From: Spirochaetaceae bacterium
Lineage (GTDB): Bacteria > Spirochaetota > Spirochaetia > DSM-27196 > PWMO01
Assembly: GCA_007693485.1 (NCBI GenBank)
Contig: REDM01000166.1
Location: 1-32,113, forward strand
Reading direction: 5' to 3'
DNA length: 32,113 nucleotides
Shown: positions 1 to 32,113 of the stretch, piece by piece
How positions within the stretch are numbered: the first letter of the stretch is position 1
Layout: the number at the start of each line of letters is the position of its first letter
Notes under the pieces: generated by a model
Database searches by the model: none
Told to the model about the DNA's origin: nothing
The model's input: only the letters and a program-made list of their open reading frames with translations
Position numbers and translations under genes: made by a program

Positions 1-30
1 TGCTGCGTCTACCAATTTCGCCACGCCGGC
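1..30 (-). tRNA. tRNA-Leu, 5' part only (cut by window edge)
   Basis: Read on the minus strand this is the first 30 bases of a tRNA: acceptor strand GCCGGCG, then TGGCGAAATTGGTAGACGCA, the D-arm sequence typical of bacterial tRNA-Leu. The anticodon and the rest lie beyond the left edge, so the isoacceptor cannot be read. A weak minus-strand promoter (TTGAAA at 76-71, TAGTCT at 53-48, 17-nt spacer) lies just upstream and would start transcription about 10 nt before the tRNA. Confidence 0.85.
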
Positions 31-99
31 ACGAATGACAGTTCCCGAGACTACACCGTTTTTGGCTCCGTTTCAAGCCGCGGGCGCGTGCCCTGCGCG

Positions 100-1065
100 T
101 CAGGCAAGCACCAGAAAGAGCAGGGGAACGATCCCGATGACCGCGAGCGTCGTGACCAGCCACGCGGAGTTGGCCAGATCCAGGTCGAACCCGTAGAGCG
201 CCGGCGGCACCAGGGCCAGGAAGGCAGACGGCATGAACGACGCGATGACGATCACCTTCAGCGGAACGCCATTCATTACCGCGCCCAGGCCGAAGAGCCA
301 TGCCAAGGGGATGAGGACCAGGGGGATCGCCACAAACTTGGCGAAGGCCACCATTGCCACCTCTCGGCGGTAGTGACCGAGGCGGGTGACCCGAAGCGTC
401 AGACCGATGGAGCAGCCGAGCGTCGCGGTCATCAGCGGAACGATGATGTCGGAGACGGTGATCAGGACGTCCGGCGGCGTCAGCCCGATCCACTTGAGCA
501 CGCTGCCAACCACAATGGCACCCAGCGGCGCCACGGCGATGGGCTTGATCGCAAAGAGCCGCGCGTTGAACCGGATGTCCCGCAACGGCCCCGTGCCCAC
601 CTGCTGCGTCAACGGGAACCCCACCGCGTAATAGGTGGTCTCCTCAAAGACGCGAAAGAGCTGCACCAGCGAGAAGCCCAGCGGCCCGTAGAGCACAAAG
701 GCGATCAGGGCGGCAAATACGCCGAGGTTGGTAAACATGCTCGCACTGAGCACGCTGCCCGCGCGGAAGGGAGGAAGGCGAAACAGTTTGATGCAGAGGA
801 TGGCGGTTCCCGCGCCCACCGCCAGTGAGAGCACGCCGAGCACCGGCATCACCATGAGCTCCGCGTGCGCAAGCCGCAGCCGCCAGAACGCGTTGAGGAT
901 GGCCACCGGTTGCAGCACCAGCAGACCAAACAGTTTCATTCCACTGGAAAACCGGATGACGTTCTCGAAGCGGGCGAGCCGAAACCCCAGTAGAACGCGC
1001 TGGGCCGCGTAGCCAACACCGATGCTGCCGAAACTCACGGCCAGGATGAAGAGCAGTCGTTCCAT
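100..1065 (-). CDS. AEC-family (auxin efflux carrier-like) membrane permease
   Basis: A 321-aa, strongly hydrophobic protein with about ten predicted membrane segments spread over its whole length. It begins MERLLFILAVSFGSIGVGYA, as members of the AEC/membrane transport protein family do, and the length fits that family. Bacterial members export or take up small organic acids; the substrate here is unknown. There is no convincing ribosome binding site before the ATG at 1065. The preceding minus-strand gene ends 28 nt upstream, so the two are probably cotranscribed. The family call rests on hydropathy and sequence character. Confidence 0.75.
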   Translation of the reverse strand: MERLLFILAVSFGSIGVGYAAQRVLLGFRLARFENVIRFSSGMKLFGLLVLQPVAILNAFWRLRLAHAELMVMPVLGVLSLAVGAGTAILCIKLFRLPPFRAGSVLSASMFTNLGVFAALIAFVLYGPLGFSLVQLFRVFEETTYYAVGFPLTQQVGTGPLRDIRFNARLFAIKPIAVAPLGAIVVGSVLKWIGLTPPDVLITVSDIIVPLMTATLGCSIGLTLRVTRLGHYRREVAMVAFAKFVAIPLVLIPLAWLFGLGAVMNGVPLKVIVIASFMPSAFLALVPPALYGFDLDLANSAWLVTTLAVIGIVPLLFLVLA

Positions 1066-1093
1066 GGGTGTACGTTTGAGGCGTATGGCCCCG

Positions 1094-1483
1094 CTACAAG
1101 GCGCCCTTATCGACTACCAGGGTCATGATGTAATTCACGGTGTTCATATCCATGTCCACCGCGAAGGCGTCGACCGACTCGCGGATGAACTGCCATTCGT
1201 CGATGGTGAGCGGGTCCGCGTCGTGGTCGTAGCTGCCGAGGAAGAGGTCGATGACCGCGCCGATGCGGGTGCTGTACTCGCCGAGCCGGTGATCGTCCTG
1301 CAGGAGGGGGGCGTTTCGGTCATGAAAGTACTCGAAGATGTCGTCCAGCATCTCTTCGGGGAGACCGGGCAGGCAGCCGGTGAATCCGTCGCGGGCGAGG
1401 TCGATTCGGGCTGCCTCGTTCGCGTCGGGGTGAGTCTTGGGAAGCTTGGTGATGCGTCGACGAAATCGCTCTGAACCGTACAT
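1094..1483 (-). CDS. Hypothetical 129-aa protein
   Basis: I do not recognise this family. The chosen start is the ATG at 1483 (MYGSERFRRRITKLPK). Two earlier in-frame starts exist, at 1501 and 1570, but the last would run through the promoter and start of the divergent gene at 1573. The protein is soluble, with a basic N-terminus and an acidic remainder rich in Asp/Glu (LPEEMLDDIFEYFHDR; DMDMNTVNYIMTLVVD near the end). There is no signal peptide or membrane segment. It lies 28 nt upstream of the AEC permease gene on the same strand. The start is uncertain; the frame is supported by codon bias. Confidence 0.55.
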   Translation of the reverse strand: MYGSERFRRRITKLPKTHPDANEAARIDLARDGFTGCLPGLPEEMLDDIFEYFHDRNAPLLQDDHRLGEYSTRIGAVIDLFLGSYDHDADPLTIDEWQFIRESVDAFAVDMDMNTVNYIMTLVVDKGAL

Positions 1484-1513
1484 GGTCTCTGCAGCATACA
1501 TCCAAACCGCGCG

Positions 1514-1543
1514 TTGACCAAGGGGGGATCGATCCCCTACAAT
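1514..1543 (+). promoter_or_regulatory. Promoter of the 1573 gene with a perfect palindrome in its spacer
   Basis: TTGACC (1514-1519), an 18-nt spacer, then TACAAT (1538-1543). The spacer contains the perfect 14-bp palindrome GGGGATCGATCCCC (1524-1537), which abuts the -10 box. This is a natural position for a dimeric repressor or spacer-binding activator. The regulator is unknown. Confidence 0.6.
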
Positions 1544-1572
1544 GCAACAAACCCCATTCAAGCGAGGCAACT

Positions 1573-1902
1573 GTGGCGAAGCAGACGGCGGAACTGTCGG
1601 TTCTTGGAGACTATTCCTTCGATGAAAAAACGATCAACATTCATCCCAACGACGGATACGATCTCGGTCTGATGACGCTTTCGCACGTTGTCCGGATATT
1701 TGCCGGTTGTACGCCCGAACAGTTCGCGGACGGCAGCGGAGCGAACGTCTTTGGCACGCTCTACCTGAAAAACGAGTGTCGGATTGGCACGGTGGAGATG
1801 AGTCTGAAGACCGCCGAGAAGCTCGGAAAGGCGCGCAAGGTGCGCCTCGTGCTGGTTCCCGGAGACGACTCCTACGGCAAACTACTGCTGCAACCGCTGT
1901 AA
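1573..1902 (+). CDS. Conserved-looking hypothetical 109-aa protein
   Basis: Starts at GTG 1573 with GAGG (1564-1567) five nt upstream and a good promoter 30-60 nt upstream. The protein is small and soluble, with no signal peptide. It has a compact alpha/beta look, for example DYSFDEKTINIHPNDGYDLG near residues 12-31 and KARKVRLVLVPGDD near residue 90. I do not recognise the family. It is followed after 110 nt by a lipoprotein gene on the same strand. Its promoter carries an operator-like palindrome, so it may be specifically regulated. Confidence 0.7.
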   Translation: MAKQTAELSVLGDYSFDEKTINIHPNDGYDLGLMTLSHVVRIFAGCTPEQFADGSGANVFGTLYLKNECRIGTVEMSLKTAEKLGKARKVRLVLVPGDDSYGKLLLQPL

Positions 1903-2012
1903 CGGCGCCTGTTTCTTCCGCCAACGGCCCGGGACGACCAAAAAAGAACAACTTTGAGAACACCCTTTGGTAATTCAGACGACGAGTTGATATCTTCTGG
2001 AGAACAGGATGT

Positions 2013-3602
2013 ATGATGTATCGTCTGAAGCCAACGGTGTTGTTCTTCGCGCCGGCCCTCTTTCTGGGTTGGATGCTCCTTGCGAGCTGCGCCGGTGGTC
2101 CGCCCACACTGCCTCCGGCGGTCAATACTCGCCGACTCACCAACCCCGACGCTCCGATTGGACTTGCCGCACGGCTGTTTGACCGCGTCGGTGATCTCAC
2201 GGAACGAATCGAACTCGCCAACGAAGCCGCCGACGCAGCACGGTCCTCCGGTGCCTCGGACGACGCCGGGCTGCTGCTCGACTACGCGCGTACCCTGATA
2301 CCGTTTGCTCCTGCACATCCTCGGACTGTCGTGGCGGCGGCGAACACCGCCGTGCAGTTTGCCGCGGTCGGCAGAACCGTCGATGCGGTGCAGGTGCTGG
2401 AAGGAGAGTTTGCGCGCCTGGCCGAGATTCCCAACGCAACCGACCGCGGTGCCGCGCTTGAGGCGATCATCAACGTGTCCTTTCTGGTGGGCGACGAGAG
2501 CTTCGACCTGCTCACGCGGGCCGTTCAGTCCATCTTTGTGATGGAAGACCTCTCGACTCGTGTTCGGCTGCTCACCGAAACCGCGGTGCTCTACTACCGC
2601 GCCGGAAACCGGGGTACGGCCAACTCTCTGATGCAGCAGGCCATCCCCGCCGCGGGCTCGCTCGCCGACCCATGGCAGCGGGCGGCGGCAATTGGCTCGC
2701 TGGCGGTTGCCCATCATCGCACCGATAACCGGGATGCGGCGATTACCGCGGTGGACTCCGCGATGGAAGAGTTGCGCCGCGGCGGAAACGGCGCTCCAAC
2801 CGCAACCGCGGCTCCCTACCTTCTGCGTATCCTCGACGCGGTGGTGTTGCTGTCGCAGCAGTTGACTGCGGTCGAGCTGGTTGACCGCATTGCCGATCCC
2901 GAGACGCGGGCGCGGGGACTGTCCGGCATTGCGGTCGGGTTTGGCCAGGAGGGCGCTCGTTCGGCGGCGTACATATTCTTCTCCCGTGCGGCGCGCGAGG
3001 CTTCGCTGGTCGAAGATCGAGGGGGGCGCATTCGCGCGATGACCGATGTTGCCTCCGGCTACCTGCAGATCGGCGATGCCGATCTCGCGGTCATTCAGGC
3101 CAACGGGGCCGCTTCGGTCACCTTGCAGATTCCCGACACCGCCGAACAGATTGCTGCAGGCGGGCTGGTCATGTCCGTCTATGCGCGCTCGCGCGAGCGC
3201 GGGCGCGCGGAAACCTTCCTCTCGGACCTGCCCGAGGGTCGCGTTCGCGAAGAAGTAGCGCTTGCGTTTGCCCAGCAGCTCATCGCCGGTGGGCAGATCG
3301 CGGAAGCGCCGGCCAACGAGCAGATGGTCTCCGACGCCCGGTCAATCTTGCTGCGCTACCTGGGAAGTGATGGAGCCGCTACCGCGATATCCGATGCGCG
3401 GACCGCCGGTGCTGTTGCCCGGGCGTTTGCCCAGGTCGGGGATATCGGGAACGCTGTCCGTTGGATGAATCCCACCGCTGATCCCGCGTCAACCGCGTGG
3501 GCGCTCATTGCCATCGGGCGCGTCCATCCGCAGATGGACTCCCTCTCACCGGCAGACCGCGACGCGCTCGAACGGGTGCGCGCGGCGGTCGCCGCTCGCT
3601 GA
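2013..3602 (+). CDS. Putative lipoprotein with alpha-helical repeats
   Basis: A 529-aa protein with a lipoprotein signal peptide: hydrophobic stretch at residues 8-23 and lipobox LASC, placing the lipid-modified cysteine at residue 26. The mature part consists of repeated Ala-rich helical hairpins (for example ALEAIINVSFLVGDESFDLL and AAIGSLAVAHHRTDNRDAAI) that resemble TPR/HEAT-like solenoids. It is therefore probably a scaffold anchored in the inner or outer membrane, facing the periplasm. No catalytic motif is visible. GGAG at 1999-2002 precedes the ATG at 2013. It ends 29 nt from the convergent pyrH stop. The function is unknown. Confidence 0.8.
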   Translation: MMYRLKPTVLFFAPALFLGWMLLASCAGGPPTLPPAVNTRRLTNPDAPIGLAARLFDRVGDLTERIELANEAADAARSSGASDDAGLLLDYARTLIPFAPAHPRTVVAAANTAVQFAAVGRTVDAVQVLEGEFARLAEIPNATDRGAALEAIINVSFLVGDESFDLLTRAVQSIFVMEDLSTRVRLLTETAVLYYRAGNRGTANSLMQQAIPAAGSLADPWQRAAAIGSLAVAHHRTDNRDAAITAVDSAMEELRRGGNGAPTATAAPYLLRILDAVVLLSQQLTAVELVDRIADPETRARGLSGIAVGFGQEGARSAAYIFFSRAAREASLVEDRGGRIRAMTDVASGYLQIGDADLAVIQANGAASVTLQIPDTAEQIAAGGLVMSVYARSRERGRAETFLSDLPEGRVREEVALAFAQQLIAGGQIAEAPANEQMVSDARSILLRYLGSDGAATAISDARTAGAVARAFAQVGDIGNAVRWMNPTADPASTAWALIAIGRVHPQMDSLSPADRDALERVRAAVAAR

Positions 3603-3631
3603 AACCGAATGCGCCGCCGGGCGCCCATCGG

Positions 3632-4312
3632 TCAGCCGCCGATGGTGGTTCCCACGAAGGGTCGGCCGGCGAGGATGTTCTCCAGATTGGCGATGTCTTT
3701 TCCCGCGGCAATCACCTGGAGACCAAGCTCGGCCGCCCGGCGCGTGGCAACCGGATCAAAGGGCAGGTTGGCGCCGGGAACCCAGTCCGAACCCACGAGC
3801 GCGCGAAAGTCATCCCAGGAGACCCGGTCAAGCGGCACGGCGCTGGGGTCCTTTCGGGGATCCGCGCTGTACACCTTGTCGATGTTGGACAGGTTGATGA
3901 CCTGCCGCGCTCCGCACGCCTCGGCCAGCGTCACCGCAACAAAGTCGGTAGAGAACCCGGGCTTCCATCCACCGGCAACCAGTACCGGGCCGGTGAACCC
4001 GGTTATCCGGTCGGGCTCGGTGACTACCGGTTCCGCCGTCACGTCGGAGAGCGCCGCGTGCAGAAGGGTGGCGTTGATCCGGGTGGCCGCGATACCGATT
4101 GTGTCGAGGGCGTGATGGCTCGGTGCCTCCACCACCGCGCGATAAGCCTGCTGATAGCGCCGCGCCGGGGCGCCACCTCCGGTGATCAGGATCATGCGTC
4201 GGCCGCCGTCGGCGACAAAGGCACGTACGGTTCGACAGAACGCACTCAAGAATTCGCGGTCTACGTCATCGGGCGATACAATCGAGCCGCCCACTGAGAT
4301 TACAACGGTCAT
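3632..4312 (-). CDS. pyrH: UMP kinase, archaeal/spirochaete type
   Basis: A 226-aa amino acid kinase fold protein that phosphorylates UMP to UDP in pyrimidine nucleotide synthesis. Visible signatures are the N-terminal SVGGSI loop, ILITGGGAPAR, the nucleotide-binding stretch NLSNIDKVYSADPRKDP, and the C-terminal PFDPVATRRAAELG followed by DIANLENI. The short N-terminus and the SNIDKVY block fit the archaeal-type PyrH subfamily, which also occurs in spirochaetes, rather than the usual bacterial type. Start chosen at ATG 4312, with GAGGGAGG just upstream; a TTG one codon earlier is possible. It diverges from the gene at 4368 and shares an AT-rich intergenic region with it. Confidence 0.9.
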   Translation of the reverse strand: MTVVISVGGSIVSPDDVDREFLSAFCRTVRAFVADGGRRMILITGGGAPARRYQQAYRAVVEAPSHHALDTIGIAATRINATLLHAALSDVTAEPVVTEPDRITGFTGPVLVAGGWKPGFSTDFVAVTLAEACGARQVINLSNIDKVYSADPRKDPSAVPLDRVSWDDFRALVGSDWVPGANLPFDPVATRRAAELGLQVIAAGKDIANLENILAGRPFVGTTIGG

Positions 4313-4352
4313 CAAGCCTCCCTCGGGTGTATGCGAACGGGTACAGGGTTCG

Positions 4353-4367
4353 TATATTATAGTATAG
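4353..4367 (+). promoter_or_regulatory. AT-rich -10 region between divergent pyrH and UVR-motif gene
   Basis: TATATTATAGTATAG runs straight into the ATG at 4368. On the plus strand TATTAT (4355-4360) is the best -10 and leaves 7 nt before the ATG, which predicts a leaderless mRNA. On the minus strand the same bases offer TATAAT/TATACT for pyrH. No good -35 is visible for either direction. Confidence 0.4.
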
Positions 4368-5120
4368 ATGAGTGGAGATCTGACACCATTCCTTACATCG
4401 TGGCCGTACGACCCCGATCACACCCTCCGCATCGTTGCCGCCGAAGACGGCAGGCAGGTGCTGCAGGTGCGCCTGCCCCTGGGCGTCGAGCAGTACGAGC
4501 TCGACGGGAGGCCCGATGGCGCGCGTCCTTTCGAGAAAGAGAGCTTTGTCGAAGAGGTGGAGGACCGGGTCGCCGCGCACGTTTCCCACTACGGCAGCGA
4601 CAGCGAGTTCGAGCTCGGGCACGACGATGCAACCGCCCTGCACAACGAGGGGCTGCTCTTCTACTACCGCTATCTTCTGCTCTTTCAGATCAACGACTTC
4701 GCCCGAGTGGCCCGAGATACGGGGCACAATCTCAAGCTCTGTCGGCTGCTCGAGCGGTACTGCTCGGACGATAGTGACCGAAACGCGGTCCTGCAGTTCA
4801 AACCCTATATCCTGCGGATGAACGCAATGGCACGGGCCATGCTGTCCATTCAGAATCAGGTTCGCGATGTTGCGCACTCGGTTCTCACCAAGGCGATTCA
4901 GGAGATCGAGTCGCTTGAAGAGATTGAATCGCCCGCGTTTCAGTTTGAACGAATCCGCTCGATCAACTACCTGCGGTCGGCGCTTCGACAGATCGACGAG
5001 CAGGCATCCGGCCCGATCAACGAGCTGGAGACAGAGCTGCAAAAAGCGGTTGATGACGAGAACTACGAACGCGCCGCCGAGATCCGTGACCGGTTACGAC
5101 GGATGGGGGACTCGCCTTGA
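4368..5120 (+). CDS. UVR-motif (UvrB/UvrC interaction motif) protein
   Basis: A 250-aa soluble protein with a C-terminal UVR motif: ELQKAVDDENYERAAEIRDR at about residues 223-242, the helical hairpin found in UvrB, UvrC, ClpC and McsA. The rest is unfamiliar: an N-terminal beta-rich part (LRIVAAEDGRQVLQVRLPLG) and a central helical region. It lacks the nuclease and helicase domains of UvrC/UvrB and the zinc motifs of McsA, so it is not one of those. No Shine-Dalgarno precedes the ATG; a -10 lies 7 nt upstream. It heads a plus-strand run with the LolA-like, RodZ-like and RimO genes. Its specific role is unknown. Confidence 0.7.
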   Translation: MSGDLTPFLTSWPYDPDHTLRIVAAEDGRQVLQVRLPLGVEQYELDGRPDGARPFEKESFVEEVEDRVAAHVSHYGSDSEFELGHDDATALHNEGLLFYYRYLLLFQINDFARVARDTGHNLKLCRLLERYCSDDSDRNAVLQFKPYILRMNAMARAMLSIQNQVRDVAHSVLTKAIQEIESLEEIESPAFQFERIRSINYLRSALRQIDEQASGPINELETELQKAVDDENYERAAEIRDRLRRMGDSP

Positions 5121-5167
5121 CAAACGCGTCGCATTTGTTGTCAATTGAAAAGGAAGGAACGCCACCC

Positions 5168-5878
5168 ATGAAATCTCGAACCCATTCTGAAATATTTCAC
5201 ACGTTGGGCCGCCTGGTGGCTCTGGTTGTGTGTGTTTCTGTGTCGATCGTTACGGTCTCGGCGCAGGAGCTCCTGACCGCTACCCGGTTTTTTGACACCG
5301 TCGCGGAACGGTACGCCACCATCGACGACTACGTGGCCGCCATTGTCATGCGCAATGGAAGCGAGCGCATGGAAGGAACGCTCTTCTACCGACGCCCGAA
5401 CCTGGTGAGGATAGACTTTACCTCGCCGGAGAATCAGGTGCTGGTTTCGGACGGCGAAACGCTGATGATTCACGTTCCGCGACATAACGTGACCTTGCAG
5501 CAGACGCTCCGCCGCCGCGAGCAGAACGTCGGTGGACTTGCCACCAGTCAGGGGTTGCGGCTCATGCGCGCCAACTACAGCATCGCCTACCTTCACGGAC
5601 CGGCCCCGGTTCCACTGGACGAAGGCTCGTCCGTCATGGTGACCAAGCTCCGTCTCGACTGGCGAAACACCAACGAGGGGTTTCGTCAGCTCATTCTCTC
5701 CGTAGACGACAACCTGGTCATTCGCCGGATCGAGGGAATCACCCCCAACTTCGATGAGGTCCGGTTTGATTTCCGCGACATTCGACTCAACCAGAGTATT
5801 CCCTCCACCCGATTTGAGTATACTCCACCGCCGGGTGCAAACCGCCTGAACAACTTCCTGTTCGAAAACGAGGGATAG
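5168..5878 (+). CDS. LolA-like outer-membrane lipoprotein carrier protein
   Basis: A 236-aa exported protein. Start chosen at ATG 5168, preceded by GGAAGGAA (5152-5159), because this gives a classical signal peptide ending SAQE near residue 33; a longer frame from TTG 5117 is less likely. The mature part matches the LolA-like beta-half-barrel: an early helix (ATRFFDTVAERYATIDDYVA), then EGTLFYRRPNLVRIDF and paired strands to the end. Family members bind lipoproteins in the periplasm and carry them to the outer membrane. A perfect TTGACA (5117-5122) overlaps the upstream stop codon and could be a -35, but the -10 (TCAATT) is poor. The next gene starts directly at its stop codon. Confidence 0.8.
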   Translation: MKSRTHSEIFHTLGRLVALVVCVSVSIVTVSAQELLTATRFFDTVAERYATIDDYVAAIVMRNGSERMEGTLFYRRPNLVRIDFTSPENQVLVSDGETLMIHVPRHNVTLQQTLRRREQNVGGLATSQGLRLMRANYSIAYLHGPAPVPLDEGSSVMVTKLRLDWRNTNEGFRQLILSVDDNLVIRRIEGITPNFDEVRFDFRDIRLNQSIPSTRFEYTPPPGANRLNNFLFENEG

Positions 5879-6970
5879 ATGGAAGCGATTGGCGCGAAGT
5901 TTCAGGCCGCACGGGAAGCCAAGGGGTATACCATCGAGCAGGTGGCCCGGGATACGCACATATCCAAGCGGTTTCTGCAGGCAATCGAGGTCGAAGACTT
6001 CGACGAGTTTCCCGGTGAACCCTACCTGCTCGGATTTCTGCGCAGCTACGCCGAGTTTCTTGACCTTGATTCCCGCGAAGTCGTGTCGCTCTACCGAAAC
6101 CTCAAGCTGCAGGAGCAGCCCGCTCCCATCGGCGAACTCCTGGTACGGCGCAGTCCCCGGCCCTACCTGATTGCGGCTGCCGTGGTGATTCTGCTGGGAG
6201 CCGCCGTTGCGGGAAGCGTCTTGTACCTCACCGGCGAGGCGTTCCAGGCCCGCCGCGCCGCGCGCCGGGAATCAGCCTCAGGAGAGATTGCCGGCGAGCA
6301 GTACACCATGACGGAAGAGGTGATGGAACGCCGTTTCAACCAGGGCGACACAATCCGGGTCACCGTGCGCGACGAACCCTATCCGCTGATGCTTGCAGCC
6401 ATCACCGACAGCCTCACCATCGAGACCCCGTTTGGGCAGCACACGCTGGCCGCCGCACAGGAGCAGGCCATCGATATCAACCAGGATGGGCAGACCGACC
6501 TGCGTGTGATCGTGCGCGAGATAGCGGACGGCAGCGCTGTGGTGCGGTTCGATCGCCTGGTGCAGTCCCCCTCGGCCACAAACGGGGCGGTCGCCTCTGT
6601 CGGCTCACCGACGCGTACCGAAGCGGTTGGTTCTACGACCGTGCCGTCGCGGGTGCGCCAGGCAACGCTGATTGCGGAGTTTCCCGCTCAACGGGCGATC
6701 ACACTCTCGATACAGTTTACCGGTCCCACAATGCTCCGCACGCTGGTGGACGGTACCACCAGAACCGAGCGATTTTTCCAGAGTGGACAGAGTCTGGAGG
6801 TCAACGCCCAGAGCAGCGCTCAGCTGTGGACATCCAACGCAGGAGCAACCCGCGTCACCGTTGAAGGCCGCGAGGTCTCCCTGGGCAGTGCCGGCCAGGT
6901 AACCGCCGCCCTGATCGGCTGGGTCGAAGGTCCCGGCAACGCGCGGCTTGAACTCGTTCCGGTCTACTGA
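5879..6970 (+). CDS. RodZ-like helix-turn-helix membrane protein
   Basis: A 363-aa protein with RodZ architecture. A cytoplasmic HTH domain at about residues 4-70 (IGAKFQAAREAKGYTIEQVA, then DTHISKRFLQAIE and PGEPYLLGFLRSYAEFLDLD) is followed by a single membrane span at about 96-118, a linker, and a C-terminal periplasmic domain ending in a DUF4115-like module. RodZ links MreB to the envelope in rod- or helix-shaped cells. The N-terminus MEAIGAKFQAAREAKG is typical of the HTH_25 family. The ATG follows the lolA-like stop codon with no gap (GAGGGATAGATG), so translation is probably coupled. A cell-shape role is inferred from architecture only. Confidence 0.8.
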   Translation: MEAIGAKFQAAREAKGYTIEQVARDTHISKRFLQAIEVEDFDEFPGEPYLLGFLRSYAEFLDLDSREVVSLYRNLKLQEQPAPIGELLVRRSPRPYLIAAAVVILLGAAVAGSVLYLTGEAFQARRAARRESASGEIAGEQYTMTEEVMERRFNQGDTIRVTVRDEPYPLMLAAITDSLTIETPFGQHTLAAAQEQAIDINQDGQTDLRVIVREIADGSAVVRFDRLVQSPSATNGAVASVGSPTRTEAVGSTTVPSRVRQATLIAEFPAQRAITLSIQFTGPTMLRTLVDGTTRTERFFQSGQSLEVNAQSSAQLWTSNAGATRVTVEGREVSLGSAGQVTAALIGWVEGPGNARLELVPVY

Positions 6971-6991
6971 CCGGTCACCAGAGCAGTTCCG

Positions 6992-8395
6992 TTGTCATCC
7001 TCCGCCCCATCCTTCTTCATCGAAAACCTCGGCTGCTCCAAGAATCAGGTTGACGCGGAAATCATGATCGCGGCGCTCGAAGGCGCCGGTTGGACCATCG
7101 CCGACAGCCCCGAGACCGCCGGACTGATCATCGTCAACAGCTGTGGGTTCATCGATTCCGCCAAAGAAGAGTCGATCGAGGTGGCCTTTGGCTTTCGACG
7201 GGCCTTCCCGCAGATACCGCTGTTGATGGCGGGCTGCCTCTCGCAGCGCTATGCGCAAGACCTTTTTCGCGACATGCCGGAGCTGACCGGTGTCTTTGGA
7301 AACCGCGCTCCGGCCCGCGTACCCGAGATTGCCTCGGAGTTGATCGCCGGCCGTCGCGCAATTCTGGTCCCCACCGAGCGCGGCCCCGTGCCGCGACGTG
7401 GCCGGCTGCTGTCATTCCCCGGTAGCGCATATGTCAAGATCTCCGAGGGGTGCGATTCCCGCTGCACCTTCTGCGCCATCCCCAGCATCCGCGGCGGCCT
7501 GCAGAGCCGCAGCGTTGACGACGTGGTTGCCGAGGTGCGCGAACTGCTCGCACGCGGCGTCTTTGAGATCACCCTGGTTTCCCAGGACTTCAGCGCCTTC
7601 GGTCGCGATCGCTCTGGTAATCGCGATCGCACCGCTGCCGGCGAATCGGCGGCGCTGTTGCGTGCGATCAGCGCCATCCCCGGCGACTTCTGGATCCGCC
7701 CGCTCTACGTCTACCCGGAGAACTTTCCGCGCGAGATCCTCGACATCTGCGCCGCCGATCCGCGACTGCTGCCCTACTTTGATCTGCCGTTCCAGCACGC
7801 CGACGCCACGGTCCTGCGACGCATGGGCCGCCCCGGTGACGGCGCGCACTACCTCAGCCTGGTACATCAGATTCGCGAGGCGATTCCCGATGCGGTCATT
7901 CGCGCGACGCTGATGGTGGGCTTTCCGGGGGAGGGCCCCGCGGAGTATGCGACACTCAAGGCGTTTCAGCAGCAGGTAGAGCTCGACTGGGCCGGGGTGT
8001 TTGCCTTTTCACCGCAGGAGGGTACCGCCGCCGCCCGCCTTGTGGGCCGTTACCCGATGGCAAGCAAACGCAGCGCCGCTTCCCGGAAGCGGGTTCTCGA
8101 GCGCGCCCAGCGAGAGATAACCGAGCAGCGGCTGTCGCGGTTTGTCGGCCGGACAATGCCCGTGCTGCTGGAGGAGCCGGTCACCGGCGAGCCGCTCTAC
8201 CTTGCCCGAGCCTGGTGTCACGCGCCCGACGTGGACGGGCTTGTGGTGCTGCGAACCGGCGACCAGCCCAAGGACCGGCTCTCGCCGGGCATGCGGGTCC
8301 GCGCCAAAATCGTGCGGGTGCGCGGCGTCGATCTGGAGGCGGTGATGGAACCGCAGGATGCCCCGCAGAACCGGAAGGCCGGGCATGCGTCGTAG
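6992..8395 (+). CDS. rimO: Ribosomal protein S12 methylthiotransferase RimO
   Basis: A 467-aa radical-SAM methylthiotransferase. The N-terminal MTTase domain carries the three cluster-binding cysteines C15 (ENLGCSKNQVD), C51 (VNSCGFID) and C82 (MAGCLSQ). The radical SAM motif CDSRCTFC gives C154, C158 and C161. A C-terminal TRAM-type domain follows. ENLGCSKNQVDAE is the RimO rather than MiaB signature, so it should methylthiolate the conserved aspartate of S12. No ATG or GTG precedes the conserved N-terminus, so TTG 6992 is the start; its ribosome binding site is weak. It overlaps the next gene by 11 nt. Confidence 0.92.
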   Translation: MSSSAPSFFIENLGCSKNQVDAEIMIAALEGAGWTIADSPETAGLIIVNSCGFIDSAKEESIEVAFGFRRAFPQIPLLMAGCLSQRYAQDLFRDMPELTGVFGNRAPARVPEIASELIAGRRAILVPTERGPVPRRGRLLSFPGSAYVKISEGCDSRCTFCAIPSIRGGLQSRSVDDVVAEVRELLARGVFEITLVSQDFSAFGRDRSGNRDRTAAGESAALLRAISAIPGDFWIRPLYVYPENFPREILDICAADPRLLPYFDLPFQHADATVLRRMGRPGDGAHYLSLVHQIREAIPDAVIRATLMVGFPGEGPAEYATLKAFQQQVELDWAGVFAFSPQEGTAAARLVGRYPMASKRSAASRKRVLERAQREITEQRLSRFVGRTMPVLLEEPVTGEPLYLARAWCHAPDVDGLVVLRTGDQPKDRLSPGMRVRAKIVRVRGVDLEAVMEPQDAPQNRKAGHAS

Positions 8396-9350
8396 CGTGG
8401 CGCCCGAGCTGGTGGTGCTCTTCGCCGTGCTCGCGGTCTCGTCGTCTGCAATTCTGATCCGTCTCTCCGGCGTTCACTACGTGGCGGCGGCCGGGTATCG
8501 CATGCTGTTCACCGTTGTGCTGACGGTACCGCTCCTGCTCCGCAGCGCGAAGGCACCTCCGTCGTCCGCTCCCCAGGCGGCAGAACCAGAGGTCGCAGCG
8601 CTGGGGGCAACTCCCCCCGAGGGCACCCGAACCCCGCGACGGCGCGTCATGCTGCTCTCGGCGGTCAGCGGCCTCTTTCTGGCGCTTCACTTCGGGTTCT
8701 GGTTCAAGTCGCTGCAGCTCACCTCGGTATCCGCGGCAACGGTGCTGGTGAACACCCACCCGCTCTTTGTGATGCTGCTGGGAGCGCTGTTTCTGCGCGA
8801 GTCGGTTGGGCGACGCGCCGCAGTCTGGATGCTCGCGGCAATGGCCGGGAGCGCGGGGCTTTCGCTGACAGGCACGGGATTTGGCGAGACCGCGCTGGAA
8901 GGAAACCTCCTCGCCTTTGGCGGGGCGCTCTTCGTCTCGGTCTATTTTCTCATCGGCCGCAGGCTCCGCCGCGAGGTCTCCGTGATTCACTACACCTTCG
9001 GGGTCTATCTGGTGACGGCGATCATTCTCCTGACATACGGCTTCCTGACCGGCGTGGATCTGGGGCCGTACGCCCCGCGCGAATACGTGATCTTTGGTGC
9101 GATGGCGGTGTTTCCCACTTTGCTCGGTCACAGCCTCTTCAACTGGGCCCTGAAGTACCTGCGGACATCGCTCGTCTCCACCGCCATCCTCGGCGAGCCG
9201 GTCTTTGCCACCCTGCTGGCGATGCTGCTGTTCGCCGAGTTCCCCTCACCGATGGTGCTGCTCTTCGGTGCGCTGGTTCTCTACTCGGTCTTCCGATTCT
9301 CCCGAGCAGACCGCCCCGCACGGCCGGTCACGCCCGCCACCTTGGACTGA
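8385..9350 (+). CDS. EamA/DMT-family permease
   Basis: A 321-aa integral membrane protein with two EamA repeats and about ten membrane segments. It starts MRRSVAPELVVLFAVLAVSS; the second repeat begins near GNLLAFGGALFVSVYFLIGR and ends PTLLGHSLFNWALKYL...LGEPVFATLLAMLLF, the usual DMT closing block. A hydrophilic insert (about residues 53-85, with PPSSAPQAAEPEV) separates two of the early helices. Start chosen at ATG 8385 with GGAAGG 7 nt upstream; this overlaps the end of rimO. Such permeases export amino acids or other metabolites; the substrate is unknown. Confidence 0.85.
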   Translation: MRRSVAPELVVLFAVLAVSSSAILIRLSGVHYVAAAGYRMLFTVVLTVPLLLRSAKAPPSSAPQAAEPEVAALGATPPEGTRTPRRRVMLLSAVSGLFLALHFGFWFKSLQLTSVSAATVLVNTHPLFVMLLGALFLRESVGRRAAVWMLAAMAGSAGLSLTGTGFGETALEGNLLAFGGALFVSVYFLIGRRLRREVSVIHYTFGVYLVTAIILLTYGFLTGVDLGPYAPREYVIFGAMAVFPTLLGHSLFNWALKYLRTSLVSTAILGEPVFATLLAMLLFAEFPSPMVLLFGALVLYSVFRFSRADRPARPVTPATLD

Positions 9351-9394
9351 CGCCGCGCACTGTCGGTTGAGGCAGCCATCAGAGAGCCGGCGCT

Positions 9395-9424
9395 TTGCAC
9401 CGGGCGCGACTTTCGGTGTATCAT
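9395..9424 (+). promoter_or_regulatory. Promoter of the helicase gene
   Basis: TTGCAC (9395-9400), 18-nt spacer, TATCAT (9419-9424). The ATG at 9436 is only 11 nt beyond the -10 and has no Shine-Dalgarno, so the leader would be about 5 nt or less. Confidence 0.45.
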
Positions 9425-9435
9425 GCAGCCTCGCC

Positions 9436-11586
9436 ATGGCAGACTACCTCGACGGGCTAAACGACAAACAGCGCGAAGCCGTGCTTCACACCGGGTCACC
9501 GCTGCTCATCCTGGCGGGGGCGGGATCGGGAAAGACCCGCGTCATCACCGTCAAGATCGCCCATCTCATTGAATCGCTCGGGGTCTCTCCGTACTCCATC
9601 CTCGCGGTGACCTTCACCAACCGGGCCGCCGCAGAGATGCGCCACCGCGCCGCAACCATGGCACCGGCAGCCGCCGACGTCATGATTCGCACCTTTCACT
9701 CGTTTGGTGCGTGGGTGCTCCGGCGCCACGCGGCCCTGCTCGGCATGCCGGCGGGCTTCACCATCTACGACGACGACGATTCGATCACCCTGCTGCGCTC
9801 CATCTTCCCGTCGGAGACGCGCAGCACCCTCACTCCCATTGCCCGCCGGATCTCCCGCGCGAAGGACTTTGACCTTACCCCGGACGACGATCTCGGTGAT
9901 TTCAGCGAAGACCCGGAGTTTGCCCGCTACTTTCGCGCCTACGAGGAGCGGCTGCGCGAAATTGGCAACGCGGACTTTGGCGATCTCATCCGCCGCCCGG
10001 TGGAACTGCTTCGCACCAACCCCGACGTGGCCGAGCGCATGCGGGACCGCTTTCGCGTCATTCTGGTGGACGAGTATCAGGACTCCAACGTCGCGCAGTT
10101 TTCGCTGTTGCGCGAGCTGTGCGGCCCCTCCACCTATCTCTGCGTGGTGGGGGATGACGACCAGTCCATCTATCGCTTCCGCGGGGCTGAGGTCAGGAAC
10201 ATCCTCACCTTTGGCGACAGCTTTCCGGGAACCCAGCTGGTACGCCTGGAGCAGAACTACCGCTCCACCGCGGCCATCCTGCGCGTTGCCTCCGAGGTGG
10301 TCTCCCACAACCAGGGGCGGCTGGGCAAAACGCTCTGGACCGACCGCGCCGGCGGCCCCAAACCGGTGCTCGCCTACCTCTACGACGAAGACGACGAAGT
10401 GCGCTACTGCATGGGGCTGCTCACCGGGGAGCAGGCGGAGGAGGGCGAATCCTCCATCCCGCTGGCCGAGACCGCCATTCTCTACCGCACCAACGCGCAG
10501 TCGCGCATCTTCGAGACCGCCTTTCTGCGCGCCAACATCCCCTACCGCATCGTGGGCACGGTGCGCTTCTACGAGCGCGAAGAGATCAAGGACGCGGTTG
10601 CCTACCTGAAGTTTCTGGCCAACCCGCGCGACGAAGTGAGCGTGCGGCGCGTGATCAACAAGCCGTCGCGGGGTCTGGGCGACGTCACGGTCGGAAAGAT
10701 CATGGACTACCTGCCCGAAACCGAGGGCGACGTTCTCGCCGCCTGTCGCATCGCGGTTGGCGGGCTTTCGGCCCGCGCGTCCACGGCGCTGAAGAGCTTT
10801 GTGGCGATTGTTGACTCCATTCAGCAGAGCTTCGGCACCCGCACCCTGGCCGAGTTTGTCACGGCGGTGATCTCGCACACCGGACTCGCCAACTATCACC
10901 AGGAGCAGGACCCGGTTGCCGGCTCGCAACGGGTGCAGAACCTGGAAGAGCTGGTCAACGCCGCCTCGCTCTACCCGCCAACCACCGAGGGGCTGGTGGA
11001 GTTTCTCGAGGGCATCGAGCTCGACAGCTCGCGGCGCAGCGATGACGACGAACAGCCCGGTGTCACCCTCATTACCATGCACAACACCAAGGGCCTCGAG
11101 TTTCGCCGCGTAATCATCACGGGGCTGGAAGAAGGACTCTTTCCGCGCGGCAGCGACGAGTCGCCCGACGACCTCGAGGAAGAGCGCCGCCTCTTCTACG
11201 TGGCGCTCACGCGGGCCCGCCGCTCGCTGCACATCACCACCTGCCGCACCCGTCGCGTGAATGGCCGGATCCTCGATCTCTACCCGTCGCGCTTTGTGCG
11301 CGAGATCCCGCAGGACGCGGTGGAGATCCGCGGCGCCGCCGCAGGCGGTTTCGGCGGCGGCAGTTTTGGCCGAAGCGGCGGTTTCGGCTCCGCGGCGGCC
11401 CCGCCCGACGACGAGTTTTCCCCCGGAGCCGCGGTCTACCACGACGACTACGGCTCCGGCGTGGTGGTCAAGCGCTGGATGACCGGCGCCAACCCCGTGG
11501 TGCTGGTGCAGTTTGAGACCGGCCGCACCGCACAGTTCTTGCCCAGGTACGCGCCGCTTGAGCGCATCAGCGGAGACTATTCATGA
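9436..11586 (+). CDS. UvrD/PcrA/Rep-type ATP-dependent DNA helicase
   Basis: A 716-aa superfamily 1A helicase with all motifs in order: Q-motif region LNDKQREAVLHTGSPLLILA, Walker A GAGSGKTR (about residues 28-35), motif II VDEYQDSN (about 210), motif III GDDDQSIYRFRGA, motif IV QNYRSTA, motif V TMHNTKGLEFRRV, motif VI YVALTRARRSLHI. After a Gly-rich linker (GGFGGGSFGRSGGFG) there is a PcrA/UvrD-type C-terminal module (GAAVYHDDYGSGVVV). It unwinds DNA 3' to 5' in repair or replication restart. The ATG at 9436 is chosen because it gives the family N-terminus; the frame stays open further upstream inside the permease gene. The stop overlaps the next start (ATGA). Confidence 0.93.
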   Translation: MADYLDGLNDKQREAVLHTGSPLLILAGAGSGKTRVITVKIAHLIESLGVSPYSILAVTFTNRAAAEMRHRAATMAPAAADVMIRTFHSFGAWVLRRHAALLGMPAGFTIYDDDDSITLLRSIFPSETRSTLTPIARRISRAKDFDLTPDDDLGDFSEDPEFARYFRAYEERLREIGNADFGDLIRRPVELLRTNPDVAERMRDRFRVILVDEYQDSNVAQFSLLRELCGPSTYLCVVGDDDQSIYRFRGAEVRNILTFGDSFPGTQLVRLEQNYRSTAAILRVASEVVSHNQGRLGKTLWTDRAGGPKPVLAYLYDEDDEVRYCMGLLTGEQAEEGESSIPLAETAILYRTNAQSRIFETAFLRANIPYRIVGTVRFYEREEIKDAVAYLKFLANPRDEVSVRRVINKPSRGLGDVTVGKIMDYLPETEGDVLAACRIAVGGLSARASTALKSFVAIVDSIQQSFGTRTLAEFVTAVISHTGLANYHQEQDPVAGSQRVQNLEELVNAASLYPPTTEGLVEFLEGIELDSSRRSDDDEQPGVTLITMHNTKGLEFRRVIITGLEEGLFPRGSDESPDDLEEERRLFYVALTRARRSLHITTCRTRRVNGRILDLYPSRFVREIPQDAVEIRGAAAGGFGGGSFGRSGGFGSAAAPPDDEFSPGAAVYHDDYGSGVVVKRWMTGANPVVLVQFETGRTAQFLPRYAPLERISGDYS

Positions 11587-12485
11587 CCGAACCCGGTTCC
11601 GGCGTTCTGGAGGGCCTCGTTTCGCCCATCCGCCGCGCGCGCGACTACTACCTCTACCCGCACGCCGGAGGGCGCATTATCGACCTCTACCGGATGGGCG
11701 GCACCGCCCTGCTGGGCTACCGTCCCCCCGGAATCGTGCTGGCGCAGAAGCAGCGTCTCTCGGAGGGCCTTGCCGCTGCGCTTCCGTCCCCATTCGCCGA
11801 GCGCCTGCGCAGCCAGCTTCGAAAGCGCTTCCCCGACCACCCCCACGTGCGGCTCTTTCCCACGCGGGCGCAGGCGCTGCAGTTTCTCGCCGCGCTGGGC
11901 TACGCCGACCTGCGCGATCCGGCGCTGGCCGACACCCCCGGCGCCGCGGTGCTGTGGCGCCCCTTTCTGCCCCTGCTCCCCGGCGCCGAGGTGGTCCTGC
12001 CCCTGCTCCCCGACCCCAGTGCCTTCGCCCCCCAGGCGCTCTGCTTCGCCGCCGCCCCGGGGAGCACTGCTCCAGAACTGGCGCCGCGGGGAATCAGCGC
12101 CGCTGCGCTCGCGGGTTTGGTTCGGGCATGCGGGCTGGTGGACCGCGGTGTGCGCGAGCGCGAAGAGGAGCTGCATCGCCCGCCGGTCTCGCGACGGGCC
12201 AAACCGCCGCAGCGGCCGCACCGCATCGCGGCGGAGCGCGCCTTCGACGAACAGCTCGCGGGTACTCCTGACTGCGTCTGGCAGCGGCGTGGGCCTTACC
12301 TCGGGTGCCGGCTGGACCCGCTGGCGCCGGACGCCTACCGGCGGCTCGTGCGCCGCTGCCTGGATCACGGAATCCTCATCGCGCCGGACGCATCCGAGCC
12401 GACCATCCTCCCGCTCACCATGACGCCGGGGGAGTTCACGGCGTTCGCCAAATGCGCTACCATGGAATCGGAGGCAACACCGTGA
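11583..12485 (+). CDS. Degenerate class III aminotransferase-like protein (probably non-catalytic)
   Basis: A 300-aa protein whose two ends resemble PLP fold-type I, class III aminotransferases such as glutamate-1-semialdehyde mutase. The N-terminal part has GRIIDLYRMGGTALLGYRPP, then AQKQRLSEGLAAALPSPFAE, and VRLFPTRAQALQFLAALGY in the place of the usual 'GSEA...A' segment. The C-terminus has RCLDHGILIAPDASEPTILP followed by LTMTPGEFTAF, like the family's closing strand. The middle, which normally holds the PLP-binding domain and Schiff-base lysine, is short and Pro/Ala-rich and shows no credible PLP lysine. I infer a decayed or repurposed aminotransferase fold. It overlaps the helicase stop by 4 nt and the next gene start by 4 nt. 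Confidence 0.6.
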   Translation: MTEPGSGVLEGLVSPIRRARDYYLYPHAGGRIIDLYRMGGTALLGYRPPGIVLAQKQRLSEGLAAALPSPFAERLRSQLRKRFPDHPHVRLFPTRAQALQFLAALGYADLRDPALADTPGAAVLWRPFLPLLPGAEVVLPLLPDPSAFAPQALCFAAAPGSTAPELAPRGISAAALAGLVRACGLVDRGVREREEELHRPPVSRRAKPPQRPHRIAAERAFDEQLAGTPDCVWQRRGPYLGCRLDPLAPDAYRRLVRRCLDHGILIAPDASEPTILPLTMTPGEFTAFAKCATMESEATP

Positions 12486-12781
12486 GTTTGGATGTGCTCA
12501 TTCTGCTGGGGAGCCGCCTGCTGGTGTCCGGCGTGGCAACCTTTCTGGCCATCATTCTCTGGTCGATGACGCGGGACACCGCGTGGATGTTCATCGTTAT
12601 CGGCACCGTGGTGGGTTACGGCGAGGTGGTGCTCTCGACGCTGGAATCGCTCGGCATCGTTCGGATCGACGCGGTGATGATCGCGGGTGTGTCGCTCTTC
12701 CGGGTGCTGTTCGCGGTGCTTCCCATGCTCTTCTTCATCGTGGCCTTTGCCGTTCTGATCGCGCGCAAGCGAATCCGGTAA
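12482..12781 (+). CDS. Small multi-span membrane protein, unknown function
   Basis: A 99-aa protein starting at GTG 12482, seven nt after GGAGG (12470-12474); the GTG overlaps the upstream TGA. Three hydrophobic segments are visible: VLILLGSRLLVSGVATFLAI near the start, AWMFIVIGTVVGYGEVVLS in the middle, and VLFAVLPMLFFIVAFAVLIA at the end, followed by a basic RKRIR tail that should stay cytoplasmic. I do not recognise the family. Coupling to the helicase and aminotransferase-like genes suggests cotranscription. A new promoter follows directly after it. Confidence 0.7.
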   Translation: MSLDVLILLGSRLLVSGVATFLAIILWSMTRDTAWMFIVIGTVVGYGEVVLSTLESLGIVRIDAVMIAGVSLFRVLFAVLPMLFFIVAFAVLIARKRIR

Positions 12782-12795
12782 GCGCCGGGAGGGCG

Positions 12796-12823
12796 TTGAC
12801 ATTCGCGGCAGAAACGCTATATT
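12796..12823 (+). promoter_or_regulatory. Strong promoter of the 82-aa membrane protein gene
   Basis: Consensus TTGACA (12796-12801), 16-nt spacer, TATATT (12818-12823). The leader is about 33 nt and contains GGAGG at 12851-12855. Confidence 0.7.
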
Positions 12824-12862
12824 TGCAGACATACCGAGTACCCATTTCGTGGAGGATGATAC

Positions 12863-13111
12863 ATGGTTGCGCTGATCGTTGGACTTGTCTTTGTACTCTT
12901 TGCCGTATACTCGGTGCTTCCGGTGGAATGGTCGCTGCAGTGGGGAGCCTATGTTCTGGACTTCCTCAAGGGCGGAGTTCCCATTATTGCGCTCTTTATT
13001 GGTCTCATCGCTATCCTGATCGGGGTCGCCGACATCAAGGACCGGATCGAAGCCAAGAAAGAAGAAGCAGAAGAAGCAGCCGAAAAGGCCGCGGAGAAGA
13101 AAGAGTCCTGA
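12863..13111 (+). CDS. Small membrane protein with Lys/Glu-rich tail
   Basis: An 82-aa protein with two hydrophobic segments: residues 2-19 (VALIVGLVFVLFAVYSVL) and about 38-55 (VPIIALFIGLIAILIGVA). A highly charged helical tail follows (DRIEAKKEEAEEAAEKAAEK) and is probably cytoplasmic. It has an excellent ribosome binding site and a strong dedicated promoter, so it is likely well expressed. I do not recognise the family and no catalytic feature is visible. It lies just upstream of the rplM-rpsI operon, which has its own promoter. Confidence 0.8.
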   Translation: MVALIVGLVFVLFAVYSVLPVEWSLQWGAYVLDFLKGGVPIIALFIGLIAILIGVADIKDRIEAKKEEAEEAAEKAAEKKES

Positions 13112-13121
13112 TTCTCTCCCG

Positions 13122-13150
13122 TTGACTTTTTTTTCACAACATGGCACACT
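13122..13150 (+). promoter_or_regulatory. Promoter of the rplM-rpsI-recX operon
   Basis: TTGACT (13122-13127), 17-nt spacer containing a run of eight T, then CACACT (13145-13150). The -10 is imperfect. The leader would be about 38 nt. Confidence 0.45.
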
Positions 13151-13195
13151 ACGCGTCCACCTCCCACACAAGGTGAGCATACACAGGATTGAGCA

Positions 13196-13627
13196 ATGAA
13201 GACGTTATACGCAGACGAAAAAAAGATTGAACGCAAGTGGTACATCGTTGACGCCGAGGGCGTGACGCTGGGTCGCCTTGCAACCCGAGTGGCTACCATC
13301 CTTCGCGGCAAGCACAAGCCCATCTTTACTCCGTTTCAGGAGCTGGGTGACTACGTGATTGTTATCAACGCGGCGAAGTTCAATGTCACCGGCAAGAAGA
13401 TGACCGACAAGATGTACTATCGACACACCGGATACCCCGGTGGGTTGCGTACGGCAAGCCTGACCAAGATGCTCGAAAGCAAGCCGGAGTTCCCGGTAGA
13501 GCACGCAATCCGGGGCATGCTACCCAAAAATCGCATGGGCCGGAAACTGTTCAATAACCTCAAGGTGTACGCAGGTTCCGAACACCCGCACGTCGCGCAA
13601 CAGCCCGAGCCGTTGACGATAGAGTAG
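13196..13627 (+). CDS. rplM: 50S ribosomal protein L13
   Basis: 143 aa, the usual bacterial length. Family signatures are [73 protein letters not shown] and the C-terminal [17 protein letters not shown]. It assembles early into the large ribosomal subunit. It is followed after 11 nt by rpsI, the near-universal bacterial pairing. Confidence 0.98.
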
Positions 13628-13638
13628 GAGAGAGAAAT

Positions 13639-14031
13639 ATGGCGGTAAATCAAGTCATCGGTACGGGACGACGCAAGACCTCAGTAGCGCGCGTCTATCT
13701 TCGCCCGGGAACGGGAGCAATCACCATCAACGGTCGCGATGCGGCCGATTACTTTGAGACCAAGACCCACCTCTACGTGGTCAAGCAGCCGCTTGCGGCT
13801 ACGGACTCGGAGACCAAGTTTGACATCCTGGTATCGGTAGCCGGTGGCGGCAAGAGCGGCCAGGCCGGCGCGGTCCGCCACGGAATCGCGCGGGCGCTGG
13901 TAAAAGAGGACGAGACAAACCTTCGTTCGCTGCGGGCGAGCGGGTTCCTGACCCGCGATCCCCGAATGGTCGAGCGCAAGAAGTACGGCCAGCCCGGCGC
14001 GCGGAAGAAGTTCCAGTTCTCCAAGCGCTGA
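13639..14031 (+). CDS. rpsI: 30S ribosomal protein S9
   Basis: 130 aa, standard length. It shows [19 protein letters not shown] at the N-terminus, [19 protein letters not shown] in the middle, and the closing [18 protein letters not shown] followed by KFQFSKR, whose basic tail reaches the ribosomal P-site tRNA. GGAGAGAG lies just upstream of the ATG. It is cotranscribed with rplM and probably with recX. Confidence 0.98.
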
Positions 14032-14056
14032 TCGCGAAAGCGATACGAGGCCCGAT

Positions 14057-14671
14057 GTGACGGTTACCGTCACCTCAATAGAAACGGGATCCCCCGCCGG
14101 TGTGATGGATATCACGCTCTCGGATGGCTCCCGTTTTTTTGTGCTCACACAGCTGCTGGATCACACCACGATCGAGACCGGCGACACCGTCGAGCTGGAG
14201 GAGATGCGCGCGCTCTGGTTGAAGTCGGAGCGGCGACGGGTCCGGGCGAAGCTTCTGGACCTGCTGTCCCGGCGCGAGTACACCCGCCGCGAGCTGCTGC
14301 TTCGCGTGCAGCAGCGAAACTTTGACAGCGAGGTCTCCCGAGTAGTGATCGACGAGCTTGCATCCGAGGGGCTGCAGGACGACGGACGCTTCGCCGCGGC
14401 CTGGTTGCATTCTCGGCTTCGCCGGCATCCGGAGGGGCGTGGCAACTTGCTGCTTGGCCTGAAGGCGCGTGGCGTCTCGAGTGAGGTGGCTGCGGAAGCA
14501 CTCGCCGACCTCGATCGCGAGGAACCCACCTGGGAAGAGCAGGCGCTGCGCGACGCCCTGGAACGAGCGTCCCGTCGCAGCGATGACCCCGAGCGAATCA
14601 CGAAAATATTACAACGAAACGGATTTGCCTTTTCTCAGATTCTGCGAAATACCTTGGCGAAAGGCACTTGA
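14057..14671 (+). CDS. recX: Regulatory protein RecX
   Basis: 204 aa with the RecX three-helix repeats: KLLDLLSRREYTRRELLLRV, then NFDSEVSRVVIDELASEGLQ, DDGRFAAAWLHSRLRRHPEG, and a last repeat ending DDPERITKILQRNGFAFSQI. RecX modulates RecA filament growth. The N-terminal ~55 residues are a beta-rich extension (TVTVTSIETGSPAGVMDITL), as in many long RecX proteins. The start is GTG 14057 with ACGAGG six nt upstream. It follows rpsI by 25 nt; recA is not in the window. Confidence 0.88.
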   Translation: MTVTVTSIETGSPAGVMDITLSDGSRFFVLTQLLDHTTIETGDTVELEEMRALWLKSERRRVRAKLLDLLSRREYTRRELLLRVQQRNFDSEVSRVVIDELASEGLQDDGRFAAAWLHSRLRRHPEGRGNLLLGLKARGVSSEVAAEALADLDREEPTWEEQALRDALERASRRSDDPERITKILQRNGFAFSQILRNTLAKGT

Positions 14672-14722
14672 TTAGATATATTTCCCCCATTCAGGCTTTA
14701 AAATATCCCGACAAAATTTTGC

Positions 14723-14750
14723 TTGACATTGTGGATATAATTCATATATG
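14723..14750 (+). promoter_or_regulatory. Promoter of the HTH-receiver gene, with flanking inverted repeats
   Basis: Consensus TTGACA (14723-14728), 16-nt spacer, TATATG (14745-14750). The palindrome CAAAATTTTG (14712-14721) abuts the -35, and an inverted repeat ATATA-N5-TATAT (14735-14749) overlaps the spacer and -10. Either could be a site for the HTH protein encoded downstream. Confidence 0.6.
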
Positions 14751-14787
14751 CTGTACGGAATAGGCCGCAGCGGGAAGGATGGAGACC

Positions 14788-15405
14788 ATGGCAAAGACAG
14801 ACAAGAAGATACGGATTTTTTCGGCGCTGGAAGTCGCCAATATCTGTGGGGTGGTCAACCAGACCGCGATTAACTGGATCAAGAACGGATACCTCAAGGC
14901 GTTCACAACCCCCGGCGGACAGTATCGTGTCTATTCGGAAGACCTCGTGGAGTTCTTGCACTCGCGCGGGATGCGCATGCCCGAAGAGCTGCAGCGGTTG
15001 CTCGCGGAGCAGATGACAATTACCACCGCCGCCATCATCGATGACGACCGAGACCTCAACGGTCTGCTGAAGCAGTATATCTCGTCGCGGTATCCGGATA
15101 TCGCGGTTCATCAGGCCTTCGACGGCTTCGAAGCCGGCAAGGTGGTTGCGGAAGTGAAGCCCGGTCTGGTGTTTCTGGATATCGATCTGCCGGGAGTTGA
15201 CGGGCATCGGCTCTGTAAACAGATCAAGGAAGACAACTCCCTTGGCAATCCCATCATTATTTCGATTTCGGGACTCGACGATCCGGCGGTTGCCCAACAG
15301 ATTCTCGACGAGGGTGCCGACGCGTTTCTGCCCAAACCCCTGAACTTTGACAGCCTCGGCCACACCGTTGACGAACTCATTTCGGGACGCGCCGGAAAAG
15401 CATGA
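14788..15405 (+). CDS. MerR/excisionase-type HTH fused to a response-regulator receiver domain
   Basis: A 205-aa protein with reversed response-regulator order. Residues about 9-60 are a MerR/excisionase-like winged HTH (RIFSALEVANICGVVNQTAI, then NWIKNGYLKAFTTPGGQYRV). Residues about 80-200 are a CheY-like receiver with acidic pocket D85-D87, phosphoacceptor D131 (VFLDIDLPGVDG), switch Ser near 159-161 and Lys183 (LPKPL). It is presumably a phosphorylation-controlled DNA-binding protein. Start chosen at ATG 14788 with GGAG upstream; ATG 14779 is the alternative. Its stop overlaps the next gene's start (ATGA), a lone receiver. No histidine kinase lies nearby. A conserved TTGACA promoter precedes it. 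Confidence 0.85.
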   Translation: MAKTDKKIRIFSALEVANICGVVNQTAINWIKNGYLKAFTTPGGQYRVYSEDLVEFLHSRGMRMPEELQRLLAEQMTITTAAIIDDDRDLNGLLKQYISSRYPDIAVHQAFDGFEAGKVVAEVKPGLVFLDIDLPGVDGHRLCKQIKEDNSLGNPIIISISGLDDPAVAQQILDEGADAFLPKPLNFDSLGHTVDELISGRAGKA

Positions 15406-15761
15406 GCAGGCAGACAGCCACCGTCCTCGTTGTAGAAGACGAGGACGCGATCCGGCTCACGTTGCGTGATTATCTGGAGAAGCGGGGGTATTCTCTGCTG
15501 GTAGCCTCCGATGGCGTGGGCGCCATCAAACAGATGCTCGACCACCAGGTGGACGTGATTGTCACCGACTACCGGATGGATGTTCTCGGTGGCGACTACT
15601 GGATCAAGTTTCTTGCCACGTACTGCACCGACAAGCGGGTTTTCATTACCAGTGGATTCCTGCGCCCCGAGTTTCCCATTCCTTTCGAGGTGATCTTCAA
15701 GCCCTTTGACTATGCGGAGCTGGACGAGAAGATTCAGACCGCGATCGCCGACCTGGCGTAG
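15402..15761 (+). CDS. Single-domain response regulator (CheY-like receiver)
   Basis: 119 aa, essentially one receiver domain. It shows acidic residues E12-D15 (VVEDEDAIR), phosphoacceptor D56 (VIVTDYRMD), T83/S84 (FITSG) and K100 (FKPF). It has no output domain, so it must act by protein contact, as a phosphate sink or relay, or through its neighbour. Overlap with the HTH-receiver gene (ATGA) points to coupled translation and roughly equal amounts, and the pair may work together. Confidence 0.88.
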   Translation: MSRQTATVLVVEDEDAIRLTLRDYLEKRGYSLLVASDGVGAIKQMLDHQVDVIVTDYRMDVLGGDYWIKFLATYCTDKRVFITSGFLRPEFPIPFEVIFKPFDYAELDEKIQTAIADLA

Positions 15762-15775
15762 CGCGCCATACAACC

Positions 15776-15791
15776 ATTGTCGATGGACAAT
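15776..15791. promoter_or_regulatory. Inverted repeat ATTGTC-N4-GACAAT before acylphosphatase
   Basis: ATTGTC (15776-15781), GATG, GACAAT (15786-15791): perfect 6-bp arms, 5 nt before the ATG at 15797. It has no T-run, so it is not a terminator. It may be an operator or an RNA hairpin covering the start of the acylphosphatase gene. Confidence 0.35.
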
Positions 15792-15796
15792 TGCCG

Positions 15797-16090
15797 ATGG
15801 ATGAAACAACAACCGAAAAAATGGAACTCTCCGCTGTGGTGCACGGACGCGTGCAGGGGGTGGGGTTTCGGTACGCCGCTGCCAATGAGGCTCGCCGGCA
15901 GGGTCTGAGGGGCTGGGTGCAAAACCTTCCCGACGGGTCGGTGCAGGTGGTGTGTGAAGGGCCTCGCGCGGCCGTGGAGCGCTACCGGGATTGGCTGCGC
16001 ACCGGGCCGCGGCCCGCTCGCGTCGACCGCGTGGACGCCCATGAGGCGCCCTACCGCGGTCGGTTCGCTTCGTTTACAATCGAATACTGA
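15797..16090 (+). CDS. Acylphosphatase
   Basis: A 97-aa cytosolic enzyme that hydrolyses acylphosphates such as acetyl phosphate and 1,3-bisphosphoglycerate. The signature GRVQGVGFRYAAANEARRQG supplies catalytic R25, and GWVQNLPDGSV supplies N43. The usual ferredoxin-like length is complete to FASFTIEY. ATG 15797 is chosen; TTG 15791 and ATG 15821 are alternatives, and the ribosome binding site is poor. It ends 4 nt from the convergent enolase stop. Placement after two receiver proteins is suggestive, since acetyl phosphate can phosphorylate receivers, but that link is speculative. Confidence 0.9.
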   Translation: MDETTTEKMELSAVVHGRVQGVGFRYAAANEARRQGLRGWVQNLPDGSVQVVCEGPRAAVERYRDWLRTGPRPARVDRVDAHEAPYRGRFASFTIEY

Positions 16091-16094
16091 ACTG

Positions 16095-17393
<1,299 letters not shown>

Positions 17394-17422
17394 TCATCTC
17401 CTGTGTGGGGTTCTTGTCAATC

Positions 17423-17452
17423 ACTATGCGCGGCATTCCCCCTGCCTGTCAA
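17423..17452 (-). promoter_or_regulatory. Enolase promoter
   Basis: On the minus strand: TTGACA (17452-17447), 18-nt spacer, CATAGT (17428-17423). The leader is about 25 nt and includes AGGAG. Confidence 0.55.
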
Positions 17453-17460
17453 GGCGAGGG

Positions 17461-17481
17461 GGGTGGTGCGAAAATTGTGCT
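17461..17481 (+). repeat. Copy 1 of a 21-bp intergenic element (eno/proS)
   Basis: GGGTGGTGC, then G, then AAAATTGTGCT. It is identical at 20 of 21 positions, and in the same orientation, to 26359-26379 in the ilvE/manC intergenic region. Here it lies between the eno and proS promoters, 22 nt upstream of the proS -35 and 8 nt upstream of the eno -35. Confidence 0.7.
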
Positions 17482-17503
17482 CCCCCGTCGGCCGTGCGCA
17501 AGC

Positions 17504-17532
17504 TTGACCGCAGCCCGGGCGGGGCCTACAAT
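17504..17532 (+). promoter_or_regulatory. proS promoter, leaderless arrangement
   Basis: TTGACC (17504-17509), 17-nt spacer, TACAAT (17527-17532). Only 7 nt separate the -10 from the ATG at 17540, so transcription should start at or next to the start codon. Confidence 0.7.
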
Positions 17533-17539
17533 ACGCCCG

Positions 17540-19258
17540 ATGCGTTACAGCCGGCTCTTTGCGAAAACACTGCGCAACGTTCCCCAGGGAGTGCACGCCG
17601 AGAGCTACCGGCTGCTCTTTCGCGGCGGGTTTTTGCGACCGCTGGGGCAGGGGCTGTTCTCCTGGTTGCCGCTGGGTATGCGCATTATCGCCGGTATTGA
17701 GCAGATCGTGCGCGAAGAGCTGGACAAACTCGGCGGGCAGGAGGTGTTGTTGCCGCTGGTCAACCCGCACGAGATCTGGCGGCGCAGCGGCCGCGACCGG
17801 CTCATCCACCGCGACATGGTGCAGTTTACCGACCGCGGTGGAAAGCGCCTGGTGCTCGCTCCCACCCACGAAGAAGCGGTGGTAGAGCTCTTTCGTGCCA
17901 CCGCTGGGTCGTATCGCGATCTGCCGGCCTTTCTGTATCAGTTTCAGACCAAATTTCGTGACGAGGAGCGCACGCGCTGTGGGCCGGTGCGGACCAAAGA
18001 GTTCCTGATGAAAGACGGGTACTCGTTTCATCGCTCCTTTGTCGACCTGAACAACTTCTTCCCCAAGGTCTTTGCCGCCTATCAGCGCATCTTTCACCGC
18101 TGCGGAGTGCCGGTGATTGCCGCCGAGGCGGGAGTAGGCTACATGGGAGGTGATCGCTCCTTCGAGTTTCTCTGCGAGTCAACCTGCGGCGACGACACGG
18201 TGCTGGCCTGCGCGGGATGCGGCTACACGGCCAACATGGACGTTGCTGTTGGATCAAAAAAGAGCAGCGTTGAGCAGCCGCGCGAGTTGTACCCGATTGA
18301 TACCCCCGGCTGCACCACCATGGCGCGACTCGCCAAACAGGTGAATCAGCCCCTGCATACCCTTGCCAAGTCCATGGTCTACGCCACCTCCGACGGGCTG
18401 GTGATGGCGGTGGTGCGCGGCGACCACGAGGTCAGCATCGAGAAGCTGGCCAAGGCGGTTGGGGGAATCGTGGTCAAGAAAGCCACGCGGGAGCAGCTCG
18501 ATGCGTGCGGCTTGCCCCCCGGCTTTCTTTCGCCCATCGGCCTCGATCCACTGGAACGCCGGCGGATCGGTATTCGCGTGATTGCCGACGAATCGGTTGC
18601 AAACACCCCCAACCTGGTGGTTGGCTCCAACCGCGAAAACCAGCACTACGGCGACGCCAACTTTGGCCGCGACTTTGACGCCGACGTTGTGGCCGATGTA
18701 GCCCGTGTCACCCCGGGAAGCAGCTGCCTGCACTGCGGCGGCAAGCTTGAAGAACGCACCGTGATGGAGCTGGGGCACATCTTCCGGCTGGGCGAATACT
18801 ACACCCGTACCATGGATCTGACGGTCCCCGGGGAGCACGGCGAGCGCATCTTTCCCTTCATGGGCTCGTACGGCATTGGCATCGGCCGACTGATCGCGGC
18901 GGTGGTGGAGCACAACCACGACGACCGTGGAATCATCTGGCCACCAGAGCTCGCGCCCTATCAGTTTTTTGTACTCTCCATCGGCAAGTCGTCGCGGGTC
19001 CGTGCAATTTGCGAAGAGGTCTACCGAAAGCTGGGTGCGCTTGCCCTGTTGGACGACCGCGACGAGTCGATCAGTACAAAGTTCAAGGATGCAGACCTCC
19101 TGGGCATTCCCTTTCGCATCGTTGTGTCGACCCGTTCGATCCAGAGCGGCGAGCTGGAACTTCTGGACCGGCGCACGCGGAGCATCACCCGGCTGCCGCT
19201 GGACGAGGTGCGACAGCTCGCACAGGACCGGCGGCGCATGCGGGGTCCGGCATCATGA
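17540..19258 (+). CDS. proS: Prolyl-tRNA synthetase
   Basis: A 572-aa class II synthetase of the bacterial type, including the editing insertion. MRYSRLFAKTLRNVPQ begins the family N-terminus. Motif 1 lies around GGFLRPLGQGLFSWLPLG, motif 2 is KFRDEERTRCGPVRTKEFLM (about residue 138 on), and motif 3 is GSYGIGIGRLIAAVVEHN. The anticodon-binding domain closes the protein. The middle (about 215-400) is the YbaK-like editing domain. ATG 17540 is chosen because it matches the family N-terminus and sits just behind a good promoter; no Shine-Dalgarno is present. Its stop overlaps the next start (ATGA). Confidence 0.96.
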   Translation: MRYSRLFAKTLRNVPQGVHAESYRLLFRGGFLRPLGQGLFSWLPLGMRIIAGIEQIVREELDKLGGQEVLLPLVNPHEIWRRSGRDRLIHRDMVQFTDRGGKRLVLAPTHEEAVVELFRATAGSYRDLPAFLYQFQTKFRDEERTRCGPVRTKEFLMKDGYSFHRSFVDLNNFFPKVFAAYQRIFHRCGVPVIAAEAGVGYMGGDRSFEFLCESTCGDDTVLACAGCGYTANMDVAVGSKKSSVEQPRELYPIDTPGCTTMARLAKQVNQPLHTLAKSMVYATSDGLVMAVVRGDHEVSIEKLAKAVGGIVVKKATREQLDACGLPPGFLSPIGLDPLERRRIGIRVIADESVANTPNLVVGSNRENQHYGDANFGRDFDADVVADVARVTPGSSCLHCGGKLEERTVMELGHIFRLGEYYTRTMDLTVPGEHGERIFPFMGSYGIGIGRLIAAVVEHNHDDRGIIWPPELAPYQFFVLSIGKSSRVRAICEEVYRKLGALALLDDRDESISTKFKDADLLGIPFRIVVSTRSIQSGELELLDRRTRSITRLPLDEVRQLAQDRRRMRGPAS

Positions 19259-20187
19259 AGTTTGTCCTGTCGCGTGAGCTGGTGGATCAAATTGTCTTCG
19301 CCATGGAAAACCAGGAGTGTGAGTACGTACTCGACGTGCAGACCATGCAGATTGAGCCCGCAAGCGAAGAGCGCGCCGATGACCCTCAACGCTTCGTTCC
19401 GCTGCCGGTGTGGGAGTCGGTGGACGGGTACAACCTGATGGAGCGTTTCACCGGCACCCTCAATAACCCGGTCTACCGCGAGCGCCTTGGGGCCATTCTC
19501 TCTTCGGGGCGGGGGGTCTTTCGCAACTTCAAGAACGCCCTGAAGGAGCGACCCGACATCGAGCGGCTCTGGCTTCGGTTCAAGGACCGCGAGATGCAGA
19601 ACCTGGTGGTGGAGTGGTACAACGACGCCTGCGAGTTTCTGGGTCTCGACCCCGAAGACCCCCAGTTCCAGGAAACCGACGACCTGGTGCTCAGCGATTT
19701 TGTGATGCAGCACTACTCCGGTCCGCTGCCGGATGTCGTGGCCGACTACGCCCGCGAGTGCGCCCAATCGGTTGCAGGCGAGCTCTTTGCCGAACAGCCG
19801 GCTGACTACCGCGACTTCCTGGCCGCGCGGCTGCTTCACGGGATGCCGGCGATGGAGAGCTCCGAAACGCTTGCGTGCGTGGCCGAAGGGCCCGAAGGCC
19901 GGCGCGCCGGTCTGGTCTGCGGCCAGCACCACCGACTCGACGGAGGGCGGCTGGTTGCGGTCCTGGCACTGCTCGCGGTGGAGCCTGAGTTCCGGGGGCT
20001 GGGGATTGCCACCGCCCTCCTGCACGCATACCTCCACCACGCCCGATCGGCTGGGGTCAGCCGCGTTCTGGTCTCACTGCCGGGAAGCGCCGACGTCATC
20101 CGCGGTTCGCTCGAGGAGCTGGGGTTTGAATCGGTGTCTACGGTACTGGAGCTGGACCTGCCCGAGTGGGTGCGATCGCAGCGATAG
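19255..20187 (+). CDS. UPF0158 domain fused to a GNAT acetyltransferase domain
   Basis: A 310-aa two-domain protein. Residues about 1-150 match the UPF0158 type: VDQIVFAMENQECEYVLDVQ, then YNLMERFTGTLNNPVYRERL, GRGVFRNFKNALKERPDIER and LWLRFKDREMQNLVVEWYND. Residues about 195-310 are a GNAT fold with the acetyl-CoA loop in VEPEFRGLGIATALLHAYLH, followed by SLEELGFESVSTVLELDLP. It probably acetylates a small molecule or protein; the substrate is unknown. The ATG overlaps the proS stop by 4 nt, so translation is coupled. It ends 19 nt before the convergent acyltransferase gene. Confidence 0.82.
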   Translation: MKFVLSRELVDQIVFAMENQECEYVLDVQTMQIEPASEERADDPQRFVPLPVWESVDGYNLMERFTGTLNNPVYRERLGAILSSGRGVFRNFKNALKERPDIERLWLRFKDREMQNLVVEWYNDACEFLGLDPEDPQFQETDDLVLSDFVMQHYSGPLPDVVADYARECAQSVAGELFAEQPADYRDFLAARLLHGMPAMESSETLACVAEGPEGRRAGLVCGQHHRLDGGRLVAVLALLAVEPEFRGLGIATALLHAYLHHARSAGVSRVLVSLPGSADVIRGSLEELGFESVSTVLELDLPEWVRSQR

Positions 20188-20206
20188 CGCTTAGCGATAG
20201 CGCGCG

Positions 20207-21094
20207 CTACGAGCCGATGATGCGCGCGCGTTCGGCCTCGGCGATCTGGTGCATCTCGGCGAGCTTACGGCCCACCGAGTCGGCAACCACGTTCTTGATG
20301 TCGTCCGGCGAGGCGGCCTCGGCCCTCGCGTTGTTTCGGAACTCGGAACAGGAGATGACCGGGCTCGCGGCAAAGGTCACCGTGTCGGGATTGATGAAGT
20401 CTTCAGACATCTCGGACTCGGAGTTTACCAGCAGCACGTTTCCGGCAATCCCGACGAAGACAGCGTTCTGAAACCCCTTGATGTAGGTATCCACGGCCCG
20501 CAGGATGCGTTTGCTGTCCGGCACGCCGGGGCGATATCGGGTTCCGGTGGGAAAGAGCAGCACGATGCGGCCGGTGTTCTTGCAGCGAACCATTTCGCGC
20601 ATGGCCGACATGTTGATCTGCTTCGCTTTCCGAACCTCCTCCTCGCCCTGTTCGGTGGTGGCAACCTGCTCAAGCGCCCGGCCCGGATAGATGACAATGC
20701 GGGTGTACGCCTCGGTGAAGGCAAGCACAAACTTGCTCTCTTCGTTGAGTTTCATGGCAGCCATGGCCACAATCGACTCAGCCGCCTCGCCGTATTCGGC
20801 TCCGAGCTTGTGCAGCAGGTAAAAGAGGCAGGGAATGTCAAAGTTGCTGTAGTGTTCGAGCAGCAGCAGCGCCGTCTCTCCGGCCTGACAGCGTCGATAG
20901 AGTTCCAGGACGTGCTCCGCCCCTACGAAAGTGCTTTTGGGCTGTACCAGCTCATCGAGAATCTGGTTGATCAGCGCGCGATTCTGGAGGTTGCTCTCCT
21001 GGAAAATTGCGTCGTGCGTAATTCGCCCCGGCTGGTGTGAGTTGCGAACCATCTCATACGCAAGCTCACCGTACACTTCCTTGACTGTGGCCAT
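20207..21094 (-). CDS. PlsC/PlsB-like glycerolphosphate acyltransferase
   Basis: A 295-aa protein with acyltransferase motifs. Block I is LLEHYSNFDIP, giving the H81-x4-D86 catalytic pair; the substrate-binding block III is FPTGTRYRPG (181-190). The family usually has FPEGTR, so a Thr replaces the Glu here. The spacing fits a lysophosphatidate or glycerol-3-phosphate acyltransferase in membrane phospholipid synthesis. No clear membrane span is visible, so it may be peripheral. GGGAG precedes the ATG at 21094. It is preceded on the same strand by the CBM48 protein gene. Confidence 0.75.
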   Translation of the reverse strand: MATVKEVYGELAYEMVRNSHQPGRITHDAIFQESNLQNRALINQILDELVQPKSTFVGAEHVLELYRRCQAGETALLLLEHYSNFDIPCLFYLLHKLGAEYGEAAESIVAMAAMKLNEESKFVLAFTEAYTRIVIYPGRALEQVATTEQGEEEVRKAKQINMSAMREMVRCKNTGRIVLLFPTGTRYRPGVPDSKRILRAVDTYIKGFQNAVFVGIAGNVLLVNSESEMSEDFINPDTVTFAASPVISCSEFRNNARAEAASPDDIKNVVADSVGRKLAEMHQIAEAERARIIGS

Positions 21095-21192
21095 AGATCT
21101 CCCTGTTGCGCTTCCGTTGCAGTATTGGCATGTTCAATTCAAGCCTATCGCCGAATGACGGGGGTGTCAAGTTTGGATGAGCGGTCGGAATT

Positions 21193-21999
21193 TCACCGTA
21201 CTGAGAAGAACGAGACGTAGTAGCCCTCGCGGTGGTAGCGCGTCTGCGGGTTGTGCGGGTCAATAATCCGGATGCCGTTGACCACAAAGTAGTAACTGTG
21301 ATTCCCGGGCGGAACCGCCAGTTCAATCTCCCAGCGGCCCGGGCGGCCGGGAACCTCACGCAGCACGTGCATGAAGGGATCCCAGCGGTTGAAAGAGCCG
21401 GCGATTCGGACGTCCAGCGGGCGATCCGCGTCAAAGAAGGTCTGTCGCCCCAGAACGGAGAGCAGATCGCCGGTGGTGGTATCTCCGGGTTCCAGCACAA
21501 AACGAACCAGACGCTGCTCGGCGGAGACGGTCATGGGGTTGTGACTCGGTGGTGCCGGGCGGGCGGGAAGGTCCACCCGCGACAGTCGCACACCGTCGGG
21601 ACTGATCCGCTCGTTGGGGTTGGCCGGATCCGAGGTCCAGATTCCGTCGACCACCAGGCGGTACTCCAGCGTCCGCGCCTCCTGGTCTCGTGGCAAGGGG
21701 TAGGCGAAGAAGAAGGATGAGTCGCGCCACGGTTCGCCGTCGCGTTCGGGAAAGCGAAAGAAGGTGTGAATGGTACGGAAGTTCTCGTGCCGGAAGGCAA
21801 CGCCCACGTGGCGAACGCGTCGTCCCGGCGAAGCCTCGTAGGTAAACAGAACGTGATCGTCCACCAGTTCGGGCGCGCCGGCGCGATCCAGGCGCGCGAT
21901 GCGCAGATCGAGGGCAACGCTTCCGGTCTGGGCGGAGAGCGCGGAGGTAATGGTTATGACGAGGGCGGCCGTCACGGCGCGCCGTTTCCATCGGTTCAT
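21193..21999 (-). CDS. Exported glycogen-binding-domain (CBM48-like) protein
   Basis: A 268-aa protein with a signal peptide (basic MNRWKRR, hydrophobic residues 9-20, cleavage near SALSAQ). It carries an AMPK/isoamylase-type glycogen-recognition module at the C-terminus: VRIAGSFNRWDPFMHVLREV, then GRWEIELAVPPGNHSYYFVV and GIRIIDPHNPQTR. A weaker related unit precedes it (LEYRLVVDGIWTSDPANPNE), suggesting tandem modules. No glycosidase catalytic domain is present, so it probably binds polysaccharide or acts as an adaptor in the periplasm. It diverges from the FlcA-like gene across 90 nt. No clear Shine-Dalgarno is seen. Confidence 0.75.
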   Translation of the reverse strand: MNRWKRRAVTAALVITITSALSAQTGSVALDLRIARLDRAGAPELVDDHVLFTYEASPGRRVRHVGVAFRHENFRTIHTFFRFPERDGEPWRDSSFFFAYPLPRDQEARTLEYRLVVDGIWTSDPANPNERISPDGVRLSRVDLPARPAPPSHNPMTVSAEQRLVRFVLEPGDTTTGDLLSVLGRQTFFDADRPLDVRIAGSFNRWDPFMHVLREVPGRPGRWEIELAVPPGNHSYYFVVNGIRIIDPHNPQTRYHREGYYVSFFSVR

Positions 22000-22089
22000 C
22001 GCTTTGCTATACTCAAATATCGGACAGGGAGGACATGCGGCTTACCTTTTTTGTAAACGCTCCGACAATGAACAAAGGATAACACCACG

Positions 22090-25000
22090 ATGCCGCGGCT
22101 GGAAGAGATCGAAAAACTCGGCAAGACTCTCCTCCCTCTGGGAAACGAGCCATCGGTCCTGGCCCGATGGGGCGAGGATCCCGAAATTCCGCCCACCGCT
22201 GCCGAAGAGGCCGATCCCGAACTGGCCGCCCTCCTGCAGGGCTTCCCCGAAGACGACGCAGCCGGCCCCGGCGACGAACTCCCCGACAACGAACCACTTG
22301 ACGACGACGTCTTCTCCGACCTCGATATGGGGCCCGCCGGCGACGAATCGTTTGACTTCGATGCTCCTCTCGACTTTGACGAGCCGCTCGACGGAGCGGA
22401 CGTCTCCGGTTCCGACGGCGAGCCCGAAACGGAGCCCGCGGTGGCTGAATCTGCCGCCGACGACGTGCCCGATGCCGACGATTTTGGCGAAGTCGACGAT
22501 TTTGCCATGGACGATTTTGAAACCGCCGACTTCGACATGGACGCCGAGGCGGAGGAGGTCACCGGCGACGTGCCCGAAGACCTCGACCTTGGTGACTTCG
22601 ATCTCGGTGAGGCCGACGCCGGTGACGCGGACGGTGCAGACGTGAACGGTTCAGACCTCGACGGCGCCGATCTCGAGGGCGTCGACGAGCCCGCGACGCC
22701 GGATGACGCGGCCAAGCCGATGGATGATCTCGACGACTTCTCGTTTTCCGAAGACGAGGGAAGCGGCGACGCGTTTACCTTTGACCCCGGCGAGTTTGAG
22801 ATTGACGATGAGGAAGACGAGATCTCGCTGGGCGGCGGTGCTGCTCCGGCGCCGGCGGGCCGCCGGGCGGGGGGCGATGACTTTGCCGTCGACGACTTTG
22901 ACACCGGCGGATTTGGCGGAGAAGGGCTGGGCGCCGACGAGGGGTTTGACGAAGGCGAGCAGTTCAGTGCGCCCGCGGAGGACTTCCCCGAAGAAGAAGA
23001 CGACACCGGCGATCTGCTGGACGTTGACGAGTTCAGCCTCGGCGACTTTGGCGCGCAGTTTGGTGTCATGGACGAAGGCCCGCTGGATGCCGACGAGGAC
23101 AGTCTCAACCCTGCGGTGGCCATATCCGACGCTCCGCCCGAGGCGATCGACGCGTCCGGCCCCGAGGTGGAGCTTACCGACGAGCAGTTTGCCGACCTGC
23201 AGCGCACCCTCGCTGCCCTGCCGCTCAACGTCAAGCTGGCGGTAGAAGAGATTGTCGCGGAGTCCACCGCCTCGTCCGGTGAGGTCGAGAAGCTCATCAA
23301 GCAGCTGGTGCGCGGCGAGTCGGCGAAGGTGGTGGCGCAGTCGGCGGGCCGGATCCTGGGCAAAGAGCTCAAGGTCCCCAAGGGCTACGAGAAGCGCACC
23401 GGTATCGACTACGAGCAGGAGCGCGCGTCGCTGGGCTACCGCTTCCGCGAGTACGTCTGGCCGGTGCTGCGCCTGGTACTCAGCGCGGCCGTTGTGGTGG
23501 CCCTCGCCGCCTTCCTCACGTACAGCTACGTCTGGCGTCCGCTTCACGCGCGCGCCATCTATTTGAATGGCTTGGACCATCTGGCCGAGGGGCGCACCGA
23601 GCTCGCGCTTCAGCGGTTTGCCCAGGCGGAGACCATCTGGCAGTCACGCCGCTGGTACTACGCCTACGCGGACGCCTTCATCGATGCCCGGCGCTACCAG
23701 CTGGCGGTGAACAAATACGAGGCGCTCCTTTCCATCTGGCCAGACGACGAGCGAGGCATTCTGGACTACGCCCGCCTGGAATCACAGATACTGGGCAACT
23801 ACGAGAAGGCCGAGGCCCTGCTCGAGCGCATCCTGGACCGCGATGTCAGCCACTACGCCGCCCTCCTTGCCGCGGGAGACAACTATCTCGCCTGGGCCAG
23901 CGAAGACCCGGCCCGCTTTGAGAACGCCCGCCTCAGCTACGCGCGGCTGATCAACGCGCACGGCGATACCGACGAGCTGCTCTTTCGGATGCTGCGGTTC
24001 TTCATCCGCGCGCACGGGATCCACGGCGACTACCACCAGGAGATCCTTCAGCTGAAGAATCTCTTTGAGGGCGACTCGCGCATCGATGTGGACCCCGAGA
24101 TCTACGCCGAACTCGCCGGGTATCTGCTGGATCGCGACCGCGTCGCGCAGGTCTACGACATCCTGATGCGCGCCAACCGGCGGGCGGTTGGCATGGACCT
24201 GCCGGTCCCCGAGATTCACTATCAGCTCGCGCGGTTCTTCCGCCGCATGGACAATCCGGTCGAAGAAGAGCGCGCCCTGCGAAACAGCGTGCGCTTTTTT
24301 GGCGCGGTCGAGCCGCTGGACCGGCGCAACCTGCGAATGCTGATCGACACCCACGGCCGCCTCGGTGAGTTTCACTACGAGCGCGCCGACTTCATCGCGG
24401 CCGAAGCGCAGTTCAGAACCGCCATCGACCGCTTTGAGAACGCGCGCGCGCGGCGGCTGCTGGGGTCCGATCCCGTGTTTGGCCGGCTCTACGCCGGACT
24501 TGGAAATATCTACTATTATGTGGAACGCAACTGGGAAGCGGCCCTCGATCAGTTTCGCCGGGCGCAGGACGCGGGTTTCACCGATCGCGAGATGAGCTAT
24601 CGCAAGGGTTTTGCCCATTTTCGCGCCGAGCGCTACCCTGAGGCCCTCGATGAGTTCTTCAACGCCGCCGAGGGACACACCACCAATCCGGCCATCCTCA
24701 TGGCAACGGGCAACGCGCTCTTTTTTACCGGCGATCTCTTTCCCGCTGAGGGAATTTTCACCGAGCTGCTCGACGAGACGCTGCGCCGTCGCGCGCGCAT
24801 CCCGACCCTGCTGGTGGACGAGGAGCCGTCGCATCGATTTGTGATTGAAACGCTGATTCGCGCCCAGAACAACCTGGGGGTGACCTATCTGCAGCTGGCC
24901 CGCCGCCAGGGCGACCCGGACTTCCGCCGCCGCGCGATGGTGCACCTGCAGGCGTCGCAGGAGCTGGCGGTCAACTATCGGCGCAGCCCCGAGACCGGTG

Positions 25001-25122
25001 CGCGCGCCGAGATGGTCAACCTCGCCCAGCTCAACCTGCGCGAGATCCTCTATCCTTTGCCCGAGTTTGACCCGCAGATATACCCGCAGATCCCGATGGA
25101 CTTCTCCGACCTGAGTTTTTGA
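22090..25122 (+). CDS. Large acidic, TPR-containing membrane protein, FlcA-like (flagellar collar candidate)
   Basis: A 1010-aa protein in three parts. (1) A cytoplasmic N-terminus, MPRLEEIEKLGKTLLPLGNE, leads into about 300 residues dominated by Asp/Glu (runs such as DDFAMDDFETADFDMDAEAE) with little predicted structure. (2) A short helical region precedes one membrane span at about 458-481 (VLRLVLSAAVVVALAAFLTY). (3) About 520 residues of TPR-like helices follow in the periplasm (YLNGLDHLAEGRTELALQRF; YERADFIAAEAQFRTAIDRF; RKGFAHFRAERYPEALDEFF). This order resembles FlcA (BB0326) of Borrelia, a periplasmic flagellar collar protein. The match is from memory of its layout and opening motif, so the assignment is tentative. 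No other flagellar genes are in the window. Confidence 0.6.
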   Translation: MPRLEEIEKLGKTLLPLGNEPSVLARWGEDPEIPPTAAEEADPELAALLQGFPEDDAAGPGDELPDNEPLDDDVFSDLDMGPAGDESFDFDAPLDFDEPLDGADVSGSDGEPETEPAVAESAADDVPDADDFGEVDDFAMDDFETADFDMDAEAEEVTGDVPEDLDLGDFDLGEADAGDADGADVNGSDLDGADLEGVDEPATPDDAAKPMDDLDDFSFSEDEGSGDAFTFDPGEFEIDDEEDEISLGGGAAPAPAGRRAGGDDFAVDDFDTGGFGGEGLGADEGFDEGEQFSAPAEDFPEEEDDTGDLLDVDEFSLGDFGAQFGVMDEGPLDADEDSLNPAVAISDAPPEAIDASGPEVELTDEQFADLQRTLAALPLNVKLAVEEIVAESTASSGEVEKLIKQLVRGESAKVVAQSAGRILGKELKVPKGYEKRTGIDYEQERASLGYRFREYVWPVLRLVLSAAVVVALAAFLTYSYVWRPLHARAIYLNGLDHLAEGRTELALQRFAQAETIWQSRRWYYAYADAFIDARRYQLAVNKYEALLSIWPDDERGILDYARLESQILGNYEKAEALLERILDRDVSHYAALLAAGDNYLAWASEDPARFENARLSYARLINAHGDTDELLFRMLRFFIRAHGIHGDYHQEILQLKNLFEGDSRIDVDPEIYAELAGYLLDRDRVAQVYDILMRANRRAVGMDLPVPEIHYQLARFFRRMDNPVEEERALRNSVRFFGAVEPLDRRNLRMLIDTHGRLGEFHYERADFIAAEAQFRTAIDRFENARARRLLGSDPVFGRLYAGLGNIYYYVERNWEAALDQFRRAQDAGFTDREMSYRKGFAHFRAERYPEALDEFFNAAEGHTTNPAILMATGNALFFTGDLFPAEGIFTELLDETLRRRARIPTLLVDEEPSHRFVIETLIRAQNNLGVTYLQLARRQGDPDFRRRAMVHLQASQELAVNYRRSPETGARAEMVNLAQLNLREILYPLPEFDPQIYPQIPMDFSDLSF

Positions 25123-25161
25123 TCCACGATCGGGCGACTCAAGCCGCGTACGGCCGGCCGG

Positions 25162-26259
25162 TCAGCCGATCGGCACCATCCAGTCGTGACGGTCTTCCAC
25201 CGCGCCGTACTGGATTCCCTTCAGGGTAAGCAACAGCTCCCGGGTAAAATCACCGAGCTCTGCGTTGTTGAAGACCGCCGTCTTGCCCTTGTGGGTGATC
25301 GATTCCAGGTAGGCCACGCCTGCGGCGGTCCCGGTGACAAAGCATTCGGCCGCGTCGGCCATCGCCTCGTCAATGGTGATGTCGCGCTCTTCGACCTTCA
25401 CGCCTTTGTCGTGGGCGAGGGTGAGCACGCTCTTGCGGTTGATGCCGGGCAGGATGGTGTCACCCAGCTTTGGGGTGACCAGGGTGCCTTCCTTGAGAAA
25501 GAAAAAGATGTTGCAGGAGGAGCCTTCCTCTACATACTTCTGTTCTTTGGCGTCCAGGAAGATCGCTTCCATGTAGCCCTGCTTCTCGACGCGCTTCTTG
25601 ACCAGAATGGGTGTGACGTAGTTGGCGTCGCACTTGATCCATCCGGTGCCGCCGGGCATGGCGCGCACCAGCTCGGTGGTGATTGCCTTGGGGCGCAGCT
25701 CGCTGTCGAAGTAGGACCCCACGGGAGTCGAGACAATGACAACCCACGGCTTCTTGCTGAGGTTGAGGCCGATGCCCGGTTCCGAATAGCTGAAGGGGCG
25801 CAGGTAGATGGAGTGGCCGGAGACAAAGCCGTCCCTGGCCCACTCGGGGTCGTAGCGCGGGAAAAACCCGATCTTGTAGTTGCGGGCGACCACCTCGCGC
25901 ACCGCCTCGGTGAAGAGTTCCTCGGGGTAGGCGGGCATCATGAGGCCTTCCATGGAAGCCTGCATGCGCTTGCCGTTCTCGTCGGGTCGGAAGATTTTCA
26001 GCGTGCCGTCGGGCTGCGGGTAGGCCTTCAGCCCCTCAAAACAGCCAAGGCCGTACTGCGTGGTGTAGTTGACCAGCGGCATCTCGGGGAAGGAGTTTCG
26101 CGAGGCAAGCAGGCGGTCGCGCTCTTCGGGGCTCAGGGCGGCCTCTTCTTCCGGGGTTTTGTGCGGTTTCTCGATGTAGTTTTCCTGCCAGTTCCCGTCC
26201 GACTGGTACTGGGCGGTATAGACCCAGGGATAGATTGAGAGCGTGAATGCGGATGCCAT
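25162..26259 (-). CDS. ilvE: Branched-chain amino acid aminotransferase
   Basis: A 365-aa fold-type IV PLP enzyme that interconverts Leu/Ile/Val and their 2-oxo acids. It has LVNYTTQYGLGCFEGLKAYP and IFRPDENGKRMQASMEGLMM near the N-terminus, SIYLRPFSYSEPGIGL, the lysine block GGTGWIKCDANY, KYVEEGSSCNIFFFLKEGTL, and LPGINRKSVLTLAHDKG. The layout matches the long IlvE/BCAT type. Around the PLP lysine, KCDANY replaces the commoner KxGGNY. Start ATG 26259 with AAGGAG eight nt upstream; the frame stays open further 5' inside manC, but that part is not coding. It ends 39 nt from the convergent FlcA-like gene. Confidence 0.92.
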   Translation of the reverse strand: MASAFTLSIYPWVYTAQYQSDGNWQENYIEKPHKTPEEEAALSPEERDRLLASRNSFPEMPLVNYTTQYGLGCFEGLKAYPQPDGTLKIFRPDENGKRMQASMEGLMMPAYPEELFTEAVREVVARNYKIGFFPRYDPEWARDGFVSGHSIYLRPFSYSEPGIGLNLSKKPWVVIVSTPVGSYFDSELRPKAITTELVRAMPGGTGWIKCDANYVTPILVKKRVEKQGYMEAIFLDAKEQKYVEEGSSCNIFFFLKEGTLVTPKLGDTILPGINRKSVLTLAHDKGVKVEERDITIDEAMADAAECFVTGTAAGVAYLESITHKGKTAVFNNAELGDFTRELLLTLKGIQYGAVEDRHDWMVPIG

Positions 26260-26293
26260 GCGTGGACTCCTTCTGCTGATTGCGCGTCCTCTG

Positions 26294-26322
26294 ATTCTAT
26301 GCCGACGCGCACCTGCGGTCAA
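26294..26322 (-). promoter_or_regulatory. ilvE promoter
   Basis: On the minus strand: TTGACC (26322-26317), 17-nt spacer, TAGAAT (26299-26294). The leader is about 28 nt with AAGGAG. Confidence 0.65.
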
Positions 26323-26358
26323 GGGTTTGTCGGCCGCTTGACCGGCGGCGGCCGCACC

Positions 26359-26379
26359 GGGTGGTGCCAAAATTGTGCT
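26359..26379 (+). repeat. Copy 2 of the 21-bp intergenic element (ilvE/manC)
   Basis: GGGTGGTGC, then C, then AAAATTGTGCT, differing from 17461-17481 at one base. Here its TTGTGC overlaps the likely manC -35. Confidence 0.7.
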
Positions 26380-26404
26380 TTTTGCCCGGCAGGCGTAGTA
26401 TACT
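26373..26404 (+). promoter_or_regulatory. manC promoter
   Basis: TTGTGC (26373-26378) followed by a -10 region TAGTATACT (26396-26404). TAGTAT gives a 17-nt spacer and TATACT a 20-nt spacer. GGAGG at 26436-26440 precedes the ATG. Confidence 0.55.
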
Positions 26405-26445
26405 GGTCCTACAGCACCCATCGACAGACACAGCAGGAGGCGGAT

Positions 26446-27636
26446 ATGACCGATCACGTGGTAATCTTGGCAGGAGGAACCGGCACACGGCTTTGGCCCG
26501 CATCGGTGCGGCTGCGCCCCAAGCAGTTCATGGACCCCGGCACCGGCCGCACCCTGATCGAGAGCACCCTGGTCCGCGCGGAGGCAACCGGCGCGCGCGG
26601 CGAGGTGGTGGTGGTGACCCACGTTGACCAGGTGACCGGCATGTCCCGCTACGCCCCCCTGAGAGGGGGATTCGCGCGTTCCGCGGGGAGAACCGGCCGC
26701 CCGCCGGTGGTGCTGGCCGAACCGCAGGCCAAGAATACCGCCCCCGCGGTGGCGCTTGCCATCTCGTATCTGGCGCGCACCCCCGGCCGCGAGCACGATA
26801 CCGTTCTGGTGCTGGCCGCCGACCACGTGATCACCCCCACCGACGCCTTTGTCCGCGACGTGGAGCGCGCCGACGAGCTCGCGCGCATGGGCCATCTGGT
26901 TACCTTTGGCATCCGGCCCAACCGCCCTGAAACCGGCTACGGCTACATCCACCTGGGCGAACCCATCGGCCCCGGGCGCAACGTGGACGCGTTCAAGGAA
27001 AAACCCAACCGCGAAACGGCCGAGGCCTACCTCGCCGACGGCGGTTACCTCTGGAACTCCGGCATGTTTGTGTTTCAGATCTCCACCATGTGGGAAGAGC
27101 TGGTGAAGTTTGAACCCGGCCTCGCCTCGCTGATCGCGGGTCTGCCGTGGAGCGATCCCGTCTCTGCAGCCTCCAGTGCCACCGCCGGCGCAGCCCACCC
27201 CGAGGGGCCGGGCGTCGCGGCCGACCAGGCATCAATCCGCACCGCGGGGGACGCATCCGCCATCGCCGCGGCCTACCTTCAGTTGCCGCGCGTCTCCATT
27301 GACTACGCGGTCATGGAGCGCAGCGATCGCACCGCCGTGGTGGAGGCGGGCTTTGACTGGAACGACGTGGGAAGCTGGGACGAGATGGCCAAGCTCCAGG
27401 AGGCGGGTCTCCTGACCGACGAAATCGCCCCCGGCGAGGCGGTGGCCCGCACCGTCTCCGTGGAGTCCAGCGGCAACTACGTCTTCTCGGACCTGCCGGT
27501 GGCGCTCTGCGGGGTAGAGGATCTCTGCGTGGTGGTGAAGAACGGCCGCGTCCTGGTCTGCCGCCGCGGCCGCAGCCAGCTGGTCAAGGAGGCGGTGGAC
27601 CAGCTCGAGCGCGAAGGGCGGGCGGATCTGGTGTAG
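26446..27636 (+). CDS. manC: Mannose-1-phosphate guanylyltransferase
   Basis: A 396-aa nucleotidyltransferase that makes GDP-mannose for surface polysaccharides. The N-terminus HVVILAGGTGTRLWPASVRL, then RPKQF, is the nucleotide-binding loop. Further signatures are LAEPQAKNTAPAVALA, LAADHVI, RPETGYGYIHLGEP, FKEKPNRETAEAYL, GYLWNSGMFVF, SIDYAVMERS and DWNDVGSWDEMAKL. The length fits the monofunctional enzyme without the phosphomannose isomerase cupin. An Ala/Gly-rich, low-complexity insert (about residues 240-275) sits in the helical region before the YLQLP block. GGAGG precedes ATG 26446. It ends 11 nt from a convergent gene. Confidence 0.93.
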   Translation: MTDHVVILAGGTGTRLWPASVRLRPKQFMDPGTGRTLIESTLVRAEATGARGEVVVVTHVDQVTGMSRYAPLRGGFARSAGRTGRPPVVLAEPQAKNTAPAVALAISYLARTPGREHDTVLVLAADHVITPTDAFVRDVERADELARMGHLVTFGIRPNRPETGYGYIHLGEPIGPGRNVDAFKEKPNRETAEAYLADGGYLWNSGMFVFQISTMWEELVKFEPGLASLIAGLPWSDPVSAASSATAGAAHPEGPGVAADQASIRTAGDASAIAAAYLQLPRVSIDYAVMERSDRTAVVEAGFDWNDVGSWDEMAKLQEAGLLTDEIAPGEAVARTVSVESSGNYVFSDLPVALCGVEDLCVVVKNGRVLVCRRGRSQLVKEAVDQLEREGRADLV

Positions 27637-27647
27637 GGGGGCAGCGT

Positions 27648-28157
27648 TCAGCCGGCGGGGAGCCAGCGGCGGATGAAGTCGTCGTCCCAGCCGCTCGTCC
27701 GCGCCGCTTCCAGCGCTTCGGCGTCGGCCTTATCCTGTGTTCGGTCGGACGCCCGCTTCAGGATGTAGAGCGCCTCCGGGGAGAGAACCGCCACCTGGCG
27801 GTCGCGAAAGCGGATACGCTGGACCCGTTGCCACGCCTCGCCGGCGAAGTCTGCGTTGCGAGGTTCCAGAAGATCAAGGATCTGTTCGGTTGCCTCGCCG
27901 CCGGGGTTGGGATCGATCAGGAGAAACCGATGCACGGTGACCAGCGGATAGGTCAGCGGTTGCGGGTTTCTATAGACCGAGGGGAACGTGGCTCGAAGCG
28001 CCGCTTCAACGTCATCTACTGCGCCAAACACCATCAGATCGATGTCGACGGTGGCCCGGGGTTGCGCGTGCACCGAGAGCGCGAATCCGCCCGCAAGCGC
28101 CACGCGAGCGGAGCTGCAGGCGTCGAGGGTTCGCTCCAGCGCCTCGGCCAGGGTCAC
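27648..28157 (-). CDS. MNT/AbiEii-type nucleotidyltransferase domain protein
   Basis: A 169-aa protein with the minimal nucleotidyltransferase signature: LAGGFALSVHAQPRATVDID, giving G23-G24 and the metal-binding pair D38/D40. The C-terminal helix YILKRASDRTQDKADAEAL is the R-x-KD-x-D type seen in AbiEii/MNT-like proteins. Such proteins act as toxins or antitoxins that nucleotidylate RNA or proteins, and some are solitary. Its start overlaps the stop of a 64-aa partner gene by 4 nt, as in many two-gene toxin-antitoxin modules. Toxin-antitoxin function is an inference. Confidence 0.75.
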   Translation of the reverse strand: MTLAEALERTLDACSSARVALAGGFALSVHAQPRATVDIDLMVFGAVDDVEAALRATFPSVYRNPQPLTYPLVTVHRFLLIDPNPGGEATEQILDLLEPRNADFAGEAWQRVQRIRFRDRQVAVLSPEALYILKRASDRTQDKADAEALEAARTSGWDDDFIRRWLPAG

Positions 28158-28348
28158 CGCCCCTCCTTGCGATCGCGCATGCGGAGCCAGAAGCGCTGCT
28201 CGAGCTGCGCCGGAGTCAGGTGCGGGTTCTCTGCCGCGTCTGCGGCAATATTGAGCTCCTGAAGCACGGCGAGCAGCTCCAGGCTCCGCTCAATGGGATC
28301 GCTCCCGACGCCGCGAGAGCGAGGCGCTTGCGTGTGTTGCGTCGACAC
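28154..28348 (-). CDS. Small partner protein (64 aa) of the nucleotidyltransferase
   Basis: Starts at GTG 28348 with a very good GGAGGAG upstream. The protein is small, soluble and charged: a disordered MSTQHTQAPRSRG start, then a helical core (PIERSLELLAVLQELNIAAD) and TPAQLEQRFWLRMRDRKEG. I do not recognise a family. It lies 8 nt after the Uma2 gene's stop and overlaps the nucleotidyltransferase start (ATGA), so the three form one operon. By position it is a candidate antitoxin or partner. Confidence 0.65.
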   Translation of the reverse strand: MSTQHTQAPRSRGVGSDPIERSLELLAVLQELNIAADAAENPHLTPAQLEQRFWLRMRDRKEGR

Positions 28349-28356
28349 AACTCCTC

Positions 28357-28977
28357 CTACGAGCGCGAAAACAGCTCGCGTGCGCTGATCGAGAATCCCT
28401 CGATCACGCGCGACTCCGCGCGGGCGTCCGGCTCCTGGATCAGGCGATAGAACTCCGGGTCTGCGTAGCGTCCGTCTGGTCCCAGGCGGAAGAGGGTGAT
28501 TGCCTCGTTGCCCGGATCGACCACCCAGTACTCGCGTACGCCGCCGCGTTCGTAGAGCGCGAACTTGTCGCGAAGATCCTTCTGCGAGGTGGACGGCGAG
28601 AGGATCTCCACCACCAGGTCGGGCGCGCCCACGCAGCCCTCCCGGATGATCCGGTTTCGGTCGCAGATCACCACGATGTCCGGCTGCACCACGGTGTCGA
28701 TGCCGTCCAGCACCGGCTCTCCGCCCTCGGTGGGCATCGGCGCGCGCGGAAAAAACACATCAAAGGGCGCGGCGTAGACCCGGCACGGACCGTCGGCTCC
28801 CAGCAGGTCGCGCAGGCGATACCATATCTCCCCCGAGATCCACTGGTGCGGCTCGATTGGCGCGGCGCACATGTTCCACGCTACGCCGTCGATGATCTCC
28901 CACCGCTCCTCCTCGGGTAGGGCGCAGATATCGGCGTAGGTCCAGTGGCGGTCGCGTCTGGTCAGCGGTATTCCCAT
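28357..28977 (-). CDS. Uma2-family (DUF820) putative restriction-endonuclease-fold protein
   Basis: A 206-aa protein of the Uma2 family, which has a PD-(D/E)xK nuclease fold and is multiplied in cyanobacteria and some other phyla. Visible marks are the N-terminal RHWTYADICALPEEERWEII with DGVAWNM, and the core PDIVVICD...GAPDLVVEILSPSTSQKDLR with the Asp/Glu/Lys set, then KFALYERGGVREYWVVDPG. Start ATG 28977 with GGAGGAG upstream; the open frame continues 5' only through the duplicated promoter. The biological role of Uma2 proteins is unsettled. It is first in a three-gene minus-strand operon and divergent from the coiled-coil gene. Confidence 0.85.
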   Translation of the reverse strand: MGIPLTRRDRHWTYADICALPEEERWEIIDGVAWNMCAAPIEPHQWISGEIWYRLRDLLGADGPCRVYAAPFDVFFPRAPMPTEGGEPVLDGIDTVVQPDIVVICDRNRIIREGCVGAPDLVVEILSPSTSQKDLRDKFALYERGGVREYWVVDPGNEAITLFRLGPDGRYADPEFYRLIQEPDARAESRVIEGFSISARELFSRS

Positions 28978-29031
28978 CTTTCTCACTCCTCCATTGTACT
29001 GTAGAACGCCAAAAACGTCGCGCTGCTTCAC

Positions 29032-29101
29032 GTTTTTCCGCGGAAACGAAAGCAGTTGTTCATTTACCCCCGTATTACTATACTGAAAGGAGACACGAAT
29101 G
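29032..29101 (+). repeat. Copy A of a duplicated promoter segment
   Basis: About 57 bp (29032-29088) from GTTTTTC through AAACGAAAGCAG, TTGTTCATTT and CGTATTACTATACTGA is nearly identical to 31485-31541. The similarity continues more weakly into both coiled-coil genes. It contains the promoter. Confidence 0.8.
29056..29084 (+). promoter_or_regulatory. Promoter of coiled-coil gene A
   Basis: TTGTTC (29056-29061), 17-nt spacer, TATACT (29079-29084). It is conserved in copy B. The expected transcription start is near 29091, which would cut into AAGGAG (29087-29092) and leave a leader under 10 nt. Confidence 0.6.
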
Positions 29102-29665
29102 GGAGAAACGGTCATGGCATTGCAGGACGCGGATCTCGAGCGAATTGGAAAGTATGTACAGTCTCAGCTGCCCCGCTGGATGGAATCGATGGAGCGCCCC
29201 CTGCCCGAGGCGCGAATCCTCGAGCGCCTTACCCGCGTGGAAGACGCCATAGTCTCGGGCCAGGAGCTGATGCGCACCGAGTTCCGCGCCCAGCGCGAGC
29301 TGATGGAACAGCGCTTTGCCGCGGTAGACCGGCGCTTCGACGCGATGCAGAAGCAGATGGACGAGCGCTTCGAATCCGTGCAGAAGCAGATGGATGAGCG
29401 CTTCGACGCAATGCAGCTGCAGATGGACCAGCGCTTTGCGGCATCCGACGCCCGGTTCGAGGCGATCCTGCGCGAGATGGACAAACGGTTTGATGCAGTC
29501 GACAAACGCTTCGAAGAGCAGCGCGAGCAGACGGACAAGCGGTTTGAGTCCGTTGATAAGCGCTTCGACGACATGCAGGCAAATTTCGCGCGGACGCAGT
29601 GGCTGATTGGCGTGGGCTTTGTGGTGCTGGGCACGATGGTGTCGATCTTCCACGTTCTGGGCTGA
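29099..29665 (+). CDS. Membrane-anchored coiled-coil protein, paralogue A
   Basis: A 188-aa protein. The N-terminal ~70 residues (ALQDADLERIGKYVQSQLPR and ILERLTRVEDAIVSGQELMR) lead into a long coiled coil, and it ends in a membrane span (QWLIGVGFVVLGTMVSIFHV). The coiled coil (R72-A161) is built of units starting RF with lengths 7, 11, 11, 11, 7, 11, 7, 11, 7, 7, for example RFDAMQKQMDE, RFESVQKQMDE, RFDAVDK. This resembles DUF1640-type coiled-coil proteins. A tail anchor would leave the coil in the cytoplasm. It is about half-identical or better to the protein at 31552. Function unknown; proximity to Uma2 is notable. Confidence 0.8.
   Translation: MGETVMALQDADLERIGKYVQSQLPRWMESMERPLPEARILERLTRVEDAIVSGQELMRTEFRAQRELMEQRFAAVDRRFDAMQKQMDERFESVQKQMDERFDAMQLQMDQRFAASDARFEAILREMDKRFDAVDKRFEEQREQTDKRFESVDKRFDDMQANFARTQWLIGVGFVVLGTMVSIFHVLG
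29312..29581 (+). repeat. In-frame 33-bp and 21-bp repeats encoding the coiled coil
   Basis: Ten consecutive units, each beginning with an Arg-Phe codon pair, of 33 bp (11 codons) or 21 bp (7 codons). Neighbouring 33-bp units around 29333-29431 are very similar in DNA. There are no spacers, so this is not a CRISPR. Confidence 0.7.
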
Positions 29666-29698
29666 GTCAAACAATCGGTCATGAACCGAAATCCGCTC

Positions 29699-29727
29699 TT
29701 GTGTTTTTTTCAATTCTGGGCGATACT
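29699..29727 (+). promoter_or_regulatory. Possible promoter in the coiled-coil/porin gap
   Basis: TTGTGT (29699-29704), 17-nt spacer, GATACT (29722-29727). It would transcribe a 38-codon frame and the porin leader, or a small RNA. Weak evidence. Confidence 0.3.
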
Positions 29728-29735
29728 ATGAGTGC

Positions 29736-29852
29736 ATGGTAGAGCATCCGAGGATGAGCTTCGTCAGCCCCGTCACAAGGATATTTCGATGTGCCCTCAC
29801 CGCGCCTTTCCATCACGCCATCGAGAAAAAAATATCCGAAACGGCGGGTTGA
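29736..29852 (+). CDS. Possible 38-aa short ORF upstream of the porin
   Basis: A 38-codon frame (MVEHPRMSFVSPVTRIFRCA..., ending SETAG) begins 8 nt after a promoter-like pair and stops inside the porin's -35 box. It has no Shine-Dalgarno. It might be a leaderless small gene or a chance frame. Nothing in the sequence identifies a function. Confidence 0.2.
   Translation: MVEHPRMSFVSPVTRIFRCALTAPFHHAIEKKISETAG
29779..29837. promoter_or_regulatory. Imperfect inverted repeat upstream of the porin promoter
   Basis: GGATATTTCGATG (29779-29791) pairs with CATCG (29819-29823) plus AAATATCC (29830-29837). The arms match over 13 bases, with a six-base insertion in the right arm and a 27-nt loop. It ends 11 nt before the porin -35, a suitable place for a regulator. 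Confidence 0.35.
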
Positions 29853-29877
29853 CACGGTAAATTCCGGTTGCTATACT
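29849..29877 (+). promoter_or_regulatory. Strong porin promoter
   Basis: Consensus TTGACA (29849-29854), exactly 17 nt, TATACT (29872-29877). A leader of about 58 nt ends in GGAGGAAGG. This is the best promoter in the window. Confidence 0.8.
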
Positions 29878-29942
29878 TGCGACGTACTATGCAAAAGAGG
29901 GTCGTTGGCTCTCACCAAGAAAAGAACGGAGGAAGGATAAAC

Positions 29943-31010
29943 ATGAAGAAAATTCTTATCCTTGTTATTGCACTGGCACTGGTCGGTGGCGTGGCAATGG
30001 CCCAGGTAGCTGTCAGTGGCGAAGTAGAAGCACGCATCCAGCGTGGCGATGATGGCTCACACAGCCAAACGTTCGCACGCGTGATCGTGTCGGGAAACGT
30101 TGACGAGTACAATCGGATTTTTATCCGAATGGATCAAACTCCGGGCACCCCCCCCGGTACCACCGGTCCTGGTGCCCTCGGCGTGAACCGCGCACACATC
30201 ACCACGAACCTTGGAGCAATTCTGGGAACCACTGATGCCGGCGTTGGAATCAGCTGGAACACCGGTTGGAACGAATGGGGTTACGCTGACGTTGCTGAGA
30301 TTGACGCATACAACTGGTCGGGTCTCGCCGTTTCGAAGCCCGCCGGAACCGGCACGAAGCTCAGTTTCCGTGTGATGGACATGGTCAACATTCACGCTGC
30401 AGTTCGCCTGCTGAACACCGACATGGTTGCTGACAACACCGCAGCCGTTATTGGTCTCGACGGTGGAGTTGATGTTGGAGTGGGAAATGCGGTCTTCGAA
30501 CTCGTGTTCGCGCAGACTCCTGATGCACCCACTGCCGCTTCCGACAACAAAGAACTCGGCGTCGCCGCAGGTCTCCTCGGGTTCGAGGCTGTTGAAGACC
30601 TGACACTCGGCCTCACCACCGCGTGGACGTTCTTCCTGGATGCAGAAGGCAATGATCCTGAATTTGGCTTCAACGTTGCTCTCCAAGCTGCATACGGCGG
30701 TCTCGTTTCGGCTGACTTCGTGTTGGTTGGACAGGACGGTAGCGAAGCGAATGCGCTGGGTATCGGCATCGGACTGACCCCGGTTGATTTCGCCAGCCTG
30801 CAGTTTGGTGTTGGCATCGGCCTTGATGATGACGTGTACGAAGATGCGTTTGACTCGTTTGACGCTTCGGTGCTCTTCAGCCTCGGTCGTGCCACCGCTC
30901 GCTTTGGGTATTACTGGCTCGCCGATGACGGCGACGGTATTGTCCCCGCCGAGTTCGCTCGCAGCAACGATTTCTCGGGCATCTACGCTCGTGTGAAGCT
31001 TGCGTTCTAA
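29943..31010 (+). CDS. Outer-membrane beta-barrel protein (porin-like)
   Basis: A 355-aa exported protein. Start ATG 29943 after GGAGGAAGG; the signal peptide MKKILILVIALALVGGVAMA is followed by QVAVSGEVEARIQRG. The mature part alternates hydrophobic and polar residues in many short strands (RIFIRMDQ, KLSFRVMDMVNIHAAVRLL, SLGRATARFGYYWLAD) and ends in a closing strand with terminal Phe (GIYARVKLAF), the usual signal for outer-membrane insertion. Codon choice looks more even than in neighbouring genes and it has a strong promoter and terminator, consistent with an abundant surface protein. It probably forms a diffusion channel; specificity unknown. Confidence 0.82.
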   Translation: MKKILILVIALALVGGVAMAQVAVSGEVEARIQRGDDGSHSQTFARVIVSGNVDEYNRIFIRMDQTPGTPPGTTGPGALGVNRAHITTNLGAILGTTDAGVGISWNTGWNEWGYADVAEIDAYNWSGLAVSKPAGTGTKLSFRVMDMVNIHAAVRLLNTDMVADNTAAVIGLDGGVDVGVGNAVFELVFAQTPDAPTAASDNKELGVAAGLLGFEAVEDLTLGLTTAWTFFLDAEGNDPEFGFNVALQAAYGGLVSADFVLVGQDGSEANALGIGIGLTPVDFASLQFGVGIGLDDDVYEDAFDSFDASVLFSLGRATARFGYYWLADDGDGIVPAEFARSNDFSGIYARVKLAF

Positions 31011-31038
31011 TCAGAGCTCAATCTGATCACATTACGAA

Positions 31039-31063
31039 CCCCGCCGAAAGGCGGGGTTTTTTT
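31039..31063 (+). terminator. Rho-independent terminator of the porin gene
   Basis: CCCCGCC (31039-31045), GAAA loop, GGCGGGG (31050-31056), then seven T (31057-31063). The stem can be extended by an AA/TT pair. Confidence 0.92.
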
Positions 31064-31301
31064 GTCCGCCGACAATGCGCACCCATTTGGAGGTGGAAGT
31101 CCTCTACGGGCCTGACTGGGAATCCTTCGGACGAACGCGAGATGTGCCCCATCGTGAGAGGTGGCAACTGTGACAGAATGCGGGGCAAAGCGCCTCCGCC
31201 GGTCCTTATTTCGGACGTCGATGTGTATTGCGCGGCAAGGTCTGTTCTCCGGCTGTGGCGGCAAGAATTGTTTTAGAATGCAGATTGGCGAAGAATCGCG
31301 T
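31064..31301. other. Stretch with no recognisable gene
   Basis: About 240 bases between the porin terminator and the DUF1902 remnant. All frames are short and none shows a ribosome binding site or a family I recognise. It contains a plausible isolated -10 (TAGAAT, 31274-31279) without a -35. It may be debris from a lost insertion or gene. Confidence 0.5.
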
Positions 31302-31484
31302 TCAAGGTTTGAAGCGGAGCGGCCTGGGAACATCGATGTGGTTTAATTCTGCACGTTCCGGGATCATTTCCTGAAGTTTATATTCCAATTCATCGATGGT
31401 GGGCGCTTCGGTGGTGAGGCCGAGATCGGCGTTGGTGGCGGTCTGGACGTTTGTGGCGTGATCGAACGTGGCGTTGATTTCGGT
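31302..31484 (-). pseudogene. DUF1902/HicB-like antitoxin remnant lacking its start
   Basis: The minus-strand frame encodes TEINATFDHATNVQTATNAD, then LGLTTEAPTIDELEYKLQEM and IPERAELN. This matches the DUF1902 (HicB-like) pattern of a short beta strand, an 'AT..D..GL.TEA.T...L' core and 'IPE..ELN'. No ATG, GTG or TTG occurs in frame at the 5' end. Instead the frame runs straight into the duplicated promoter segment beginning at 31485. No HicA-type toxin lies nearby. I infer a gene truncated at its 5' end when the promoter/coiled-coil cassette arrived; it could still be read from an upstream start inside the cassette. Confidence 0.45.
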
Positions 31485-31554
31485 GTTTTTCTCCCAAAAC
31501 GAAAGCAGTTGTTCATTTTCCCGCGTATTACTATACTGAGAGGTGAACAGTATG
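31485..31554 (+). repeat. Copy B of the duplicated promoter segment
   Basis: 31485-31541 corresponds to 29032-29088 with only a few substitutions, densest in the spacer between GTTTTTC and AAACGAAAG. The left boundary coincides with the broken end of the DUF1902 frame. Confidence 0.8.
31509..31537 (+). promoter_or_regulatory. Promoter of coiled-coil gene B
   Basis: TTGTTC (31509-31514), 17-nt spacer, TATACT (31532-31537), with both boxes identical to copy A. Confidence 0.6.
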
Positions 31555-31977
31555 GGAGAACGGCTCATGGCCCTGCAGGATGCGGATCTGGAGCGGATTG
31601 GACGGTACGTACAGTCTCAGTTGCCGGGGTGGCTTGAAGCTTCGGATCGGCCGTTGCCTGGGGTGCAGGTGGTGGAGAAGTTGACGCGGCTGGAAGACGC
31701 GATTCTGTCCGGGCAGGAGCTGATGCGCAGCGAGTTGCATGCTCAGCGAGAGCTGATGGAGCAGCGGTTTACGTCGATGCAGAAGCAGATGGATGAGCGG
31801 TTCACGGCGGTGCTGCGCGAGATTGAGGTGCGCGCTGCGGCCTCGGACAAACGGTTCGAGTCTGTTGATAAGCGTTTCGACGACATGCAGGCCAACTTCG
31901 CGCGCACGCAGTGGTTGATTGGGATTGGCTTCGTTGTGCTGGGAAGTCTGGTGTCGATGTTTCACCTTCTGGGGTAG
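31552..31977 (+). CDS. Membrane-anchored coiled-coil protein, paralogue B
   Basis: A 141-aa shorter copy of the protein at 29099. The N-terminus (ALQDADLERIGRYVQSQLPG; LTRLEDAILSGQELMR) and C-terminus (KRFDDMQANFARTQWLIGIG plus membrane span) are closely similar. The coiled coil (DNA 31765-31893) has only five RF-type units, of lengths 11, 11, 7, 7, 7. The 47-residue length difference is wholly due to the missing repeat units. ATG 31552 matches the paralogue's start; GTG 31543 is possible. Codon third positions are less GC-rich than in copy A, hinting at separate histories. It is followed by no clear terminator. Confidence 0.78.
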   Translation: MGERLMALQDADLERIGRYVQSQLPGWLEASDRPLPGVQVVEKLTRLEDAILSGQELMRSELHAQRELMEQRFTSMQKQMDERFTAVLREIEVRAAASDKRFESVDKRFDDMQANFARTQWLIGIGFVVLGSLVSMFHLLG

Positions 31978-31994
31978 GGGGTGGAACTCCCTCC

Positions 31995-32024
31995 TTGGCG
32001 GCAATAGTATGGAACGAGTATACT
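31995..32024 (+). promoter_or_regulatory. Possible promoter for a gene beyond the right edge
   Basis: TTGGCG (31995-32000), 18-nt spacer, TATACT (32019-32024). The remaining 89 bases hold no convincing gene. Confidence 0.35.
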
Positions 32025-32113
32025 TACGCAAGCTATGTCGGAATGAGAGGCACGAATCCCAGAGATCGTAACTCGGCTCCGCGCCCTGAAACCTGAATTG
32101 GTGTACCTGTTCG

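Follow-up and report, generated by a model that had tools for sequence, protein, structure and literature searches.

The 21-bp element shared by two divergent intergenic gaps of the window (the whole 32,113-nucleotide stretch of DNA analyzed here) is almost certainly one solo copy of a terminal inverted repeat (TIR), ~19 to 24 nt long, that belongs to an IS/MITE family residing in this spirochete lineage. The reading that we favor, at a probability of roughly 0.5, is that such copies are TIR-derived, putative protein-binding sites that have been retained at promoters or transcription-unit borders.

The two gaps and the distribution of the element

The element, GGGTGGTGC-N-AAAATTGTGCT, lies on the plus strand at 17461-17481 (N = G) and 26359-26379 (N = C) and has a core, GTGGTGC-N-AAAAT-TGTGCT, plus a T-rich tail. 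Its half-sites are GTGGTGC and TGTGCT, with GTGC recurring 11 bp apart. An earlier note on this DNA had described a pair of 21-mers in the same orientation, identical at 20 of 21 positions and placed in divergent gaps; we located the pair as described, and the divergent neighbors are eno(-)/proS(+) and ilvE(-)/manC(+). The window held no other match to the 21-mer at up to 3 mismatches. The features of the two gaps are as follows.

16095..17390, minus strand: eno
17423..17452, minus strand: predicted eno promoter TTGACA-18-CATAGT (from sequence and promoter scan; TGTCAAGGC conserved in congeners)
17461..17481, plus strand: TIR-like element, solo copy 1 (core GTGGTGCGAAAATTGTGCT at 17463-17481)
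17504..17532, plus strand: predicted proS promoter TTGACC-17-TACAAT (from sequence and promoter scan; conserved in congeners)
17540..19258, plus strand: proS
25162..26259, minus strand: ilvE (name from the earlier note; start by coding scan)
26294..26322, minus strand: predicted ilvE promoter TTGACC-17-TAGAAT (from sequence and promoter scan; GGTCAAG conserved in congeners)
26359..26379, plus strand: TIR-like element, solo copy 2 (core GTGGTGCCAAAATTGTGCT at 26361-26379; also in the sister species G005)
26373..26401, plus strand: predicted manC promoter TTGTGC-17-TAGTAT (from sequence; -35 within the element)
26446..27636, plus strand: manC, mannose-1-phosphate guanylyltransferase type (name from the earlier note)

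The eno -35 box (TTGACA on the minus strand, 17447-17452), which had been overlooked in the earlier note, is 8 bp from the outer end of the element, and the predicted proS promoter starts 22 bp past its inner end. The proposal that position 26373 supplies the manC -35 is plausible, with TTGTGC, 17 nt, and then TAGTAT as a candidate -35/-10 pair; it was likewise correct that no properly spaced -10 follows 17475, and proS has its own TTGACC-17-TACAAT. The manC promoter region bearing the element is missing from the congeners G001 and G004. Elsewhere in the window, a coiled-coil protein gene is present as a diverged duplication (76-85%; 29032-29661 and 31485-31973) that includes internal repeats and the upstream region.

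The genome from which the window comes (G000) is a metagenome-like assembly of 3.76 Mb in 304 contigs, and the sequences nearest to its enolase are from Spirochaetales MAGs. Scanning it at up to 3 mismatches returned 59 matches, compared to 0 for the reversed control pattern, and 100 dinucleotide shuffles of the window gave 0 matches, which upholds the claim that the pair is not due to chance. Among 30 relatives, many copies were found only within the same genus, with 48 in the close sister G005; other congeners carry the variants CTGGTGCCAAAAATGTGCT and GTGGTGCCAAAATTGTTTT, and other families of the order had 0 to 2 copies each. In G001 (contig C24, L211:1032-1252), three 101-bp tandem repeats each contain GTTTCACGTGGAACATTTGAA with the variant end GTGGTGCCAAAATTGTTTT after it.

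At the ilvE/manC gap, the element is present in G005 and absent in G001, G003, and G004; at the eno/proS gap it is absent from the same three genomes, and G005 has no assembled eno. When aligned to G001 and G004, the element stretch appears as extra sequence that separates the conserved -35 of eno from the promoter of proS in one gap and the -35 of ilvE from the start of manC in the other; the eno/proS gap of G003 has a different extra sequence in its place. The test by genome frequency and by conservation at the two gaps, as proposed in the earlier note, gave a divided answer: the frequency is far above chance and the ilvE/manC copy is kept in the close sister, but both gaps lack the element in the further congeners. 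Most of the copies with flanks assembled in G005 are common to both species. One copy (L021) is absent from G005 along with its inner flank, and the 45- to 49-bp tract found only in G000 holds the element.

Relation to transposon ends

Some copies lie at contig ends, where the inner flanks are identical and the outer flanks different. On contig C267, a nearly complete element of ~458 bp (L054) carries the exact motif at its ends; it is an internally deleted derivative whose residual frame matches the C terminus of an IS transposase, with related transposase fragments at both ends. Contig C47 contains a 58-bp mini-element with two inverted motif copies, and both it and the 458-bp element have the two terminal inverted repeats and short body of a MITE. 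In G003 and G006 there are complete IS, ~1.53, 1.36, and 1.35 kb long, whose motif-like TIRs enclose transposases of 405 to 434 aa. Intact IS carrying a similar TIR were seen in congeners only; in G000 we found neither an intact transposase with exactly this TIR nor a stand-alone DNA-binding relative. The earlier suggestion of a dispersed chromosomal element is borne out: the element is the TIR of an IS/MITE family that resides in this genome, and most of its copies are solo. A full-length transposase relative on contig C4 (C436 in G005) was considered as a domesticated transposase and rejected, because it has its own, different TIRs and unshared flanks and is just one more IS; a search for other relatives found none.

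The congener IS encode these zinc-ribbon/RNase-H-fold transposases:

L273:534-1838, transposase gene
L280:269-1486, transposase gene
L274:362-1594, transposase gene

In an alignment they form a single family, sharing a zinc ribbon with four cysteines, an HTH region, and aspartates that do not vary. The RNase-H-like core of a DDE transposase is present, with D137 and D228 invariant, and the nearest structures to an AlphaFold model (pLDDT 77) are, weakly, retroviral integrases and Metnase (E 5e-3 at best). There was no Pfam match, and NCBIfam returned weak ISL3/IS1 similarity at 20 to 25 bits against cutoffs of 180 and 100 (24.9 against 180 for the ISL3 family model). The ISL3 and IS1 families share the zinc-ribbon and HTH N terminus and the RNase-H-like core, but these transposases score far under the curated cutoffs and match no Pfam model; they probably constitute an unclassified IS family.

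Two further motifs behave in the same way. The second, with 37 copies in G000 and 17 in G005, terminates both another IS (contig C273) and a MITE of 358 bp; the third, with 23 copies, serves as the TIR for the multicopy IS on C4/C44/C66/C205 and for a MITE of 443 bp:

G000 contigs C205, C38, C40, C123, C157, C174, C179, and others (L320-L347): second motif, GTGTTCCAAAAGCTGTGCATTTTT
G000 contigs C4, C40, C44, C66, C205, and others (L387-L409): third motif, CTGCCCCGAAGCTTGGTGAAAA

Solo copies exist for all three motifs, which follow the same IS/MITE/solo pattern in G000, and congeners have their own TIR type as IS, ~100-bp MITEs, and solos. On C205, a copy of the first motif is ~30 bp away from the second.

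Placement and constraint of the solo copies

About 50 of the G000 copies are not recognizable as IS or MITE ends, though one or two may still be ends. With genes called by a simple coding-score caller, 38 of these 50 solos are intergenic, compared to an intergenic share of 7.8% for the window. No inverted partner was found near the solo copies (best inverted scores, 9.84 on the right and 9.79 on the left), and we rejected the idea that they are MITEs with a decayed second end because inverted partners are not in excess. For intergenic copies, the gene on the outer side (5' of the motif) faces the copy with its start in 28 cases and with its end in 9 (p = 0.0026), compared to 18 and 17 on the inner side, and where an outer-side gene ends at the copy, its stop codon is frequently 2 to 7 bp away. 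Strong promoter-like sites reading away from the outer end occur at 21 of 62 G000 and G005 sites and on the inner side at 6 of 62, orthologous pairs entering this count once per species. In 18 of the 21, the -35 is no more than 17 bp away, the copy typically lying 3 to 17 bp upstream of it. This proximity may merely mirror where insertions are tolerated.

A conserved bipartite site in fixed orientation upstream of -35 boxes is also what a transcription factor regulon would present. However, Pfam analysis of 30 adjacent genes returned a mixed, largely housekeeping set (aminoacyl-tRNA synthetase, NrdD, glutaredoxin, formate-THF ligase, FabH/FabD, H+-pyrophosphatase, and regulators), and a coherent regulon was rejected for want of functional relatedness among these neighbors. 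Unlike a regulon, the solo set is also far more exact than usual operators and identical to transposon ends. One gene for an anaerobic ribonucleotide reductase carries the motif (L024, at 1501) and has in its promoter, immediately left of the motif, an NrdR-box-like sequence, ACACTATATATTGTGT.

Core mismatches fall in the center (20/250) rather than in the half-sites (2/650; p = 9e-10), although the variation in the center may be partly inherited from TIR subtypes. In G005, copies with orthologous flanks (n = 30) differ in the core by 4.4%, compared to 13-19% in the flanks, without indels; sites were picked by likeness to the G000 consensus, so that under neutrality one should fairly expect about half of the flank divergence. 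The contrast is real yet smaller than it appears, because this ascertainment accounts for part of it. Twelve copies lie within predicted genes, and a protein-level cause was rejected because the motif is read there in several frames and from either strand. Congener homologs were found for five of the seven such genes tested, and all five align gap-free; in an SDR protein, for example, AERGAKIVLNGRD or AERGANIVLNGRD stands against AERGATVVLNGRD in congeners. These sites were therefore built by substitution and not by insertion, which points to apparent selection for the DNA site itself.

Proposed origin and competing explanations

Bacterial transposon ends are usually paired and quick to decay. 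The solo ends likely retain a putative binding function. Elements would have inserted at transcription-unit borders, behind stop codons and just upstream of -35 boxes, and would then have lost their body, leaving one end. That end would be retained since a protein recognizing both half-sites (GTGGTGC and TGTGCT) binds there; the binder could be the transposase, its derivative, or a host protein of equal specificity. Bound beside a -35, it might activate or repress the promoter or insulate it from neighboring transcription, and at manC the end itself would contribute the -35. New sites would also arise through point mutation within genes, and binding itself seems selected because the intragenic copies show no insertion. 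Several findings count against this account: 0 solo copies have a second end, so that body loss after insertion is something we infer; the gap-free intragenic copies (5/5) are incompatible with insertion; G000 yielded neither an intact transposase with exactly this TIR nor a stand-alone DNA-binding relative; and the neighboring genes have no function in common.

A doubtful but possible alternative is that a host factor, either a global regulator or a nucleoid protein, binds the element and that the IS has ends of similar sequence since it exploits this factor. The invariant half-sites, the -40 to -65 placement at many promoters, the orientation bias, and the substitution-made copies in genes, common to G005, would all fit, but there are three TIR sequences, each with its own solo set, and congeners' solos are of their own TIR type, so that a host factor would need to be matched each time; the genes are also functionally mixed, and congeners lack copies in both window gaps. 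The global regulator site of the earlier note has accordingly fared unevenly, gaining from the invariant half-sites, the position upstream of -35 boxes, and the gap-free intragenic copies and losing from neighbors without a common function and the failure to find a binding protein. It is unlikely that the copies are nonfunctional relics, that is, decayed IS or MITE copies with a single end still recognizable. TIR identity, the insertion-like length differences at both window gaps, and the G000-only tract at L021 are what relics would leave, but the half-sites are nearly unmutated despite the 13-19% flank divergence from G005, decayed second ends are absent, and the gap-free intragenic copies do not fit.

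A selected chromosome-wide signal for DNA uptake, segregation, or recombination is highly improbable: the element is highly exact, nonpalindromic, dispersed, and built within genes too, but it has only ~60 copies with a strong intergenic and promoter bias, and it is one of three parallel motifs linked to IS. DNA uptake sequences (Haemophilus USS and Neisseria DUS) are likewise exact, dispersed motifs found between and within genes, but they number about a thousand copies or more, whereas this genome has tens, with a promoter bias and a link to IS ends. GGTGCG resembles a XerC arm, and a Xer/dif site was rejected because the second arm is not conserved. A sigma-54 promoter, which needs GG at -24 and, at a spacing of ten bases, GC at -12, was rejected as well, since TGGTGCGAAAATTGTGCT has GT at the -12 GC position. 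Resemblance by chance, or a -35 box simply held in common, can be practically dismissed; TTGTGC is able to act as the manC -35, but 59 copies were found where 0 were expected, and most have no correctly spaced -10 on that side.

For the favored reading of retained TIR-derived sites, the nearest published kind is the regulatory MITE (PMC10969869). Prokaryotic MITEs such as the Correia elements of Neisseria are short, IS-derived, and regulatory in effect (PMC10969869). As here, regulatory MITEs are short, intergenic sequences near promoters that can give promoter parts or protein-binding sites (PMC10969869), but they carry two inverted ends, whereas the copies described here are single ends of ~21 to 24 nt, some made by substitution within genes. 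We found no direct precedent for solo TIRs or for bacterial domesticated-transposase regulons in the literature searched.

As a tentative extension that we consider possible though improbable, the IS family may have seeded several parallel genome-wide networks of single ends, kept by selection, in which promoter-border elements would be bound by transposases or a domesticated derivative and point mutation would add intragenic sites. The interest lies in the dozens of exact single ends, which the sister species share, which sit at promoter borders, and which recur for three IS types. If true, this would offer a clear example, in bacteria, of transposon ends turned into a regulatory or insulating network.
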